Below are positions 1-64,000 of a DNA stretch of 64,000 nt, in pieces (within the stretch, counting starts at the first letter, position 1; each line of letters begins with the position of its first letter). The stretch is from Halorhodospira halochloris. Lineage in GTDB: Bacteria > Pseudomonadota > Gammaproteobacteria > Nitrococcales > Halorhodospiraceae. The notes under the pieces were generated by a model, which had not been told where the DNA came from, did not search any database, and worked only from the letters and a program-made list of their open reading frames with translations. A program made the translations under genes and the position numbers. Where the stretch lies: positions 186,001-250,000 of the forward strand of contig NZ_AP017372.2 in the NCBI RefSeq assembly GCF_002356555.2. Reading direction: 5' to 3'.

Positions 1-260
1 CCGTGGCTGCCGTAGGTTATCGGCCGGGGTACTACTATTGCACGTGGCTCGGCCAATTCTCGCAAGGCTTGCGCCTCACTGGCGAACATCTGCTCTGCAG
101 CATTGCCGCTATTGAGTTTGACGAAGTAGCTGCGCTGCTTGTCGCTAAGAATTATTGCATTATTGATACAGCCACCGCCGGCTTGGGTGCTACTTGATGG
201 CGAAAAAGGCTCTCCGGTAGCTGTGCTTATGGCGTTAGCTATGGCTTGATCAAGTTTCAT
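1..260 (-). CDS. Fructosamine kinase family protein (N-terminal part)
   Basis: The minus strand reads openly from an ATG at 260 to the window edge, giving the first 86 residues; the C-terminal two thirds lie outside the window. The translation carries the glycine-rich GGGCINNA stretch and, about 20 residues on, YFVKLN, followed by RPITYG. This matches the start of the fructosamine-3-kinase / ketoamine kinase family, which phosphorylates sugar adducts on protein amines (protein deglycation). An AGGAAAA ribosome-binding site lies about 6 bases before the ATG. It is divergent from the lipoprotein hydrolase. Family call is firm; substrate cannot be judged. Confidence 0.85.
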   Translation of the reverse strand, partial: MKLDQAIANAISTATGEPFSPSSSTQAGGGCINNAIILSDKQRSYFVKLNSGNAAEQMFASEAQALRELAEPRAIVVPRPITYGSH

Positions 261-454
261 TGCCGTTTTCCTGCTGGTAAATCGCATTAGTAAAGCTAGG
301 CTAAAAGTGATTGGGAGGGCTGGTAGCCTAATCTGCTAAAATCGCCAGCCATCTTCAACTAGTTCCTATTGTGCTTTATTCGATCGAATGGATGCAGTAT
401 GCCTGATAGCCAATCCAATAGCGGCGGAGAACAAATTATCACCGGTACCAATAG

Positions 455-603
455 GGCGCCTCTGAAAGCTTCCCCGGAGCCATCATCTGCCCCGGTGTGG
501 AGGTGTTGGCGCCAACGAGGGCGCCATAAAGGCTCCAGGGATGGACTCACGGCGCCCTCCACACCGGGGCAGATGATGGCTCCGGGGAAGCTTTCAGAGG
601 CGC
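455..603 (+). repeat. Palindromic element copy 1
   Basis: The cleanest member of the window's 13-copy family. Its arms at 456-503 and 556-603 are a perfect 48-bp inverted repeat. The roughly 50-bp centre holds two GGCGCC boxes and the CTCCA-GGGA-TGGA mini-hairpin. It lies in the leader of the downstream hydrolase, whose frame happens to stay open through the element. Confidence 0.95.
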
Positions 604-629
604 TCGATAGGCGCAACGAAACAAGAGGG

Positions 630-1775
630 ATGCTAGCTTTTAACCGGCAGCTTAGCGGTTGGGCAAAGATCCCCATTATGGCTCCTTTGCTGGCGCTGTG
701 TGCCTTCTTTCTGATCGGCTGTGCCAGTGTTGAACGAAGCTACCAGGCCAATCTCTTTTTGCATGATATACAAGCCCAGCCGGATGACGAAACATGGCTG
801 AAGAGACGCACCGATGAGCCGAGCAAGGAAGAAATATCTTTCGAGATCAATGATGCAGAGCATCAGGCTTTGCTATATCGCCCTTATGACAGCGCAGCTG
901 GCTCTATAGTCTTGGTGCCTGGATTAATTGAAGAGGGCATAAACGATCAGCGGCTCAAGGGCTTTGCGGAAAGCCTGGCCAGGCTAGGCTACAGAGTGAT
1001 GTTACCCAACCTGGCAGATACGCAAGATATGCGCTGGGGCCCAGAGTCCATCAACAGAGTTAGTAAAGCCCTAAGCCATATGGCCAACAGGGATGGCAGT
1101 CAGCAGCTGCCCCTAGGTGCAGTTGCCATGAGCGCCATGGGAGCGCCTACCTTGGTGGCAGTGGCTGAAGACGATTTTGAGAGCAAAGTTGATTTTGTGG
1201 CTTTGGTTGGCAGCTATTACGACCTAAAGGCTTGGGTGGAGTACGTGACCACAGGTTATGACAGCGTTGAAGGTTCTGATCAGCTAACCCCGGAAGATGG
1301 CCTTCGCTGGCAGTTGCTAAAGCATGTAGCCCATTGGCAAGGTTCAGATGAGGATAGAGAGTGGCTCAGCCAGATGGTGCAAAGACGCCAGGCAAATCCC
1401 GAGGCCACTATAGACGTGGAGCTTAGCGCCTTGTCTAGTGGGGCAGCGAGCGTTGCTGAGCTGATGATAAATGAAAAGCAGGAAGATTTTGCGCGGCTTT
1501 ACGATGAATTGGCCGAGAATTACCGCGATTCGATGGCAAGGTTGGATCTTTCTGAGAGGGATTGGGACGAGTTCCAGCCTGATTTGATTCTGATCCACGG
1601 CACCCGTGATCGCATCATCCCCTTTTCCCACAGTGTGGCTCTTAGCGAAGCTGTCCCCGATGCCAAGCTTTATCGAATCACTGGCCTCTCGCATACTGAA
1701 TTAGATCCGGGACGCTTTGATTCCTTACGGCTGTGGCGGGCGGCAGCGGCAATTCTAGATTATCGGGTAGAATAG
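630..1775 (+). CDS. Alpha/beta-hydrolase lipoprotein
   Basis: Predicted 381-residue secreted hydrolase. The chosen ATG gives a charged start, a hydrophobic segment and a lipobox LIGC with the lipidated Cys at residue 31, so the protein is probably membrane-anchored. A later ATG at 678 would give a more compact lipoprotein signal and cannot be excluded; AGAGGG abuts the 630 start. A candidate triad is visible: Ser168 in AMSAMG (an atypical nucleophile elbow), Asp327 in HGTRDR and His355 in GLSHTE. The open frame extends back to 369, but that part is palindromic element and unlikely to be coding. Substrate unknown. Confidence 0.75.
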   Translation: MLAFNRQLSGWAKIPIMAPLLALCAFFLIGCASVERSYQANLFLHDIQAQPDDETWLKRRTDEPSKEEISFEINDAEHQALLYRPYDSAAGSIVLVPGLIEEGINDQRLKGFAESLARLGYRVMLPNLADTQDMRWGPESINRVSKALSHMANRDGSQQLPLGAVAMSAMGAPTLVAVAEDDFESKVDFVALVGSYYDLKAWVEYVTTGYDSVEGSDQLTPEDGLRWQLLKHVAHWQGSDEDREWLSQMVQRRQANPEATIDVELSALSSGAASVAELMINEKQEDFARLYDELAENYRDSMARLDLSERDWDEFQPDLILIHGTRDRIIPFSHSVALSEAVPDAKLYRITGLSHTELDPGRFDSLRLWRAAAAILDYRVE

Positions 1776-1796
1776 CGTTGAGTGTGACTCAACAGG

Positions 1797-1949
1797 GGAT
1801 CTCCAAAAACCCTTCCTGGAGCCACCCCACTACCTCGGTGTGGATATCTTGGCGCCCGGAATGGCGCCATGAAGCCATCCTGGGATGGATTCACGACGTC
1901 CTCTACGCCGGGGCAGTGGAGTGGCTCCAGGGAGGGTTTTTGGAGTTTC
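1797..1949 (+). repeat. Palindromic element copy 2, with flanking 9-bp direct repeats
   Basis: Diverged member of the family between the hydrolase and lpxD (tandem genes). CTCAACAGG occurs directly before it (1788-1796) and directly after it (1950-1958), as a target-site duplication would. The arms pair with several mismatches; the two central GGCGCC boxes are kept. Confidence 0.9.
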
Positions 1950-2002
1950 CTCAACAGGTTTAATTAGAAGCTCCCGGTTAGGAGCAAAGGGGGAGACTGG
2001 AT

Positions 2003-3031
2003 ATGAGCCAGCAGGAGTGGACGCTGCAGGCATTAGCCGAGCAGGTTGGCGGGCGAGTTGAGGGAGATGCCGGCAAGGTGGTTAGGGGGGTGGCTTCGCT
2101 GCGTACGGCAGGCGAGGAAATGGTTACCTTCTACCAGGGTGGCAGTTATCGCAAGCTCCTCGCAAATACCGCGGCGGGCGCCGTGATACTGGCGGCAGAG
2201 GATCTAGATGATTGCCCCGTTGCGGCGATAGTTGCTGAAGAGCCGCGCAAGGCTTTTGCCAGAGTGGCTCAGTTGCTAGGCAGGCAAAGGCCGCAAGTGC
2301 AGCCGGGGGTTGACCGTACGGCGAGTGTGTCAGACCAGGCTGAGGTTGATCCGAGCGCACGTATTGGTCCTTACGTGGTAGTAGAAGAGGGGGCTTGGAT
2401 CGGGCCGGAAGTAGAACTAGGGGCGGGTAGTTTCATTGGCAGCGGGGCGAGGATAGAGGCGGCGAGCGTAATCAGCCCGCAGGTGCACATAGGCTGGGAT
2501 TGCCGGATAGGTAAGCGTGCCTACCTTCACCCAGGTGTCATTATTGGCGCAGACGGCTTTGGTTTTAACCGCGGGGACCAGGGGTGGGAGAAAATCCCTC
2601 AGTTGGGCGCGGTCACCATAGATGATGATGTTGAGATCGGAGCCAATACCACGGTTGATCGCGGCACGCTGGAGGATACTGTTATCGGTGCTGGGGTGAA
2701 ATTGGATGCTCAGGTCCATATCGGCCATAACTCACAGATTGGTGCTAGGACTATCATAGCCGGTTGTGCTGGGGTTGCAGGCAGTGTGGTAATCGGTGAA
2801 GACTGCGTAATAGCCGGGGCCTGTGCCTTGACCGACCATATTGAGATTTGTGCGGGGGTGACGGTAATGGGTATGACCGGGGTTACCAACTCTATAAAAG
2901 AGCCTGGTATTTATGCATCTGCTCCTCCGATGCAGGCGCTGCGGCAATGGCGCAAAAGCGCGGTGCGGATTACTCAGCTCGATGATATGGCCAAGAGGCT
3001 GCAGAGCCTGGAGCGGCAAAATAGCGAGTAA
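2003..3031 (+). CDS. lpxD: UDP-3-O-(3-hydroxyacyl)glucosamine N-acyltransferase LpxD
   Basis: 342 residues, normal for LpxD, the third step of lipid A synthesis (N-acylation of UDP-3-O-acylglucosamine by acyl-ACP). The N-terminal 100 residues form the uridine-binding domain. From about residue 105 there are left-handed beta-helix hexapeptide repeats. The catalytic-His motif HIGHN is present (His242 is the likely equivalent), and a C-terminal helix ends the protein. It stands alone rather than in the usual bamA-skp-lpxD-fabZ-lpxA cluster, so it may be a second copy. The ATG at 2003 follows GGGGGAGA. Flanked by palindromic elements on both sides. Confidence 0.93.
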   Translation: MSQQEWTLQALAEQVGGRVEGDAGKVVRGVASLRTAGEEMVTFYQGGSYRKLLANTAAGAVILAAEDLDDCPVAAIVAEEPRKAFARVAQLLGRQRPQVQPGVDRTASVSDQAEVDPSARIGPYVVVEEGAWIGPEVELGAGSFIGSGARIEAASVISPQVHIGWDCRIGKRAYLHPGVIIGADGFGFNRGDQGWEKIPQLGAVTIDDDVEIGANTTVDRGTLEDTVIGAGVKLDAQVHIGHNSQIGARTIIAGCAGVAGSVVIGEDCVIAGACALTDHIEICAGVTVMGMTGVTNSIKEPGIYASAPPMQALRQWRKSAVRITQLDDMAKRLQSLERQNSE

Positions 3032-3057
3032 CGTCCCTTATCCTGATACCTCGTTAT

Positions 3058-3274
3058 AACCTTTAGGGAAGTATTGCCAGATAGCACATTTACTTGTGTC
3101 TAAAAAAGCCCCCCCTCGGAGCCATAGCTGCCCGGTGTGGAGGTCTTGGCGCCAGGGATGGCGCCATGAAGCCTCCAGGGATGGATTGACGGCGTCCTCC
3201 ACACCGGGCAGCTATGGCTCCGAGGGGGCTTGGGGAACACGTGTAGGCGCTACCTGAATACTTCCCTAAAGGTT
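3058..3274 (+). repeat. Palindromic element copy 3 with extra outer inverted repeat
   Basis: Core arms at about 3107-3232 enclose the standard centre. An additional perfect 18-bp inverted repeat (3058-3075 and 3257-3274, containing CTTTAGGGAA) lies outside, separated from the core by unrelated spacer. It sits between the convergent lpxD and HNH genes, where it could serve as a two-way terminator. Confidence 0.92.
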
Positions 3275-3306
3275 AGCAAGAGCCCTGCCTGCAGGATTGT
3301 GGGGCG

Positions 3307-3894
3307 CTAAACCTCGGTGCGTTGGCGAAGTCGGCTGCGGCGCGGAAAATGTGACCGCAGAAACTCCATCTGGTCAGCCAAGATGCGCCGGCCTTGCAGG
3401 TAGACATACTCGGCGTGGGTAGGAGTAAATGGAACTGCTATCAACTGCATGCCGGCGGACTCGGGGGTGCGGTCGCCCTTGTGGTTATTGCAGCGCTTGC
3501 AGGCGGTTACTACGTTGTTCCAGGTGTTGGCGCCGCCACGGCTGACCGGGGTGACGTGATCACGGGAGAGGTCCGAGTTGCGGAACTGTTTGCCGCAGTA
3601 CATGCAGATGTTGGCATCGCGGCGGAAGAGTGTTGGATTGTTGAGTGGCGGGGTGTAGCTTGTCCTGCCCTTGAGGGAGGCCTGCTGCGAGCCTTCGGTG
3701 GCTATTATTGAGTTCAGGTCAATAGCCGATCGCCGCCCGGTGGTGGAGTTATAGCCACCCCTGACTCGGTAGAGTGTGCTGCCGCACGAATAAGCCACCT
3801 GCTCTAAGTAGTAGTAGCGTACCGCCTCTTCATAGCCGATCCACTCGAGCGGCATGCCAGAGATGTCAGTACGCAGGATTCTATGCTCGAACAC
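3307..3894 (-). CDS. HNH endonuclease family protein
   Basis: 195 residues. The HNH domain occupies about residues 88-142, with zinc-binding pairs Cys97/Cys100 and Cys132/Cys135. The catalytic D112-H113 pair is followed by the GG-x-NTWNN stretch and a CNNHKG end. The N-terminal 85 residues resemble the conserved leader of stand-alone chromosomal HNH proteins widespread in proteobacteria; they are not the toxin or intron-linked kind. Role in the cell unknown. Convergent with lpxD across palindromic element copy 3. Confidence 0.88.
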   Translation of the reverse strand: MFEHRILRTDISGMPLEWIGYEEAVRYYYLEQVAYSCGSTLYRVRGGYNSTTGRRSAIDLNSIIATEGSQQASLKGRTSYTPPLNNPTLFRRDANICMYCGKQFRNSDLSRDHVTPVSRGGANTWNNVVTACKRCNNHKGDRTPESAGMQLIAVPFTPTHAEYVYLQGRRILADQMEFLRSHFPRRSRLRQRTEV

Positions 3895-4184
3895 TGCCCA
3901 TCCCCCTTGCTGGTAGCCTGAGCTAGCGAGCTTGTGAACTTTCGACTCAGGCCACTAGTTCAAGGGACCGGATACTTATAGCGTTAATGAGCGATTTTGG
4001 CAAGTCCCTGCGGCTTAAGTAATAAGTGCTTCACAGTACCAGCGCGATTCGCTAGGATCATGTCCTTTAACCGTGTTCGCCCTGCGGGGCACCGAGGAAG
4101 TTAAACCGATTGAGTTCTGAGTAGGAATGCTCAGGCGAAACTTGCTTTTACGGCTAAACTCTGCCGAAAACGGGGGATTTGACA
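3895..4184. other. Intergenic region between HNH gene and pntAA
   Basis: 290 bases between divergent genes. It must hold promoters for both, but I see no pair of boxes good enough to name. No gene or repeat is visible. Confidence 0.5.
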
Positions 4185-5324
4185 ATGGCCATCAAGGTTG
4201 CCGTGCAGAAGGAGACCCGTCCGGGCGAGAAACGAGTCGCGCTCGTCCCTGGGACCCTGAAGCAGTTCGGCAAGCTCGGCGTAGAGCTTATGCTTGAGAA
4301 GGGCGCAGGCTCCAATGCCGGGTTCGATGATGCCGACTACGAGTCGGCAGGAGTAAGGATTGTAGACAACAAGAGTGATCTGCTCGCCGAGGCGGATGTG
4401 CTGCTTGGAGTCCAGCCTTTGACCGCTAAAGAGGCCGGTCAGCTCAACAAGGGCAGTGTTCTGGTTGCCTTTATGTCACCGCACGAAGGCGACGAACGGA
4501 TCAGCAATCTATGCAAAAATAAGGTTACCTCTTTCGCGATGGAACTGGTACCGCGCATCACTCGCGCGCAGTCAATTGATGCCCTTTCATCGCAAGCCGC
4601 TGCTGCTGGTTATAAGGCAGCGCTGATCGCCGCCGAACGCTCACCGCGCTTCTTCCCCATGTTGACCACAGCCGCAGGCACCATTCGCCCTGCCAAGGCA
4701 GTGGTCGTTGGTGCCGGGGTAGCCGGGCTCCAGGCGATAGCCACCTGCAGGCGACTCGGTGCCCAGGTTGAGGGGTACGATGTCCGCCCGGAGACCAAGG
4801 AGCAGGTCGAGTCGCTAGGTGCTAAATTCATCGACACCGGCGTAGAGGCGGTGGGCGAGGGTGGCTACGCCCGTGAGTTGACTGCCGAGGAGCAGAAACA
4901 GCAAGCAGAGGTGCTCGCTAACCATATCGCCAATGCCCATGTGGTGATCACCACTGCGGCTGTGCCCGGCCGCAAGGCGCCGCAGATAATTGATAAGGCT
5001 ACCGTAGAGCGCATGCAGCGCGGTTCGGTGATTGTCGATATGGCGGCCGAGACAGGGGGTAATTGTGCAGTAACTCAGGCGGGCAAAGACGTTACTCACA
5101 AGGGTGTCATAGTAGCCGGGCCGAAAAATCTGCCTGCTAGTCTGGCTGTCCACACCAGCGAGATGTACTCAAAAAACCTGTACAACCTTTTGTCATTGAT
5201 GATTGCAGATGGTCAGCTGCAGCTTGATTGGGAAGATCAGGTGATAGCCGATACTTGCCTGACGCACGATGGCAAAGTCCGCCACGAGCCGACCCGAGAG
5301 CGCCTGGAAGGAGGCAAATCATGA
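4185..5324 (+). CDS. pntAA: NAD(P) transhydrogenase subunit alpha, part 1
   Basis: 379 residues: the soluble NAD(H)-binding domain I of proton-translocating transhydrogenase, which drives NADPH formation from NADH using the proton gradient. It starts MAIKVAVQKET, carries the RITRAQSIDALSSQA signature near residue 130, and has the Rossmann motif VVGAGVAGLQA. The open frame begins six bases earlier at a TTG; the ATG at 4185 fits the family start. Its TGA overlaps the pntAB ATG (ATGA), so the subunits are translationally coupled. The split alpha subunit is the three-gene form common in alpha- and some gammaproteobacteria. Confidence 0.95.
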   Translation: MAIKVAVQKETRPGEKRVALVPGTLKQFGKLGVELMLEKGAGSNAGFDDADYESAGVRIVDNKSDLLAEADVLLGVQPLTAKEAGQLNKGSVLVAFMSPHEGDERISNLCKNKVTSFAMELVPRITRAQSIDALSSQAAAAGYKAALIAAERSPRFFPMLTTAAGTIRPAKAVVVGAGVAGLQAIATCRRLGAQVEGYDVRPETKEQVESLGAKFIDTGVEAVGEGGYARELTAEEQKQQAEVLANHIANAHVVITTAAVPGRKAPQIIDKATVERMQRGSVIVDMAAETGGNCAVTQAGKDVTHKGVIVAGPKNLPASLAVHTSEMYSKNLYNLLSLMIADGQLQLDWEDQVIADTCLTHDGKVRHEPTRERLEGGKS

Positions 5325-5620
5325 TTGAGGTAGGCGGGATTGTCGCCCTATATGTCTTCATGCTGGCAGCAGTGGCCGGCTACGAGGTGATTGCCCGGGT
5401 GCCGGTGATCCTCCACACGCCACTGATGTCCGGCTCCAATTTCATCCACGGCATTGTTGTGGTTGGTGCCATGGTAGCCCTGGGTGTCGCTGAGACGCCG
5501 CTCGAGCAGTTGATTGGCTTTGTCGCTGTGCTTCTCGGCGCGGCTAATGCAGTCGGCGGCTATGTGGTCACCGAGAGGATGCTGGAGATGTTCAAGAGCA
5601 GTAAGAAGGAGGACGGCTAG
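5321..5620 (+). CDS. pntAB: NAD(P) transhydrogenase subunit alpha, part 2
   Basis: 99 residues with about four hydrophobic helices: the short membrane portion of the alpha chain (domain II, first part). The sequence around TPLMSGSNFIHGIVVVGA is the family hallmark. It begins inside the stop of pntAA and ends two bases before pntB, so the three genes form one operon. A longer frame from 5228 overlaps pntAA in another frame and is not the start. Confidence 0.94.
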   Translation: MIEVGGIVALYVFMLAAVAGYEVIARVPVILHTPLMSGSNFIHGIVVVGAMVALGVAETPLEQLIGFVAVLLGAANAVGGYVVTERMLEMFKSSKKEDG

Positions 5621-5622
5621 TC

Positions 5623-7023
5623 ATGGATTTGGCAGTTCAACTGAGTTACTTCGCCGCCGCCGTTCTCTTCATTATCGGCCTCAAGGCCATGAGTTCGCCG
5701 GTCACAGCCCGGCGCGGGGTGATGTGGGCAGGCGTCGGTATGGTAATCGCTACTGTAGCGACCCTGTTTCATCCGAGCGTCGAAGGCGTAAGCAACATAG
5801 TCCTAATCTTTATCGCGATTGTCATCGGCGGTGGCTTTGCTTGGTACACCGCGATCAAGGTCAAGATGACCGAGATGCCGCAGATGGTCGCTGTCTACAA
5901 TGGCCTGGGCGGCGGCTCAGCCGGGGCTATAGCGGCGGTTTCGTTGCTCCAAGGGGCGCGGGCAGCAGATGATACCGGCGTGGCGACACAGATGGGCTCG
6001 GATGTCGCTGTTCTCGCTCTGCTCGGTGGTGTTATCGGTTCAGTGGCCTTCTCCGGTTCGATGATAGCTTGGGCCAAGCTTGATGAGAGGTTTAAAAAAT
6101 CCACCTTGGTGGAGAACCACCAGTGGTGGAACGTTGGCTTGGCCGTATTGACGCTGTTGTTGGCAGTGTGGGTCTACCATACCGGCTCGGGCTTTCCGAT
6201 CTTGCTCTTCTTTATCGCCGCGTTGGCTCTGGGGATCTTTATTACCGTGCCGATCGGCGGCGCCGATATGCCGGTGGTTATCTCGTTGTTTAACGCCCTC
6301 ACCGGGTTGGCCGTCGGCTTCAAAGGCTATGTGCTCGGCAACCTGGCGCTGATCATAGCCGGTACTGTCGTCGGTGCGGCCGGGATGCTGCTGACCTTCC
6401 TGATGGCGAAGGCGATGAACCGCTCGCTGGCTAATATTCTGTTCAGTGGGTTTGGTGCTGCGCCGGCCGCTGCGCAATCGGATGAAGAAGGCGAGATGAG
6501 AGAGGTCGGCCCGGAGGACGGTGCCTACATGATGGCCTATGCCGATCGCGTAATCATCGTCCCCGGTTATGGCTTGGCCGTGGCGCAGGCGCAGCATAAG
6601 CTCTGGGAGATGGTTGAGCTTTTGCATAAGCACGATGTCGACGTCAAGTTCGCTATCCACCCAGTAGCAGGGCGTATGCCGGGACATATGAATGTGCTGC
6701 TGGCCGAAGCCGGGGTGCCTTACGATATGATCTTTGATATGGATGAGATCAATGAAGAGTTCGAGGGTACCGATGTGGTGTTGATAATTGGCGCCAACGA
6801 TGTTGTCAATCCGGCAGCGCGTGAGGATGAGGCAAGCCCGATTTATGGCATGCCGATCCTCAATGTCGATTACGCCGAGAATGTTTTGGTGGTCAAGCGT
6901 GGTCGTGGGGCTGGTTTCTCGGGCGTAGAGAACAAGCTCTTCCTGCGCGATAACACCCGCATGGTCTTTGGCGACGCCCAAAAGGTTGTCGGCGAGATGG
7001 TGCAGACCGTCAAAGGTATGTAA
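5623..7023 (+). CDS. pntB: NAD(P) transhydrogenase subunit beta
   Basis: 466 residues. The first 280 form the multi-helix membrane channel (domain II). The remaining 180 form the NADP(H)-binding domain III, with the GYGLAVAQAQ nucleotide motif, HPVAGRMPGHMNVLLAEA, and the GANDVVNPAAR and KRGRGAGFSG signatures. The length is normal and key motifs are intact. It completes the pntAA-pntAB-pntB operon, supplying NADPH for biosynthesis. Confidence 0.96.
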   Translation: MDLAVQLSYFAAAVLFIIGLKAMSSPVTARRGVMWAGVGMVIATVATLFHPSVEGVSNIVLIFIAIVIGGGFAWYTAIKVKMTEMPQMVAVYNGLGGGSAGAIAAVSLLQGARAADDTGVATQMGSDVAVLALLGGVIGSVAFSGSMIAWAKLDERFKKSTLVENHQWWNVGLAVLTLLLAVWVYHTGSGFPILLFFIAALALGIFITVPIGGADMPVVISLFNALTGLAVGFKGYVLGNLALIIAGTVVGAAGMLLTFLMAKAMNRSLANILFSGFGAAPAAAQSDEEGEMREVGPEDGAYMMAYADRVIIVPGYGLAVAQAQHKLWEMVELLHKHDVDVKFAIHPVAGRMPGHMNVLLAEAGVPYDMIFDMDEINEEFEGTDVVLIIGANDVVNPAAREDEASPIYGMPILNVDYAENVLVVKRGRGAGFSGVENKLFLRDNTRMVFGDAQKVVGEMVQTVKGM

Positions 7024-7053
7024 GCCGGGTTTTTGCCCGGAGGAGGTAGTATC

Positions 7054-7608
7054 GTGGACGACTCGGAGCGGTTGTGGCGCTTTGCCGAGGACGTCTACGG
7101 CCGGGAAGGCGTCCAAGCGGCATGTCTTAAACTGCAGGCCCGCTACGGATTGTCGATCAGTATGTTACTGGCCGCGATCTGGAGTGGTTTGCAGGGTTAT
7201 GGCCGCTTCGGCGTCACCAATGTCGAAGGAGCTATACGGCGGGGGCAGGAGTGGGATCGAGAGGTCATTGATCCGCTCCGGGCCCTGCGCCGCCACCTCA
7301 AGTTGCATCCGCCCAAAGGCGCCGAGGACGAAACCTATCAGCTGCGCAAGCAACTGATAAACTCGGAACTCACTGCCGAGGCGATAGAGCAACAACTTTT
7401 CTTGCAGGATCTTCCCAGTGGTTTGCCGGCCTCTCCCGATGGTCAAAGGTGGCGGGATGCGGCATGGAACGCGGGGGTAGTAGTGCGCCGCAAGTGTCCG
7501 CGGTGTGATGCTGAGGCAGTATCCGCGATAGCCCGGATACTTGCCGCGGCTTGTGAAGATCTTGATGCTGGCACTGTGGTTGAGGAGGTTAAGCGCGCAT
7601 GGCCTTGA
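7054..7608 (+). CDS. TIGR02444 / DUF2390 family protein
   Basis: 184 residues starting at GTG 7054, chosen because GGAGGAGGT lies seven bases upstream; the longer open frame from 7033 would swallow that site. The start (LWRFAEDVYGREGVQAACLKLQ, quoted as two halves of one helix pair) is typical of this uncharacterised proteobacterial family. That includes the conserved W-x3-LR-x-LRR-x-LK region near residue 70. No catalytic motif or membrane segment is visible. It follows pntB by 30 bases and could be co-transcribed. Function unknown. Confidence 0.75.
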   Translation: MDDSERLWRFAEDVYGREGVQAACLKLQARYGLSISMLLAAIWSGLQGYGRFGVTNVEGAIRRGQEWDREVIDPLRALRRHLKLHPPKGAEDETYQLRKQLINSELTAEAIEQQLFLQDLPSGLPASPDGQRWRDAAWNAGVVVRRKCPRCDAEAVSAIARILAAACEDLDAGTVVEEVKRAWP

Positions 7609-7922
7609 GGGCGCCAATCGCCGGCTTGTTGACTATTGCATGCGGTCTTTTAGCGGGCACTGGCTGTGGCGGGGCTGTCTGGATAGATGAGGAGGTGCCA
7701 GAGCGTTTTGATGAGCGCTTTGATAATGTCGACGACAAACTAGCGGCGCTTGGCGAGATAGAGACTCTGCAGCTTGAGAAGTATGGGAAGGGCGTAACCA
7801 ACCTCCCATACCTATTCTCGAGGTATATGCTGGCGGTTACTGGGTTCCCTTCAACCCGGAGACTGGCCATCAAGGTGTCGAGGAGCAGGTGCTGCTTTGG
7901 CACCGTGGCGGCGTATCGCTGA
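7599..7922 (+). CDS. Small unassigned ORF leading into gene debris
   Basis: 107 codons overlapping the end of the preceding gene by ten bases. Residues 1-25 look like a signal peptide with a Cys (GTGCGG) that could be a non-canonical lipobox. Residues 30-70 are acidic and helical. After about residue 72 the frame runs out of phase through the remnant of a transglutaminase-like gene, so the C-terminus is not native. It may be a small envelope protein fused to debris or the scrambled start of the decayed locus. I do not recognise the first 70 residues. Confidence 0.35.
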   Translation: MALRAPIAGLLTIACGLLAGTGCGGAVWIDEEVPERFDERFDNVDDKLAALGEIETLQLEKYGKGVTNLPYLFSRYMLAVTGFPSTRRLAIKVSRSRCCFGTVAAYR

Positions 7923-8170
7923 TAGACCTGTTTGGCGGCAGTGGTGTCAATGTTACCTTCTCAGTTACTTAGGCGCTGATCTGGTTCTGGACGAAGAACA
8001 TGGTCCGCAGCTCTTGGAGCTTAATGCCCGGCCAGGGCTGTCGGTGCAGATAGCCAACGGCACCGGGTTGCTGCCTCGCCTGCAGGCGATTGAGCAGCTG
8101 CAAAGCGTCCACTCAAGCCCCGCAGAGCGGGTTGATTTCGCCATGGCAAACTTTGCGGCTTGTCCCGCGC
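7817..8170 (+). pseudogene. Remnants of a transglutaminase-7TM gene and a RimK-like glutamate ligase
   Basis: Two in-order fragments remain. From 7817 to the TAG at 7970-7972, a frame without its own start reads EVYAGGYWVPFNPETG, then LWHRGG and VTFSV. This resembles the inactive-transglutaminase protein with seven membrane helices. Directly at 7972, in another frame, GADLVLDE, LLELNARPGLSVQIAN and the following 40 residues match the C-terminus of the RimK-related ATP-grasp ligase. These two genes are normally adjacent in this order. The membrane part of the first and the ATP-binding part of the second are missing, so a deletion has joined them. Confidence 0.7.
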
Positions 8171-8198
8171 AAACAAACACAAGTGGCTCCGATTATCC

Positions 8199-9641
8199 AT
8201 GTCAGCAGCAGAAGTCCTCACCGCTCTCCTAATTCTTAGCCTGCTGGTCTTGGCCAGCGCAGTACTGCGCTCCTACTTGTTGTGGGCGCAACGCCTCTTT
8301 TTACCAAGTTCGATAATTGCCGGGGTAATAGCCCTGTTGCTCGGCCCGGAGGTGCTCGGTCGCCTGCTTGATTACCCATTCGCTGAGCAAGGGGGTATCT
8401 TCCCCGGCTATGTGACGCAAACCTGGGAAGCTATACCCGGACTGTTGATCAGTGTGGTCTTTGCCGCCCTCTTTTTGGGTAAGCCTATTCCCGGGCTGCG
8501 GGAGATTTGGATGCGTGCCGGCCCGCAGGTGGTGGTTGGGCAAACCATGGCTTGGGGCCAATACGTTGTTGGCATTATCCTTGCCTTGCTGGTTCTGGTG
8601 CCAGTCTTCGGTATGAGTCCTATGGCTGGGGCGCTGATTGAGATCGGTTTCGAGGGGGGACACGGTACCGCTGCGGGCATGGCGGCAACGTTTGAAGATT
8701 TAGGCTTCGCGGCTGGCGCTGATCTGGCCCTCGGCTTGGCAACAGTAGGTATAGTTGCTGGCGTGTTGATCGGTACCGTGATGATAAACATAGCGGTTCG
8801 TCGTGGTGTTATTGACACCCCTGCTCAGGTTGACGTGGTCAGGGGGCAAGCAGACGACTTGACCGGCGAGGAGTTGGAGGGCCTAAAGCGCGATAGACGC
8901 CAGGAGCAGGCTACGACAGATCCGTTTTCCGTCCATTTGGGGCTGGTCGGACTGGCCGTGGTGATTGGGTGGGGCTTGCTCGAAGCGTTGCAATGGCTTG
9001 AGGGCGTCACCTGGGCGCGGCATGGCGGCATCGAGGTGTTGGCCCATGTGCCGCTATTCCCCATGGCGATGCTCGGCGGAGTGATTCTGCAGATCAGCAT
9101 GGACCGGAGCGGTTACGCTGATCGGGTTTCGGCTCGGACCATGAGCAGGATCTCCGGAACCGCATTGGATTTCACTATTGTTGCGGCGTTAGCAACCCTC
9201 TCCTTAACGGTACTCGGCGAGCACTTGTTACCCTTCTTGTTGCTGGCAGTAACCGGCATAGCTTGGTCACTATTCGTCTTAATTGTGATTGCCCCAATGG
9301 TTGTGCCGTACAATTGGTTTGAGCGTGGAGTGGGCGATTTTGGCCAGTCGCTGGGGGTTACTGTAACTGGGGTGCTGCTCATGCGCATGGCTGACCCTAC
9401 AAACCGCTCGGGGGCACTGGAGAGTTTCGGCTATAAACAGCTGCTGTTTGAGCCTATAGTCGGTGGCGGGCTGTTTACTGCTGCCTCAGTGCCGCTGATA
9501 TACCAGTTTGGCCCTGTCCCCGTGCTAATTTTAGCGGCGGTTATGACCTTGGCCTGGCTGGCATTAGGGATTTTCTATTTTGGTCGCTGGGTGCCGCACA
9601 AGGGCAAAGGCAGGTGGGCGAAGAGGGGCCTAGATCGGTGA
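8199..9641 (+). CDS. gltS: Sodium/glutamate symporter (GltS family)
   Basis: 480 residues with roughly ten to twelve hydrophobic segments. Two family signatures are clear: the inverted-repeat loops with IEIGFEGGHGTAAGMAATFEDLG in the first half (read as two parts) and a matching region in the second half. The family imports glutamate with sodium ions. The ATG at 8199 gives the expected MSAAEVLTALLIL start; the frame is open 39 bases further, to a TTG. A charged cytoplasmic loop lies near residues 220-250. It follows the decayed ligase locus. Substrate is by family only. Confidence 0.85.
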   Translation: MSAAEVLTALLILSLLVLASAVLRSYLLWAQRLFLPSSIIAGVIALLLGPEVLGRLLDYPFAEQGGIFPGYVTQTWEAIPGLLISVVFAALFLGKPIPGLREIWMRAGPQVVVGQTMAWGQYVVGIILALLVLVPVFGMSPMAGALIEIGFEGGHGTAAGMAATFEDLGFAAGADLALGLATVGIVAGVLIGTVMINIAVRRGVIDTPAQVDVVRGQADDLTGEELEGLKRDRRQEQATTDPFSVHLGLVGLAVVIGWGLLEALQWLEGVTWARHGGIEVLAHVPLFPMAMLGGVILQISMDRSGYADRVSARTMSRISGTALDFTIVAALATLSLTVLGEHLLPFLLLAVTGIAWSLFVLIVIAPMVVPYNWFERGVGDFGQSLGVTVTGVLLMRMADPTNRSGALESFGYKQLLFEPIVGGGLFTAASVPLIYQFGPVPVLILAAVMTLAWLALGIFYFGRWVPHKGKGRWAKRGLDR

Positions 9642-9647
9642 TTGCCC

Positions 9648-9687
9648 AGGGCTCACCAGGGTTCACTAGGGTTATCTAGGGCTCTCC
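9648..9687. repeat. Four tandem 10-bp repeats
   Basis: Four consecutive imperfect units of form AGGGYTMWCY fill the gap between convergent gltS and the DnaJ-related gene. They run into the last codons and stop of the latter. The unit is close to one helical turn. Confidence 0.7.
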
Positions 9688-10290
9688 TGCCATAAGCGTG
9701 CGGTACGCAGCATTGATCTGCTGAAGGGTAGCTGTGTCACCGCCACGGTCAGGGTGGTAGCGCATGGCGAGACGCCGGTAAGTGCGCCTTATTTGGTTTT
9801 TGTCTGCATCATTATCGAGCCCTAGGGTGGCGAGGGCAGCGCAACGATTGCCGGTGCCTCTGTCGGTTGAAATGTCGCCGAGACAACGGCGTAAACCGTC
9901 GTTGATGAGCTCCTCAACAGCTGTGTCATCCATGCCCTCGAGGTTGCTTTGATCGAGATAGTAAGCTGCGAGTTCGTCGGGTTGGGTTAGGGCAGCATGG
10001 CTAGAGTTGCAGCCGTCTCGTTCATACAAGCGAATCTCTAGGCAGTGGATGGCGATGTCCAACCCCTGTGCAGCGAGATCGGGACGCAGACGGTAAAGGG
10101 CGTGGAAGAGGATAAAGTGGGCACGGAATAGACGTTCCGGTTGGTGACGCCACTGTTTGGCAAACAGCTCCAGACCGGCCGCATCCAGCTCATCCATCAG
10201 CGTCATCTCGTCGACGCCACCCGGGTACTTGGTGCGCAGGATCTGCACAGCGGTGATCTGCAGCTGCGTTACGGCATCTTCAAGCTCCAT
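9676..10290 (-). CDS. DnaJ-related protein with C-terminal J domain
   Basis: 204 residues from the ATG at 10290. The N-terminal 125 residues match the DnaJ-related N domain (QRPGG-like YPGGVDEMTLMDEL, then LFRAHFILFHALYRLR). The last 65 residues are a J domain with the HPD motif (RYHPDRGGD) needed to stimulate Hsp70 ATPase. It has no Gly/Phe or zinc-finger region, so it is probably a specialised DnaK co-chaperone. The frame extends past 10290, but that part lies in the region shared with the divergent priA. The stop falls within the 10-bp tandem repeats. Confidence 0.85.
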   Translation of the reverse strand: MELEDAVTQLQITAVQILRTKYPGGVDEMTLMDELDAAGLELFAKQWRHQPERLFRAHFILFHALYRLRPDLAAQGLDIAIHCLEIRLYERDGCNSSHAALTQPDELAAYYLDQSNLEGMDDTAVEELINDGLRRCLGDISTDRGTGNRCAALATLGLDNDADKNQIRRTYRRLAMRYHPDRGGDTATLQQINAAYRTLMAGEP

Positions 10291-10352
10291 AAGCGAACTG
10301 TAGCGGTGAATGCCTTTAATGTCACCAGGTATATCAAAGCGAAGGTAGCATA

Positions 10353-12554
10353 ATGCTGATACTAGAAGTTGCCGTGCCCCGGCCGCTGCACGAGAGACTC
10401 GATTACCTGCCGCCGGCAGATGGCACTCTCGATAATGTGGTAGGCAGGCGGATAAGAGTGCCATTGGGTAAGAGCAAAACGGTTGGGGTGGCTCTAGGAG
10501 TAAAGGAGGGTTCAAATATCCCCAGCCAGCGTCTTCGCCAGGCCGAGGAATGGGTCGATAACGAACCCCTACTCGATGCGGAACTAGTAAAAACCCTTAC
10601 CTGGGCATCTCAGTATTACCGCTACCCAATAGGAGAGGTTCTTAGTAGCGCTTTGCCAGGGGTGCTGCGTCGCGGCGGCAAGGTGCAACGGGGGGAGGTC
10701 TGGTGGCGCCTTGATGAGCAGTTGCTCGGCGATGCAACTGCTGTTCGCCGCGCGCCACGTCAGGCCGAGTTGCGAGAGCGATTGCTCGCAGCCGGAGGCG
10801 CGGCTCGGTACGCAGATCTGGTTACCGAGTGTGCCGCCTGGCAGCGCGCTGGTCGTGAGTTGGAGCGGCGTGGCCTACTCCATCGTGAGCGGCGTCGCAC
10901 GTCTAATATGCATGAGCAACCACCAGCCAGCTCTGCCCCACCGACTTTGCTCGACGCGCAGTTGCAGGCAGTAGAGCAGATCAACGCAGCCCGAGGGTTT
11001 CAGGTCTTTTTGCTGGATGGGGTAACCGGCAGCGGTAAGACAGAGGTCTATATACGAGCAGCCGAACAGGCCATAAACAATGGCCGACAAGTGCTTTTCT
11101 TGATGCCTGAAATTGGTCTAGCGCCACAACTGCTAAGGCGAGTAAAAGAGCGCTTGGGTGACAGCGTGGCAGTGCTTCACTCCGATCTGCCGGACGTTGA
11201 GCGGGCCCAGGCTTGGCTTGCCGCCCGCGATGCTGATGTGGCCGTAGTGTTAGGGACTCGCTCGGCGGTCTTTGCACCGCTGCCTAGGGCCGGATTGATA
11301 ATAGTAGATGAGGAGCACGACCCAGCGCTCACCCAGCAAGATGGATTCCGTTATTCGGCGCGTGATCTCGCTGTGCTCCGGGCTCGCTATTTGGGGGTGC
11401 CGATTGTGCTTGGCTCTGCGACGCCATCGCTGGAGAGTCTGAACAATGTTGCTAGCGGCAGGTATCGGCAACTTGCCTTGCCGCAAAGGACGGGCTCGGC
11501 AAAATCACCTTCGATACAAGTGATAGATATCCGGTCGCGACCTCTTAAAGGCGGTCTCTCGGCGCCGTTGCAACAGGCCTTGGGTCGGCATCTGGAAGCC
11601 GGTCAACAGGTCATGTTATTTCTCAACCGCCGTGGTTATGCCCCTGTGCTTACCTGCCATGCTTGTGGGTGGATAGCTGAATGCCAGCGCTGCGATGCCC
11701 GCCTAACCGTCCACCGTCGGGCTGGCAATATGCGTTGTCATCACTGTGGGGCGAGCAGGCCCTTGCCGAGTGTCTGCCCGGGCTGCGGGGCTGGCGATCT
11801 GTTACCGCTGGGGCCGGGTACCGAGCGGCTTGAGGAGGCCTTGGCCGAGCTCTTTCCGCAATATAATCTGCTGCGCATTGATCGTGATACCACGCGCCGG
11901 CGGGGAGAGTTGGAAGCGCGCCTAGCGGCAGCCCATCGTGGTGATGCGCAACTGCTTATCGGGACGCAGATGCTGGCTAAAGGGCATCACCTGCCAGGCC
12001 TTACGCTGGTGGCAGTGGTGGATGTCGATCAGGGGCTGTTCGGTACCGATTTTCGGGCTACCGAAAGGTTGGCTCAGTTGGTGGTGCAAGTGGCGGGCCG
12101 GGCTGGGCGGGGGGATAATCCCGGCGAGGTCTTGCTGCAAACTCGTCACCCCGAGCACCCGCTGCTCCAAACCCTGTTAGAGAGCGGCTATGGAGCCTTT
12201 GCCGCAGAGCACCTGAATGAGCGCCGCGCGGCAGGACTGCCGCCGTTCGCCTCATTGGCATTGCTGCGTGCTGAAGCGGTAGATGCCAACGCCCCATATG
12301 TATTTCTCGAAGCTGCCGCGGATTGGGGTGCTTCTTTGACCCGGCGACAGCAATATGGCGTTGAACTACTGGGTCCCGTGCCCGCGCCTATGGAGCGCCG
12401 GGAAGGTCGGTATCGGGCTCAACTCATGCTTCGCTCTGAGTCACGCTACATGCTACAGGCATTCCTTGGTGATTGGGCAATAAAGCTGGCAGGCCTAAAT
12501 GGTGCCAGGAAGGTGCGTTGGTCTTTGGACGTAGATCCTGTTGATACAGTTTAG
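10353..12554 (+). CDS. priA: Primosomal replication restart helicase PriA
   Basis: 733 residues. An N-terminal DNA-binding domain (about 1-105, MLILEVAVPRPLHERLDY) precedes a superfamily-2 helicase core with Walker A GVTGSGKT near residue 224 and DEEH at about 319. The zinc-binding insert starts near 434 (CHACG, CQRCD, CHHCG, CPGCG: eight cysteines). The helicase C-terminal motifs include QVAGRAGRG. It restarts collapsed replication forks by loading DnaB. Divergent from the DnaJ-related gene by 62 bases; its TAG overlaps the elyC stop by four bases, tail to tail. Confidence 0.97.
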   Translation: MLILEVAVPRPLHERLDYLPPADGTLDNVVGRRIRVPLGKSKTVGVALGVKEGSNIPSQRLRQAEEWVDNEPLLDAELVKTLTWASQYYRYPIGEVLSSALPGVLRRGGKVQRGEVWWRLDEQLLGDATAVRRAPRQAELRERLLAAGGAARYADLVTECAAWQRAGRELERRGLLHRERRRTSNMHEQPPASSAPPTLLDAQLQAVEQINAARGFQVFLLDGVTGSGKTEVYIRAAEQAINNGRQVLFLMPEIGLAPQLLRRVKERLGDSVAVLHSDLPDVERAQAWLAARDADVAVVLGTRSAVFAPLPRAGLIIVDEEHDPALTQQDGFRYSARDLAVLRARYLGVPIVLGSATPSLESLNNVASGRYRQLALPQRTGSAKSPSIQVIDIRSRPLKGGLSAPLQQALGRHLEAGQQVMLFLNRRGYAPVLTCHACGWIAECQRCDARLTVHRRAGNMRCHHCGASRPLPSVCPGCGAGDLLPLGPGTERLEEALAELFPQYNLLRIDRDTTRRRGELEARLAAAHRGDAQLLIGTQMLAKGHHLPGLTLVAVVDVDQGLFGTDFRATERLAQLVVQVAGRAGRGDNPGEVLLQTRHPEHPLLQTLLESGYGAFAAEHLNERRAAGLPPFASLALLRAEAVDANAPYVFLEAAADWGASLTRRQQYGVELLGPVPAPMERREGRYRAQLMLRSESRYMLQAFLGDWAIKLAGLNGARKVRWSLDVDPVDTV

Positions 12555-13351
12555 CCGCTCCAGCCGCGCAAGCGCGCCCATAGCAGTCCAACGTATTCAT
12601 GGATGGCACGCTCACTCTTGCGCAGCGCATGAGCAGAGGGGCGTAAGTCACCGGGATGGAAACCGCGGTCTGCTTCATCGGCACGCACCCGGTGGCGGGT
12701 CGGGGCTGCTACCGGGTCAAGTCCCGCGCCACGGAACAACGCCATAGCCCTGGGCATATGCGAGGCCTCGGTGACAACAACGATACTTCCCTTAGGTTGT
12801 CCCTCTCGGTTGGCTAGGAACTCAGCGACCCGTGTTGCTTCTTCGCGGGTATTGCGCGGCGTGGCGAATCTGACTACCTCATTCGCCGGTTCTATGCCGA
12901 TCGATTGAGCTAGTTGGTGCATCACCTCTGAGTTCGGGGTGCTCCCGAAGACAGAACCCCCGGTGAGGATGAGAGTGCTCTGCGGTAACTGGTTGTGAAT
13001 CCGCAGCCCCTCAAGCAATCTTACTGCTGCTGTGCTATTGGCCTGAGAGGTAATCGGCAGTTCGGGATCGAGACTATGGCCGTGGCCAAGAACAACGATA
13101 TAACCTGGTTCCTCTCCCAAAGTTTCCGCTGGCTCCAGGATCGCCGGATACTGCCGCTCAAGTGGTGCGAGCAGGCGCTGCGCGGTTGGGTCCCAGCTCA
13201 GTACCCAAATTGCCAGCAGGGTAGCGATTAGGGCGCCGCGTCCGAGCCTATACCACTTGGTAAAGAGGAGGAGTACAGCGCCACAGGCGAGCACAAAGAA
13301 CATGCTCAGCGGCATTATTAGCGCGCCGATTATCTTGGTCAACTCGAACAA
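12551..13351 (-). CDS. elyC: ElyC/YdcF-family envelope protein (DUF218)
   Basis: 266 residues. I take a TTG start at 13351 because GAGGAG lies six bases before it and the result (M-LFELTKIIGALIMPLSM) aligns with the start of E. coli ElyC. The frame is open 36 bases further to another TTG. Two N-terminal membrane helices (about 5-30 and 37-55) are followed by a periplasmic DUF218 domain. That domain holds IVVLGHGHS, LILTGGS, NTREEA and VTEASHMPRAM. In E. coli the family supports undecaprenyl-phosphate-dependent envelope polymer synthesis. The specific ElyC assignment rests on the membrane topology and start. Confidence 0.82.
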   Translation of the reverse strand: MFELTKIIGALIMPLSMFFVLACGAVLLLFTKWYRLGRGALIATLLAIWVLSWDPTAQRLLAPLERQYPAILEPAETLGEEPGYIVVLGHGHSLDPELPITSQANSTAAVRLLEGLRIHNQLPQSTLILTGGSVFGSTPNSEVMHQLAQSIGIEPANEVVRFATPRNTREEATRVAEFLANREGQPKGSIVVVTEASHMPRAMALFRGAGLDPVAAPTRHRVRADEADRGFHPGDLRPSAHALRKSERAIHEYVGLLWARLRGWSG

Positions 13352-13477
13352 AACGGTCTCCTCGCTATCTTTGTGCCCGAGCAGCAAGTTGCGGCCTTGG
13401 CCCGGTTGGCTCAGTTGGCCCAGTTGTTTGGCTAAGCACTATCCGCAATGGCGGGTGAGCGGTGCATAAGAGCTGCC

Positions 13478-14920
13478 TTAGGATCCTCCCTGCTGGATGA
13501 TCTTGGCAATTATCGAACTGCTTGAACTGCCAGCTAATAAAGGCAGTGTTTGTACCTTACCGCCAGCGGCTGTTACCGCCTTGGCGCCGGCAATTTGCTC
13601 GGGGCAATAATCATCACCCTTAACAAGGACGTCGGGCAGCAACGTAGCGATGAGCCGCTCAGGGGTCTCCTCGCTGAAGGGGACCACCCAGTCGACCGCC
13701 TCCAAGGCGGCGACAACGGCCATGCGCTGTTCGAGGGGGAGAATCGGGCGGGTTGGCCCTTTTAATTGCCTTACTGAGTGGTCAGCATTGATTGCTACAA
13801 CTAAGCGGTCACCGAGTTGCTTGGCCCTTTTGAGGTAGTCGACATGCCCGGCGTGGAGCAAGTCAAAACAGCCGTTTGTCATCACGATGGTCTCGCCCGC
13901 GGCGCGTGACTCGGCGACCGCAGCTAGTAGGCTCGTCTCATCGCTTACGCCTCTGTCCTCAGCCTCGCGGTGGGCAGATGAGCTCAAGGCCGACTGTAGC
14001 TCCGCCGGGGAGACTGTGGCAGTACCCAGTTTGCCGACCACAACCCCTGCTGCGCTGTTGGCCAGCTGTGCGGCATCAGCTAGCTCCAGGCCGGCGCCCA
14101 GGGCTGCGCCAAGCGTAGCGATAACCGTATCGCCAGCGCCGGTAACATCGAAAACTTCGCGCGCGCGGGTTGGCAGGTGGATGGCACCACCACAAGCAGG
14201 TGCGAGGGTCATGCCGGCTTCACCGCGAGTTACCAAGACTGCCCGTAAGTCGAGTTCTTTTGCCAGCAGCCCAGCCTTGGTGGCTATCTCATCAGCTGTT
14301 GCGCAGGTCCCAACCACCGCCTCAAGCTCGCCGAGGTTAGGGGTGATTATGTCAGCGCCGCGGTATTTCTCATAGTTTTGCCCTTTAGGATCGATCAATA
14401 CAGGTATTGCCGCTGACCGAGCATGCTGGATCAGCGGTTGTGGATCGGGCAGGGCACCCTTGGCGTAGTCCGAAAGGATTAGGATATCGACACTTTTGAG
14501 CAGGCCGACCATGGCTTGCTTGGCGCTAGCTGTATCGAAGCCAGGGAAGCCCTGCTCGAAGTCGAGGCGTAATAACTGCTGATGCCGGCTGATGATGCGT
14601 AGTTTAGTAATCGTTGCGGCTTCTGCCAGCCGATGCAGGCGGCAGTTGCAGCCCGCATCGTTTAATTGGCTGGAGAGCGCGTCAGCCGCTTCATCATCAC
14701 CGCTAGGGCCGCCGATCTCAACTTGAGCACCCAGTGCGCGGGCGTTGAGGGCAACATTGCCGGCCCCTCCGGGACGCTCGGCACAGTCACTTATGTGGAC
14801 AACCGGCACCGGGGCTTCAGGTGATATGCGAGCGGTCGCCCCATACCAGTACCGATCGAGCATCAGGTCACCGAATACTGCTATTTTCACAGCGTTAAAG
14901 CATGGCAACTGAGAGTGCAT
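13478..14920 (-). CDS. hldE: Bifunctional heptose kinase/adenylyltransferase HldE
   Basis: 480 residues. The ribokinase-like N-terminal domain (about 1-315) has VFGDLMLDRYWYG, the RPGGAGNVALN substrate motif and the DVTGAGDTVIA catalytic Asp. The C-terminal nucleotidyltransferase domain (about 340-480) has TNGCFDLLHAGHVDYL. It makes ADP-heptose for the LPS inner core (D-glycero-beta-D-manno-heptose 7-phosphate to the ADP sugar). TTG and GTG codons directly precede the ATG at 14920. The upstream gene stops at 14927, so the two are translationally coupled. Fits with heptosyltransferase and KDO kinase genes nearby. Confidence 0.95.
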   Translation of the reverse strand: MHSQLPCFNAVKIAVFGDLMLDRYWYGATARISPEAPVPVVHISDCAERPGGAGNVALNARALGAQVEIGGPSGDDEAADALSSQLNDAGCNCRLHRLAEAATITKLRIISRHQQLLRLDFEQGFPGFDTASAKQAMVGLLKSVDILILSDYAKGALPDPQPLIQHARSAAIPVLIDPKGQNYEKYRGADIITPNLGELEAVVGTCATADEIATKAGLLAKELDLRAVLVTRGEAGMTLAPACGGAIHLPTRAREVFDVTGAGDTVIATLGAALGAGLELADAAQLANSAAGVVVGKLGTATVSPAELQSALSSSAHREAEDRGVSDETSLLAAVAESRAAGETIVMTNGCFDLLHAGHVDYLKRAKQLGDRLVVAINADHSVRQLKGPTRPILPLEQRMAVVAALEAVDWVVPFSEETPERLIATLLPDVLVKGDDYCPEQIAGAKAVTAAGGKVQTLPLLAGSSSSSIIAKIIQQGGS

Positions 14921-14926
14921 CACCAA

Positions 14927-16621
14927 CTAGCCCCGCTGTTTTTGTTCCGCCATCAGCCCAGGGAGGCTGACTGTGACAGGTTCTATGGCTTGGGTTTTGG
15001 GTTCGGCTTTGCCCTTGGCTGCGGTATATATATCATTACCTGCCGACTTGTTGCTGCTTGGTGTTGTACTGCTAATGCCTAGCCTCTGGCTTAACTGAGC
15101 GGGATCGAGATTGCTGAATTCCTTCTCCATCTCTGCTATGCGCTTATCCAGGGCCGCGACTCGCTCCGGGGTTAACTGAGCAGTTGCTGCTGCGGTGTTA
15201 GCAGTGGAGTGGGCAGGCTCAGGAGCCTGTTGAGCCAGTTTATGCTTATAAGAGTCCAGAGAAAGACGCAATTCCGCCGTTAACTCACGAAAGGGCTTGG
15301 TTAACAGGAGGACAAAGGCGTGCTCGAAGAACTCTTCAGGGCTCCTCGATTTGATCGGATCGGGAGAAAGCTCGAGGGTTGCTAGGCTGGTATTGGCCTG
15401 AGAGCCTATGCCTTCAGCTTCTAATACCTCTAAAACCGGTTCAATGGTCGCCTCGTTGCGTTTCTCGCCCCAGAAGCGAAATTCAGCGAATGCGGGCACG
15501 GGTAGAATAAATAGACCGCTCAATGCGGGAGTTTTGGTAGTGGTATCAGTTCTCTTGAACAGCTCCTGTTCGCGTGGCCAGAGTAGGTTTGCAGCAAATC
15601 TGACCATTTCAGCGGCATTCTTGTGTAAGTTTGCGTAGCTCTTAGCGTACCAACCCCGGTCGGCAAAGGAGCGGCGGATGAAATCAACCTTAATGCGTTG
15701 AGATAAGGCTTCTCTAACCTCTTGCCAATCAATCTCAGGCCCTTTGCGCTGCCGTGGGCGCTGCGGCTCGGTGAGATTGTCTAGGGCGGTTTGAATCGTA
15801 GTGGGCAGCTGCTGAGCTGAATGGTAGAGAGGCTGCTTAGGGCGCTCCAACTCCCTGACCTGCTCGGGCTCAACCAGGTTGCGCCAGTCAAAATCATGCC
15901 CCAAGGCCTTCTCCAGGACCTTGTCGGCCTCATCGCCAAGGCGTTCGGCCTCTGCCTCCAGGTTGCCGGTGATTAGCTGAGAATTTGGCGGCGAGCCTAG
16001 GCGCCATTGGATTTCGCTCTCAACCCTTATTGGTTCAAGCAACTCAATCTCCTGGGCGTCGGCGTCGATATTGTTCTGTAACGACTCCTGCAGCGATTTA
16101 CAGAGCATTTCCAGGCACTTAATGCGCGATGCCTCGTGGCCGTTGGCAGTGCCCGCGGAGCCGGCAGGTGATTGGCTCAGCAATGTGCAGAACAAGCTCA
16201 GTTCTTCAGCATAGCTGCTGAGCTGCCGCTCGCGTTCGTCTGTAGCAAGACGCAGGGCCTTGCGTGGCTTAATTATGCCTTGGTCGGCGATACTTATGAC
16301 TTTATCGTAGGCGCTTACCGTCTGCTCGGTTCGGGCATGCTGCAGGGCTTGATTGGCTGCCGTGCGGCGCCGGATGATGCCGGCTAGCCCCAAGCCTAGC
16401 CTAACTAATAACCATATTGCTAATAGTAGCGCGCTGAGCATGGCGCCCCACTCGGCGATTTGAGGGGCCAAGTACAGCGCCTCACTGCCGAGGTGCCGCT
16501 CAAGCTCTACCGCTAGAGGTTCTAGTTGCGGATCAGTGATATGTCCTTGTTGCCAAGCCAAGTAACTGCCTAGCCACACGAGCGCCAGCAGTAGCCCAGT
16601 GAGCTTTATGCCCCGTAGCAT
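14927..16621 (-). CDS. Unknown inner-membrane protein upstream of hldE
   Basis: 564 residues that I do not recognise. Two hydrophobic segments lie at about residues 5-23 and 60-85. A long hydrophilic region follows with helical, charged stretches, and a Ser/Thr/Ala-rich linker sits near 445-465. The short helix around 470-490 (LDKRIAEMEKEFSNL) looks coiled-coil. AGGAGG stands five bases before the ATG. The TAG is one base from the possible hldE start, so the pair forms an operon; this suggests, but does not prove, a role in envelope or LPS biology. No catalytic motif seen. Confidence 0.6.
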   Translation of the reverse strand: MLRGIKLTGLLLALVWLGSYLAWQQGHITDPQLEPLAVELERHLGSEALYLAPQIAEWGAMLSALLLAIWLLVRLGLGLAGIIRRRTAANQALQHARTEQTVSAYDKVISIADQGIIKPRKALRLATDERERQLSSYAEELSLFCTLLSQSPAGSAGTANGHEASRIKCLEMLCKSLQESLQNNIDADAQEIELLEPIRVESEIQWRLGSPPNSQLITGNLEAEAERLGDEADKVLEKALGHDFDWRNLVEPEQVRELERPKQPLYHSAQQLPTTIQTALDNLTEPQRPRQRKGPEIDWQEVREALSQRIKVDFIRRSFADRGWYAKSYANLHKNAAEMVRFAANLLWPREQELFKRTDTTTKTPALSGLFILPVPAFAEFRFWGEKRNEATIEPVLEVLEAEGIGSQANTSLATLELSPDPIKSRSPEEFFEHAFVLLLTKPFRELTAELRLSLDSYKHKLAQQAPEPAHSTANTAAATAQLTPERVAALDKRIAEMEKEFSNLDPAQLSQRLGISSTTPSSNKSAGNDIYTAAKGKAEPKTQAIEPVTVSLPGLMAEQKQRG

Positions 16622-16784
16622 TTAATCCTCCTCAAGCCGCAAAATCGGATATTAGATGGCTTACCGGTGGCGGTAAGCTGTCCTGAGCGAGCCCCTAACA
16701 ACCCCTGCTGCAATGCGCAATCAAGCAGGCAAGTTGGTAGCAGATCCCATGCGCGGGATTACAATAGCGACTTCTACGGCAAGG

Positions 16785-17603
16785 TCAATCGCGAACTGAT
16801 TGATAAGTGGGGATTGCCTCTTTGTATATAAAGTCTACAGCCCTGCGATGCCTACTTGCCGGGCTATCACGATGGGCATTGTACTCTGCAGGCAGTCGCC
16901 CGAAAGGGTCCTCAAATATAGCGGCGCCGACCACAAAGGCTACAGCGCGTCGCCAGAATTTGTGAAATTGGTCATCCGGGTTTGTATCAAGAGCTTCCAA
17001 GGCATGGCGTACGACACGTAAACGCAAGCCTGGAGCGCGCTCCCTTATTGCCTCTTGCATCAGGGTCAGAACTAGGCTGTCTTTGGGGCCTCCTGTGCTG
17101 GCACTGGCGTGCAGCAACCGACTTCCCCAACCCTGAGGCACCATCCACGGGCCCATGCCGCGGGCCAAATCGCGGAGGATCCGGTCTTCCTCGGAGTTGC
17201 GGGCGACGGCACCGGCCACCATCCACATGCCGATCAATTCATCGAGTAACGGGCTCAGGTCTGATGCCGAGCCGCCCCTCAGGCAGGGGTGCAAGGCGGT
17301 GCAAGCGGCGCCAAGGGCTGCTGTGGCGTTTTCATGGTGAACAAAAGGGGTGCCGCTGTCATCCAAGCCGCGTTCTATAAGCAGTATAGGCGCACCGAGG
17401 CGGTCTCTCTCCAACAGCCCAATCAAGGTGGTTATAGCGTAGGCGGGGGGCTCATGCATCAGATCTATTGCCGGCACCTTCTCCCTTGCCCGCGGTCCGG
17501 CATTAAGCGCAGCTGCCCGATACCCGCTCTGCGTTGTATGAGTGCGCAGTTGCGAGCGGAGCAGGGTGATTCGATTGCTGCCGAAAGGCTCTTGGCTCAC
17601 CAC
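16785..17603 (-). CDS. Hypothetical protein, 272 residues
   Basis: Not recognised. Two GTG codons open the frame at 17603; GGAAG a few bases upstream can serve either. The protein is soluble, without signal peptide or clear membrane segment apart from a short nonpolar stretch (VAFVVGAAIF) near residue 220. It is mostly helical with several Trp and His residues. The frame is long, has a plausible start and lies in the same direction as the membrane protein/hldE pair, 163 bases upstream. I judge it real but cannot assign a function. Confidence 0.5.
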   Translation of the reverse strand: MVSQEPFGSNRITLLRSQLRTHTTQSGYRAAALNAGPRAREKVPAIDLMHEPPAYAITTLIGLLERDRLGAPILLIERGLDDSGTPFVHHENATAALGAACTALHPCLRGGSASDLSPLLDELIGMWMVAGAVARNSEEDRILRDLARGMGPWMVPQGWGSRLLHASASTGGPKDSLVLTLMQEAIRERAPGLRLRVVRHALEALDTNPDDQFHKFWRRAVAFVVGAAIFEDPFGRLPAEYNAHRDSPASRHRRAVDFIYKEAIPTYQSVRD

Positions 17604-17639
17604 CGATCTTCCATGGATGTGCTAGTATCTTGTTGCATA

Positions 17640-17670
17640 TAGACTACGTCGATTACTAATAGGTTACAAT
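17640..17670 (+). promoter_or_regulatory. Possible promoter for the CHCC zinc finger gene
   Basis: TACAAT at 17665-17670 is a good -10 box, with TAGACT 19 bases upstream as a weak -35. It lies 40 bases before the gene start. Confidence 0.3.
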
Positions 17671-17710
17671 AAACACCTGCATGATGGTTACCCTACAAGG
17701 GGGGATGGCT

Positions 17711-17965
17711 ATGCCAGAACAGTTTACTTACGAGCGAGCCGATCTTTTACAGTCGAATGCCGAGCGGCGGCGTGAGGTTAAAGCCGATGATCTGCCGGTG
17801 GTATGCCCAACCCCGGATAGCTACCTGTGGTCATCCCACCCTAAAGTATTTTTGCCGGTCCATGAAAGTGGTGAAGAGACTTGCCCCTATTGCGGCACCG
17901 TTTTTAGCCTTGCCGATGAAGACAGTTTAGCGGTTACAATCAAGGGGCAGCGTGAATGGAAGTAA
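17711..17965 (+). CDS. CHCC zinc finger protein (Ndufs6-like domain)
   Basis: 84 residues from the ATG at 17711, which has AAGGGG at good distance; ATGs at 17681 and 17705 are less well placed. Cys32, His43, His51, Cys58 and Cys61 provide the zinc ligands of the CHCC finger family, related to the NDUFS6 subunit of complex I. The core ends in CPYCGTVF. Stand-alone bacterial members are common in gammaproteobacteria and uncharacterised. Confidence 0.85.
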   Translation: MPEQFTYERADLLQSNAERRREVKADDLPVVCPTPDSYLWSSHPKVFLPVHESGEETCPYCGTVFSLADEDSLAVTIKGQREWK

Positions 17966-18098
17966 TTTTCGCGGTCAGTTGAGCCACTTGGGGGGGTGCT
18001 AGAAACCATTATGGGTGGCTTATCTCAAACGAGTTATTTAACAGTGTTTTCTCTTGATGCTTGGTTCATGAAGGCTTATCCAGCCACCGAGATGGATT

Positions 18099-18608
18099 AT
18101 GATCAATAATGGTAGCGATGCTTGGTACTTGATTTATAGTAAACCACGCCAGGAAGACAAGGCGTGGTGGAATCTGGATAGTCAGGGGTTCAGATGCTAT
18201 TTGCCGTATGTGCGAGTGCGGCGCTTGTACCGCAGGCGATATCAGTCTTGCGTCGAGCCGATGTTTCCCCGCTATCTGTTTATTCGGCTCGCCGCCGGGA
18301 TAGAGGACTGGAGTCCGATACGTTCAACTCAGGGCGTGTCCGGATTGGTCAGGTTTGGGACCTGGCCGGCTCGGGTGCCCGATGACCTTGTAGATGCGAT
18401 ACGCGAGCGCACTGAACAAGGCTATCTAGATTTAAGTCCAGAGCCACTGCGGCGTGGAGACAAGGTGAAAGTCCTGGATGGCCCGTTCGCATCTTACGAG
18501 GGGGTGTTTCATGCCGAGCGCGGCGAGGAGCGAGCGATTATACTCCTGGATGTCGCTAACCAGCATACCCAGCTGACCATCTCGCAGCACAGCCTGGAGC
18601 GGGTCTGA
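18099..18608 (+). CDS. rfaH: Transcription antiterminator RfaH (NusG paralogue)
   Basis: 169 residues: an N-terminal NGN domain (WYLIYSKPRQEDKA, then FPRYLFIRL and VSGLVRFG) and a C-terminal KOW-type domain (RRGDKVKVLDGPFASYEGVF). The order and length match RfaH, which travels with RNA polymerase to prevent polarity in long LPS, capsule and pilus operons after recruitment at ops sites. NusG itself would normally sit in the secE-nusG-rplK cluster, absent here. I did not find a convincing ops element in the window. Convergent with aroB across palindromic element copy 4. Confidence 0.85.
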   Translation: MINNGSDAWYLIYSKPRQEDKAWWNLDSQGFRCYLPYVRVRRLYRRRYQSCVEPMFPRYLFIRLAAGIEDWSPIRSTQGVSGLVRFGTWPARVPDDLVDAIRERTEQGYLDLSPEPLRRGDKVKVLDGPFASYEGVFHAERGEERAIILLDVANQHTQLTISQHSLERV

Positions 18609-18655
18609 TCGAGATTAAGAGCGCAGCAGCACTTTGCGGTCTCGGCGTCACCGTG

Positions 18656-18786
18656 GGACGCCTCTAATCTCTGTCCCCTTGAGCCACTGGGCTGCCCCGG
18701 CGTGGAGGTCATGGCGCCAGAAATGGCGCCATGAAGCCTCCAAGGAAGGATTTACGGCGCCCTCCACGCCGGGGCAACCAAGCTGC
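18656..18786 (+). repeat. Palindromic element copy 4, right outer arm missing
   Basis: The left terminus (GGGACGCCTCTAAT) and both inner parts are present. The right arm stops being complementary just after CCGGGGCAACC and runs into the aroB stop codon at 18787. The inner hairpin has a GAAA loop between two TGGCGCCA boxes, in place of the usual GGGA. Confidence 0.88.
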
Positions 18787-19851
18787 TTAGGTGGTCTCTA
18801 TAGACCTATGCAGAGCACCATGATCGAACTCACTAGTTACCAGGGCATCGCCAATTCCCTTAAGGAGCACCAACCGTATTCGGCCACCTTGGCTTTTCTT
18901 GTCGACGCTCATCAGTTCCAAAAAGCGCTCTAGCGGGATATTGGGTGGCCTTTGTGGTAAGCCGAGCTTGGCCAGCAACCTTTGAGTGCGTTGCAGATCT
19001 GCTTCGCAAAGCCAGCCGAGTTCTACCGACACACGGCAGGCCATACATATGCCTACCGCAACCGCCTCGCCATGTAGCCAAGCCGAGTAATTGGTGTAAG
19101 TCTCAATGGCGTGCCCGAAGGTATGACCTAGGTTTAATAAGGCGCGCACTCCCCCTTCTCTCTCGTCTGCCGCAACCACCTCGGCCTTATTGCGACAGGA
19201 CTCGGCCACAGCATGGGCAAGTGCATCGGCGTCTTTAGCGAGCAGTTTGTCAGCATTACGCTCAAGCCAGGAGAAAAACTCCGGATCGCGGATCAGCCCG
19301 TATTTGACTACTTCAGCTAGTCCAGCGGCGAGTTCCCGCTCGGGTAAAGTGCCCAGTAGGTAGGTATCTGCGATAACAGCTTGGGGCTGGTGAAAGGCGC
19401 CGATCATATTTTTGCCCTGAGGGTGATTGACGCCGGTTTTGCCACCTACCGAGGAATCGACTTGGGCAAGCAGGGTAGTGGGTATTTGGACGAAGTTTAT
19501 GCCCCGTTGGTAAGTGGCGGCACAAAAACCGGCTAGATCACCAATTACACCCCCGCCAAGGGCTATTATGGTCGCGGAGCGGTCGAAACGGCCGCTAATC
19601 AGGCTGTCGTAAACCCGTTCGCAGGTTGTGAGGGTCTTGTAACGCTCGCCATCCGGCAAAACCAGGTCGGTGACACTAACATTTTCCGGTGTTACCAGCT
19701 GACCCCGGTAGCGAGGACCTACCGTCTCGTTGGTGATCAAAAGGGCACGTGAGTCGGTTATGTGCCTGTCAAGCAGACCCTGCTTGATAAGGTCTGGGCC
19801 AATGTAGATAGGGTAGCTCCGCTCGCCAAGGTCAACTGTTAAGGTACGCAT
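18787..19851 (-). CDS. aroB: 3-dehydroquinate synthase
   Basis: 354 residues from the ATG at 19851 (a TTG precedes it). Second step of the shikimate pathway: DAHP to 3-dehydroquinate, NAD and metal dependent. Visible motifs are GGGVIGDLAGFCAATYQRG (NAD and substrate site), PTTLLAQVDSSVGGKTGVNH, and the metal-binding LNLGHTFGHAIE and WLHGEAVAVG. It lies 47 bases after aroK in the same direction, the usual gammaproteobacterial order. Confidence 0.97.
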   Translation of the reverse strand: MRTLTVDLGERSYPIYIGPDLIKQGLLDRHITDSRALLITNETVGPRYRGQLVTPENVSVTDLVLPDGERYKTLTTCERVYDSLISGRFDRSATIIALGGGVIGDLAGFCAATYQRGINFVQIPTTLLAQVDSSVGGKTGVNHPQGKNMIGAFHQPQAVIADTYLLGTLPERELAAGLAEVVKYGLIRDPEFFSWLERNADKLLAKDADALAHAVAESCRNKAEVVAADEREGGVRALLNLGHTFGHAIETYTNYSAWLHGEAVAVGICMACRVSVELGWLCEADLQRTQRLLAKLGLPQRPPNIPLERFLELMSVDKKSQGGRIRLVLLKGIGDALVTSEFDHGALHRSIETT

Positions 19852-19898
19852 CAAGATCCCCGTTGTTCGATTTTTAACTTGTTCTGTGCTGGTACCGG

Positions 19899-20426
19899 TT
19901 ACTCTTTTTCAAGTGTTGCTTCGATCCGCTTGGCAACGCCGCGGGCTCGTCCGCTGGAGCTTTCTATGACAAGGTCGGCGATTTGTCTGTAGAGCGGGTC
20001 ACGTTGTTGCATCAGTTCTTCAAGGCGCTGCCGCGGGTTGGAGCTTTGCAGTAACGGCCGATTGGTGTCGTGGCGGGTCCTTTGTAGTTGGACCTGAACC
20101 GGGGTAAAAAGGTAGATCACTATGCCTCGCGCGCTTAGTGCATCGCGATTGCTCGGCGTGGTTACTGCTCCGCCGCCGGTCGCTAGGACTAGATGCTCCT
20201 GCTGAGTTAGTTGGTCAATGACAGCGGCTTCGCGCTGACGAAACCCCTGCTCGCCCTCAATATCGAAAATCCAAGGGATACTGACCCCTGTCTTGCGCTC
20301 AATCTCAGAGTCACTGTCAACAAACCTAAACCCCAGCCTGGAGGCGAGTTCACGGCCAATAGTCGTCTTGCCGGCACCCATCGGGCCGACGAGAAAGATC
20401 CTGGATGGGATGCGTCGTTGTGCCAT
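19899..20426 (-). CDS. aroK: Shikimate kinase
   Basis: 175 residues. P-loop GPMGAGKTTIGRELA near residue 15, the D-S-D shikimate-binding aspartates (FVDSDSEIE), ATGGGAV at about 80, and the lid arginine region (TRHDTNRPLL). It phosphorylates shikimate at the 3-hydroxyl. First gene of aroK-aroB; in relatives pilQ usually lies directly upstream, but here three plus-strand genes intervene. Confidence 0.96.
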   Translation of the reverse strand: MAQRRIPSRIFLVGPMGAGKTTIGRELASRLGFRFVDSDSEIERKTGVSIPWIFDIEGEQGFRQREAAVIDQLTQQEHLVLATGGGAVTTPSNRDALSARGIVIYLFTPVQVQLQRTRHDTNRPLLQSSNPRQRLEELMQQRDPLYRQIADLVIESSSGRARGVAKRIEATLEKE

Positions 20427-20516
20427 TGTCTTAATTCTGTTGCAGCCGTGGGGGTAGGCATGGCCGAGTTAAGGCCGGGTCCCATTTTCCAGTCCATTAT
20501 GGCACAGTAACCAGTC

Positions 20517-21269
20517 ATGGATCCGCATCAAATGTACATAGATAACCAGTATATTATCTATGACGCTGAACGTCTGCAGCGGCCGGATACAAGCTTATTC
20601 GACCCTCTGGTGCTGCAGCGCAGGGGCGTTTGGTTAGGCGCTCCAGCCGGCGGTAGAGGGAGCGCTGGATACATTATCTTAGGTGGCGTACCTGCGGTGT
20701 TGCGGCGCTACCGCAGGGGAGGTATGTTCGCGCCTCTGCTCGGCGATCGGTATCTGTGGCTGGGGCTAGCGAAGACCCGGCCGTGGCGGGAGTGGAATAT
20801 TCTCGCGCGTTTGCACTCGCAAGGTATGCCTGTCCCTGCTCCTATAGCTGCGCGGGTTCAGCGGCGGGGGGTATTTTACCGAGCAGACATTGTCGTCGAG
20901 CGAATTGACGCCGTTACCCTCGCGGAAAGGCTTAGTGCTGAAGCCCTAGCCCCTGATAACTGGTACGAGATAGGGCATGCGGTTGGTCGTCTGCACCTTG
21001 AGGGGGTCGATCATGCCGATTTGAATGCCCACAATGTGCTTATCAATAAGGGGGATGCCTTGAGGGTGCGAATTATCGATTTCGATCGTGCCAGGCTGCG
21101 CAGCCCGGGGCGGCGTTGGCAACTGCGCAATCTAGCCCGGCTGCAGCGCAGCCTGCTTAAGCTAGCGCGCCAGGATCCCGAGTTTAAAGCCCCTGATCAA
21201 AAGGCGCTGGCGGAGTTGCAGCGCGGCTGGAGCGAAGCCTTGCGTGATAGTCAGCAAGTTGCCAAATGA
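20517..21269 (+). CDS. kdkA: 3-deoxy-D-manno-octulosonic acid kinase
   Basis: 250 residues of the KdkA/WaaP kinase-like fold. The N-terminal lobe has VLRRYRRGGMFAPLLGDRYLW, a strong KDO-kinase signature. The catalytic loop is HADLNAHNVLI and the metal-binding motif is IIDFDRA. It phosphorylates the KDO residue of Re-type LPS cores. Its stop overlaps the ATG of the heptosyltransferase gene (ATGA), so the two act as a core-assembly pair. A second in-frame ATG lies 15 bases downstream of the chosen start. Confidence 0.92.
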   Translation: MDPHQMYIDNQYIIYDAERLQRPDTSLFDPLVLQRRGVWLGAPAGGRGSAGYIILGGVPAVLRRYRRGGMFAPLLGDRYLWLGLAKTRPWREWNILARLHSQGMPVPAPIAARVQRRGVFYRADIVVERIDAVTLAERLSAEALAPDNWYEIGHAVGRLHLEGVDHADLNAHNVLINKGDALRVRIIDFDRARLRSPGRRWQLRNLARLQRSLLKLARQDPEFKAPDQKALAELQRGWSEALRDSQQVAK

Positions 21270-22354
21270 AAACCACACAACATCAGCATGGAAACGACTC
21301 GGCGCTTAATCGGTTGTGCCTGCTGCGTCTCTCAGCAATAGGTGATGTGACCCACGTTGTGCCCATAGTCCGGACGCTGCAAAGATATTTACCACAGTGC
21401 AGTCTAACCTGGGTCATCGGTAAAACCGAAGCGAGCTTGGTCGGCGATATTGAGGGCGTCGAGTTTATTGTCGTTGATAAAGGCGATGGGCTGTTTGGGG
21501 CAGCTAAGGGCTTAAAAAAAAGCTTGGCTAAGCGTCATTTCGATGTGCTTCTCAATATGCAGGCCTCGTGGCGCGCTAATATTCTAGCAAGTGTGGTAAA
21601 CGCGCCACGCAAGATCGGCTTCGATCGGCAAAGGGCGCGCAATGGTCAGCAGCTATTTAGCAACGAGTCTGTTCGCGGCCCGCAGCGGGTCCATGTGCTG
21701 GATGGGTTTTTTCAGTTCGTTGAGGCGTTGGGCATTTATGAGCGCGAACTGCGCTGGGATATACCGGTCAGCGCTGCCGTTCAAGAGCGGGTTACTGGTT
21801 GGCTGCCGGCAGCTTCGCCGTTTCTGGTGATCAGCCCATGCAGTTCGCAGCGGACCCGAAATTTTCGCAATTGGTCAGCTCAGAACTACGCGGCTGTTGC
21901 CGAATATGCCTACGCAGAGCACGGCTTGGAGTTGGTTTTAACTGGTGGCCAGAGTGCCTTGGAAAGAGACTACGCTGAGGCTATACGCGGGAGTTTGGCG
22001 AGCCCGGTGATTGACCTGGTGGGTAAGACCTCGCTCAAGGAGCTCTATGCGCTGTTGCAAAGGGCTACCCTGTTTATTGGCCCAGACTCTGGGCCATTGC
22101 ACATGGCTAATGCCGCTGGAGCCGGAGTGATTGGGCTTTATGCCACCTCCAACCCGCAGCGCACAGGTCCTTATCTACATCTTGATCGGGTTGCCAATCG
22201 TTACCCTGAGGCGGCTAGCGAAGAGTTAGGGTGCAGCCCGGAGCAGCTGCGCTGGGGGGTGCGGGTGCGCAGTCCCGATGCAATGCAGCGTATCAGCGTC
22301 GCAGAGGTTTGTGCTCGTATCGACGAGTTGCTTGGTACAAGAGACAAGGCATAG
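21266..22354 (+). CDS. LPS heptosyltransferase family (GT9) protein
   Basis: 362 residues. The start LCLLRLSAIGDVTHVVPIVRTLQ is the classic GT9 motif after a 17-residue lead-in. The C-terminal half contains FIGPDSGPLHMANAAGAGVIGLYATSNPQRTGPY, the ADP-heptose binding region (seen as contiguous short motifs). It transfers heptose to the LPS inner core. Which of WaaC/WaaF/WaaQ type it is cannot be told from reading. Coupled to kdkA; with hldE about 6 kb away this window holds several LPS-core functions. Confidence 0.9.
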   Translation: MKTTQHQHGNDSALNRLCLLRLSAIGDVTHVVPIVRTLQRYLPQCSLTWVIGKTEASLVGDIEGVEFIVVDKGDGLFGAAKGLKKSLAKRHFDVLLNMQASWRANILASVVNAPRKIGFDRQRARNGQQLFSNESVRGPQRVHVLDGFFQFVEALGIYERELRWDIPVSAAVQERVTGWLPAASPFLVISPCSSQRTRNFRNWSAQNYAAVAEYAYAEHGLELVLTGGQSALERDYAEAIRGSLASPVIDLVGKTSLKELYALLQRATLFIGPDSGPLHMANAAGAGVIGLYATSNPQRTGPYLHLDRVANRYPEAASEELGCSPEQLRWGVRVRSPDAMQRISVAEVCARIDELLGTRDKA

Positions 22355-22370
22355 TCTGGACAGATAAGAA

Positions 22371-23546
22371 ATGACAGGAGCAGTCACAACACCTTTTGCA
22401 AGCCCACTACCGTGTGCAGTCAGCGAGCAGAACAGCCGTGGGCGGCGCTACAGCGAGCCCCATCCCGGCCATCGCAACCAGTTCCAGCGGGATCGTGATC
22501 GGATCATCCATAGCGCAGCATTTCGCCGCCTTGAGTATAAGACTCAGGTCTTTGTTAATCATGAGGGTGATCTTTATCGCACACGTTTGACCCACACCCT
22601 TGAGGTTGGTCAGATCTCGCGTACCTGCGCCCAGGCCCTGGGATTGAATGTCGATTTGGTTGAGGCAATCGCCCTAGCCCACGATCTGGGCCACACGCCA
22701 TTTGGGCATGCTGGCCAGGATGCCCTGGCTGCCTGTATGGAAGGGCTGGGTGGTTTTGAACACAACATCCAGTCACTACGCGTCGTGGATGAGCTGGAGA
22801 CCCGCTACGCGGAATTTGACGGGCTTAATCTGACCTTTGAGAGCCGCGAGGGGTTGCTCAAACGCTGCTCCAGAGACAAAGCGATCCAGCTTGGAGATGT
22901 TGCTGCGCGCTTTATCGACGGTGGCCAGCCGACGCTTGAGGCGCAGCTGGTCAATGTCTGCGATGGTATCGCCTATAACAGCCACGATGTTGATGACGGG
23001 CTGCGCTCGGGTTTGATCAGCGTAACCGAGTGCCGCCATAACGAATTACTGGCACCGTTATTCGCGGAGGTGGAGTCTGCATATCCGCAGTTGAATGAAA
23101 GGCGCGTTATATATGAGGTAGTGCGGCGGATGATAAATGTGCAGGTTGAGGACCTTATCGCCGAGTCGAGGCGGCGTATCCACCAAGCAGCGCCGTCTAG
23201 CGTTGAGCAAGTGCGCAAATGCGATAAGCCGCTTATCGGTTTCAGCGCGGATATGGCGCGGCGCCACCAGCTCTTAAAAGACTTTCTCTTTGCCCGGCTC
23301 TATCGCCATTACCGTGTTGCGCGCATGGTCAATAAGATGCAGCGGGTGGTCAATGAGATTTTTCATCTCTTGCTCGATGAGCCGAATCTGATGCCAGACC
23401 AACCCCGCCGATTAGCCGCTCATGCTGCCGCCAAATATGGCCGCAGAGGTCATGCCCGAGCAGTTTCAGACTACATAGCCGGCATGACAGATCGATTCGC
23501 GCTTGAGGAGCATCGGCGGTTGTTCCGGCCCGAGGAGTTGACTTAG
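22371..23546 (+). CDS. dgt: dGTPase-like HD-domain triphosphohydrolase
   Basis: 391 residues. The start has the family's RGRRYSEPHPGHRNQFQRDRDRIIHS region. The HD metal motif is spread over RLTHTLEV, ALAHDLGHTPFGH and the distal DGIAYNSHDVDD. It hydrolyses dGTP or other dNTPs to the nucleoside and triphosphate. The length fits the shorter class (about 390-450). It lies 16 bases after the heptosyltransferase; this gene type often neighbours aroB in gammaproteobacteria. Confidence 0.93.
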   Translation: MTGAVTTPFASPLPCAVSEQNSRGRRYSEPHPGHRNQFQRDRDRIIHSAAFRRLEYKTQVFVNHEGDLYRTRLTHTLEVGQISRTCAQALGLNVDLVEAIALAHDLGHTPFGHAGQDALAACMEGLGGFEHNIQSLRVVDELETRYAEFDGLNLTFESREGLLKRCSRDKAIQLGDVAARFIDGGQPTLEAQLVNVCDGIAYNSHDVDDGLRSGLISVTECRHNELLAPLFAEVESAYPQLNERRVIYEVVRRMINVQVEDLIAESRRRIHQAAPSSVEQVRKCDKPLIGFSADMARRHQLLKDFLFARLYRHYRVARMVNKMQRVVNEIFHLLLDEPNLMPDQPRRLAAHAAAKYGRRGHARAVSDYIAGMTDRFALEEHRRLFRPEELT

Positions 23547-23622
23547 CCTTTAGGGATTGCTGAAGCCGCTGCTACGCGAGTTTTGCTTGGTCATCGCGGC
23601 AGTCCATTGGCGCTTGCCTTGA

Positions 23623-23777
23623 GGGCGCCTCTAAAACCTCCCCTGAGCCAATTTGCTGCCCCGGTGTGGAGGAGGACGCCGTTAGTCCATCCCTGGAGGC
23701 TTCATGGCGCCATCCCTGGCGCCAAGACCTCCACACCGGGGCAGCTAATTGGCTCAGGGGAGGTTTTTTGAGGTTCC
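23623..23777 (-). repeat. Palindromic element copy 5 (reverse orientation)
   Basis: Long outer stem, with CTAAAACC on the left and GGTTTTTTGAGG on the right. An A-run plus stem plus T-run like this would terminate transcription in either direction. It separates convergent dgt and pilQ. Its centre on the minus strand matches the consensus with both GGGA loops. Confidence 0.95.
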
Positions 23778-23801
23778 TTTGAGAGTGGCCCTTGAGAATG
23801 G

Positions 23802-24974
23802 TTAGAAGCTTGCAGCAGTACCCTCTGTGGTGGACAAGTCGGCAGCTGAGTGCATAACCCTGGGAGTGACGAATATCAACAACTCTTGATAGCGGTTACG
23901 CTCGCGGCTTTGGCGAAAGAGCCTACCCAGTATGGGTATTTGGCCTAACCACGGGACCCAGCGTTCTTCTTCATGCTGTTCATATTCGCGCACGCCTCCG
24001 AGGATCACGGTCTCGCCGTCTTCCACCCGCATGTGGGTGGTAACTGCCTGGGTATCAATGCTGGGTACACCCGCAAATACCTGCCCAACAGCGTCTTTGG
24101 TTACCTCAAGTTGCAGACTGACACTGTTGTCGTTGCTGATTACGGGTGTGACCGTCAGAGATAGGGCGGCATCGCGGAAGGCTACGGTAGTTGCGCCCGA
24201 TTCGGCGCTTTGCTGATAAGGGATTTGTACCCCTTGCTCTATCCTTGCCTGTCGCCGCTGCGTGGTAAGCACCCTGGGGCTGGAGACAACCCTGCCGTGG
24301 CCCTCTGCCTCCATGGCAGATAGCTCGAATTGCAGCAAGCTACTGCCGATCTTACCTACCGCGAAGCCAAACTGCCCTCCACTGTCTATCTGGGGCAGAT
24401 CGATTAATAGTGCATCGAGACCATTTTCTGTGGATCCGCTTAGCAGGCTATTGGTGCTGCCGAGCAAATGGCTAGATGAGCTGCGCCGCTCCAATCCGAG
24501 GCGGCTGCCCAAGTCGAGAGTATAATCGCCGGAAGCAAGAACAATCCGCGCTTCGACCATGATCTGCTTCTCGTGCTTATCCAGCTGGGCAATTAGCTCT
24601 TGGGCGGATTGAATATTGGCCGGCGAATCGCGAAGCACGATGGTGTTAGTGCGCACGTCGGTGCTTGCCGAGCCGTTCTGGGAGATAGCGCCACTGCTTC
24701 TTAAAAGTTTTGCTACTGCTTCTGCCTCAGCATTATGCAGCGGTATAGCTGACAGTTGCAGGGTTTCTGCGCCCATACTGTGGGTCATTTCAAGACCCGC
24801 GAGCGCACTGGAACCATCGCTTGTGGCGATCTGGTTATGAAAGGGGTCGTCTACTCTGGATGCGTTTGCAGCGCTGAGCAGAGGAGGGGCTATTGTTAAG
24901 ATAGCCACCAGGACCCAACGGTATGATGGCAGGCGCCAAAAAACATTCCGGGTGTAAGCGGTCACAACTGCCAT
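23802..24974 (-). CDS. pilQ: Type IV pilus secretin PilQ, short form
   Basis: 390 residues, about half the usual size. The signal peptide is at residues 10-36. A single secretin N1/NolW-type domain follows (about 75-135, IPLHNAEAEAVAKLL, RTNTIVLRD). The secretin beta-barrel domain runs to the end (RVVSSPRVLTTQ, RVEDGETVILGG, PILGRLFR, LLIFVTPRVM). The AMIN peptidoglycan-binding domains normally at the N-terminus are absent. Its ATG overlaps the stop of the PilM-PilN-PilO fusion (TAATG). It forms the outer-membrane pore for the pilus. Confidence 0.9.
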   Translation of the reverse strand: MAVVTAYTRNVFWRLPSYRWVLVAILTIAPPLLSAANASRVDDPFHNQIATSDGSSALAGLEMTHSMGAETLQLSAIPLHNAEAEAVAKLLRSSGAISQNGSASTDVRTNTIVLRDSPANIQSAQELIAQLDKHEKQIMVEARIVLASGDYTLDLGSRLGLERRSSSSHLLGSTNSLLSGSTENGLDALLIDLPQIDSGGQFGFAVGKIGSSLLQFELSAMEAEGHGRVVSSPRVLTTQRRQARIEQGVQIPYQQSAESGATTVAFRDAALSLTVTPVISNDNSVSLQLEVTKDAVGQVFAGVPSIDTQAVTTHMRVEDGETVILGGVREYEQHEEERWVPWLGQIPILGRLFRQSRERNRYQELLIFVTPRVMHSAADLSTTEGTAASF

Positions 24975-26392
24975 TAAACTGACTCCGAGGCCGAAAAGAG
25001 CGTCAACTCGACGTCAACTTGTACCTGCTGGTCACTTGCCCGGCGCAGCCAAATGTTTTCCAGGCCAAGCAAAGGATCGAGCCTGGCTAGCTTGGCTAGC
25101 CAGGCCCGGATTGCAGCATAATCGCCTAATAACCCGAGGTTCAGCCTCGACTGCGAGGGGCTGGCACCGTTATCGGTTTCGTTGTGCTGCAGCCGGGTTA
25201 GGGTAATGTCGTAATCATCAATCTGCTTGGCGATGGCTGCTGACTGATTGCCGAGCGAGTCATGTGCCCTCTCGATATTGCCCTTTGCAGGGGAAGGTGG
25301 TTGGCCGGCGCTGGTAATGATAAGGGTGGTAGTGCCCTCGGAGTTTTCAATCCGGTTCAGACGCGGCGATTTAAGGCCGGATTTGCCGAGTAGACTGACG
25401 TATTCATGGCCCTGGTGGGCTTTTCTGGTTTGGGCCTGAAGCGAGATCTGATCGCCGTTGAAGCGAACTTCGGTAAGCCATAAATTGGCTGGCCTGGATT
25501 CGGCGATCAAGTCCAACCAGTGGGTTATATTGCGCCGACGTATGTCTGCCTGCAGCTGCTCGCGGGGAATTGTGTGGTGGCCTTTGTGGCCATTCTTTGT
25601 TGCCACAACGGATGCAGGTCTCACAGCCAGTTCATGCTCAGAGGGCTGCGCATATTTTGCCGTGTTTGGCGGTTCGTCGGGTTCGTCGAAGCGCCCGGCC
25701 AGGGCATCTTGAGGGCCAAATTTAAGATTGGTGAACAAGGCTATGCAGCCGAGTAAGGCGGCAAGTATAGCGCCTGTCTTCTTAGAGTTAGTGGGCGGCT
25801 GCGTGCTCGTCGGTGGTTGGGCACCAACTAGGTTAACTGCGCCTTTGTTGCGTGCAGCAATAATCAGCGCGGCACTTAGCTTGGCAGCCGGGGTACGCGG
25901 GTAATTTCCTGCTACTGGTAGTCTGCCTCTGCAGGCGCGCAGGGCATCACGGCTTGGAATAAGTGCATAGAGCTTAAAATCTGTTCCTGCAGTCAGGTTG
26001 TTGGCCGCCCTGAGGCTGGTTTGGTTGGTGGCAACAAACCGAGCGCTGGAGCCATGCTGTTTGGTCAGGCGATAACGCCATGCTGAGGCAGGGGCTGGCA
26101 GTTTTCGTCTGATCAGCAAACGGATCAGAGCGGTGCGCTCACGTCGGTTACGGTGCCTTGGTATGGCTATAGCGTGCCTTTTGACATAGGCTTCCGGGAG
26201 GGCTAGAGCCACCTTTGCCCGGCTTATCCCTAGTCTTTGGCAGGCTAATTTGAAGGCGTTGCGCCTTCCTGCTGCACCGTCTTCGGTTATGGGTTGGGCA
26301 GTATAGCTGTAAACCCCGCGTTGGTCAGCTGCTACATGTACGGCATCACCGGCAATTAATACGCCGACTTGCGTAGGGCGCAAGATATTCAT
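24974..26392 (-). CDS. PilM-PilN-PilO fusion-like pilus assembly protein
   Basis: 472 residues that look like three pilus genes joined and shortened. Residues 1-185 resemble the first half of PilM (VGVLIAGDAVHV, VALALPEAYVKRHAI, LLIRRKLPAP), but the C-terminal ATP-binding half is missing. At about 190-225, NLVGAQPP then a hydrophobic segment (AILAALLGCIALF) matches the PilN start and membrane anchor. Residues 275-355 resemble the PilN periplasmic domain (WLDLIAESRPANLWLTEV). Residues 380-470 resemble PilO (GDYAAIRAWLAKLARL). The position before pilQ and opposite ponA is where pilMNOP is normally found. No pilP is visible. GGAGGAG precedes the ATG. Confidence 0.72.
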   Translation of the reverse strand: MNILRPTQVGVLIAGDAVHVAADQRGVYSYTAQPITEDGAAGRRNAFKLACQRLGISRAKVALALPEAYVKRHAIAIPRHRNRRERTALIRLLIRRKLPAPASAWRYRLTKQHGSSARFVATNQTSLRAANNLTAGTDFKLYALIPSRDALRACRGRLPVAGNYPRTPAAKLSAALIIAARNKGAVNLVGAQPPTSTQPPTNSKKTGAILAALLGCIALFTNLKFGPQDALAGRFDEPDEPPNTAKYAQPSEHELAVRPASVVATKNGHKGHHTIPREQLQADIRRRNITHWLDLIAESRPANLWLTEVRFNGDQISLQAQTRKAHQGHEYVSLLGKSGLKSPRLNRIENSEGTTTLIITSAGQPPSPAKGNIERAHDSLGNQSAAIAKQIDDYDITLTRLQHNETDNGASPSQSRLNLGLLGDYAAIRAWLAKLARLDPLLGLENIWLRRASDQQVQVDVELTLFSASESV

Positions 26393-26506
26393 AGCGTCTC
26401 CTCCGTGAGACGGGTTGTGTGCATCCTTGCACGAGCTTCTGTTTAGCTCTGCTTTTTGCTAGCATTGGAATCTATTAGAAGGTGCAAGCTTTAAGCTCTT
26501 CCTATC

Positions 26507-26654
26507 GGGCGCCTCTAAAACTCCTCCCCGGAGCCACTCAACCGCCCCGGCGCGGAGGCCTGGTGCCAGGGATGGCGCCATGAATCCTCCAGGTGTTGAT
26601 CCACGGCGTTCGCCGCCGGAGCATTTGAGTCGCTCCGGGGGGTTAGAGGTTCCC
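26507..26654 (+). repeat. Palindromic element copy 6
   Basis: Diverged copy between divergent pilus and ponA genes. The inner hairpin keeps pairing through a G-U wobble (TGGTGCCA opposite TGGCGCCA, GGGA loop); the second mini-hairpin is degraded. Confidence 0.9.
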
Positions 26655-26845
26655 TGTCCACCGACCGAATTATATCCATATTTTTTGTGGATAGGATACT
26701 TTTTTGTTGGAGATGCAGAAAATTTTTTACAATCAGGGCAGGGCTCAGGGGGGCTCGTCACGAAACCACCCATGGCAATGCTTCTGGATAAGTTAGTATA
26801 CTGAAACCGAATCAACCCCCGGGCGAAGGCCCTGAGAATGACTCT
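26655..26845. promoter_or_regulatory. Divergent promoter region of ponA and the pilus genes
   Basis: AT-rich stretch. On the minus strand TATAAT (26674-26669) is a perfect -10 toward the pilus genes, which would put palindrome copy 6 in their leader. On the plus strand TTGTTG (26704-26709) and TACAAT (26728-26733), 18 bases apart, are a candidate ponA promoter. TATCCA-N9-TGGATA (26673-26693) is a possible operator-like inverted repeat. Another AT-rich box, TATACT, lies near 26796. Confidence 0.5.
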
Positions 26846-29257
26846 ATGAATCGCTTGTTGCGTGTCCTGCTTGTATCTGCGGTCGGCGTTGTTAGTGTCG
26901 GCTTTGCTATCGCCGTGGTGATGATTGCTTATGCGGCTTTCGTGCTGTGGCCACAACTTCCCTCAGCCGATTCGCTGCGTGAAATCCGCCTCCAGGAGCC
27001 GCTGCGCGTGGTTAGCGCGGAGGGCGATCTATTAGCCGAATATGGCGAGCAGCGTCGGCAGCCGAAAGACTTCGATGAATTTCCTACGGACCTTGTTCTC
27101 GCCTTCATAGCTGCGGAAGACGACCGCTTCTTCCAACATCCGGGGGTCGACTATCAGGGTATGGCCCGCGCCATTGCCTATGTGCTGCGCGAGCGCGAGT
27201 TTGGTCCGGGAGGCTCAACCATCACTATGCAGGTTGCGCGTAACTTTTTCCTCAGTCGCGAACAGACTATTTTGCGCAAGGCCAATGAAATGCTCCTTGC
27301 TCTGCAGATAGAGCGCACCCTGACCAAGGAGGAGATACTGGAGCTCTATCTCAACAAGATATATATGGGTAATAGGGCTTATGGCGTCGCGGCGGCTGCC
27401 GAGGTCTACTACGGCAAGTCACTTGATGAGCTAGATTTAGCTCAGATGGCGATGATCGCCGGACTGCCGAAGGCACCATCTGCCTTTAACCCGATCCGCA
27501 ATCCGCAGCGGGCCTTACAACGTAGGGCATACGTATTAGCGCGGATGTATCAGGAAGGGTTCATCAGTCATGAGCGTTATGAGCAAGCCAATGCTGCCCC
27601 GGTAACCGCCCGTCTGCACGCCCCGCGGATCAATGTTGATGGGAGATATGTGGCGGAAATGGCCCGCCAACAGATGGTCGACCTGTATGGCGAGGAAGAG
27701 GCATACACTGGCGGCTTTAAGGTCTATACGACCGTCCACAGTGAGTACCAACAAGCCGCAAATCGCTCTTTGCGGCGGGCACTGGAGGACTACGATAGAA
27801 GGCATGGCTATCGTGGTCCTGAAGGCAGGGTTAGCGAAGAGCAACTTAATGACCCCCAAATTTTGGAGCAGCAACTGCGCGCACACCCTCCCTTTGGCGG
27901 CTTAATCGCCGGGATAGTGCTTGAAGTAGAGGAGGATGCGGCGTGGGTTTTGGTGCGTGATGACGATGTTTTGCGAGTGCCATTCTCGAGTATGGAGTGG
28001 GCACGCGAATATATAGATGCCAATCGCCGCGGCGCGGCACCAGAAAGTGCCAAAGACGTTGTCAGTCGTGGCGATATAATTCGTGTGGCTAGGCGGGGCG
28101 ATGATAGCGGGCTGTTTCGGGCTGTCCCTGAGGCTGAGGGGGCGTTGGTATCGCTGTCACCGGTTGACGGTAGGATCTTTGCGCTCAGCGGGGGATATGA
28201 TTTCCGGCGCAGCTCTTATAACCGTGCGGTACAGGCGAATCGGCAGACCGGCTCGGCGTTTAAGCCATTTATTTACTCTGCAGCCCTTGAACATGGGTAC
28301 ACGGCAGCCTCTATAGTGAATGATGCCCCGGTGGTGTTTCAGGATGATGCGCTCGAAGGCTACTGGCGCCCGGGCAACTACACTGGGCGTTTTTATGGTC
28401 CGACGCGCTTGCGCGAGGCGCTGGTATTTTCACGCAACTTGGTCTCAATAAGGGTGTTGCGCGATATCGGGGTGGGCCGGGCTATCGAGCACGTCACCCG
28501 TTTTGGGTTCGATCGCGGTGGCTTGCCCGCAGATCTGTCGCTAGCTTTGGGCAGCAATAGTGCGACCCCTCTGCAAATGGCTCGCGGGTTCGCGGTTTTT
28601 GCCAACGGTGGTTTCTTGGTTGAGCCGAATGTGATCGAGAGGGTAGAAGACCCAAGTGGCGATGTTGTCTTTGCCCCAAACTTTCCGCAGGCTTGTAAGC
28701 TGTGTGATGATGGTCCCCGTTTGCTGGGTCACGGCATGGAGGAGTTCGACGTGCTCGACTTGCCGCCTTTAGCCCCGCGTAAGATTGCTGAAGATAACGC
28801 CTGGATTATTGGGGACATTCTTGCCGATGTAATGACCAGGGGAACCGGCCGGGGAGCGCTGCGGTTAGTCAACCGCGGTGATATGGCGGGGAAGACTGGT
28901 ACCACCAACGACCTGCGCGATGCTTGGTTCGTTGGGTATACCCCGGATATGGTCACCGCAGCTTGGGCGGGGTTCGATGACCAGCGGACCCTGGGGGCTC
29001 GAGAGACAGGTGCGGCTGTGGCCCTCCCTATGTGGTCGAGGTATATGGCTACTGCACTGGAACGGGTCGAAGAGAGAAGTATTGCCCGTCCGGAGGGTCT
29101 GGTAACAGTGCGCATAAATCCAGAATCGGGAAAAGTTACCGGCTCTGATAATCCTGACGCCGTATTTGAGACATTCCGCGAAGATTCGGTGCCGGTGCGA
29201 GAGGAAGGTGATGGCAGGGATGGGCGTGGTCGCGGAGCCGAGCGTGAGATATTTTAG
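26846..29257 (+). CDS. mrcA: Penicillin-binding protein 1A (bifunctional class A PBP)
   Basis: 803 residues. One N-terminal membrane helix (about 7-35) precedes the GT51 glycosyltransferase domain (AAEDDRFFQHPGVD with catalytic Glu, GGSTITMQVARNFF). An OB-like insert is followed by a transpeptidase domain with Ser470 in TGSAFKPF, SRN at about 530 and K683-TGTT. It polymerises and cross-links peptidoglycan. The divergent position relative to pil genes is the standard gammaproteobacterial arrangement. Confidence 0.96.
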   Translation: MNRLLRVLLVSAVGVVSVGFAIAVVMIAYAAFVLWPQLPSADSLREIRLQEPLRVVSAEGDLLAEYGEQRRQPKDFDEFPTDLVLAFIAAEDDRFFQHPGVDYQGMARAIAYVLREREFGPGGSTITMQVARNFFLSREQTILRKANEMLLALQIERTLTKEEILELYLNKIYMGNRAYGVAAAAEVYYGKSLDELDLAQMAMIAGLPKAPSAFNPIRNPQRALQRRAYVLARMYQEGFISHERYEQANAAPVTARLHAPRINVDGRYVAEMARQQMVDLYGEEEAYTGGFKVYTTVHSEYQQAANRSLRRALEDYDRRHGYRGPEGRVSEEQLNDPQILEQQLRAHPPFGGLIAGIVLEVEEDAAWVLVRDDDVLRVPFSSMEWAREYIDANRRGAAPESAKDVVSRGDIIRVARRGDDSGLFRAVPEAEGALVSLSPVDGRIFALSGGYDFRRSSYNRAVQANRQTGSAFKPFIYSAALEHGYTAASIVNDAPVVFQDDALEGYWRPGNYTGRFYGPTRLREALVFSRNLVSIRVLRDIGVGRAIEHVTRFGFDRGGLPADLSLALGSNSATPLQMARGFAVFANGGFLVEPNVIERVEDPSGDVVFAPNFPQACKLCDDGPRLLGHGMEEFDVLDLPPLAPRKIAEDNAWIIGDILADVMTRGTGRGALRLVNRGDMAGKTGTTNDLRDAWFVGYTPDMVTAAWAGFDDQRTLGARETGAAVALPMWSRYMATALERVEERSIARPEGLVTVRINPESGKVTGSDNPDAVFETFREDSVPVREEGDGRDGRGRGAEREIF

Positions 29258-29274
29258 CAGTGGAGAGTATTGTT

Positions 29275-29895
29275 ATGGCGCGGCGCGGCGCGAGTCCTCG
29301 AGATCAGCGGATGCGGGTCAGTCTGATTCGTGAGGCGGCACGTCTTATGGCCGAGGAAGGCATAAAGGACTACTTTACCGCTAAACGTAAGGCGGCCCAG
29401 CGTCTTGGGGCAGCAGATACTCATAATCTGCCGAAGAATCAGGAAATACAGGACGCCCTGATTGAGTATCAAGAGGTGTTCGGGGGGGCTGAGCACTTGG
29501 CTCAGCTCCATGAGTTGCGCCGTGAGGCGGTAAAGGCCATGGAGCTTTTTGAGCGTTTTCGCCCCCGCTTAGTTGGGCCAGTGCTATTGGGCACAGCTGA
29601 TAGTAGCTCAGGCGTACAGTTGCACCTGTTTGCTGATACGCCCGAGACGGTACTCTTTTTTCTGATGGATCGCGGTATTCCGTTCGATCCCGATGAGCGC
29701 AGGCTGCGATTTGGCAAGGATGGGTGGGCGGTTTTGCCGGTATTCAGGTTTATGGCTGGAAATACTGAGGTTGAACTCACCGTGTTTAACGAAAACGGCC
29801 TGCGTGAGGCACCACGAAGCGAAGTCCACGGCCGCCCGATGGAGCGTGCCTCTCTAAACGAAGTCCGCTCTATGATAGATGGCGCAGAGGTTTAA
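29275..29895 (+). CDS. Conserved nucleotidyltransferase-like protein of unknown function
   Basis: 206 residues from the ATG at 29275; a GTG at 29260 is possible. The N-terminal helix region (RVSLIREAARLMAEEGIKDYFTAKRKAA, in pieces) and LPKNQEIQDALIEYQ belong to a conserved proteobacterial family. The middle part (FRPRLVGPVLLGTA) resembles a nucleotidyltransferase core, although a G-S-x-D-x-D metal triad is not evident. Some relatives are mislabelled UDP-N-acetylmuramate-alanine ligase; nothing here supports that. Lies 17 bases after ponA. Confidence 0.6.
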   Translation: MARRGASPRDQRMRVSLIREAARLMAEEGIKDYFTAKRKAAQRLGAADTHNLPKNQEIQDALIEYQEVFGGAEHLAQLHELRREAVKAMELFERFRPRLVGPVLLGTADSSSGVQLHLFADTPETVLFFLMDRGIPFDPDERRLRFGKDGWAVLPVFRFMAGNTEVELTVFNENGLREAPRSEVHGRPMERASLNEVRSMIDGAEV

Positions 29896-29912
29896 TAACC
29901 GATGAGCCGGAT

Positions 29913-31208
29913 TCAGCGGTTTTGGATGTCTACGTAGTCGCGCCTAGCCGCACCAGTGTATAGCTGACGAGGCCTGCCGATTCGCTGTTCCGGGTCAGAG
30001 ACCATCTCATTCCACTGCGCTAGCCAGCCTGGGGTGCGGCCGAGAGCAAACATAACTGTGAAGAAATCGGTTGGGATGCCGAGGGCGCGGTAGATTATGC
30101 CTGAGTAGAAGTCGACGTTGGGATAGAGCTTACGTTCTATGAAGTAGTCATCCTCAAGTGCCCGCTGCTCAAGCTCCATAGCTATCTCAAGCTGTGGGTC
30201 GTTGCTTATGCCAAGGTCATTCAGGACGTCGTGGCAAGTCTTACGGATGATATTGGCGCGCGGGTCAAAATTCTTGTAGACACGGTGGCCGAAGCCCATC
30301 AAGCGGAAAGGATCATCCTTGTCTTTGGCTTTGGCTATGAATTTCGGCACCTGGTCAATATCGCCGATCTCTTGCAGCATGTTAAGTACCGCCTCATTGG
30401 CGCCGCCGTGCGCCGGCCCCCAGAGCGCAGCGCAGCCGCTGGCTATGGAGGCGAAGGGGTTGGTGCCGGTGGAGCTGGCTAAGCGTACCGTGGAGGTAGA
30501 GGCGTTTTGCTCGTGATCGGCGTGGAGGATTAGCAGCTGATCCAAGGCCCTCTCGTGGATCGGGTTTATTTCGTATGGCTCGGTAGGCCGCGAGAAGAGC
30601 ATGTTGAGCAGGTTGCTGGTATAAGATAGGCGGTTTAGCGGATAGACAAAAGGTTCACCGGCCATATGCTTGTATGCCGCCGCAGCAATAGTTGGCATCT
30701 TGGCGAGAACCCGGTGGCAGGTAAGCTTGCGGTTTCCCGGGTCGTTGATGCGAATAGCGTCGTGATAAAAGGCCGATAGTGAAGCTACAACCCCAGTAAG
30801 CATGGCCATCGGGTGAGCGTTGTAGTGAAAGCCGTCGAAAAAGTCTTTCAACGACTCGTTTATCATGGTGTGCTCGGTTATAGCCCTGTTGAACTGATCA
30901 AGTTCTGTGCTGGTCGGTAATTCGCCATGCAAAAGCAGGTAAGAGACCTCGAGAAACGTACTCTGCTCAGCTAACTGCTCTATCGGGTAGCCGCGGTAGA
31001 GTAGAATGCCCTGGTCGCCATCGATGAAGGTAATGTCACTCCGGCAACTGGCTGTGGAGGTAAAGCCGGCGTCGTAGCTAAAGTAGCCGAACTCCTTAAA
31101 GAGGTTTTGTATCTCTACCACCTCCGGGCCGTGAGTCCCTTCCCGGACAGGCAGTTCCACGCTCTTGCCGGTGGCGTTGTCAGTTACTGTAACTGTCCGA
31201 GAAGCCAT
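29913..31208 (-). CDS. gltA: Citrate synthase
   Basis: 431 residues, type II hexameric form. Motifs: [58 protein letters not shown] and [13 protein letters not shown], with the catalytic His residues and Asp ([20 protein letters not shown]). It condenses oxaloacetate with acetyl-CoA. GGAGGATAA precedes the ATG. Together with sucCD and glcB in this window it covers TCA and glyoxylate-cycle steps. Seventy-six bases after rpmE2 in the same direction. Confidence 0.97.
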
Positions 31209-31284
31209 GAGTTATCCTCCGCGAGCCCGGCATTCTACGAGCTGACTGTTTATATCTCTGGCGCTGATGAGCTCAAGCTGCCGA

Positions 31285-31551
31285 TTATTGAGCGCTGGAG
31301 CTGCCTCGGGTTATGCCAAAACGCTTGTGGAAACGGTCAACCTGGCCGCCAGATTGGACAACCCTTTGCTTGCCGGTAAAGAAGGGGTGGCTGCGGCTTG
31401 AGACCTCGACCTTCACAAGCGGGTACTCCTTGCCATCTTCCCAGGTGATCGTCTCGCTGGTATCGACGCAGGAGCGGGTAAGAAACGCAAAGTCGGTCGA
31501 GATGTCCTGGAAAACTACTTCACGGTATTCGGGGTGAATCTCTTTTTTCAT
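31285..31551 (-). CDS. rpmE2: Ribosomal protein L31 type B
   Basis: 88 residues from the ATG at 31551 ([14 protein letters not shown]). The type B signature region ([21 protein letters not shown]) is present and the zinc-binding CxxC of type A is absent, so this is the zinc-independent paralogue. It replaces L31A under zinc limitation in species with both. The frame runs on upstream, but this ATG fits the family. It is preceded by a good promoter next to palindrome copy 7. Confidence 0.93.
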
Positions 31552-31683
31552 GGTTGTTTGCCTTTCAAACTCGAGTGTTAAAGATTGAAGCTGACCCCCA
31601 TGGGCAAAAGGGAGTCGGCGATCAGTCCGCATGCACATGCGGTTGGCCTGGCTGTTGCGCACTGCGTCAACGGCTAACGTGCC

Positions 31684-31712
31684 AAAATAGCTTCTGCGCG
31701 GTGATTGGTCAA
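31684..31712 (-). promoter_or_regulatory. Predicted sigma-70 promoter of rpmE2-gltA
   Basis: On the minus strand TTGACC (31712-31707), exactly 17 bases, then TATTTT (31689-31684). The -35 box ends four bases from the start of palindrome copy 7. Confidence 0.65.
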
Positions 31713-31715
31713 GAA

Positions 31716-31868
31716 GGGAACCTCTAAAAACCTCCCCGGCGCCATTATCTGCCCCGGTGTGGAGGTCTTGGCGTCAGGGATGGCGCCATGAAGCCTCCAG
31801 GGATGGATCCACGGCGTCCGCCACACCGGGGCTGATAATGGCGCCGGGGAGGTTTTTTTGAGGTTCCC
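31716..31868 (+). repeat. Palindromic element copy 7
   Basis: Near-perfect copy. GGGAACCTCTAAAAACC on the left mirrors GGTTTTTTTGAGGTTCCC on the right. The variable arm segment ATTATC pairs with GATAAT, and the inner hairpin tolerates a G-U pair (TGGCGTCA opposite TGGCGCCA). It lies between the promoters of divergent rpmE2 and the MgtE-N-like gene and could insulate them. Confidence 0.96.
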
Positions 31869-31914
31869 AGAGACATTATTGGTAGAGTGATAAACTGCTG
31901 CGAATGGCGCTCTC

Positions 31915-31943
31915 TTGACAAGATGATTCGTCAGTCATAAATT
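31915..31943 (+). promoter_or_regulatory. Strong sigma-70-type promoter
   Basis: Consensus TTGACA (31915-31920), 17-base spacer, TAAATT (31938-31943). It would give a transcript with a leader of about 180 bases before the MgtE-N-like gene. That leader contains a GC-rich hairpin (GTCGGCG ... CGCCGGC) just before the ribosome-binding site. Confidence 0.75.
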
Positions 31944-32130
31944 GCGCGGTGAGTGTTTGGCAACACGAGGTTCCAGTCATGCCGGACGAATATTGCAGTC
32001 CGCAGCTAACATCACGACAACCGCGAATCAGCGCCTGCTTGAGCGAGGCCGGCTGAGAAAGGAACCGTAACGCTCATGGTCCCTTCTGTCGGCGGTCTCG
32101 GGCGGGCGCCGGCAGAGGGAGGTAAGATCA

Positions 32131-32508
32131 ATGAGCGCAGTAAATGAGCGTCAAGAGCAGCAACAAGTTACCCTTCCGGCACGCGCCCAATTTGCCGAAC
32201 GGCTTCCGGCTGCGGCGGCCCGGCGTATCCTGAAGATGGCTCCGGATGAGCGTCCAGCGGCTCTTCAGGCCATGCCCGATGGCGAGAGCCTGGCGACATT
32301 CCTGGAGTTGCGTCCCGATGCCCAGGCCAGCGTGCTTGAGCACATGGATATAGGGCGCGCCTCACGGCTGGCTAACCGTCTGCCATTTAATACCCTGGCG
32401 CGGGTGCTCGATAACATGGATGCGCACAGGCGCGCCGATATCGTGCGCAACCTACGCCCGCTCAAGCGTGGCCGTGTTGAGACGGTACTTGCCGGGCGCT
32501 TGCAATAA
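32131..32508 (+). CDS. Stand-alone MgtE N-domain-like protein
   Basis: 125 residues, all soluble. The repeated helical units (RILKMAPDERPAALQAMPD, LELRPDAQASVLEHMD, DNMDAHRRADIVRNLRPL) resemble the superhelical N-terminal domain of MgtE magnesium transporters. The following CBS and membrane domains are lacking. GGGAGG lies before the ATG. Preceded by a strong promoter and followed by a good terminator, so it is a single-gene unit with probably high expression. It may sense magnesium or act as a scaffold; this is inference from the fold resemblance only. Confidence 0.65.
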   Translation: MSAVNERQEQQQVTLPARAQFAERLPAAAARRILKMAPDERPAALQAMPDGESLATFLELRPDAQASVLEHMDIGRASRLANRLPFNTLARVLDNMDAHRRADIVRNLRPLKRGRVETVLAGRLQ

Positions 32509-32548
32509 TAGCTAACGGTTATATCCCGCAGTAATTGGGTGCGAGCAG

Positions 32549-32587
32549 AGCGGGCGGGGGTCAAGATATCCCTGCCCGTTTTTTTTG
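32549..32587 (+). terminator. Intrinsic terminator after the MgtE-N-like gene
   Basis: GC-rich stem (CGGGCGGGGGT pairing with ATCCCTGCCCG, one mismatch) followed by eight T residues. Confidence 0.85.
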
Positions 32588-32715
32588 GGTTACCATAAGT
32601 GGCCTTAGGCTTTCCAATAACCCTTAATTTACCCGCGAGCTGCTGGTCCAGGGCAGCGTATGGCCGTAACACGGCCACGCTAAGCAGCAGCTCAAGGACA
32701 ATGGAGGCAGTTTAG

Positions 32716-34896
32716 ATGAGCGATCGGGTGGAAGCAGGTGGTCTGCAGGTTGCGCGGCAACTCTACGATCTAGTTGAGCAAGAGATCGCACCTGGTACCG
32801 GTGTTGAGCCGCAGCATGTATGGCAGGAGCTAAGCCGCATTGTCGCCGATCTAGGCCCCCGCAACCGGGAGCTGATTGAGCGGCGTGAGACCTTGCAAAA
32901 GCAGATCGATGAGTGGCACCGGCAGAATCGGGGGCGGGCGCATAACCCTAATGACTATAAGGCCTTCCTCGAGCAAATTGGCTATCTGCAGCCTGAAGGC
33001 GATGACTTTCAAGTAACAACGGCTAACGTCGATCCAGAGATTGCCGAGGTTGCCGGTCCGCAGCTGGTGGTGCCGGTTGATAACGCGCGTTTCTCGCTAA
33101 ATGCTGCTAACGCCCGCTGGGGCAGCCTCTACGATGCGCTCTACGGCACCGATATGATCCCTAACGAGGGTGAGCTAGCCCTAGGATCGGGGTATAACCG
33201 TCAACGCGGTCTCAAGGTGATGGCGATTGCCGGGGAGGTGCTGGACGATATCGCCCCGCTCAAGCAGGGTAGCCACACTCAGGTAGCCGCTTATAAGCTG
33301 GTCGGCTCGGCCCCGGTCGCCTTGCAAATGGAGTTGACTGACGGTGGGCAGACTGAACTCGCCGATCCGCAGGCCTTCGTCGGCTATACCGGGCAGGCTC
33401 AGGAGCCGACTAGCATATTGCTGCGCCATAACGGCCTCCACGCCGAGATCCAAATCGATCGCCAGCATACCATCGGCAAAGACCACCCAGCCGGGGTCAA
33501 GGATGTGGTCATGGAGTCGGCGGTAACTGCTATCCAGGATTGTGAGGACTCAGTGGCAGCGGTCGATGCCGAAGATAAGGTGCGGGTCTACGGCAACTGG
33601 CTGGGCCTGATGAAGGGCACGCTTGAGACCCCGGTCGAGAAGGGTGGCGAGACCTTTATGCGCCGTCTCAAGGGCGATCGCACCTTCACCACACCACAGG
33701 GAGGAGAGCTAACGTTACCGGGGCGATCACTGATGCTGGTGCGCAATGTCGGGCACCTGATGACCACCCCGGCGGTGCTCGATAGTGCCGGCAATGAGAT
33801 ACCTGAGGGTATGCTCGACGGCATGATGACCGTGCTCTGCGCGATACACGACCTGAAGGGTAACGGTAGCGTTACCAACTCCAAGACCGGCAGCGTCTAC
33901 ATCGTTAAACCGAAGATGCACGGTCCGGAGGAGGTAGCCTTCTCGGTGCAGCTCTTCGAGCGGATAGAAGACGCCTACGGCCTGCCGCGAGCGACCCTGA
34001 AGATCGGTATCATGGATGAAGAGCGGCGGACTACCGTCAATCTTAAAGAGTGTATCCGCCAGGCCAGTGATCGGGTCATCTTCATCAACACCGGTTTTCT
34101 CGATCGTACCGGCGATGAGATCCACACTTCGATGGAAGCCGGCCCCGTGATCCGTAAGGCGGATATGAAAAATGCCGCCTTCATGACCGCTTACGAGGAC
34201 TGGAACGTCGATGTCGGCATGGCCTGTGGCCTTAAGGGGCATGCGCAGATCGGTAAGGGGATGTGGCCGAAACCGGATAAGATGCGCGAGATGTTCGACA
34301 CCAAGACCGGCCATCCTAAGGCCGGGGCCAACTGCGCTTGGGTGCCATCACCTACGGCGGCTACGCTGCACGCGGTCCACTACCACCAGATCAGCGTTGC
34401 CGCGGCGCAGGAGCAGATCGCTAAACAGGGGCGGCGGGCCAAACTTGACGATATCCTGACTATTCCTCTAGCCCCGGGTGTCGACTGGACCCCCGAGGAG
34501 ATCCAGCAAGAACTGGATAACAACTGTCAGGGCATTCTTGGCTACGTGGTGCGCTGGATCGATCAGGGGATAGGTTGCTCAAAGGTGCCGGATATCAATG
34601 ATGTCGGACTCATGGAGGATCGCGCCACGCTGCGTATAGCCAGTCAGTTGCTGGCTAACTGGCTCTATCACGACGTGGTCAGTAAGGATCAGGTCATGGA
34701 GACCCTCAAGCGGATGGCTGCGGTGGTCGACAAGCAAAACGCTGGTGATCCTAACTATCAGCCGATGGCCCGCGATTTTGATGCCAGCATCGCCTTCCAG
34801 GCCGCCTGTGACTTGATCTTCAAAGGCTGCGAGCAGCCCTCGGGTTACACCGAGCCGATTCTGCATCGCCGCCGTCAGGAGGCTAAGGCCAAGTAG
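32716..34896 (+). CDS. glcB: Malate synthase G
   Basis: 726 residues, full length for isoform G. Family features include [19 protein letters not shown] near 125, GIMDEERRT and the [21 protein letters not shown] block around 455, and [18 protein letters not shown]-type region near 535. It condenses glyoxylate and acetyl-CoA to malate, for acetate or glycolate use through the glyoxylate route. No isocitrate lyase gene is visible in the window. Confidence 0.97.
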
Positions 34897-34950
34897 TCGC
34901 CGCTCTGGACATTTACTGCCCTGTGGCAGGTGAGAAGTGGCCGGTTGAGA

Positions 34951-35169
34951 GACTGCGGCTGCGGTTGCGGGTGACGGCCCCGCTCGGTGATATTGCTTAT
35001 CGCTACGCGGTCGCGTTCCTCCGCAGCGACCGGACAAGCGCGCTTCCGTGCGCGCATGTCCGGCGCTCGCATCCCTGCGAGCGCCCTTGCGGGTCTTTGC
35101 TGCTGCGTAACGCTGCTTCGCTTAAACAGCAATATCACCGAGAGGGGCCGTCACCCGCAACCGCAGTCG
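34951..35169. repeat. MITE-like 220-bp element with about 42-bp inverted termini
   Basis: The left end (GACTGCGG ... GGTGATATTGCT, 34951-34996) is repeated inverted at 35128-35169, apart from a 6-base CTGCGG duplication and single changes. The centre holds two further hairpins (CGGACA...TGTCCG and GCGCTCGCA...TGCGAGCGC). No protein is encoded. Unrelated in sequence to the 13-copy palindrome family; only one copy seen here. Confidence 0.85.
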
Positions 35170-35195
35170 TGCGCCTTGGCGCTGCTCACCCTTAG

Positions 35196-35346
35196 GGGCG
35201 CTTCGAAAATCTGGTCCGGAGCCAGTAGTTGCCCCGGTTTGGAGGTCTTGGCGCCAAGGATGGCGCCATGAAGCCTCCAGGGATGGATTCACGGCGTCCT
35301 CCAAACCGGGGCAACTACTGGCTCCGGGCCAGATTTTCGAGGCGCC
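35196..35346 (+). repeat. Palindromic element copy 8
   Basis: Arms differ strongly from other copies yet match each other: AGTAGT pairs with ACTACT, and CCGGTTTGG pairs with CCAAACCGG where most copies have CCGGTGTGG. Located 26 bases from the MITE-like element, between glcB and uvrA. Confidence 0.95.
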
Positions 35347-35451
35347 ATTAATTAACCAAGCTGCGCGCGCAGTTAGCTTGCCAAACGGCGGCCATATCAG
35401 GAAAGTTAGGCATGCACATTTAGCCACCCACGGCCAGTTGAGCTAACCTCA

Positions 35452-38400
35452 ATGAGTACCCAAGAGCCTATCCGCATCCGCGGAGCTTGCCAGCATAACC
35501 TCAAAAACCTCGACCTCGATCTCCCAGCAGGCGAACTGATAGTCATTACCGGAGTTTCCGGATCCGGCAAGTCATCACTCGCCTTCGATACCATATATGC
35601 AGAGGGGCAGCGCCGTTACGTCGAGACCTTCTCCGCTTATGCTCGGCAGTTTCTCGAGCGCATGGAACGGCCTCGGGTCGACTCCATAGAGGGTGTCCCC
35701 CCCGCCATCGCTATCGACCAGGTCAATCCGGTGCGCACCTCCCGTTCGACGGTGGGTACCATGACCGAACTCGCCGATCACCTTAAGCTGCTTTTTGCTC
35801 GCGCCGCGCAGCCCTATTGCAGCGGCTGCGGTCAGCCGGTGCGGCGCGATACACCGGAGTCGATCGCCGAGGATTTGCTTACACCGGACGCACTCGGCGC
35901 GAGTTCGACCGAGCGGGATCCAGATACACTTGCAAGCGTGGAGGCGGAAAGGCGCATCGCCGTTACCTTTGCCGTTGAGGTGCCTGACTCACTATCCCGA
36001 GAGCAGTTGCTAGAGCTCCTTTCTAGCCAGGGTTACACGCGAATCTATGCGCAAGAGGATAACCGCATTGAGGTAGTGCAGGATCGCCTACGCCTGGATA
36101 GCTCAAGGCGTAGCAGACTGCTCGAGGCGCTCGAGACAGCTCTCGATAAGGGCCGCGGCCACCTGCGCGTCTGGCAGCTAGGGGCCGATCGTGAGCCGCA
36201 GGGCGAGCCACTGCGCTACTCCAGCCACTATCACTGTGCGCAGTGCGATCGGGCATATGCGCAGCCCACTGCCGAACTGTTCTCGTTCAACTCCCCGGTC
36301 GGCGCCTGCGATCACTGCCGGGGCTTCGGCCGGATCATGGAGATCGACCCGGATTTGGTCATTCCTGATCCACGCCTGACCCTGGAGCAGGGCGCAATAA
36401 AGCCGTTTCGCGGTGGCTTCTCTGTCGAGTGCCAGGAGGATTTGCTTCGGGCGGCGCGCCGGTGCGGTGTGCCGGTCGATGTGCCTTGGCAGGAGCTTAC
36501 CGCGGAGCAGCGGCAGTGGGTTTGGGGCGGAGAGGATCGCCGGGGACGCGGCGGACGCTGGTACGGCGTACAGGGCTATTTCGACTATCTGGAGCGTAAA
36601 AGCTACAAGATGCACGTTCGGGTACAGCTCTCCCGGTATCGGGCTTATCGCCTCTGCCCGGAGTGTCAGGGTGCCCGGTTGATTGCACAGGCGCTCGATT
36701 TTCGACTGGGTTCGCGGGAACTCGCGGATGCTGTGCTCGAGCCGCAGCAGCGCTTCCGGCCGAAGCACATGAGGGTCGATGAAGATACCCTGCGGGCGTT
36801 GCCGGGACTGACGCTGCACGATCTGGCAACGTTGCCGCTAGGTCGGCTGCAGCGCTTTTTTGCTGAGCTAGATCTGCCACCGCCGCTCGATCAGGCAGGG
36901 GCAACGGTCCTGGCTGAGATCCGCGCCCGGGTTGGTTTCCTCAACCAAGTCGGGCTGGGCTACCTGACCCTCGATAGGCAGTCGCGGACTCTCTCCGGCG
37001 GGGAGGCGCAACGCATCAATCTGACAACGGCGCTCGGGACTTCGTTGGTAAATACGCTGTTTGTCCTTGATGAACCTTCGATCGGACTGCATCCGCGCGA
37101 TGTCGGCCGGCTTATCGCGATCCTGCAGCAGCTGCGCGATGCCGGCAATTCGCTACTGGTAGTCGAGCACGGTCCGCAGGTGATGGCGGCAGCGGATCGC
37201 ATCATCGACATGGGACCCGGGCCGGGCGAGCGGGGCGGAGAGGTAATATTCAACGGCACCCCGGGGCAACTCTATGGCGCAGACACCTTGACTGCAGCTT
37301 ATCTTACTGGGGCAAGCCGGGTTGAGCGCCTGCGCCAGGCAGCCGGTGCGGCTAGTGCATCCGCGCCGGTTGCAGAGAACAACGCCGACGCAACGCCGCC
37401 TTGCGCTGGGCCGTGGCTGCGGGTGCGGGGTGCGGCTGAGCACAATCTGCAAGAGATAGATGTCGCGATACCCCTGCAGCGGCTTGTCTGTCTGACCGGG
37501 GTATCCGGCTCCGGTAAATCGACACTGGCGGAGGCGGTGATCTACCGGGGGCTGCTCCGCCAGCGTGGCGAGGCGGTAGAGACACCGGGTAAATGCGCTG
37601 CCATAGAAGGCGCGGAGCAGCTCGCAAGTGTCGCCCTCATTGATCAATCGCCCATCGGCAAGAGCGCACGCTCCTGCCCGGTCAGCTACACCGGTGCGCT
37701 TGAGCCGATTCGCAAACTCTTTGCTAAACAGCGGCTAGCCAAAGAGCGCGGCTACAGCGCCGGAACCTTCAGTTTCAACTCCGGGAATGGCCGCTGTCCG
37801 AGCTGCAAGGGCTCGGGGTTTGAGCACGTTGAGATGCAGTTTCTCGCCGATGTCTACCTGCCCTGTCCCGACTGCGCCGGCCGACGTTTTCGGGCCGAGG
37901 TCCTCGAGGTCGAGGTTGTCGGGGCCGCTGGCAATGCGGCCTCGATTCACGCTGTGCTGGCGATGACCGTTGCCGAGGCAGTAAGCTTTTTCGCCGCTAG
38001 CCAAGAGGTTAAGCGGCATCTGCAGCCGCTGCTCGATGTCGGCCTCGGCTATCTGCGCCTCGGGCAGCCGGTGCCGACCCTCTCCGGGGGTGAAGCGCAG
38101 CGGCTCAAATTAGCCGGCCACCTCGCCGAGCAGCAAAGCCGAGCCAAAGGCAGGTTAAAAAATAGCGGTAAGAGTCAGCCTGAGGATGAGGCAAGCGCGG
38201 GGACGCTGTTCATATTCGATGAGCCGACCACCGGCCTGCACTTTGCCGATGTCCAAGTGCTCTTGCAGGCCTTTCAGCGCTTGTTGGAGGCGGGCAACAG
38301 CTTGCTGATCATAGAGCACAACCTGGATCTGATCGCCAACGCCGACTGGTTATTAGAGCTCGGCCCGACAGGGGGTGAGGGTGGTGGCCAGTTGCTTGCC

Positions 38401-41133
38401 AGCGCAACCCCGCAGCAACTGGCTGCAGCGGCGGATACTGACACCGGCCGGGCCCTGGTGGAGTACCTGCAAAGTCGCGATACGGGCGCAATCCTAGCGC
38501 CGAGCACCGCAGAGGAGGGGTCTGCGGGGTGGCAGATCAAGGAGACTGGTCACTTGTCTCATTCATCTGTCATCACCATCGAGCAAGCGCGCGAGCACAA
38601 TCTTAATAATATTGATCTCGCTATTCCCCGTGAGCGGTTTACGGTGATTACTGGTGTCTCGGGTTCCGGCAAATCGACCCTCGCCTTCGATCTGCTCTTT
38701 GCCGAGGGGCAACGCCGCTATCTGGAATCACTTAATGCCTACGCCCGGCAACTCGTCCAACCGGCAGCCCGCCCGGATGTCGGTGCTATTAACGGCATTC
38801 CGCCGACCGTGGCGATTGAACAGCGAACCAGTAGGGGAGGGTATCGCTCGAGCGTAGCGACCCAGACCGAAATCTACCACTACCTGCGCTTACTCTATCT
38901 GCGCCTCGGGGTGCAGCACTGCCCCGAGTGTAGGGTTGCAATTAGTGTCCAGAGTGCCGAGGCCATTACCGCGCAGCTGATCTCTGCCTATAGGGGGGAG
39001 ACTATCGAGTTACTGGCACCGCTGGTGGTGGCGCGCAAGGGTATCTATAAAGAGTTGGCTGCCTGGGCAAGCAGTAAGGGCTATAGCTCGCTGCGGGTTG
39101 ATGGCGAGCGCCTGTCAACCACTGCGTGGCCCAAGCTTGATCGCTACCGCGAGCATGATATCGATCTGCCCATCGGCACCATTGAGGTGGCGGTTGAGCG
39201 GGAAGGGCAGCTGGCAGAGTTACTGGCTCTAGCCCTAGCACACGGTAACGGGGTGGTGCGGGTGCTAGCACCGGAGCGCGATGATGGTAGGGAGCAGGTT
39301 TTTGCTACCGCGCGCGCCTGCCCGAGTTGCGGGCGCGGCTTCGCCGAACCGGATCCACGGCTGCTCTCGTATAACTCGCGCCACGGCTGGTGCGGTGAGT
39401 GTAAAGGCACTGGTTTGAGCGTGACCGACCCGGATGAGGCCAGTGAAGAGGAGCTCGAGCGGGCTTGTCCCTGCCCAAGCTGTGACGGCGCGCGCCTTAA
39501 TCCAGAGGCCCGAGCAATATCCTTCCACGGCTACGGGATTGGTGAAGTAACCGCCTGGCCGGTTAGCCGTCTGCGGGAGTGGCTGGGTGCGCTGCAGCTA
39601 GATGGGCGGGGGAGTGCCATCGGGGCCGATGTGATAGCGGAAATAAATGCCCGGCTAGCCTTTTTGGAGCAGGTGGGGCTGGGCTATTTGACCCTGGATC
39701 GGGCAGCTCCAACCCTATCTGGAGGAGAGGCGCAGCGGATCCGCTTGGCAGCGAGTCTCGGTGCCGGTCTGCAGGGGGTCTGCTACATCCTCGATGAGCC
39801 GACTATCGGGCTACACGCTCGGGATAACGCCATGCTTCTCGGTGCCCTGCGCGAGCTCAGTGATGCCGGCAACACGGTGGTAGTGGTTGAGCATGACGAG
39901 GAGACGATCCGGGCCGCCGAGCATCTAATCGATATTGGGCCGGGGGCGGGGCGCTACGGCGGCAACGTGGTTGCTGAGGGCGGTGTTGAGGATCTGATTG
40001 CCAGTGAGCAGTCGTTGACCGGTCGAGTGTTGGCGAAGCCGCCGGAGCATCCATCGCGCCCCCGGCGAAGTGCACCCGCGCCAGGAAGTCTGGTTATCCG
40101 CGGGGCGAAGCGGCATAACTTGCAGGATATCGATGTCGATATACCGCTTGGGCGGCTGGTCTGTGTCACCGGGGTCTCGGGATCAGGCAAATCTAGCTTG
40201 GTGCGCGAGGTCGTAGAGCCCAATGTCCGTGCCATCCTGGGCCTTAAGAAAGGCCAACAGCGACCGCGGCCGAATGGTTGTCGGCAACTCAGCGGCACCG
40301 AATCGCTAAAACGGGTGCTGGAGGTTGATCAGACGCCGATCGGTCGCACCCCGCGTTCTTGTCCGGCGACATATGTAGGCATCTGGGATGCTATCCGCAA
40401 ACTCTTTGCGGCTACCGAGCAGGCCCGGCTGCGTGGCTGGAACGCCGCCCGTTTCTCCTTTAACACTAAGGGCGGGCGCTGCGAGGCGTGTTCAGGCCAA
40501 GGCACCAAGACGGTGGAGATGAGTTTTCTGCCGGATGTCAAAGTGCCCTGCGAGTCTTGTGCTGGAACGCGCTTTAGTGAGGAGACGCGTCAGGTCACTT
40601 ATGGCGGTCTGAGTGTTGATCAGGTGTTGGCGTTAAGCATTGAGCAAGCCCGCGAATTTTTCGCTGCTCATTCTCGCCTCGAGCATATCTTGGGCTTACT
40701 CAGTGATATCGGCCTCGGTTATCTGAGTCTAGGCCAGCCGAGTCCCACTTTGTCGGGCGGCGAGGCGCAGCGGCTGAAGTTGGTGACCGAGTTGGCTAAG
40801 GCGCGTCCCGTCGACGCTGGCGCTGCGCGAGGGCGGAGTGCGGCGCCGACACTGTATCTGCTTGATGAGCCGACGGTGGGGCTGCATATTGCCGATGTCC
40901 AGCGCTTGACCGATATGCTCCACGCCCTAGTCGATGGCGGCCACACGGTTGTGGTTATCGAACACAACCTCGATGTTATAGCCGAGGCCGATCACGTTAT
41001 CGACCTCGGCCCGGAAGGGGGCAGTGCTGGCGGCAGGGTGGTCGCCAGCGGCAGCCCGGAGCAGCTCGCCGCGGCCACCACGCCAACCGGCCAAGCGCTG
41101 CGCTCACTTCGCCTTGCGGAAGGCCTCAGCTAG
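35452..41133 (+). CDS. Double-length UvrA-like protein (tandem UvrA)
   Basis: 1893 residues, twice a normal UvrA. Four Walker A motifs GVSGSGKS lie near residues 35, 682, 1067 and 1573, each with an ABC signature (TLSGGEAQR) downstream. Each half has the UvrA insertions: UvrB-binding region, Cys pairs (CSGCG, CAQCD, CPSC) and the C-terminal zinc module (CPSCKGSG and CEACSGQG). Residues 1-945 and about 1020-1893 each look like a complete UvrA, joined by a linker with no stop. Such fused proteins are known in some proteobacteria beside a normal uvrA. Role in excision repair or resistance is not established. Its end overlaps tex by 30 bases tail to tail. Confidence 0.9.
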   Translation: MSTQEPIRIRGACQHNLKNLDLDLPAGELIVITGVSGSGKSSLAFDTIYAEGQRRYVETFSAYARQFLERMERPRVDSIEGVPPAIAIDQVNPVRTSRSTVGTMTELADHLKLLFARAAQPYCSGCGQPVRRDTPESIAEDLLTPDALGASSTERDPDTLASVEAERRIAVTFAVEVPDSLSREQLLELLSSQGYTRIYAQEDNRIEVVQDRLRLDSSRRSRLLEALETALDKGRGHLRVWQLGADREPQGEPLRYSSHYHCAQCDRAYAQPTAELFSFNSPVGACDHCRGFGRIMEIDPDLVIPDPRLTLEQGAIKPFRGGFSVECQEDLLRAARRCGVPVDVPWQELTAEQRQWVWGGEDRRGRGGRWYGVQGYFDYLERKSYKMHVRVQLSRYRAYRLCPECQGARLIAQALDFRLGSRELADAVLEPQQRFRPKHMRVDEDTLRALPGLTLHDLATLPLGRLQRFFAELDLPPPLDQAGATVLAEIRARVGFLNQVGLGYLTLDRQSRTLSGGEAQRINLTTALGTSLVNTLFVLDEPSIGLHPRDVGRLIAILQQLRDAGNSLLVVEHGPQVMAAADRIIDMGPGPGERGGEVIFNGTPGQLYGADTLTAAYLTGASRVERLRQAAGAASASAPVAENNADATPPCAGPWLRVRGAAEHNLQEIDVAIPLQRLVCLTGVSGSGKSTLAEAVIYRGLLRQRGEAVETPGKCAAIEGAEQLASVALIDQSPIGKSARSCPVSYTGALEPIRKLFAKQRLAKERGYSAGTFSFNSGNGRCPSCKGSGFEHVEMQFLADVYLPCPDCAGRRFRAEVLEVEVVGAAGNAASIHAVLAMTVAEAVSFFAASQEVKRHLQPLLDVGLGYLRLGQPVPTLSGGEAQRLKLAGHLAEQQSRAKGRLKNSGKSQPEDEASAGTLFIFDEPTTGLHFADVQVLLQAFQRLLEAGNSLLIIEHNLDLIANADWLLELGPTGGEGGGQLLASATPQQLAAAADTDTGRALVEYLQSRDTGAILAPSTAEEGSAGWQIKETGHLSHSSVITIEQAREHNLNNIDLAIPRERFTVITGVSGSGKSTLAFDLLFAEGQRRYLESLNAYARQLVQPAARPDVGAINGIPPTVAIEQRTSRGGYRSSVATQTEIYHYLRLLYLRLGVQHCPECRVAISVQSAEAITAQLISAYRGETIELLAPLVVARKGIYKELAAWASSKGYSSLRVDGERLSTTAWPKLDRYREHDIDLPIGTIEVAVEREGQLAELLALALAHGNGVVRVLAPERDDGREQVFATARACPSCGRGFAEPDPRLLSYNSRHGWCGECKGTGLSVTDPDEASEEELERACPCPSCDGARLNPEARAISFHGYGIGEVTAWPVSRLREWLGALQLDGRGSAIGADVIAEINARLAFLEQVGLGYLTLDRAAPTLSGGEAQRIRLAASLGAGLQGVCYILDEPTIGLHARDNAMLLGALRELSDAGNTVVVVEHDEETIRAAEHLIDIGPGAGRYGGNVVAEGGVEDLIASEQSLTGRVLAKPPEHPSRPRRSAPAPGSLVIRGAKRHNLQDIDVDIPLGRLVCVTGVSGSGKSSLVREVVEPNVRAILGLKKGQQRPRPNGCRQLSGTESLKRVLEVDQTPIGRTPRSCPATYVGIWDAIRKLFAATEQARLRGWNAARFSFNTKGGRCEACSGQGTKTVEMSFLPDVKVPCESCAGTRFSEETRQVTYGGLSVDQVLALSIEQAREFFAAHSRLEHILGLLSDIGLGYLSLGQPSPTLSGGEAQRLKLVTELAKARPVDAGAARGRSAAPTLYLLDEPTVGLHIADVQRLTDMLHALVDGGHTVVVIEHNLDVIAEADHVIDLGPEGGSAGGRVVASGSPEQLAAATTPTGQALRSLRLAEGLS

Positions 41134-43533
41134 GGCGGTGGTGGGGGCTTGTTCTTGTGGGGAGGCCCGGCCGCCACGTTTGCTTGCGGATGGGTTCTCG
41201 GCCGTGGCGGCCTTCTTCTTGCCCTTGCCAGCATTGGCACTAGCGCCGGAGCGGCGCTGGTCCGGGCCCTTGCCGGGTGATTTGCTCGCAGCACCGCGCG
41301 GCTCACCATCCCCGGGTTGATCATCGAGGCGCATTGAAAGGCCGATTCGCCGGCGCTCCTGATCCACTTCCAGCACCTTTACCTTTACCACATCGCCGGT
41401 GCGGACTACATCGCGGGGGTCACGCACAAACTCATGGGCTAAGGCAGATATATGCACCAGGCCGTCTTGATGGACGCCGATATCGACAAAAGCGCCGAAG
41501 TTGGCGACGTTAGTAACGGTCCCTTCCAGTACCATCCCCTCTTCTAGGTCGGCGAGCGTCTCAACACCTTCCCGGAAGGCCGCGGTGCGAAACTCCGGCC
41601 GCGGGTCACGGCCCGGCTTGGCAAGCTCCTGGAGGATATCGCGGACAGTCGGCTCGCCAAAGTTATCATCGGTAAAATCGCGCGGCTTGAGGGTTTTGAG
41701 GAAGGCCTCATCGCCTATCAAATCGCTGACTTGGCGTCCGGTTTGGGCGCAGATGCGCTCGATAACCGGGTAAGCCTCGGGGTGGACAGCCGAGGCATCG
41801 AGTGGATTATCGCCCTGAGGAATGCGTAAAAAACCAGCGGCCTGTTCGAAGGCCTTGGGGCCGAGTCGGGGCACCTTTTGTAGGTCCTTACGCGAGCGGA
41901 AAGCGCCATTTTCAAAGCGGTGGCTGACCAGCTTCTCAGCCAGGTTGGGGCCGAGGCCGGAGACGCGGGCGAGCAACGCTGCCGAGGCCGTGTTGGCGTC
42001 GACGCCGACAGCGTTAACGCAGTCCTCGACCACGGCGCTGAGCTTGTGGTTCAAGCGGCTCTGGTTGACGTCGTGCTGGTATTGGCCGACACCGATCGAT
42101 TTGGGCTCGATCTTTACCAGCTCCGCTAGGGGGTCCTGCAGTCGGCGGGCAATAGAGACCGCCCCGCGCATCGCTACATCTAGCTCGGGTAACTCGCGCG
42201 AGGCTTGCTCGGAGGCCGAATAGACCGAGGCGCCGGCCTCCGAGACCATAACCTTGTGCAGGCCGAGATCGGGGTGGCGCTTGATAAGCTCGCCGACTAG
42301 GGCGTCGGTCTCGCGCGAGGCGGTGCCGTTACCGATCGCAACCAGCCCAACCTCATGGCGGCGCGCCAACTCGGCGAGGGTCTTGAGCGACCCTTCGAGA
42401 TCCTTGCCCGCGGCGAAGGGGTAGATGGTGGCGGTATCGGCAACTGCACCCGTAGCGTCGATGACGGCGACCTTGACCCCGGTGCGCAGCCCCGGGTCGA
42501 GGCCGAGGGTTGGGCGTGGCCCGGCCGGGGCGGCTAGCAGCAGGTCCTCAAGGTTGGCGCCGAAGACGCGGATTGCCTCCTCTTCGGCCTGTTCACGCAG
42601 TTGCCGTTTTAGGGCTAGCTCGAGGTGGGGTGCCAGCTTAGCCCGCCAAGCTAGGCGGACTGTGCGGGCCAACCACTCATCGCTCGGGCGGCCTTGCTCG
42701 GCAATGCCGAAGTGGCGCGCAATCGCCCGCTCGCCGACGCTACTCGACTCCTCTTCGCCGCGGGCCTCGGCATCCGACCAGGCGATGTGCAGCCGTAAGA
42801 CCTCTTCGCTTTGGCCGCGGAGCATAGCCAGTGCCCGATGAGAAGGGATCTTATGCAGCGCCTCGGTATGATCAAAGTAGTCGCGAAACCGCGAACTCTG
42901 CTCTTGCTGCTCGGCGGCTACCCGGCTTACCAGATAGCCCTTCTGCCAGCCGTAATCACGCAATTCGGCGATCAGGTCGGCATTCTCCGCGAAACGCTCC
43001 ATGAGGATCTGCCGCGCCCCCTCCAGGGCGGCATCGGCGTCGGCAACCGGTGGGGTTGCGTCCGCTTGTACGGCTGTGGTCTCGGCATTTGTGGTAACAA
43101 AAGCAGCAGCGGCCTGTTGTGGGTCCTGGCTGGGGTCATTAAGCAAGCTATCGGCAAGCGGTTCGAGGCCAGCCTCGCGGGCGATCTGCGCCTTGGTGCG
43201 GCGCTTTTTCTGATAAGGCCGATAGAGATCTTCAACACGGGTCTTGGTCGCGGCGTTGCGGATGGCCTCAGCAAGCTCTGCGGTCAGCTTGCCCTGTTCA
43301 TCAATGGCCTTGATAACCGTCTCCTTGCGCTCCTCCATCTCGCGCAGGTAACCGAGACGCTCCTCAAGGGTGCGCAGTTGACTGTCATCGAGCCCGCCAG
43401 TGGCCTCTTTTCGGTAGCGGGCAATGAAGGGGACCGTCGCGCCCTCATCGAGCAGTTTGACTGCTGCTGCAACCTGGTTGTGATTTACTCCGAGCTCTTC
43501 TGCAATGCGTGCGGGGATGGTTTCTTGGGTCAT
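41104..43533 (-). CDS. tex: Tex-family RNA-binding transcription accessory protein
   Basis: 809 residues from the ATG at 43533; the frame extends upstream but MTQETIPARIAEELGV fits the family. In order: N-terminal HTH-like region (VPFIARYRKEATGGLDD), the YqgF-like nuclease fold (LGLDPGLRTGVKVAVID), helix-hairpin-helix (NAVGVDANTASAALLARVSGLG), and an S1 domain from about 640 (GMVLEGTVTNVANFGAFVDIGVHQDGLVH). A Lys/Ala-rich tail ends the protein. It is involved in transcription and RNA metabolism. Confidence 0.96.
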   Translation of the reverse strand: MTQETIPARIAEELGVNHNQVAAAVKLLDEGATVPFIARYRKEATGGLDDSQLRTLEERLGYLREMEERKETVIKAIDEQGKLTAELAEAIRNAATKTRVEDLYRPYQKKRRTKAQIAREAGLEPLADSLLNDPSQDPQQAAAAFVTTNAETTAVQADATPPVADADAALEGARQILMERFAENADLIAELRDYGWQKGYLVSRVAAEQQEQSSRFRDYFDHTEALHKIPSHRALAMLRGQSEEVLRLHIAWSDAEARGEEESSSVGERAIARHFGIAEQGRPSDEWLARTVRLAWRAKLAPHLELALKRQLREQAEEEAIRVFGANLEDLLLAAPAGPRPTLGLDPGLRTGVKVAVIDATGAVADTATIYPFAAGKDLEGSLKTLAELARRHEVGLVAIGNGTASRETDALVGELIKRHPDLGLHKVMVSEAGASVYSASEQASRELPELDVAMRGAVSIARRLQDPLAELVKIEPKSIGVGQYQHDVNQSRLNHKLSAVVEDCVNAVGVDANTASAALLARVSGLGPNLAEKLVSHRFENGAFRSRKDLQKVPRLGPKAFEQAAGFLRIPQGDNPLDASAVHPEAYPVIERICAQTGRQVSDLIGDEAFLKTLKPRDFTDDNFGEPTVRDILQELAKPGRDPRPEFRTAAFREGVETLADLEEGMVLEGTVTNVANFGAFVDIGVHQDGLVHISALAHEFVRDPRDVVRTGDVVKVKVLEVDQERRRIGLSMRLDDQPGDGEPRGAASKSPGKGPDQRRSGASANAGKGKKKAATAENPSASKRGGRASPQEQAPTTALAEAFRKAK

Positions 43534-43637
43534 GTGCGCTGTTTTTGCTCTGGGCAACTCTGGCTGAAGATTCAATAAAGCGTTCGATGTGCGCATGATA
43601 CTAAAAGTGGGCACCTTTTGGGGGTCCAAAGACCCTT

Positions 43638-43802
43638 GGAGGAATCTTTAAAAACCTCCCTCCGCCGTGGCTGCCCCGGCGTGGAGGCTTCATGGCGCCA
43701 CGGATGGCGCCATGAAGCCTCCAGGGATGGATTCACGGCGTCCTCCACACCGTCCTCCACACCGGGGCAGCCACGGCGTAGGGAATTTTTTATAGGCACC
43801 CT
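43638..43802 (+). repeat. Palindromic element copy 9 (upstream of RAYT-like gene)
   Basis: The inner hairpin is extended to 14 perfect pairs, from GCTTCATGGCGCCA to its mirror, with a CGGA loop. CGTCCTCCACAC is duplicated in tandem (43739-43762). The outer arms pair with mismatches. Confidence 0.93.
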
Positions 43803-43912
43803 AGAATCCGCTCGCCGCGGAAGATGCCGCACCCACAATCGCGTCATTGCTCTAGCTATTACTCGATAAGCGTAGTAGCTTAGCGATCAGCGTTCAGGGA
43901 GGGCGCTGAAGA

Positions 43913-44413
43913 ATGGACATGGAAGAGCAGAACTTGCCGCACCGGCGCGTCTACTTCGTTTTCTACACCTACCGCCGACACCCATGGCTGGCCAGGCCTG
44001 AGGCAGTGCAGCGGCTGCGCACCGCGTTTCGCGAGGTGGCGCGCCGGCGACCGTGGGTTTGGGACGGCGCGGTTATTCTTCCTGATGCAGTCCATGGACT
44101 ATGGTCAATCCCAGCGCAAGATCCCGACCCGCGGGGGCGCTGGCAGGCAGCAAAGGCCCACTGTACCCGGCATCTGCGCAATTGGCCCGGCTTGCCGCAA
44201 GGTAGGCTGTGGCAGCGCGGGGTTGAGTGGCATGATGTGGCCGCCGGTGAGTGGCGCCACTATCTGGACATGCTCCATTGGGAGCCGGTGCGCCGCGGCC
44301 TCGCGGCCCGGCCAGAGTGTTGGCGCTACAGCTCTTACCGGCGTTGCCAAGCCGCCGGCCTCTACGGTCAACCTTGGGAGCAAGCCCGACCGTTGCCGGA
44401 GATCTCACCGTGA
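43913..44413 (+). CDS. RAYT-like (REP-associated transposase) protein with altered active site
   Basis: 166 residues resembling the Y1/HUH transposases that live beside REP palindromes. The start RVYFVFYTYRRHPWL, the core VILPDAVHGLW, WQRGVEWHD, and YLDMLHWEPVRRGLAARPE, WRYSSY at the end follow the family order. In typical members the core reads PDHxH and the later motif reads YIHxNP. Here the first His is Ala59 (A59-V60-H61) and the position of the catalytic Tyr is Met120; a Tyr117 lies nearby. GGGAGG precedes the ATG and there are no internal stops. It is flanked on each side by a palindromic element, the layout of a REPtron. It may be inactive, repurposed, or using other residues. Confidence 0.75.
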   Translation: MDMEEQNLPHRRVYFVFYTYRRHPWLARPEAVQRLRTAFREVARRRPWVWDGAVILPDAVHGLWSIPAQDPDPRGRWQAAKAHCTRHLRNWPGLPQGRLWQRGVEWHDVAAGEWRHYLDMLHWEPVRRGLAARPECWRYSSYRRCQAAGLYGQPWEQARPLPEISP

Positions 44414-44430
44414 GCTGTGCTCTCACAGTT

Positions 44431-44580
44431 AGGGAACCTCAAATAACTCCCTTTGAGGCTAGCTGCGCCGGTGTCGAGGACGTCGTTAATCCATCCCGCG
44501 AGTCGCCGTGGAGTTATTCCCGGCGTCGAACCTTGCGCACCGAGGCAGCAAGGCTCTGGTGGGAGACTTTAGGGGCGCCC
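44431..44580 (-). repeat. Palindromic element copy 10 (degenerate, downstream of RAYT-like gene)
   Basis: Starts AGGGAACCTC and ends GGGGCGCCC; the centre (GAGGACGTCGTTAATCCATCCC, read in two parts) matches the reverse orientation but the pairing is heavily eroded. Its right end overlaps the last codons of the HARP gene (stop at 44569). Confidence 0.8.
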
Positions 44581-45186
44581 ATTAGCCTGCTGTTGGTGCA
44601 CATGGCTCTCGTCAACCATCGCCAGATTCTCCAGCACCTCACGCAGATAGAGTGGATTAACCAGCTTTATGCCGATGCGTTCGGCGAACTTGCGCATCCC
44701 CTCATCGGCAGAGACCAGACTGGCGTCGAGCTCATAGGCGAGCAGAACGACATCGATGTCTTCCCGCGAGTCGAGGATGCCGCGGCGCATAGCTTCGCGG
44801 TAGCGCTCGCGCAGATGGGTAATCATCTCTGGCTCCAGGCAGTTCGCCTCTCCGGCTTGGCGGGTATGCTCCTCAGCTATTCGCAGGCCGCGTTGGATGC
44901 GCGAGCGGACCTCTTCGATGAACTCATAGAGTACTTCGCTGGGGATGGTCAGCGAGAATCGGCGCGGCGAGCGGATATGCACCTCGGTCTCAAATGCCGG
45001 GCCGATAAGATCCATCGAGCGCAGGTTACACAGCTCCTGATATACTGGCCCGGGCATAAAGAATTCGGCATCGGCGCGCCGCGCTAGGCCGAGAAATACC
45101 GAAATCGCCTGCAGCGGTTCCTCGTCAAAGCGCAGGTAGATATTGGGATTGGTAAAGACGCTGGTGTCGAGCACGAATCGGCGCAT
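44569..45186 (-). CDS. RNA-free RNase P (HARP), PIN-domain protein
   Basis: 205 residues of the UPF0278 / 'RNA ligase partner' family, now known as HARP (homologue of Aquifex RNase P). The PIN-type nuclease core opens with FVLDTSVFTNP (Asp7). The distal acidic cluster is Asp139, Asp143 and Asp145 (DSREDID), then Asp161 (VSADEGM), the expected metal-binding residues. A long helical insert (about 80-130) is the family's protruding region used for oligomerisation and tRNA contact. It trims the 5' leader of pre-tRNA with protein alone. HARPs occur in Aquificales, many archaea and a few proteobacteria including Halorhodospira. The neighbouring RNA ligase seen in some genomes is absent here. The last residues are encoded by the palindrome end. 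Confidence 0.88.
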   Translation of the reverse strand: MRRFVLDTSVFTNPNIYLRFDEEPLQAISVFLGLARRADAEFFMPGPVYQELCNLRSMDLIGPAFETEVHIRSPRRFSLTIPSEVLYEFIEEVRSRIQRGLRIAEEHTRQAGEANCLEPEMITHLRERYREAMRRGILDSREDIDVVLLAYELDASLVSADEGMRKFAERIGIKLVNPLYLREVLENLAMVDESHVHQQQANGRP

Positions 45187-45276
45187 ACACTTATGCCTCG
45201 TTGGTTGACCGGCAAAGCATGAGCATTTACTAACAACAACTTAACTCCCCTAGGGCTCTGAACAAGGAGGTGAGCC

Positions 45277-45744
45277 ATGCAGAAGCAAGTAAAAAAACGT
45301 CGGCTACGCTGTTTTGGGTTTACGTTAGTCGAGATGATGATCGTCGTCGCTATCATAGCAGCTCTGGCCGCCCTTGCGGTGCCGCAGTACCAGAACTACA
45401 TGAGCCGTACCCAATTCTCCGAGGCGTTGACGCTTTTCTCTGGGGTGCGCACCGCGGTAGAGACGCACGTCACTATTTACGGGGTCAATAGTGCTCTCCG
45501 GGCGGATGAGTTCCTGGCTGGACACAGGACTCAAGGTGAGCATATCTCAGATATTAGCGTAATCAATGCTGGACAAACGGTTCAGGTAGTACTGACATTC
45601 AAAGATGATGGCGTCAGCATGAACCTAGCTAGCGAGGAAGTCACCTTCAGCTGGGATACTGCCGAGATCAATGAAGGCTGGCAATGTAGCGTTAGTGATA
45701 CGGTCAAGCCATTTGCCTCGGGGATGTGTGCCAGCGCCGGCTAG
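45277..45744 (+). CDS. pilA: Type IV major pilin-like protein
   Basis: 155 residues. A positively charged leader (KKRRLRCFG) is followed by the prepilin cleavage site G/FTLVEMMIVV with Glu5 and the hydrophobic assembly helix ending in VPQYQNYMSR. The globular part has two Cys near the C-terminus (WQCS and GMCAS), able to form the pilin disulfide loop. An ideal ribosome-binding site (AAGGAGGTGA) precedes the ATG, implying strong translation. It is probably cleaved by PilD and assembled through the reduced pil locus about 20 kb away. A minor pilin role is possible. Confidence 0.9.
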   Translation: MQKQVKKRRLRCFGFTLVEMMIVVAIIAALAALAVPQYQNYMSRTQFSEALTLFSGVRTAVETHVTIYGVNSALRADEFLAGHRTQGEHISDISVINAGQTVQVVLTFKDDGVSMNLASEEVTFSWDTAEINEGWQCSVSDTVKPFASGMCASAG

Positions 45745-45762
45745 TCCGCTTAAGGTCTCGAA

Positions 45763-45924
45763 GGGGAAACTCTAACCCCCCCCCCCCCCCCCCCCTGGAG
45801 CCAATCATCCGCCCCGGAGTGGAGGTCTTGGCGCCAGGGGTGGTGCCGTGAAGCCTGCAGGGAAGGATTCACGGCGCCCTCCACACCGGGAAGCAGGGCT
45901 CGGGGGGAGCTGTTAAAGGCTACC
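45763..45924 (+). repeat. Palindromic element copy 11 with a 20-C homopolymer
   Basis: A run of 20 C residues (45776-45795) stands where other copies have a short CCCC in the left arm. The rest of the element is recognisable but loosely paired. Between convergent pilA and the PP0621-family gene, 19 bases after the pilA stop. Confidence 0.9.
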
Positions 45925-45959
45925 GAAGGGTCTGCGCATAGGGGGCTGCCGCGCAGCTG

Positions 45960-46220
45960 CTACTGCCGTGGCCCCTGCTGCATATGTTCGTGGCAGCAGT
46001 AGTAGCGTTTCCACCGCTGTAGTGCCCGCGAGCGGGCCAGAAAGAGTCCGCAGTGGGCGCACGGCACCATCTCCTCGGCGTAGCCGCGCCCTAAGCCTTC
46101 AGCGCTGTCCGGGTCGGGCGGTGGACTCTCGCGCGGCTTGTGGAGTACCCAGTGGTACACAGAGCGGGCCCCGATGAGGGCAAGGATAATTATGATTACA
46201 AGCAGTATCTGGCTTAGCAT
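45960..46220 (-). CDS. PP0621 family small membrane protein
   Basis: 86 residues: one N-terminal membrane helix (about 3-22), a proline-rich linker, then a zinc-ribbon-like module (CAHCGLFLARS and YYCCHEH). This arrangement matches the conserved PP0621 family of proteobacteria, whose function is unknown. Monocistronic, convergent with pilA. Confidence 0.8.
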   Translation of the reverse strand: MLSQILLVIIIILALIGARSVYHWVLHKPRESPPPDPDSAEGLGRGYAEEMVPCAHCGLFLARSRALQRWKRYYCCHEHMQQGPRQ

Positions 46221-46364
46221 GTACGCATCGAGCCTAGCGTTACTCCCTTAGGAGGCATTAAGGTGTAACCAAAGTAGGCAACACCAGCGTGCCTGGTTAA
46301 GCTAATCTTATAACAAGAGTATGCCCCAGGTCGCCGCCAGTGTGCTATAGGGAGGAGTAAATAC

Positions 46365-47543
46365 GTGAATCTACATGAATTTCAGGCCAAACATCTACTT
46401 GCGGAGCGGGGCGTTAGTATCCCGCGAGGATATGTCGCACGTTCTGGGGCCGAAGCCCGGGCAGCTATCGGTCGCCTTGGCGGCGATGCTTGGGTGATAA
46501 AAGCGCAGGTTCACGCCGGTGGTCGCGGCAAGGCTGGGGGCGTCAAGGTCTTAAATAATGAGGATGAGGCCGCTGATTTTGCCGATTCCCTGCTCGGCCA
46601 ACGGCTGGTCACCAAGCAGACTGATGCGGCTGGACAGCCCATCGAGGCTGTGATGATTGAAGAGGGGTTGGCTATAGAGCGCGAACTCTATCTGAGCATG
46701 CTAATTGACCGGGCCCGCCAGCGCGTCGTCTGTATCGCTTCAGCGGCGGGCGGCATGGATATAGAGGAGGTTGCCGCGACTGCGCCAGAGCAGATAATCA
46801 CCATCGAGGTCCATCCCAGCGCCGGTCTGCAGCCTTACCAAGGCAGACAGGTAGGCTTCGCGCTTGGTCTGGATAAACGTCAGGTAGGCGAACTGACCGC
46901 GATGTTGCAGTCGTTCTACCAGCTGTTCATTGAGCGCGATCTATCACTCATCGAGATCAATCCGTTAGTGGTCGATAGCGCCGGGTCGCTGATCTGTTTG
47001 GACGCCAAAATTACCGTCGATGATAACGCCATTGAGGTGGGTAAGCAGCAACAGCTTGCCGCTATGCGCGATCTTAGCCAGGAGGATGCTACCGAGGTGC
47101 GGGCAGCGGAGCATCAACTCAATTACATTACCCTGGATGGCAATATCGGCTGCATGGTCAATGGTGCCGGTCTGGCCATGGCGACGATGGATATCATCCA
47201 AGTCTATGGCGGAGCACCGGCCAATTTCCTCGATGTCGGTGGTGGCACCAGCGCCGCAAAGGTAACCGAGGCCTTTAAGATTATCCTCTCCAGCCCCCGG
47301 GTTGAGGGCATCCTGGTCAATATATTCGGCGGGATCGTCCGCTGCGATATGATAGCTGAAGGCATCATCGCTGCGGTTCGGGAAGTTGAGATAAATGTCC
47401 CAGTAGTGGTGCGCTTAGAGGGGACCAACGTCGAAGAGGGCAAGCAGTTGCTCGCCGATAGTGGTCTCGATCTTATCCCTGCCGCTGATCTCGCCTATGC
47501 AGCCGAGCGAGTAGTGGCAGCGGTCGAGCAGCGCCGTCCATGA
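46365..47543 (+). CDS. sucC: Succinate-CoA ligase (ADP-forming) beta subunit
   Basis: 392 residues beginning with GTG after GGGAGGAG. ATP-grasp fold: MNLHEFQAKHLLAERGV, KAQVHAGGRGKAGGVK, the metal-binding EINPL, and the nucleotide/CoA region with FGGIVRCDMIA. With SucD it converts succinyl-CoA to succinate with substrate-level phosphorylation. In an operon with sucD and nadE (27-base gap to sucD). Confidence 0.97.
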   Translation: MNLHEFQAKHLLAERGVSIPRGYVARSGAEARAAIGRLGGDAWVIKAQVHAGGRGKAGGVKVLNNEDEAADFADSLLGQRLVTKQTDAAGQPIEAVMIEEGLAIERELYLSMLIDRARQRVVCIASAAGGMDIEEVAATAPEQIITIEVHPSAGLQPYQGRQVGFALGLDKRQVGELTAMLQSFYQLFIERDLSLIEINPLVVDSAGSLICLDAKITVDDNAIEVGKQQQLAAMRDLSQEDATEVRAAEHQLNYITLDGNIGCMVNGAGLAMATMDIIQVYGGAPANFLDVGGGTSAAKVTEAFKIILSSPRVEGILVNIFGGIVRCDMIAEGIIAAVREVEINVPVVVRLEGTNVEEGKQLLADSGLDLIPAADLAYAAERVVAAVEQRRP

Positions 47544-47569
47544 GCAGCAGCGAACACAGGAGCAAGTGA

Positions 47570-48454
47570 ATGAGTATCCTGGTAGATAAGAACACCCGGG
47601 TGGTAGTGCAGGGGTTTACCGGCAAGCAGGGCACCTTCCACGCCGAGCAGGCGATTGCCTACGGTACTCAGATTGTGGGCGGGGTAACTCCCGGCCGGGG
47701 CGGTGAGTACCACCTTGAGCGGCCGGTCTTCAATACTGTGCATGATGCGGTAGCCTCTAGTGGTGCTAACGCCTCAATGATCTATGTGCCGGCGGCATTT
47801 GCTGCTGATGCCATCCTTGAGGCGGCTGATGCTGGGATAGAGGTTATCGCCTGCATCACCGAGGGCATTCCGGTGCTCGACATGTTGCGAGTCAAGGAGG
47901 CCTTACGCGGGTCGGGTGTCTATCTAATTGGCCCCAATTGCCCCGGAATCATAACCCCAGGCGAGTGCAAGATCGGTATCATGCCGGGCCATATCCACCA
48001 ACCTGGGCGCATCGGGATAGTCTCGCGCTCTGGTACTTTGACCTATGAAGCCGTGAAGCTGACCAGCGATGTTGGGTTGGGTCAATCGACCTGCATCGGC
48101 ATCGGTGGCGATCCCATTCAAGGCATGTCCTTCATTGACTGCTTGGAGCTGTTGGAAGCCGATGAGGGTACTGATGGTGTCGTTATAGTAGGTGAGATTG
48201 GCGGTAGTGCCGAAGAGGAAGCGGCGGAGTATATTCGTGCCCATATGAGCAAGCCGGTCCTTGCCTATATCGCTGGGGTGACGGCCCCAGCCGGTAAGCG
48301 CATGGGCCACGCTGGGGCTATTGTCTCCGGTGGCAAAGGGACGGCCGAAGATAAATTCGCTGCGCTCGAGGCTGCCGGGGTCGCCACTGTGCGCTCGCCA
48401 GTGGATATCGGTAAGCGCATGTATGAACTGGTTGGCGGCAAGGCCGTGGCGTGA
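47570..48454 (+). CDS. sucD: Succinate-CoA ligase alpha subunit
   Basis: 294 residues. CoA-binding Rossmann region ([19 protein letters not shown]), [20 protein letters not shown], and the phosphohistidine motif [14 protein letters not shown]. The length is normal. Its TGA overlaps a GTG that could start nadE, so the three genes are coupled. Confidence 0.97.
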
Positions 48455-48456
48455 GC

Positions 48457-50118
48457 ATGGCGCAGCTGAGCACGCCAAAACTAAGCATAGCCGTGGTCCA
48501 GCTGCCGTTTCGGGTCGGCGATATAGCGGCCAATCGGCAAAAGGTCATCGATGGTATCGCTTACGCTCGGGATCAGCTGGGTGCCGACTGGGTCGTCTTT
48601 CCAGAGTTGTGCCTTACCGGTTATCCGCCCGATGATCTGCTGTTGCGCAGCGATTTCCTTGACTCTGTAGAGCGCTCCCTGGCCGAGATTGCCAGCTCGT
48701 GTCATGGCATCACCGCTGTTGTTGGAGCGCCACTGCGTCGCTCCGGGCGCTTGCATAACAGTGCGGTTGTCTTGGCTGATGGTATTGAGGTGGCGCGGGC
48801 GGACAAGCGTTGCTTGCCTAGCTATAGCGTATTCGACGATAACCGCCACTTTGCACCCGGCGAGTCGCCATGCGTAGTAAGCGCACCGAACGGTATGCGC
48901 GTGGCGATTGCGATCTGCGAAGATTTGTGGTTTCCGGAGCCGGTTGCCGAGGCTGCACAGCAAGGGGCCGACCTGGTTATCGGCATCAACGCTTCACCCT
49001 ATCATCAGGATAAGGCCAAAGAGCGTGAGGCCGTCGTCGCCGAGCGGGCAGGTGAAACTGGCTTACCGATAGTCTACGTCAATCTAGTGGGGGGCCATGA
49101 TGAGATTGTCTACGATGGCGGCTCTTTCGCGCTGGATAAAGGCGGCCGCACCCAAGCGCGCGCACCCCAGTTTGAAGATGGCGTATATGGTGTCGAGATT
49201 GATGTCGAGGGCCAAGTAAGCGGCGCCTATCAACCATTAGCGGAGCCGGATCAGGCCACCTATGCGGCGCTGGTCCGCGGAACCGCCGATTATGTCCATG
49301 GCAATGGCTTCACTGGCGTAGTGCTGGGGCTTTCCGGTGGCATAGACTCAGCCCTCACCGCGGCGATAGCGGTTGATGCCTTTGGTCAAGAGCGGGTGCT
49401 CGGAGTTATGCTGCCCTCCCGTTACACTGCTCAGCGCAGCCTCGACGATGCGCAGGCGGCAGCCGAGGCCTTAGGGATAGATTATCGAGTCATCCCCATC
49501 GAGGATCTTGTCGCAGGCTACGAGTCTGCGCTAGCGCCCCTCTTTGCCGGGCGAACCGCCGATGTCACTGAGGAGAATATCCAGGCCCGCATTCGCGGTA
49601 ACTTGGTGATGGCAATCTCCAATAAGTTGGGGCTAATGTTGCTGGCAGCGGGCAATAAGAGTGAGCTGGCGGTGGGCTATGCGACCTTATATGGGGACAT
49701 GTGTGGTGGCTTTGCCCCTTTAAAGGATGTCTACAAGACTCAAGTCTACCGGTTGGCCGAGTATCGTAACCGCTGCGGGTTAGCGGTGCCTGAGTCCATC
49801 ATGACGCGAGAACCGACGGCCGAGCTGCGTGCCAATCAGCGCGATCAAGATAGTCTGCCGCCGTATCCGCTCCTCGACGAGTTGCTCCGCCAGTATATTG
49901 AGCAAGACCGCGGCGAGGGCGAATTAGTTGTTGAGGGGTTGGCCCCTGATGAGCAGCGGCGGGTAATTGAGATGCTCTACCGCAATGAATATAAGCGCCG
50001 CCAGGGCGCGCCTGGAGTAAAGGTCACCAGGCGGGCGTTCGGCAGGGATCGCCGGTATCCGATAACCTCGGGTTGGCAGGGTACGGCTCAGTTTCGAAAA
50101 GATAGCAAAATACGGTAA
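48457..50118 (+). CDS. nadE: Glutamine-dependent NAD+ synthetase
   Basis: 553 residues from the ATG at 48457 (a GTG six bases earlier overlaps the sucD stop). The N-terminal nitrilase-type glutaminase domain (about 1-270) has Glu in FPELCLTGYPPDD, Lys in ADKRCLPSYSVFDD and Cys in AICEDLWFP. The C-terminal synthetase domain has the ATP loop GLSGGIDSALTAAIA and the downstream GNKSELAVGY region. It amidates nicotinic acid adenine dinucleotide. Linked functionally to the NAD(P)-using pnt operon only by cofactor. Confidence 0.96.
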   Translation: MAQLSTPKLSIAVVQLPFRVGDIAANRQKVIDGIAYARDQLGADWVVFPELCLTGYPPDDLLLRSDFLDSVERSLAEIASSCHGITAVVGAPLRRSGRLHNSAVVLADGIEVARADKRCLPSYSVFDDNRHFAPGESPCVVSAPNGMRVAIAICEDLWFPEPVAEAAQQGADLVIGINASPYHQDKAKEREAVVAERAGETGLPIVYVNLVGGHDEIVYDGGSFALDKGGRTQARAPQFEDGVYGVEIDVEGQVSGAYQPLAEPDQATYAALVRGTADYVHGNGFTGVVLGLSGGIDSALTAAIAVDAFGQERVLGVMLPSRYTAQRSLDDAQAAAEALGIDYRVIPIEDLVAGYESALAPLFAGRTADVTEENIQARIRGNLVMAISNKLGLMLLAAGNKSELAVGYATLYGDMCGGFAPLKDVYKTQVYRLAEYRNRCGLAVPESIMTREPTAELRANQRDQDSLPPYPLLDELLRQYIEQDRGEGELVVEGLAPDEQRRVIEMLYRNEYKRRQGAPGVKVTRRAFGRDRRYPITSGWQGTAQFRKDSKIR

Positions 50119-50493
<375 letters not shown>

Positions 50494-50527
50494 TCCAAGG
50501 AATGACTGGGGCAGAGGGTTATTAACA

Positions 50528-50678
50528 GGGCACCTCGAGAAGCTCCCCCGGCCTGACTGGTTGTCCAGGCTTGAAGGACGCCGTTAATCCGTCCCTGGAG
50601 GTTCATGGCGTCAGACCAGGTGCCGAGACCTTCACGCCTGGGCAAACAGTCAGACCGGGGGAGCTTCTCGAAGTGCCC
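50528..50678 (-). repeat. Palindromic element copy 12 (most diverged arms)
   Basis: Arms read GGGCACCTCGAGAAGC... and ...GCTTCTCGAAGTGCCC: very different from the family consensus but still complementary over nearly 50 bp. The centre is reverse orientation. Between convergent glnB and bamD. Confidence 0.92.
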
Positions 50679-50744
50679 AGCAGTTAAAGGTGCCATCCCT
50701 TAAACTGCTAAATAGGTCTGGCGCTCTCATCTCATAGCCGTAAC

Positions 50745-51518
50745 TCACTCTATATCGGGCACATCCTCGACGTCGACCTCGTGGCGACGTGCGATTTCCT
50801 GCTCTACCTCGTCGCCTAATTCGTATAGTTCAAGCCCTCGATACGAGTCGGCGAGTTTCTGCATAGCGTCATCAACTACGGCAGTCCCTGGGTAGCCTGA
50901 GATGATGCGTCCGGCGCGGTTAGCAGCGGCGATATAGGCGCCCCGCTCCAGATAAAAGTCGGTGATGTATAGCTCGTAAGCTGCTAACTGTTCGCGAATA
51001 TCTTCCATACGCTCATAGGCATTGTCGGTGTATTCGCTATCCGGAAAATCACGCACTAGTTCTTGGAAGTCGAAGAACGCGCGGCGTTTAGGCTCAGGAT
51101 CGCGGAGGTTGGCATCAACCCCCAACAGCTGGCCGAGGCCTCCGGGGCCAATTGACTGGCGAGAAACCCCGCGCATGTATATGGCGTAGGCGACGTTTTC
51201 ATCTTGGGGATGCATGCGGATGAACCGGTCGGCGGCGGCTATGGCCGATTGATGCTGCCCGGCTAAGTGATGGGCGTAGATAATCATCAGCTGCGATTGA
51301 ACCGAATAATCGCCGAAGGGGTAGCGGGCAATAAGGCTCTCAAAGCGGTTGATGGCCTCGCTGTAATTGCCGCTGCCCAGGCTATCCATAGCCCTGTCGT
51401 AGAGTTGAGCAACGCCTACCTCGGCGCTGTCTTCGGGCGTCCCTGCGCAGCCACCAAGCCCGGCAGTTCCGAGTAACAAGGCGATCATCAGGGTACAGCG
51501 GGTAATCCAGCGTAACAT
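50745..51518 (-). CDS. bamD: Outer membrane protein assembly lipoprotein BamD
   Basis: 257 residues. Signal peptide with lipobox ending at Cys24 (LGGC), then five TPR-like repeats (YDRAMDSLGSGNYSEAINRFESL, YPFGDYSVQSQLMIIYAHH, FIRMHPQDENVAYAIYMRG as separate helices). It is the essential partner of BamA in inserting beta-barrel proteins, which here would include the PilQ secretin environment. Divergent from rluD, the conserved gammaproteobacterial arrangement. Confidence 0.95.
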   Translation of the reverse strand: MLRWITRCTLMIALLLGTAGLGGCAGTPEDSAEVGVAQLYDRAMDSLGSGNYSEAINRFESLIARYPFGDYSVQSQLMIIYAHHLAGQHQSAIAAADRFIRMHPQDENVAYAIYMRGVSRQSIGPGGLGQLLGVDANLRDPEPKRRAFFDFQELVRDFPDSEYTDNAYERMEDIREQLAAYELYITDFYLERGAYIAAANRAGRIISGYPGTAVVDDAMQKLADSYRGLELYELGDEVEQEIARRHEVDVEDVPDIE

Positions 51519-51610
51519 GCTATTTCAATCTCCCCAAACCATTTAAAATTACTATTGTAGCGCCCAGAATGGGACTTACCATAATCATTTTGCTAGAGAT
51601 TTGACAGAAC

Positions 51611-52546
51611 ATGGAGACTCAATACGCCGTGGTGCCTGAGCAGCTTGCCGGGCAGCGGTTTGATCGTGTACTCGCGCAACTCTTCCCTGACTATTCACGC
51701 AGCCGGCTACAGCAGTGGGTCAAGAGCGGTCAGGTCACCGTAGATGGCCAGCAGAGGCGGGTACGCGACAGTGTCAAAGCTGGTGAGCAGATCACCCTGG
51801 TTGCCAAGTTGGAGCCTTGTCTTGAGCTGGAGCCGGAGGCTATTGACTTGCCGGTGGTAGCGGAAGATGAGGCGATAATTGTCATCGATAAGCCGGCAGG
51901 CTTGGTTGTCCACCCGGGGGCGGGTAATCACACTGGCACCCTGGTCAATGCGCTTCTCTACTACGATCCCGATCTGGAATGCCTGCCCCGGGCCGGCATT
52001 GTCCACCGACTTGATAAAGAGACTTCGGGGCTGATGGTGGTGGCCCGGACTGCGCAGGCACATCACCATCTGGTCGAAGAGTTGCAGCAGCGCCGGGTGG
52101 GGCGTGCCTATGAGGCTATTGTAGTTGGCACCCCTACGGCTGGTGGCAAGGTGGATGCGCCGATTGCCCGGCATCCGCGTGACCGCAAGCGCATGGCGGT
52201 GGTCCGAGATGGCCGCCCAGCGGTTAGCCACTACAGGGTCGCGGAACGCTTCAGCTCCCACACCCGGCTTAGCGTAGAGCTCGAGACCGGCAGAACCCAT
52301 CAGATCAGAGTTCACATGGCCCACATAGGCTTACCGCTGCTCGGTGATCCGGTCTATGGCCGCCGCCCGGTTTACCCTAAATCAGCGAGCGATAAGCTCA
52401 GGGACCAGCTCGATGGGTTCCGCCGCCAGGCACTGCACGCTTGCAAATTACGCCTCGCCCATCCTCTAACTGGTGAGCAAATGGAGTGGGACTCAGAGCG
52501 CCCTGCCGATATGCAACAACTCCTGGAGGCGTTGCGTGAGGGGTGA
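51611..52546 (+). CDS. rluD: 23S rRNA pseudouridine synthase RluD
   Basis: 311 residues. N-terminal S4 domain (FDRVLAQLFPDYSRSRLQQWVKSGQVTVDG in pieces), then the RluA-type catalytic core with HRLDKETSG carrying Asp135. Position between bamD and pgeF identifies it as RluD, which modifies helix 69 of 23S rRNA. Its end overlaps the pgeF start. Confidence 0.94.
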   Translation: METQYAVVPEQLAGQRFDRVLAQLFPDYSRSRLQQWVKSGQVTVDGQQRRVRDSVKAGEQITLVAKLEPCLELEPEAIDLPVVAEDEAIIVIDKPAGLVVHPGAGNHTGTLVNALLYYDPDLECLPRAGIVHRLDKETSGLMVVARTAQAHHHLVEELQQRRVGRAYEAIVVGTPTAGGKVDAPIARHPRDRKRMAVVRDGRPAVSHYRVAERFSSHTRLSVELETGRTHQIRVHMAHIGLPLLGDPVYGRRPVYPKSASDKLRDQLDGFRRQALHACKLRLAHPLTGEQMEWDSERPADMQQLLEALREG

Positions 52547-53297
52547 ATGGACGCGGAACGGAGTAGGATTTGTCGCCCCTGAGCAGCCATTAGCAGTTGG
52601 GGTAAAGGCGTTCACTACAACCCGCAGCGGCGGGGTCAGCCGCCCCCCTTACGCTAGCCTTAATCTGGCCGAGCATACCGGCGATGATAGGTCAGCTGTA
52701 GCCGAAAACCGGCGCCTTCTGGAGGTTGCCGCCGAGTTGCCTGAACCGCCACGTTGGCTTGCGCAAGTGCATGGCACCGAGGTGGTTGCCGCCCACGAGC
52801 AGCAGCAGGGTGCTCAGGCAGACGCCTCCTGGACCGATCGCCCTGGGGTGGTGTGTGCAGTGCTCACCGCCGATTGTCTGCCAGTTGTTTTTGCTGCTCA
52901 GGATGGCAGTAGCGTAGCGGTAGCCCACGCCGGTTGGCGGGGGCTTTGCGCCGGGGTGCTTGAAGAGACGTTGGACGCTATGCCGGTGCCTGCCGGGCAA
53001 ATTGTCGCTTGGCTGGGTCCAGCAATAGGGGCGGATGCCTTTGAAGTGGGGCGAGATGTTAAAGAGGCATTCATGAACGCAGACCCAGCTAGCCAGGAGT
53101 TTTTTGTGCCTGGCCGGGAGGGGCGGTTTTACGCAGATCTTTACTCTTTGGCACTGTTGCGACTAAAAAGACGCAACATAAAAGATGTTTTTGGTTATAA
53201 TTGGTGTACTTTTAAACAGCGGCAGCTGTTTTTTTCCTACCGTAGGGATGGGGCTAGAACTGGCCGCATGGCTACACTTGTTTGCCGGGAGAGCTAG
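52536..53297 (+). CDS. pgeF: Peptidoglycan editing factor PgeF / multicopper-oxidoreductase-fold YfiH
   Basis: 253 residues. I choose GTG 52536 because GGAGG lies seven bases upstream inside the rluD end, giving an 11-base overlap and MRGEWTRNGVGFVAP. Family motifs: TTTRSGGVSRPPYASLNLAEHTGDD (in parts), QVHGTEV, VLTADCLPVVFA, VAHAGWRGLCAGVLE. Zinc ligands His and Cys are intact. Relatives either remove misincorporated L-Ser from peptidoglycan precursors or act on purine nucleosides. Confidence 0.92.
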   Translation: MRGEWTRNGVGFVAPEQPLAVGVKAFTTTRSGGVSRPPYASLNLAEHTGDDRSAVAENRRLLEVAAELPEPPRWLAQVHGTEVVAAHEQQQGAQADASWTDRPGVVCAVLTADCLPVVFAAQDGSSVAVAHAGWRGLCAGVLEETLDAMPVPAGQIVAWLGPAIGADAFEVGRDVKEAFMNADPASQEFFVPGREGRFYADLYSLALLRLKRRNIKDVFGYNWCTFKQRQLFFSYRRDGARTGRMATLVCRES

Positions 53298-53302
53298 GGT
53301 GA

Positions 53303-54610
53303 ATGGTTGAGCAGTCGTGCCCTAAGAGCAGCGCAACATCGGTCCCGCCTGATTTGGTCTTGGTGGTAGAAGATAGCCGCTCGATAGCTGGTCTGCTCGC
53401 TGAGAGGATAGACGACGAACTTCACCTTGGGCCGCTAGTGGCCTATGATCGCGCTCAAGCTAAACGGCTGCTCGATGAGAAAGCAGAGCGCATGGTTGCG
53501 GCAGTGCTCGATCTTAATCTGCCTGATGCACCCGATGGGGAGGTAGTCCGGGACGTGGTCAGCCGCGACATCCCGGTGATAGTCCTAACCGCCACCTTGG
53601 AAGACGATTTGCGCGATTACCTTATACGCGTTGGGGTCGCCGATTATGTTGTTAAGGGTGCGATTGACTCGCTGGACACAGTAATTCAGGGGCTGGCTCG
53701 TATTCGCCGCAATCGCGGTATCGGTGCTCTGGTGGTGGACGACTCGCGCTCGGCGCGTCTCCACCTGGTCGAGTTGCTGCGTCGCTGGGGGTTTGGCTGT
53801 GAGCAAGCGGCCAATGGCGAGCAGGCGCTCGAGCGTATGCGCAAGCCTGATAGCGAGATCCGCTTGGTGATATGTGACCAGAACATGCCCGGTATGGACG
53901 GCATTACTCTGATCCGCAATTTGCGCAGACAGTTTCCGGCCCACCGGCTGGGGATCATCGGCGTCTCCAGCTACGGCTCTGGGCTGCTCTCGGCGCGACT
54001 GCTAAAAGCGGGGGCCAATGACTTCATAACTAGGCCTTTCCTCGAGGAGGAGCTTAGCGTAAGGGTCAATCAGAACGTCGACTTACTTGATCTGCTCCGC
54101 CAGGCCGAGGACTTTGCCCGCCGTGATCCTCTGACCGGATTGGGCAATCGGCGTTATTTTGCCGAACTTGCTGCGACTTTAGTCGAGACTTCTGAGCGTA
54201 CTAAGCAGCCACTGGCAGCGCTTGTGGTTGATCTGGATCATTTCAAGCAGATCAACGATGATTTTGGCCATGCAGCTGGTGATGCGGCCCTGCGCTCAGT
54301 CGCCGGCATGCTCGGTGAGTCGGTGCGCCGCGCCGATCTGCTTGCTCGAGCCGGTGGCGAAGAGTTCTATATCCTCTCGCTGGGTCTCGATCTGGAAGGA
54401 GCGAAAAAATTCGCCGAACGTATCCGCACGTCACTAGAACAGCTGGAAGTGCGCTACGCCGGTCAAAGGATTGCCATCTCTGCGAGCATCGGTGTAGCCA
54501 GTTTCTCTCCGCCGCCTTCGGTGGAGGTGCTAGTTGAGGCAGCCGATCTAGCAATGTATGCGGCCAAGAAAAGCGGTCGTAACAACGTAAAGCTGGCTAC
54601 TCAGGATTGA
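53303..54610 (+). CDS. Response regulator with two REC domains and a GGDEF domain
   Basis: 435 residues. REC1 has phospho-acceptor Asp70 (VLDLNLPD) and a short N-terminal tail. REC2 has Asp192 (ICDQNMPGMDG). The diguanylate cyclase domain (about 270-432) has GGEEF at 351-355 with an RxxD inhibitory site (RRAD) five residues upstream. It is likely an active, product-inhibited c-di-GMP synthase under phosphorelay control. No histidine kinase lies beside it. It is inserted between pgeF and clpB, which are usually adjacent; it starts six bases after pgeF. Confidence 0.92.
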   Translation: MVEQSCPKSSATSVPPDLVLVVEDSRSIAGLLAERIDDELHLGPLVAYDRAQAKRLLDEKAERMVAAVLDLNLPDAPDGEVVRDVVSRDIPVIVLTATLEDDLRDYLIRVGVADYVVKGAIDSLDTVIQGLARIRRNRGIGALVVDDSRSARLHLVELLRRWGFGCEQAANGEQALERMRKPDSEIRLVICDQNMPGMDGITLIRNLRRQFPAHRLGIIGVSSYGSGLLSARLLKAGANDFITRPFLEEELSVRVNQNVDLLDLLRQAEDFARRDPLTGLGNRRYFAELAATLVETSERTKQPLAALVVDLDHFKQINDDFGHAAGDAALRSVAGMLGESVRRADLLARAGGEEFYILSLGLDLEGAKKFAERIRTSLEQLEVRYAGQRIAISASIGVASFSPPPSVEVLVEAADLAMYAAKKSGRNNVKLATQD

Positions 54611-54770
54611 AATAGCCGCCAACCTCCCCCACTTATCCGTACAGAGGTAGCTAAGCCTGCTTGTTGACGACGAGTGTCTAAGTAGTGATGGCACTGATAG
54701 TCGGCTTGTGAGCAGGGAGCAGCTGGAGAATATTTCACCGGGGCTGTAGGCCTTGTAGGGGGTGATAGGT

Positions 54771-57386
54771 ATGAGAACAGATAAGCTTACAACTAAATTT
54801 CAGATGGCGCTCGGCGATGCCCAGAGCTTGGCTGTAGGGCGCGATCATCAATTCATCGAGCCGATCCACTTGATGCTGGCAATGCTAGATCAGGAAGGCG
54901 GCGGGGTGCGGCCACTGCTCCAGCAGGCTGGAGTCAGCATCAACAAGTTGCGTTCGCAGCTTGGCGAGGCGCTTGATCAGCTGCCGCAGGTCAGTGGTGC
55001 TGAAGGTGATGTCCATCTGTCCAATGAACTCGCGCGCCTGCTCAATGTTACCGATAAGCTGGCGCAGAAACGCAAGGATCAATACCTCTCGAGCGAGCTC
55101 TTCATGCTCGCCGCGCTGGAAGATGGTAAAACTCAGCTGGCCAAGATCCTGCAGAGCGCTGGTGCTGCAAAAGAGCCTTTAGAGCAGGCCATTGATCAGA
55201 TGCGCGGCGGTGAAACGGTTGATGACCCGAGCGCTGAGGATCAGCGCGAGGCCTTGGAGAAGTACACCATCGATCTAACCGAGCGCGCCGAGCAGGGCAA
55301 ACTTGACCCGGTAATCGGCCGTGACGATGAGATTCGGCGCACGGTCCAGGTGCTGCAGCGGCGGACTAAGAACAATCCGGTCCTCATCGGTGAGCCGGGC
55401 ACCGGCAAGACGGCGATTGTCGAGGGGCTAGCACAGCGCATAGTCAATGGTGAGGTCCCTGAAGGGCTGAAGGAGAAGCGCGTCCTGTCGCTCGATCTTG
55501 GCGCCTTGCTCGCGGGTGCTAAGTACCGTGGCGACTTCGAAGAGCGACTCAAGGCCCTGCTCAAAGAGGTCGGTCAACAGGAAGGCAAGGTTATCCTGTT
55601 TATCGATGAACTTCACACCATCGTCGGCGCCGGTAAGGCCGAAGGGGCGATGGACGCGGGCAACATGCTCAAGCCTGCCCTAGCTCGGGGCGAGTTGCAT
55701 TGCATTGGGGCAACCACACTTAACGAATATCGCCAGAACATCGAAAAAGATGCTGCCCTAGAGCGCCGCTTCCAGACCGTTCTGGTAGATGAGCCGAGCG
55801 TCGAGGATACAGTAGCCATCCTGCGTGGCCTCAAAGAGCGCTATGAGGTGCACCACGGTGTCGAGATAACGGATCCAGCCATCGTCTCCGCAGCAACTCT
55901 GTCGCATCGGTATATAACCGACCGCAATCTGCCGGATAAGGCCATCGATTTAGTCGATGAGGCGGCCTCACGCATACGCATGGAGATAGACTCCAAGCCC
56001 GAGTCTATGGATCGTCTTGAGCGGCGGCTGATCCAGCTCAAGATAGAGCGCGAAGCGCTCAAGAATGAAATCGATGACGCCTCCAAGAAGCGCCTGTCAA
56101 CATTAGAGAGCGAAATCGAGCAACTCGAGCAAGAGTACCGCAACCTGGAAGAGATATGGGGCTCAGAAAAGGCTGCTGTGGAAGGGACGCAATCGATCAA
56201 AGAGGAGCTTGAGCGTGCCCGTCAGGAGGTAGAGGCGGCGCGCCGGGCTGGCGATCTGCAGCGTATGTCGGAGTTGCAGTACGGGCGCATACCGGAGCTG
56301 GAGCGGCAGCTGGATATGGCCTCACAGGCTGATATGTACGATATGAAGCTGCTGCGCAATAAGGTCACCGACGAGGAGGTGGCCGAGGTGGTTTCGAAGT
56401 GGACCGGCATCCCGGTCTCTAAGATGCTCGAGGGTGAGCGTGACAAGTTGTTGCGCATGGAGCAGGCCCTGCATGAGCGGGTTGTTGGTCAAGATGAGGC
56501 CATCGGGGCAGTGGCAAATGCGATCCGCCGCTCCCGCGCCGGTCTGTCTGATCCGAACCGTCCTAACGGCTCTTTCCTCTTCCTTGGCCCGACAGGGGTC
56601 GGCAAGACCGAGCTTTGTAAGGCGCTGGCCGAGTTCCTCTTCGATACCGAAGAGGCGATGCTGCGCGTCGACATGTCTGAATTTATGGAAAAACACTCAG
56701 TAGCTCGCCTTATCGGTGCGCCGCCGGGGTACGTCGGTTATGAAGAAGGGGGCTATTTGACCGAGCACGTCCGGCGTAAACCCTATTCAGTTGTCCTGCT
56801 TGATGAGGTGGAGAAGGCGCACGCCGATGTCTTTAACGTCCTGCTCCAGGTCCTCGATGATGGCAGGCTCACCGATAGCCATGGGCGAACGGTAGATTTC
56901 CGTAACACGGTAATTGTCATGACCTCTAACCTTGGTTCTGAGGTGATCCAGAGCATGGCTGGAGAGGAAGAGGAAGACTACCAGCGTATGCGCGCATCGG
57001 TTATGGAGATCCTCAGCACCCATTTTCGGCCTGAGTTCATTAACCGGGTTGACGATGTGGTAGTCTTCCGGCCGCTGTCGCGCGAACAGATTCGCACAAT
57101 TACCCAGATCCAGGCGCACTATCTCAGTGAGCGGTTAGCCGAGCGCGAGATGGCCCTGGAGCTTACCGATGCCGCAATCGATAAGATTGGCGAGGCCGGC
57201 TTCGATCCGGTCTATGGCGCGCGCCCGCTGAAGAGGGTATTGCAGAACCGGGTCGAAAACGCCTTAGCCCGTGAGCTCCTTGAGGGGCGCTTCGGCCAGG
57301 GTGATCGAATCAAGGTCGACTTCCGCGACGGTGATTTTGTCTTCGAGCGCAGTGACGCGATCGAAGGCGAGTTGGTGGCAGAATAA
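54771..57386 (+). CDS. clpB: ATP-dependent disaggregase ClpB
   Basis: 871 residues from ATG 54771 (GTG at 54762 is an alternative; GGGGGTG is better spaced for the ATG, and [11 protein letters not shown] fits the family). N-domain, AAA1 with [10 protein letters not shown], a long coiled-coil middle domain (about 400-530), AAA2 with [10 protein letters not shown], and the small C-terminal domain. It cooperates with DnaK to dissolve aggregates. I did not find a sure sigma-32 promoter in the 160 bases upstream. Confidence 0.97.
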
Positions 57387-57506
57387 CCCATGAGTTGAAC
57401 AAGTATCCGCCGCATTCCGCGACTCAATTTCCGTTAGGAAATGGGTCGTCGGAGGCTTCAAATGCCCTATGGGACAAGAAAAACACAATAAGAGGATGGT
57501 AAGCCC

Positions 57507-57902
57507 ATGCCTATCTATGAATATCAGTGCAACAGCTGTGGACATCGGTTAGAGGCGATCCAGGCGGTATCTGATGAGCCGCTCAGCTATTGTCCGGAGT
57601 GTCAGGAGGCCCAGCTTAAACGGCTCGTTTCGGCGGTAGCCTTTCAACTCAAGGGAACTGGATGGTATGAAACGGACTTCAAGAACAAAGGGCGGGGCGC
57701 AGCTAATAAGCCAGATTCGGAAGGCGCGACTGACGCAGATAAGAGTGCCGACGCTAGCGCAGGTTCGGCTAACGATGCGAGCGCTGGCTCGGCAGGGGCC
57801 GGGAGCAATGGGGCAGGGCAGCAAAGCAGCGGAGCTAAGCAGCAGGACAGCGCTAAAGAGAGCTCTAGCCGGAGCAACAAGGAAGCCTCAGCGAGTAATT
57901 AA
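57507..57902 (+). CDS. FmdB-type zinc ribbon protein with low-complexity tail
   Basis: 131 residues. The first 45 form the FmdB/CxxC zinc ribbon (MPIYEYQCNSCGHRLEAIQ, CPECQ) followed by the conserved FQLKGTGWYETDF. The last 75 residues are disordered: repeats of Ala, Ser, Gly, Asp and Gln (AGSANDASAGSAGAGS). In many gammaproteobacteria this gene lies directly upstream of aspS; here the kai operon and a palindrome separate them. Role uncertain. Confidence 0.85.
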   Translation: MPIYEYQCNSCGHRLEAIQAVSDEPLSYCPECQEAQLKRLVSAVAFQLKGTGWYETDFKNKGRGAANKPDSEGATDADKSADASAGSANDASAGSAGAGSNGAGQQSSGAKQQDSAKESSSRSNKEASASN

Positions 57903-58095
57903 ATAATACTACCCGCTGGCGCACTAAACTCGTGCGATGGTGAATCACTGAAAAGCCCTTTGGATAGCAATCGGTACCAGGTTCGGCGGCTGAGACCGAA
58001 TAGCCCAGATAATCCAGAAAGCTGGACCGGAGGGCCTAGCTATGGCAACCTTAGCCAGCTAAGTGAAAATATTGACGTTGAACAAGGCTGATTAA
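57903..58095 (+). promoter_or_regulatory. Structured leader region before kaiC
   Basis: 193 bases without a gene. At least three short hairpins can form in the transcribed direction: TTCGG...CCGAA, TCCAG-AAA-CTGGA and CTTAG...CTAAG. The sequence does not match a riboswitch I know, including the GEMM c-di-GMP class. Confidence 0.35.
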
Positions 58096-59553
58096 ATGAG
58101 TGACTCTGAAAAGGGCGCTTTGGCAAGGGCACAGATGATAGATTCGGCGCCGACCGGGGTGCAGGGGCTAGATTTTGTCCTCGATGGCGGAGTGCCGATG
58201 GGGCGGCCTACACTCCTGCGCGGCGGCCCGGGAACCGGCAAGACGGCCATCGCCCTCAACTTCTTCTGTTACGGCCTGGCCCAAGATGAGCCTAGCGTCT
58301 TGGTAACGTTTGATGAGTCGCCGCAGGCGCTTATCGGCCATGCTGAGGCCCTTGGTTTGCCGCTTACTGAGTATATTGAGGCCGGCAAGGCAAAAGTTCT
58401 CGACATGCGTCCCGATCCGGGTGATGTGGTCGGCGGCGAAGACATCGAGCTTTCGGCCATAATGGCCAGGTTGGGCCATGCCCTTGATCAGCTCGGCGCC
58501 AAACGGCTGGTGGTGGATGCTATAGATGCCATGGATTCAGCCTATGCACAAACTGTGACTCTACGCAGCGAATTAGCGCGCGTCTTTGATTGGATTCGCG
58601 ATAGGGATGTGACAACACTCATTACCGTTGGTGAAGCGCCTGCGTTCAGTAACCAGTTTGGGCTCGAGGATTATGTCGCTGACTGTGTGATCCTCCTGCG
58701 CCAGGAAATGATGCAGCGGCAGATGACCCGTTTGCTGCGTGTCCTTAAGCGCCGCGGCGGGTCGCATGGAACCAACGAATTCCCGTTCCTGCTTGATGCC
58801 AAGGGGGTATTTCTCGCCCCGGTAACCGGCCTGGATCTCCAGGCAACCGTCTCACCTGGCAGGCATAGCACTGGTGTCGCGGGGCTTGACGAAATGCTCG
58901 GTGGTGGTGGCCCCTATAAAGGGTCGGCAATGATGATTTCCGGTCAATCTGGCACGGGCAAGACTAGCATTGCAGTGCAGTTCGTCCGTAGCGCCTGCGC
59001 TGCAGGCGAGCCAGTCCTCTATCTTAGTTTTGAAGAGTCGGCTGACGAGCTACTGCGCAACCAGCAGAGTGCTGGGCTGGACCTAAGCCCTTATTTGACC
59101 TCAGGGGGCAATGGGTTGCTAACCTTAAGCCCGATTCTACCCTCCGAGATCGGCTGGGAGGAGCATCTGTTGCGCATCATGCGCTCGGTTGATCAGCTAG
59201 AGCCCCAAGTTGTAGTGCTCGACCCGATAAGTGCCTTGGCTGACCAGCGTCGGAATGGTCAGGGCAAGGAGATGCTGATGCGGTTATTCTATATGCTAAA
59301 GAGGTCGGGTGTTACTGTAGTCGCCACAGAATTGCTGGGAGATGCTAATGGCGGAGTTAGCAATCTGGAGGTCTCCTCGATCATAGATGTTTGGATAAAG
59401 CTGCGCCGTGATGAGCATGGCGGTCGCTTGCGGCGGATGCTGACGGTAGTCAAGGCGCGAGGTCTGCCAACTTCAGACCAGGTGAGTGAGTATAGGATCA
59501 CCAACTCTGGTGTCGTTGTCGACGCCGCGGGTAGTGTAGGGGGTGAGCGTTGA
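58096..59553 (+). CDS. kaiC: KaiC-family double-domain ATPase
   Basis: 485 residues with two RecA-like domains. CI has Walker A GGPGTGKT (43-50) and VTFDESP (Asp-Glu in place of the usual Glu pair). CII has GQSGTGKT (283-290) and LSFEESADE (Glu pair kept). Near residue 427, EVSSIID aligns with the cyanobacterial HISTITD region, so Ser427-Ser428 stand where KaiC autophosphorylates Ser431-Thr432. No kaiA is seen. First gene of a three-gene operon; its TGA overlaps the kaiB start. A stress or timing regulator is more likely than a full circadian oscillator. Confidence 0.92.
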   Translation: MSDSEKGALARAQMIDSAPTGVQGLDFVLDGGVPMGRPTLLRGGPGTGKTAIALNFFCYGLAQDEPSVLVTFDESPQALIGHAEALGLPLTEYIEAGKAKVLDMRPDPGDVVGGEDIELSAIMARLGHALDQLGAKRLVVDAIDAMDSAYAQTVTLRSELARVFDWIRDRDVTTLITVGEAPAFSNQFGLEDYVADCVILLRQEMMQRQMTRLLRVLKRRGGSHGTNEFPFLLDAKGVFLAPVTGLDLQATVSPGRHSTGVAGLDEMLGGGGPYKGSAMMISGQSGTGKTSIAVQFVRSACAAGEPVLYLSFEESADELLRNQQSAGLDLSPYLTSGGNGLLTLSPILPSEIGWEEHLLRIMRSVDQLEPQVVVLDPISALADQRRNGQGKEMLMRLFYMLKRSGVTVVATELLGDANGGVSNLEVSSIIDVWIKLRRDEHGGRLRRMLTVVKARGLPTSDQVSEYRITNSGVVVDAAGSVGGER

Positions 59554-59831
59554 GCGAGTTGGTACTCAGGCTTTACATCGCCGGCCGGACTCCGGCGGCT
59601 GAGCGGGCAATCCGCAACCTCGAGAGCCTCTTGTCTGAGGCTTACGGTGAGGCTGCTTCTTATAGCGTCGAGGTTATAGATATATTAGAGCGCCCGCAGT
59701 TGGCAGAAGATGAAAGGATACTTGCAACACCGGTAGTAGTTAAGAAGTTGCCGCCTCCGGTTAGGCGGGTAGTTGGTGATCTGTCGGAGCGCGAGAGAGT
59801 TTTGATAGGGCTCGATATCAAGGAGAATTGA
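59550..59831 (+). CDS. kaiB: KaiB-family protein
   Basis: 93 residues of thioredoxin-like KaiB type (LRLYIAGRTPAAERAIRNL, DILERPQLAEDERILATPVVVKKLPPPVRRVVGDL as shorter parts). It starts with TTG: the TTGA overlap with the kaiC stop and GGGGGTG upstream leave no better start. The RIVGD-type end (RRVVGDL) is kept. KaiB binds post-hydrolysis KaiC in known systems. Its TGA overlaps the ATG of the downstream c-di-GMP gene. Confidence 0.93.
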   Translation: MSELVLRLYIAGRTPAAERAIRNLESLLSEAYGEAASYSVEVIDILERPQLAEDERILATPVVVKKLPPPVRRVVGDLSERERVLIGLDIKEN

Positions 59832-61828
59832 TGGAGCCTGCCGTCGAAAATTTTCAGCAGATCGTAGAGTGCGCATCCGATGGCATAGTACTCATCAACG
59901 GGAGCGGCCAGATCCGTTACGCCAACAAGACCGCTGTCGAGCTTTTTGGACGGCCCCTGCTCGAGCTGCGCGGGGAAGATCTTGGGCTGTTTTACTCGCG
60001 TGCCCAGCCAACCGAGATACAGATCCACAATCCGACGCGCGGCATCATCTCTGCCGACGTCCGCAGTGTCGAGCTGGAATTTGGCGGTAAGACCTATGCA
60101 GCGCTTTATTTGCGCGATCTCTCCGAGCGCAAAAGGGTGGAGGACCGGTTGCGCCAATCGGCTGCGGTTTTCGAGTCGACCAGCGAAGGGGTGGTAATAA
60201 CCGATCCGCGTGGCAGGATAGTCGATGTCAACCGGGCATTTACTGACATAACTTGTTACGAGCGCTCCGAGGTCATTGGCAGAACGCCGCGGGTGCTCCA
60301 GTCAGGCCGCCATAGTCCGAGATTTTATCGCGAAATGTGGCTGTCACTGCAGCAAAGAGGGGCTTGGCGGGGCGAGATATGGAACCGGCGTAAGACTGGC
60401 GATATTTACCCTGAATGGCTAAATATCGATAGTGTCTATGGTGAAAATGGCCAGCGAACCCACTACATTGGAGTCTTCACCGATATTTCCAGCGCTAAGC
60501 GTAACCAGGCTGAGATAGACCGCCTGGCTCACCGTGACGCGCTGACTGGACTAGCCAATCGTGTAGCCTTCCGCTCCCACGTCGGTTTGGTGGTAAAGCA
60601 GGCCGCCCAAAATAACTATCGGGTTGGCGCGAGTGTGTTGCTGCTCGGTCTGGATGGTTTCAAGCACATCAATGATAGTCTGGGTATGGCCGCTGGTGAT
60701 CAAGTCCTTTGTGAAGTAGCTCGGCGTCTGGTATCGGTGGTGCCCGGCAACGACAATATTGCCCGCCTAAGCGGCGATGAATTTGCAATTGTGCTTGATG
60801 CCAGGCAGACCAATGAAGGGGCAGCAACGGTCGCCGAGCATATACTCCAGTCTCTCGAACGCCCCATTCAGCTCGAATCCACCGAGGTCTTTGTCGAGGC
60901 CAGTATTGGCATAGCCAGCTATCCGCGTGATGGCCGCAGCGTAGATGGGTTGATCCAGAATAGTGATTCAGCCATGCATCGCGCCAAGCGCTCGGGCGGT
61001 CGAACCTATCGCTATTACGCCAAAGACTGGAATGCTTACGCCCATGATCGAGTGGTTCTGGCCGCACAGTTGCGTCGGGCGATCAGCAATGATGAATTGG
61101 TGCTCTACTATCAACCTCAGATCGACTTGCGCTGCAACAAGGTAGTTGGCCTAGAAGCCCTAGTCAGATGGATCCACGCCGACGAGGGGCTGGTATCGCC
61201 GGTGCGCTTTATCCCCATGGCCGAGGAGACGGGACTCATCGAGCCATTGGGCGAATGGGTTATGAAAAAGGCTTGCCAGCAGGCGGCAGATTGGTGGCAG
61301 CAGGGCATCGAGTTTGGCAGGGTAGCAGTTAATGTCTCTGGAGTGCAGATTGAGCGCAGCGATATGGTTGCGCAAGTCTCGCGGTTCCTGGAGAGCAGCG
61401 GTTTACCCGCAGAGTGTTTGGAGTTGGAGATAACCGAAAGCTTCCTTATGACCCACATCGAAGCTGCCGCGGACCTGCTGGCAGGTCTAAAACATTTGGG
61501 CGTCCAACTGGCCATGGATGACTTTGGCACCGGTTACTCATCTTTGGCTTACCTTAAGGGGCTCGATTTCCATACCCTTAAGATTGATAAAAGTTTCCTT
61601 GAGGGGGTGCCGCAGCAAGGTAGTGATGCCGAAATATTGCGCACCGTGGTAGCGCTGGGTCGTAGTCTTGGCTTCAAGATCTTGGCTGAGGGGGTCGAGA
61701 CCGAGCAGCAACGCTCGTTTCTTATGGATAGTCAGTGCAATTACGCCCAGGGTTATTATTTCAGTCCGCCAGTGCCAGCTCAGGCTGTTCCTGAGTTGAT
61801 CAGAAAGTTCGCTGCGGTTGAGGCTTAA
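59831..61828 (+). CDS. PAS-PAS-GGDEF-EAL c-di-GMP protein
   Basis: 665 residues. PAS1 (about 1-95, FQQIVECASDGIVLING), PAS2 with PAC (100-225, VITDPRGRIVDVNRAF, HYIGVFTDIS), a GGDEF domain (235-395) and an EAL domain (410-660). The GGDEF motif is SGDEF and no RxxD site precedes it. The EAL domain keeps EALVRW, NVSG, ELEITES, DDFGTGYSS, KIDKSF and AEGVET, so phosphodiesterase activity is the likelier output, perhaps GTP-tuned by the cyclase-like domain. AGGAG precedes the ATG, which overlaps the kaiB stop. No membrane segment, so it is a cytoplasmic sensor. Confidence 0.93.
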   Translation: MEPAVENFQQIVECASDGIVLINGSGQIRYANKTAVELFGRPLLELRGEDLGLFYSRAQPTEIQIHNPTRGIISADVRSVELEFGGKTYAALYLRDLSERKRVEDRLRQSAAVFESTSEGVVITDPRGRIVDVNRAFTDITCYERSEVIGRTPRVLQSGRHSPRFYREMWLSLQQRGAWRGEIWNRRKTGDIYPEWLNIDSVYGENGQRTHYIGVFTDISSAKRNQAEIDRLAHRDALTGLANRVAFRSHVGLVVKQAAQNNYRVGASVLLLGLDGFKHINDSLGMAAGDQVLCEVARRLVSVVPGNDNIARLSGDEFAIVLDARQTNEGAATVAEHILQSLERPIQLESTEVFVEASIGIASYPRDGRSVDGLIQNSDSAMHRAKRSGGRTYRYYAKDWNAYAHDRVVLAAQLRRAISNDELVLYYQPQIDLRCNKVVGLEALVRWIHADEGLVSPVRFIPMAEETGLIEPLGEWVMKKACQQAADWWQQGIEFGRVAVNVSGVQIERSDMVAQVSRFLESSGLPAECLELEITESFLMTHIEAAADLLAGLKHLGVQLAMDDFGTGYSSLAYLKGLDFHTLKIDKSFLEGVPQQGSDAEILRTVVALGRSLGFKILAEGVETEQQRSFLMDSQCNYAQGYYFSPPVPAQAVPELIRKFAAVEA

Positions 61829-61967
61829 TAGTGAGTGGCGTACCTGTCTTGGTCGTCATTTCCTCCCTTTTCTAGCCAAAGTCTTTAAGCAATCGAAAAT
61901 GACGTGGGCCGAGTAGCTGGCTTGCACCCAACCACGTAGCTGCTTAAGATTGGCAGTTTTGGCGAAG

Positions 61968-62130
61968 CCCTTAGGGAACCTCTAAAAACTTCGCCGGCGC
62001 CACCATCCGCCCCGGTGTGGAGGACGCCGTGAATCCATCCCTGGAGGCTTCATGGCGCCATCCCTAGCGCCAAGACCTCCACACCGGGGCGGATGGTGGC
62101 GCCGGCGAGGTTTTAGAGGTTCCCTAAGGG
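61968..62130 (-). repeat. Palindromic element copy 13
   Basis: Arms extend outward to CCCTTAGGGAACC / GGTTCCCTAAGGG. The variable part ACCATCCG pairs exactly with CGGATGGT. The inner hairpin has one G-U pair. In the 374-base gap between the GGDEF-EAL gene and aspS; the rest of that gap shows no other feature. Confidence 0.95.
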
Positions 62131-62202
62131 GGGTTCTGAATGAACATTTTTACCGCGCAGCTCGCGCTGTAGTGAATACTCCAACAGTCTGGGAAACATA
62201 CC

Positions 62203-63999
62203 ATGCGTAGCCATTATTGCGGCGAGATTAGTGAAGATCACCTTGGCAGTGAAATAACCGTATGCGGCTGGGTTCATCGCCGCCGTGACCACGGGGGGGT
62301 AATATTCATTGACCTGCGTGATCGCGCTGGCTTGGTTCAAGTGGTATTCGACCCGGATACTGAAGAGGCTTTTGCTACGGCCGATAGGGCCCGTTCCGAG
62401 TACGTGCTGCGCATCACCGGCAGGGTCCGGCATCGCCCTGAGGGCACCGAGAATCCGGACCTCTTCTCCGGTCGGATAGAGGTCCTCGGGCGCGAGGTCG
62501 AGGTCCTGAACACCGCTAAGACCCCGCCCTTTCAGCTCGATGAGCACGAGCATGTCGGCGAGGATGTGCGCTTGCGCTATCGCTACATAGATTTGCGTCG
62601 CCCGGAGATGCAGCAGCGTTTGCAGCTGCGCGCAAAGGTGACCTCGGCCATGCGCCGCCACCTCGAGCAAGAGGGTTTTCTGGATATGGAAACCCCCATG
62701 CTGACCAGGGCCACCCCGGAGGGCGCGCGCGACTACTTGGTGCCGAGCCGTAATCACTCGGGACGCTTCTTTGCTTTACCGCAATCGCCGCAGCTGTTTA
62801 AACAGCTGCTGATGATGGCCGGTTTCGATCGCTATTATCAGATAGTGCGCTGCTTCAGGGATGAGGATTTGCGCGCTGATCGGCAGCCGGAGTTTACCCA
62901 GCTCGATATGGAGGCCTCCTTTGTCGATGAAGAGGCCGTTATGGGCGTTACCGAGCGCATGTTACGACAAATATTCGAGGAGGTTCTAGGGGCTGAATTG
63001 CCTGATCCCTTCCCGCGCATGAGCTATGCCGAGGCAATGGACCGCTACGGCTCGGATAAGCCCGATCTGCGCATCCCGTTGGAGTTGATAGAGGTTGCCG
63101 ATCTGGTTGCTGATGTCGACTTCAAGGTCTTTTCGGCCCCGGCGAAAGATCCCCGTGGTCGGGTTGCCGCTCTGCGTGTGCCAGGCGGGGGGGAGTTGAC
63201 GCGCAAGCAGATCGATGACTATACCGACTACGTCGGGCGCTATGGCGCTAAGGGGCTCGCCTATATCAAGGTCAATGATCCGGGGCGCGGGGCAGAGGGC
63301 CTGCAGTCACCGATTGTCAAATTTATGAGCGAAGATGCTGTACAAGGCATCCTCGAGCGGACTTCGGCTCAGGCCGGTGACTTGATCTTCTTTGGCGCTG
63401 ATCGTGCGAGGGTCGTCAATGATGCCTTGGGCGCCCTGCGCGTGCGCATCGGTCACGACCTGGAAATGGTTGAGGCGGCTTGGCGACCGTTGTGGATTGT
63501 CGACTTTCCAATGTTTGAATACGACGAACAGGATGGTCGCCTCTATTCCCTGCACCACCCGTTCACCTCGCCGCGCGTTGCCGAGCCGCAGGAGTTGGAC
63601 AGCACTAAAGATCCGGAGTCACTGCTCTCACGAGCCTATGACTGCGTGCTTAACGGCGTCGAGCTCGGCGGTGGGTCAGTGCGTATCCACGACACCGATA
63701 TGCAGCAGGCCGTATTCGGCTTGCTGGGCATCGATGAAGAGCAAGCACGTGCCAAGTTTGGCTTCCTGCTCGATGCCCTGGAGCATGGTTGCCCGCCACA
63801 TGGTGGGATCGCCTTCGGCCTGGATCGACTGGTCATGCTCATGTCTGGCGCTGATTCGATCCGTGAGGTTATGGCCTTCCCGAAGACTCAAACTGCCACC
63901 TGCTTGCTCACCGAGGCCCCGGCCGAGGTCAGCGAGGCACAGCTCCAAGAGCTTGGCCTGCGGCTAAGGAGAGTTGGTGGAGGGGAGCAGCAAGGCTAA
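62203..63999 (+). CDS. aspS: Aspartyl-tRNA synthetase
   Basis: 598 residues, bacterial class II type. N-terminal OB anticodon-binding domain ([21 protein letters not shown], in parts), motif 2 ([19 protein letters not shown]), the bacterial GAD insert (about 280-420), and motif 3 ([14 protein letters not shown]). It charges tRNA-Asp. The gene is complete; its TAA ends one base before the window edge. Genes usually found next (yebC, ruvC) would lie beyond. Confidence 0.97.
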
Positions 64000-64000
64000 C

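Follow-up and report, generated by a model that had tools for sequence, protein, structure and literature searches.

A nine-base repeat beside lpxD very probably contains the four-base target-site duplication of a high-copy palindromic MITE

RESULTS AND DISCUSSION

The palindrome upstream of lpxD

The window, the whole 64-kb stretch of DNA analysed (C1:186001-250000), belongs to a genome (G000) of 2,834,560 bp in a single contig. A long palindrome, here called copy 2, occupies the gap between lpxD and the gene upstream of it (Table 1). The nonamer CTCAACAGG stands on the plus strand on both sides of this palindrome, as the first-pass annotation had reported, and a third occurrence lies on the minus strand at 15226-15234. 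The long inverted repeat between the two flanking nonamers was detected independently, with arms at 1796-1844 and 1902-1950. The annotation placed the nonamers exactly at the element borders. They do flank copy 2, but three bases of the left nonamer (AGG) and two of the right (CT) fall within the element as other copies define it. In addition, CTCAAC of the left nonamer forms the 3' portion of GTTGAGTGTGACTCAAC, a small palindrome of the host at 1777-1793.

Table 1. Features of the lpxD locus and family copies in the window (window coordinates)
Feature	Position	Strand	Basis
Copy 1, 152 bp, exact 4-bp repeat absent (AATA / GATA)	454..605	+	family alignment
Upstream gene (hydrolase in the first-pass annotation; no Pfam match)	630..1775	+	ORF and Pfam search
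Left CTCAACAGG: CT host, CAAC duplication, AGG element start (putative partition)	1788..1796	+	sequence match
Putative left target-site duplication CAAC (4 bp)	1790..1793		family statistics
Copy 2 of the mobile palindrome, 158 bp, AGGGGATCTCC...GGAGTTTCCT	1794..1951	+	ends by family alignment; one extra left-end G assumed
Left terminal inverted repeat of copy 2; family consensus GGGAACCTCTAAAAAC	1794..1812	+	alignment
Conserved head of copy 2: end of long stem and two small hairpins	1836..1916	+	fold, alignment
Right terminal inverted repeat of copy 2	1933..1951	-	alignment
Right CTCAACAGG: CT element end, CAAC duplication, AGG host (putative partition)	1950..1958	+	sequence match
Putative right target-site duplication CAAC (4 bp)	1952..1955		family statistics
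lpxD, downstream gene	2003..3031	+	ORF and Pfam search
Copy 3, older, different outer arms	3111..3228	+	inverted-repeat detection
Full-length copy	31716..31868	+	family alignment
Full-length copy	35196..35347	+	family alignment
Copy, diverged	44432..44580	-	family alignment
Full-length copy, diverged	50528..50678	-	family alignment
Full-length copy	61974..62124	-	family alignment

Architecture and copy number of the family

Alignment of the copies, together with folding, gives a family element some 152 bp long. Terminal inverted repeats GGGAACCTCTAAAA bound it, and between them a long stem leads to a Y-shaped hairpin head. The head contains two small hairpins with GGGA loops. A 32-base head pattern, allowing up to three mismatches, has 258 matches in the genome (146 on the plus and 112 on the minus strand), and its reversed control has none. 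This is an undercount, because a looser pattern finds 12 heads in the 64-kb window, and we estimate several hundred copies. Exact GGGAACCTCTAAAA ends number 63 in the genome, with none for the reversed control, and the terminal inverted repeats match at 10 or more of 14 positions at both ends in 101 of 156 copies. By a simple ORF call, 10 of the 12 window heads lie between frames of at least 150 aa; the other two fall inside frames, copy 1 in a 5' extension and the head at 44478 within one member of an overlapping pair of opposite frames. Rfam at gathering score gave 0 matches in the window and six loci.

The neighbor of copy 3 is an HNH endonuclease gene (window 3307-3894, minus strand, Pfam HNH_5). 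Around copy 3 lies an outer inverted repeat (3050-3075 and 3257-3282, AACCTTTAGGGAAGTATTGCC) that is similar to the outer arms found on head repeats in genome G009 (AACCTTTCGGAAGGTATTGTC), which hints at an older type of element in the G000 genome. For the copy whose head is at 45862, the left arm includes a run of about 20 C at about 45770-45795. Locus L009 (about 1441-1630) holds a variant of 189 bp whose left end is extended and whose outer borders repeat TTTG, and part of this extension is common to L006 and L011.

A four-base duplication at the borders of the family

Borders were called from the terminal repeats alone, and the flanks were never used. A copy was analysable when both ends matched at 10 or more of 14 positions; 55 of the 156 copies were dropped for poor ends. 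The 156 copies, drawn from at least 258 in the genome, are enriched for intact ends, and later loci were partly chosen for exact ends. Expectations were obtained by pairing left flanks with the right flanks of other copies. In the first sample (110 copies, not chosen by terminal repeats) 30 of 66 analysable copies carry an exact 4-bp border repeat, while 0.62 were expected. The extended sample gives 53 of 101 against 1.0 expected and a maximum of 8 in 20000 shuffles; the other 48 analysable copies have no exact 4-bp repeat. Other end thresholds yield 55/137, 55/114, 46/76 and 24/37. The excess of flanking duplications that the first-pass annotation proposed to look for genome-wide is therefore present, but at 4 bp rather than 9 bp, and its impression that copies other than copy 2 lack clear duplications does not hold genome-wide. 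Its view that copy 2 moved as a MITE-like unit, and that the repeat marks a target-site duplication, is supported.

Flank identity exceeds expectation at exactly four positions in the first sample. For the next base on either side of the four, matches are 42 versus 41.5 and 42 versus 41.1 predicted by composition (n=53), so that identity stops at 4 bp once composition is allowed for. The target has C before the four bases in 43 of the 53 copies and G after them in 44, and is of the type C|NNNN|G. Apparent repeats extend to 5-10 bp because these flanking C and G match the last C and first G of the element itself. The repeat is found in 37/55 copies with head identity of at least 0.98, then in 9/21, 6/18 and, below 0.90, 1/7. 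This loss with age is as expected for a decaying insertion scar.

Nested copies offer ready-made empty sites. Three insertions lie inside other family copies: L063 (TGGA), L085 (ATGA) and L155 (TCTA). When the insert and four bases are removed, the host repeat is restored in each, with a joint that is gap-free against the family consensus (L063, 49 columns with 3 mismatches and no gap; L085, an alignment of 56 columns; L155, no gap at the joint). At L085 the ATGA of the host is preceded by C and followed by A, while the element ends with T and starts with G. Host and element bases differ on both sides, and the duplication is therefore exactly 4 bp unless the site has mutated. Further nested candidates were not counted as proof, because gaps are needed to align L037, L054 and L070, no exact repeat is present at L052 and L154, the match of L027 is weak and the score of L149 lies at the limit.

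The same ends also occur on elements that have no head. In the same-genus genome G002 they bound elements some 79 bp long. GTAA flanks the elements of L235 and L232 on either side, an exact repeat is absent from L228, L230 and L231, and in L229 one appears only if the end is shifted. A head-less element of 89 bp in G000 (L047) has AACA repeated, and the head-less pairs L097 and L179 have no repeat. The ends therefore act without the head. Together these data settle the movement chemistry of the family as a 4-bp staggered insertion at C|NNNN|G, made at the element ends.

The ends and the duplication of copy 2

Copy 2 is an old, diverged copy, and its target, with T before and A after, is not of the preferred type. 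Its left end reads AGGGGATCTCC and its right end, reversed, AGGAAACTCC; in most other copies the two ends are equal in length. We consider it very probable that copy 2 belongs to a high-copy, non-coding MITE that is mobilised by a transposase and duplicates 4 bp at C|NNNN|G, here CAAC. Copy 2 would have inserted into the gap between the upstream gene and lpxD. A transposase recognising the terminal repeats (GGGAACCTCTAAAA and variants) would make staggered cuts 4 bases apart at a C|NNNN|G target, and gap repair would leave the 4-bp duplication. With a length taken from the family, the duplication of copy 2 is most likely CAAC, and the rest of the nonamer (CT and AGG) most likely reflects element ends that happen to equal the neighboring host bases. 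This reading requires a one-base insertion in the left end, which would carry one extra G. It leaves A/T as the outermost base, a feature shared with several copies, among them L018 and, at its proven right end, L085.

With ends of consensus length (GGGGATCTCC and GGAGTTTCCT, the two being equal), copy 2 would instead share a 5-bp repeat, CAACA. This reading is unlikely, since no 5-bp excess appears in the family register in the first sample, among the rows with at least two matches.

Chance is a weaker candidate. The same nonamer twice at a spacing of 100-220 bp is not rare as such in the window, where 63 identical pairs occur, copy 2 is old, and the small host palindrome at 1777-1793 could have helped. 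A match of at least 9 bases that spans both borders is rare by chance, however: pairing left flanks with the right flanks of other copies predicts about 0.3 per 101 copies, and 7 real ones are seen, copy 2 included. We regard coincidence as very unlikely.

The six others (L009, L037, L070, L159, L047 and L063; 9-10 bp) each consist of a 4-bp duplication plus an element-like flank, and such long matches arise because targets often have C before and G after, as the element ends do. They also bear on the proposal of the first-pass annotation that a different enzyme, making a 9-bp duplication, moved copy 2 as an element running from GGATCT to GTTTC. The nonamer is exact, and insertion sequence families that duplicate 8-9 bp exist. 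However, the element would then stop three and two bases short of the termini that the family shares. A 9-bp duplication outside the terminal repeats, as in IS903-like and other 9-bp-duplicating insertion sequences, is not what the family displays. Given the six matches of the same make-up, a separate 9-bp enzyme is not accepted, and we rate it as highly improbable. With CAAC as the probable duplication, the apparent clash of a single 9-bp duplication with the REPtron model is removed.

The corresponding gap could not be aligned with those of relatives because LpxD proteins are only 40-56% identical in 13 of them. Searches of a contig collection returned no relative of the upstream protein and no match to an exact head pattern.

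Search for the mobilising enzyme

RAYT/IS200 chemistry is not known to make a target duplication. A 4-bp stagger of insertion at a target that is symmetrical suggests a DDE transposase. The mobiliser of the family is probably of the DDE type, cutting at the element ends. Movement by REP/RAYT (REPtron), that is, single-strand transposition of a hairpin without duplication, would fit the hairpin head, the high copy number and the relatives that carry the head on other stems with border repeats not clearly in excess. The 4-bp duplications contradict it for the family, and a search with PF01797 found no RAYT gene flanked by repeats in the G000 genome. The six PF01797 places are IS200/IS605-like: four of them, when scanned, score 81-126 bits for IS200/IS605 (cut-off 55) and 21-27 bits for RAYT (cut-off 80), and five of the six adjoin a TnpB-like frame. 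One place has a head in its fetched flanks. The conflict with a simple RAYT/IS200 model that the first-pass annotation had pointed out thus stands for the family, and we consider REPtron movement the least probable of all the readings weighed. IS605-like units with TnpA and TnpB occur in the genome at L091, L092, L093, L095 and L096, some apparently truncated.

Inspection of ends and the profiles PF01609, PF05598 and PF13340 revealed no autonomous partner with the family ends, and such a partner may have been lost. All 38 of the 63 exact ends that were inspected are on head-bearing short elements. PF01609 has six places, four of which were scanned and correspond to IS1634, IS1380 (two) and IS4. 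The family ends, at up to four mismatches, are absent from their fetched flanks, with the sole exception of a small head-less pair beside L097. No transposase was found with PF05598, and none over cut-off with PF13340 in 9 genomes. The exact ends at 2144722 and 2147202 of G000, separated by 2.5 kb, were considered as a transposon, but they belong to separate short elements. A search of plasmids for the head gave one weak match and a search of phages none.

The head in related genomes

Among 60 genomes the full element is present in G000 only. The head alone has matches in 13 of the 59 relatives, with different stem sequences. In these 13 (L104-L122 and L188-L227) the two-eared head, GCCTCCAGGGATGGATTCACGGCGT, has a fixed first ear of 27-29 bases and sits on long, perfect stems that differ in sequence between copies. 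Direct repeats at the stem borders are found in 3/15 copies in G038 (2.64 expected), 1/10 in G053/G049 (0.56), 0/4 in G002/G010 (0.67) and 2/5 in G009/G011 (0.0); no clear excess is seen in these tiny samples of 4-15 per group. Since the stems of relatives differ and show no clear excess of border repeats, the data suggest an older head that spread by another route and that, in the G000 lineage, travels inside transposon ends.

Comparison with known systems

The MITEs covered in PMC10969869 include Correia/NEMIS, ERIC, RUP and others, with ERIC reaching 711 copies in Photorhabdus luminescens. Like bacterial MITEs as described there, the family is short, non-coding, intergenic and present in high copy, with terminal inverted repeats and direct repeats at its borders. 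It differs from described MITEs in that its whole length forms one long hairpin capped by a two-eared head, which also occurs on other stems in related genera. The ends, the C|NNNN|G target and the 4-bp duplication together match none of the described families compared. By anatomy and scar the family is a MITE, with terminal inverted repeats and target-site duplication both present and no autonomous partner found in the searches above; mobility in trans is predicted. Hairpins, high copy number and intergenic position are shared with REP/REPIN elements mobilised by RAYT. Unlike these, the family is larger, has terminal repeats and duplications, and comes with no RAYT.

The nearest printed description found is that of Halothiobacillus neapolitanus in PMC3733652, where CGTC-1 REP dimers lie within 41-bp palindromes of consensus GGGaaGCTT-GAAAaACC ... 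GGTaTTTCgAAGC-gCCC. The palindrome ends given there closely resemble the family ends GGGAACCTCTAAAAACC, and GGGAGCCTCGAAAAACC in G002. That account treats CGTC REPs as having no dedicated transposase and reads the palindromes as targets; the words 'target site duplication' are absent from its main text. By the features it states for CGTC REPs (CGTC outside an 8-9-bp stem starting with AT pairs, a loop of 4-5 and a CCA tail), compared by eye with the fold, the family head is not one of them: its CGTC lies 3' of the second hairpin, and stem and tail differ. A class-wide search for H. neapolitanus-type ends matched 6 of 369 genomes versus 3 control matches and gave no convincing transposon; its range did not reach Halothiobacillus. 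A literature search with head and end strings returned no relevant paper within a coverage that takes in few subscription papers. Coverage being partial, we make no claim of a previously undescribed family.

A two-layer element is a tentative reading that we find plausible, if somewhat short of probable. An order-wide Y-headed repeat would have been enclosed by cut-and-paste transposon ends and multiplied to hundreds of copies; in relatives it would have spread without clear duplication, and template switching between the arms would keep the stems paired. If so, the H. neapolitanus REP dimers in near-identical palindromes would be a second case, and such ends would serve generally to carry REP-like repeats that lack their own transposase. 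The family bears on a question left open in PMC3733652, namely how REP-like repeats spread without a dedicated transposase; here transposon ends carry a hairpin head as cargo.

Variation of stems and ends among copies

The arms of the long stem covary. In 54 copies (columns 9-43 with 115-150) changes on both sides are found at 36 of 50 stem pairs, and paired changes number 190 cells versus 58 in shuffles. When 20 young copies that differ little from one another are compared, 14 paired double changes (12 distinct) are seen in the inner arms, along with 32 single changes. The double changes exceed what independent mutation would give, and arm-to-arm copying by template switching (PMC8794818) is the likeliest explanation.

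The two ends of a copy are seldom alike, the same outer 7-mer standing at both ends in just 4 of the 53 copies with 4-bp repeats. A GGGAACC end is mostly paired with GGTGGCC or GGGTGCC, and this pairing takes both orientations with respect to the head (19 versus 8), as if the unequal ends were fixed while the head flips inside them.

Follow-up and report, generated by a model that had tools for sequence, protein, structure and literature searches.

RAYTs, the REP-associated transposases, behave like host genes whose role in the cell has yet to be established (PMC8049555, PMC8266576). In the Escherichia coli protein, TnpA-REP, the hairpin is bound by helix α3, with K82, Q95 and R104 among the residues that contact the REP (PMC8266576). 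A REP is defined as a hairpin of 20–50 nt tagged with GTAG or CGTC, and in the order studied here the majority of canonical RAYT genes have short GTAG hairpins repeated in both flanks (e.g. CGTAGGGCGGATAAGCGCAGCGCATCCGCC and GTAGGTTGGGCCGACGAAGGAGGCCCAAC). As long as a RAYT is active, a host role is hard to tell apart from the copying of REPs.

The gene described here lies in a stretch of 64,000 nucleotides (the window) that spans positions 186001–250000 of the Halorhodospira halochloris genome, a single contig of 2,834,560 bp. It occupies positions 43913–44413 of the window on the forward strand and encodes a protein of 166 residues. An earlier note on this DNA had assigned the protein to the RAYTs and had described its frame as intact with a good ribosome-binding site; the analysis agrees on each point, the open reading frame starting at an ATG codon with GGGAGG upstream. 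The protein matches the NCBIfam model NF047646 (REP_Tyr_transpos) with 82.5 bits, slightly above the cut-off of 80; all eight members of its orthologue set match this model, and a search of the 166-residue protein against Pfam matched no family. A profile built from the orthologues had a single hit among solved structures, E. coli TnpA-REP (PDB entry 4er8; E = 1.4e-17). The AF2 model of the protein, calculated with six sequences in the input, has a pLDDT of 78, and the top PDB match of this model in Foldseek is again 4er8, in which the protein is bound to a REP hairpin (E = 4.1e-10, TM 0.70); IS200/IS605 transposases are the next structural matches. Membership of the RAYT (TnpA-REP) family is thus secure, as the NF047646 match, the profile match and the best structural match all lead to it. 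Real Y1_Tnp copies occur elsewhere in the H. halochloris genome.

The orthologue set consists of the window gene and its counterparts in seven of eight congeneric genomes, one copy in each, with identities to the window protein of 58–72%, or of 64–73% when only the matched part is counted. Among the relatives are a record named Halorhodospira abdelmalekii and a genome of 2,678,452 bp (G006) that we regard as H. halophila SL1. All eight loci keep the order tex–RAYT–(HARP)–pilA–sucC; tex was not seen adjoining the RAYT gene in H. abdelmalekii. In the window, tex (an S1 RNA-binding protein; 41104–43533, reverse strand) is the divergent neighbour and HARP (PIN_5, a homolog of Aquifex RNase P; 44569–45186, reverse strand; PF08745 6.1e-65, TIGR03875) the convergent one, followed by a conserved type IV pilin-like gene (45277–45744, forward strand) and by sucC (46365–47543, forward strand), which ends the syntenic block. 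HARP adjoins the RAYT gene in six of the eight loci and is missing there in G001 and G005. A functional pairing of the two genes was rejected since the RAYT persists at these two loci without HARP, and a genome of the sister genus (G010), in which HARP lies 24 kb from the RAYT gene, gives no support for such coupling either. The H. halophila orthologue of HARP, a protein-only homologue of RNase P, is probably the solved protein Hhal2243 (PMC8266387). None of the RAYT gene, HARP and tex was found in G003, the ninth Halorhodospira genome. Its sucC begins 503 bases from the edge of a contig; an assembly gap probably covers the locus, and the absence is uninformative.

Both catalytic motifs are altered, as had been noticed from the window protein: the motif alignment places Ala59-Val60-His61 (AVH) at the HxH column and Met120 at the tyrosine column, and Glu124 replaces the metal-site asparagine. 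The first histidine of HxH is absent from all eight orthologues (AVH in seven, within PDAVHG; VVY in H. abdelmalekii, within PDVVYG), the tyrosine column reads M/E/E/H/R/R/W/A with no tyrosine, and the metal-site asparagine is glutamate in every case (NP to EP). The alignment also contains 19 canonical homologues, all of which retain HxH and the tyrosine, and so do the eleven further gammaproteobacterial homologues that were inspected. The eight orthologues form one clade on the tree, with a support of 100/100 and a long stem. Because every genome of the genus with a visible locus, eight in all, shares the loss, the alignment dates it to the Halorhodospira ancestor, and the proposal of a recently disabled transposase is rejected on this shared loss and on the single clade. 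Tyr117, which had been put forward as a substitute nucleophile, is found only in H. halochloris (A, V, E or Q elsewhere) and was rejected as a position that is not conserved. Judged from these sequences, the protein is a pseudoenzyme whose inactivation is not recent and which would not process DNA; its ancestry makes it a RAYT, and by its two catalytic features and its REP association it does not qualify as a working one. A search of 369 gammaproteobacterial genomes gave a best score of 126 bits outside the genus versus 279–313 bits within it, and as no outside match comes near the genus scores, the catalytically dead branch seems to be restricted to Halorhodospira. The sister-genus RAYT (G010:C3:90796-91221), a member of the same family that branches elsewhere on the tree, has an arginine at the catalytic tyrosine, an intact HLH and REPs on neither side; the nucleophile thus seems to have been lost on more than one occasion, with this protein as an apparently independent, partial case.

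The window also holds 13 copies of a palindrome, at 448–611, 1792–1954, 3089–3233, 18652–18814, 23616–23783, 26502–26655, 31712–31871, 35190–35352, 43635–43805, 44428–44584, 45789–45930, 50522–50684 and 61968–62128, and the RAYT gene lies between the ninth and the tenth. The well preserved seventh copy (forward strand) was the query for genome searches. The ninth (forward strand; nhmmer 121.5 bits), a MITE-like element of the ∼155–165-nt kind on the 5' side of the gene, has an internal 12-nt duplication and a decayed target-site duplication. The tenth (reverse strand; nhmmer 61.1 bits), on the 3' side, is degenerate and is bordered by the near-perfect target-site duplication GTTAG/ATTAG; it overlaps the HARP gene, whose final codons sit inside it. 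In another copy a run of ∼20 C (45776–45800) stands in place of the left arm. Outside the family, a 42-nt inverted repeat (34956–35169) has arms that are 95% complementary and 130 nt apart. The elements are about 155 nt long and mostly intergenic, form hairpins with conserved pairing, and end in inverted repeats (GGGAACCTCTAAAA.../...TTTTAGAGGTTCCC in well-preserved copies). About 45 copies were counted in the 324 kb of the H. halochloris genome that were sampled, and a first look at the whole genome gave 328–336 candidate copies; the copy number of hundreds used here is an estimate from these two counts.

The 5-mers that flank the elements are 81% identical, versus 41.5% in shuffled pairs (maximum 52% in 1000 shuffles), and the target-site duplications match at 4/4 positions in 34 of 48 copies and at 5/5 in 26 of 48, the shuffled control being far lower. 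A target-site duplication is the mark of insertion by a staggered double-strand cut; HUH enzymes of the IS200/IS605/RAYT kind act on single strands and are not known to make such duplications. The palindromes are a MITE-like family, separate from the RAYT and mobilised by a transposase whose insertions leave target-site duplications. Nor, with a length of ∼155 nt, terminal inverted repeats and target-site duplications, do they conform to the definition of a REP. Among the DDE_Tnp_1 loci that were checked for an autonomous partner of the element, a degenerate IS5-like transposase was the sole candidate, and one end alone is similar: near the remnant at G000:C1:2243645-2243920, an end at 2244133 (TTTATAGAGGCTCCC) resembles the inverted repeat of the element, and this locus is a possible source of the mobilising enzyme.

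The sequence family appears specific to H. halochloris. It is absent from H. halophila, and two other congeners gave only three partial matches and one weak one; the sampling of the relatives covered 216 kb of H. halophila and 155 kb of H. abdelmalekii. There is no palindrome within the 12–17 kb around the seven orthologous RAYT genes, and the upstream copy is missing from the equivalent interval in H. halophila. Orthologues in close relatives that have no such palindromes beside them count, by the earlier note's own terms, against its reading, and the orthologues found here are of this kind; the gene is independent of the element. A 14-mer count over the 216 kb of H. halophila, which could miss low-copy hairpins, revealed no other high-copy repeat family. 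GTAG REPs were found at none of the Halorhodospira RAYT loci examined, where the repeats amount to the two MITE copies in H. halochloris.

It could still be that the long-dead enzyme has secondarily come to bind the MITE hairpins in H. halochloris, for example as a silencer. The fold and the basic charge have been kept, hundreds of hairpin copies are on offer, and young copies show an excess of pairing-keeping changes on both arms (55 versus about 14 expected), an excess to which hairpin-templated correction or selection on structure may give rise. However, the gene is kept equally in species free of the element, so that such binding cannot be the conserved function, and the sequence gives no sign of specificity; we regard this role as improbable.

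The same species comparison bears on the state of the gene itself. Pairwise dN/dS values (NG86) are 0.16–0.41, which is moderate, and dS is near or above 1 in many pairs; both points count against a domesticated host gene. Across the eight species ∼70 residues are invariant, and the Shine–Dalgarno region is conserved, with TCAGGGAGG in several of them. The reading frame is open in all eight orthologues; in a neutral simulation at a GC content of 0.67 it stayed stop-free in ∼4–15% of the runs per branch, for branch lengths of 0.25–1.0. The orthologues have pI values of 9.5–11.3, versus a median of 5.6 for the ORF products of the H. halochloris genome. A decaying pseudogene held open by the chance of high GC could account for the residue at the tyrosine position, which varies freely, and an open frame is less improbable in GC-rich DNA, but the invariant residues, the dN/dS values, the conserved Shine–Dalgarno region and eight open frames out of eight make it a decidedly unlikely account. 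The word 'domesticated', one of the options offered for this gene, is borne out by the fixed locus in the genus together with the dN/dS range and the open frames.

The invariant residues of the clade include H122, E124, D70, D72, H83 and Y139, from which a new active site might have been built in place of the HUH/Tyr pair, leaving a nuclease of another kind. D70, D72 and H122 are, however, near-invariant in canonical RAYTs too, no new metal triad is evident, no new conserved tyrosine lies near the old site, and H61 has become tyrosine in H. abdelmalekii; we consider a replacement nuclease very doubtful.

The position of the gene between two copies of the palindrome, which the earlier note had reported correctly, is unremarkable: 35 of 249 sampled intergenic gaps (about 14%) hold a palindrome and four of 263 sampled ORFs are bracketed likewise, so that bracketing is expected now and then. 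As the downstream copy has its own near-perfect duplication, it is a separate insertion and not the end of a composite element. The classic REPtron layout that had been read into this arrangement, and the proposed binder or processor of the palindromes, both fail on the target-site duplications of a MITE-like element and on its absence or near-absence in congeners that keep the gene. A REPtron in which the protein would bind or process the palindromes beside its gene and would have helped to spread them, to which the two flanking copies and the conserved hairpin pairing would lend themselves, was rejected as highly improbable, since the active site is gone, the elements have target-site duplications and are not short GTAG-tagged hairpins, GTAG REPs are missing, the element is near-absent from gene-bearing congeners with palindrome-free loci, and other H. 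halochloris genes are bracketed too. A RAYT beside palindromes is by itself no proof of a REPtron.

The explanation that we consider likely is that of a domesticated, catalytically dead RAYT, inherited as a host gene and probably a binder of structured nucleic acid, beside which separate palindromes landed by chance. A single-copy RAYT in the Halorhodospira ancestor would have lost its HUH metal site and its nucleophilic tyrosine, and the dead RAYT would then have passed vertically at the tex–RAYT–(HARP)–pilA–sucC locus as a host gene, with its fold and strongly basic charge retained. The protein would most likely act by binding structured nucleic acid, be it hairpin DNA or hairpin RNA, and leaving it uncut; possible roles include regulation and the occlusion of hairpins in transcripts or at replication forks. 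The MITE-like family would have spread in H. halochloris and, by chance, inserted on both sides of the gene. Nucleic-acid binding and a host role are most likely, as far as we can infer. In the dead clade the region of helix α3 is highly conserved, the position of E. coli K82 is taken by an invariant alanine (Ala82), and the equivalents of Q95 and R104 are variable or lost. From the conserved helix and the altered contacts, we read the ligand as changed rather than lost. A GTAG REP is an unlikely ligand, because several REP-contact residues are gone, and binding itself could be lost. We lean somewhat towards a history in which the genus ancestor gave up the chemistry of a transposase and the remaining binding of hairpin DNA or RNA came under selection in the host, free of REPs.

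A literature search found no description of a catalytically dead RAYT, although Tyr-less RAYTs may have been mentioned before. A lineage that has kept the fold for the age of the genus, with neither active site nor REPs, separates a host role from REP copying; the function of a dead RAYT cannot be transposition, and the question of host function thereby becomes directly testable, H. halophila being one suitable species. If the proposed history is true, what began as a transposase now binds nucleic acid in a structural or regulatory role for which no REP is required.

Compared with described systems, the locus resembles the TIR-flanked RAYTs (TIRYTs; PMC3733652) in that a long repeat, present in inverted copies, encloses the RAYT gene; it differs from them in that both flanking copies are complete elements, of which one has a near-perfect target-site duplication of its own, and in that the orthologous loci are without them. 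The palindromes are like the bacterial MITEs ERIC, NEMIS and Nezha in size (∼155 bp), inverted-repeat ends, target-site duplications, copy numbers in the hundreds and a mostly intergenic position, but form a sequence family that appears particular to H. halochloris. With the IS200/IS605 TnpA proteins (IS608, ISDra2) the window protein has the superfamily fold in common, whereas by sequence it is closer to the RAYTs, and it has no IS ends and no catalytic tyrosine. The 19 canonical homologues, active RAYTs of the same order (the best 35–40% identical to the window protein), keep HxH and YxHxNP and are mostly flanked by GTAG REPs, neither of which holds for the window protein. Unlike E. coli MG1655 TnpA-REP (4er8), it is without HxH and the nucleophilic tyrosine, has glutamate for Asn119 and altered REP-contact residues, and is not flanked by GTAG REPs; like that protein, it is encoded by a single-copy gene with no sign of mobility, and it shares with it the fold, the domain length and the LPD...H and IHxxPV..G frameworks.
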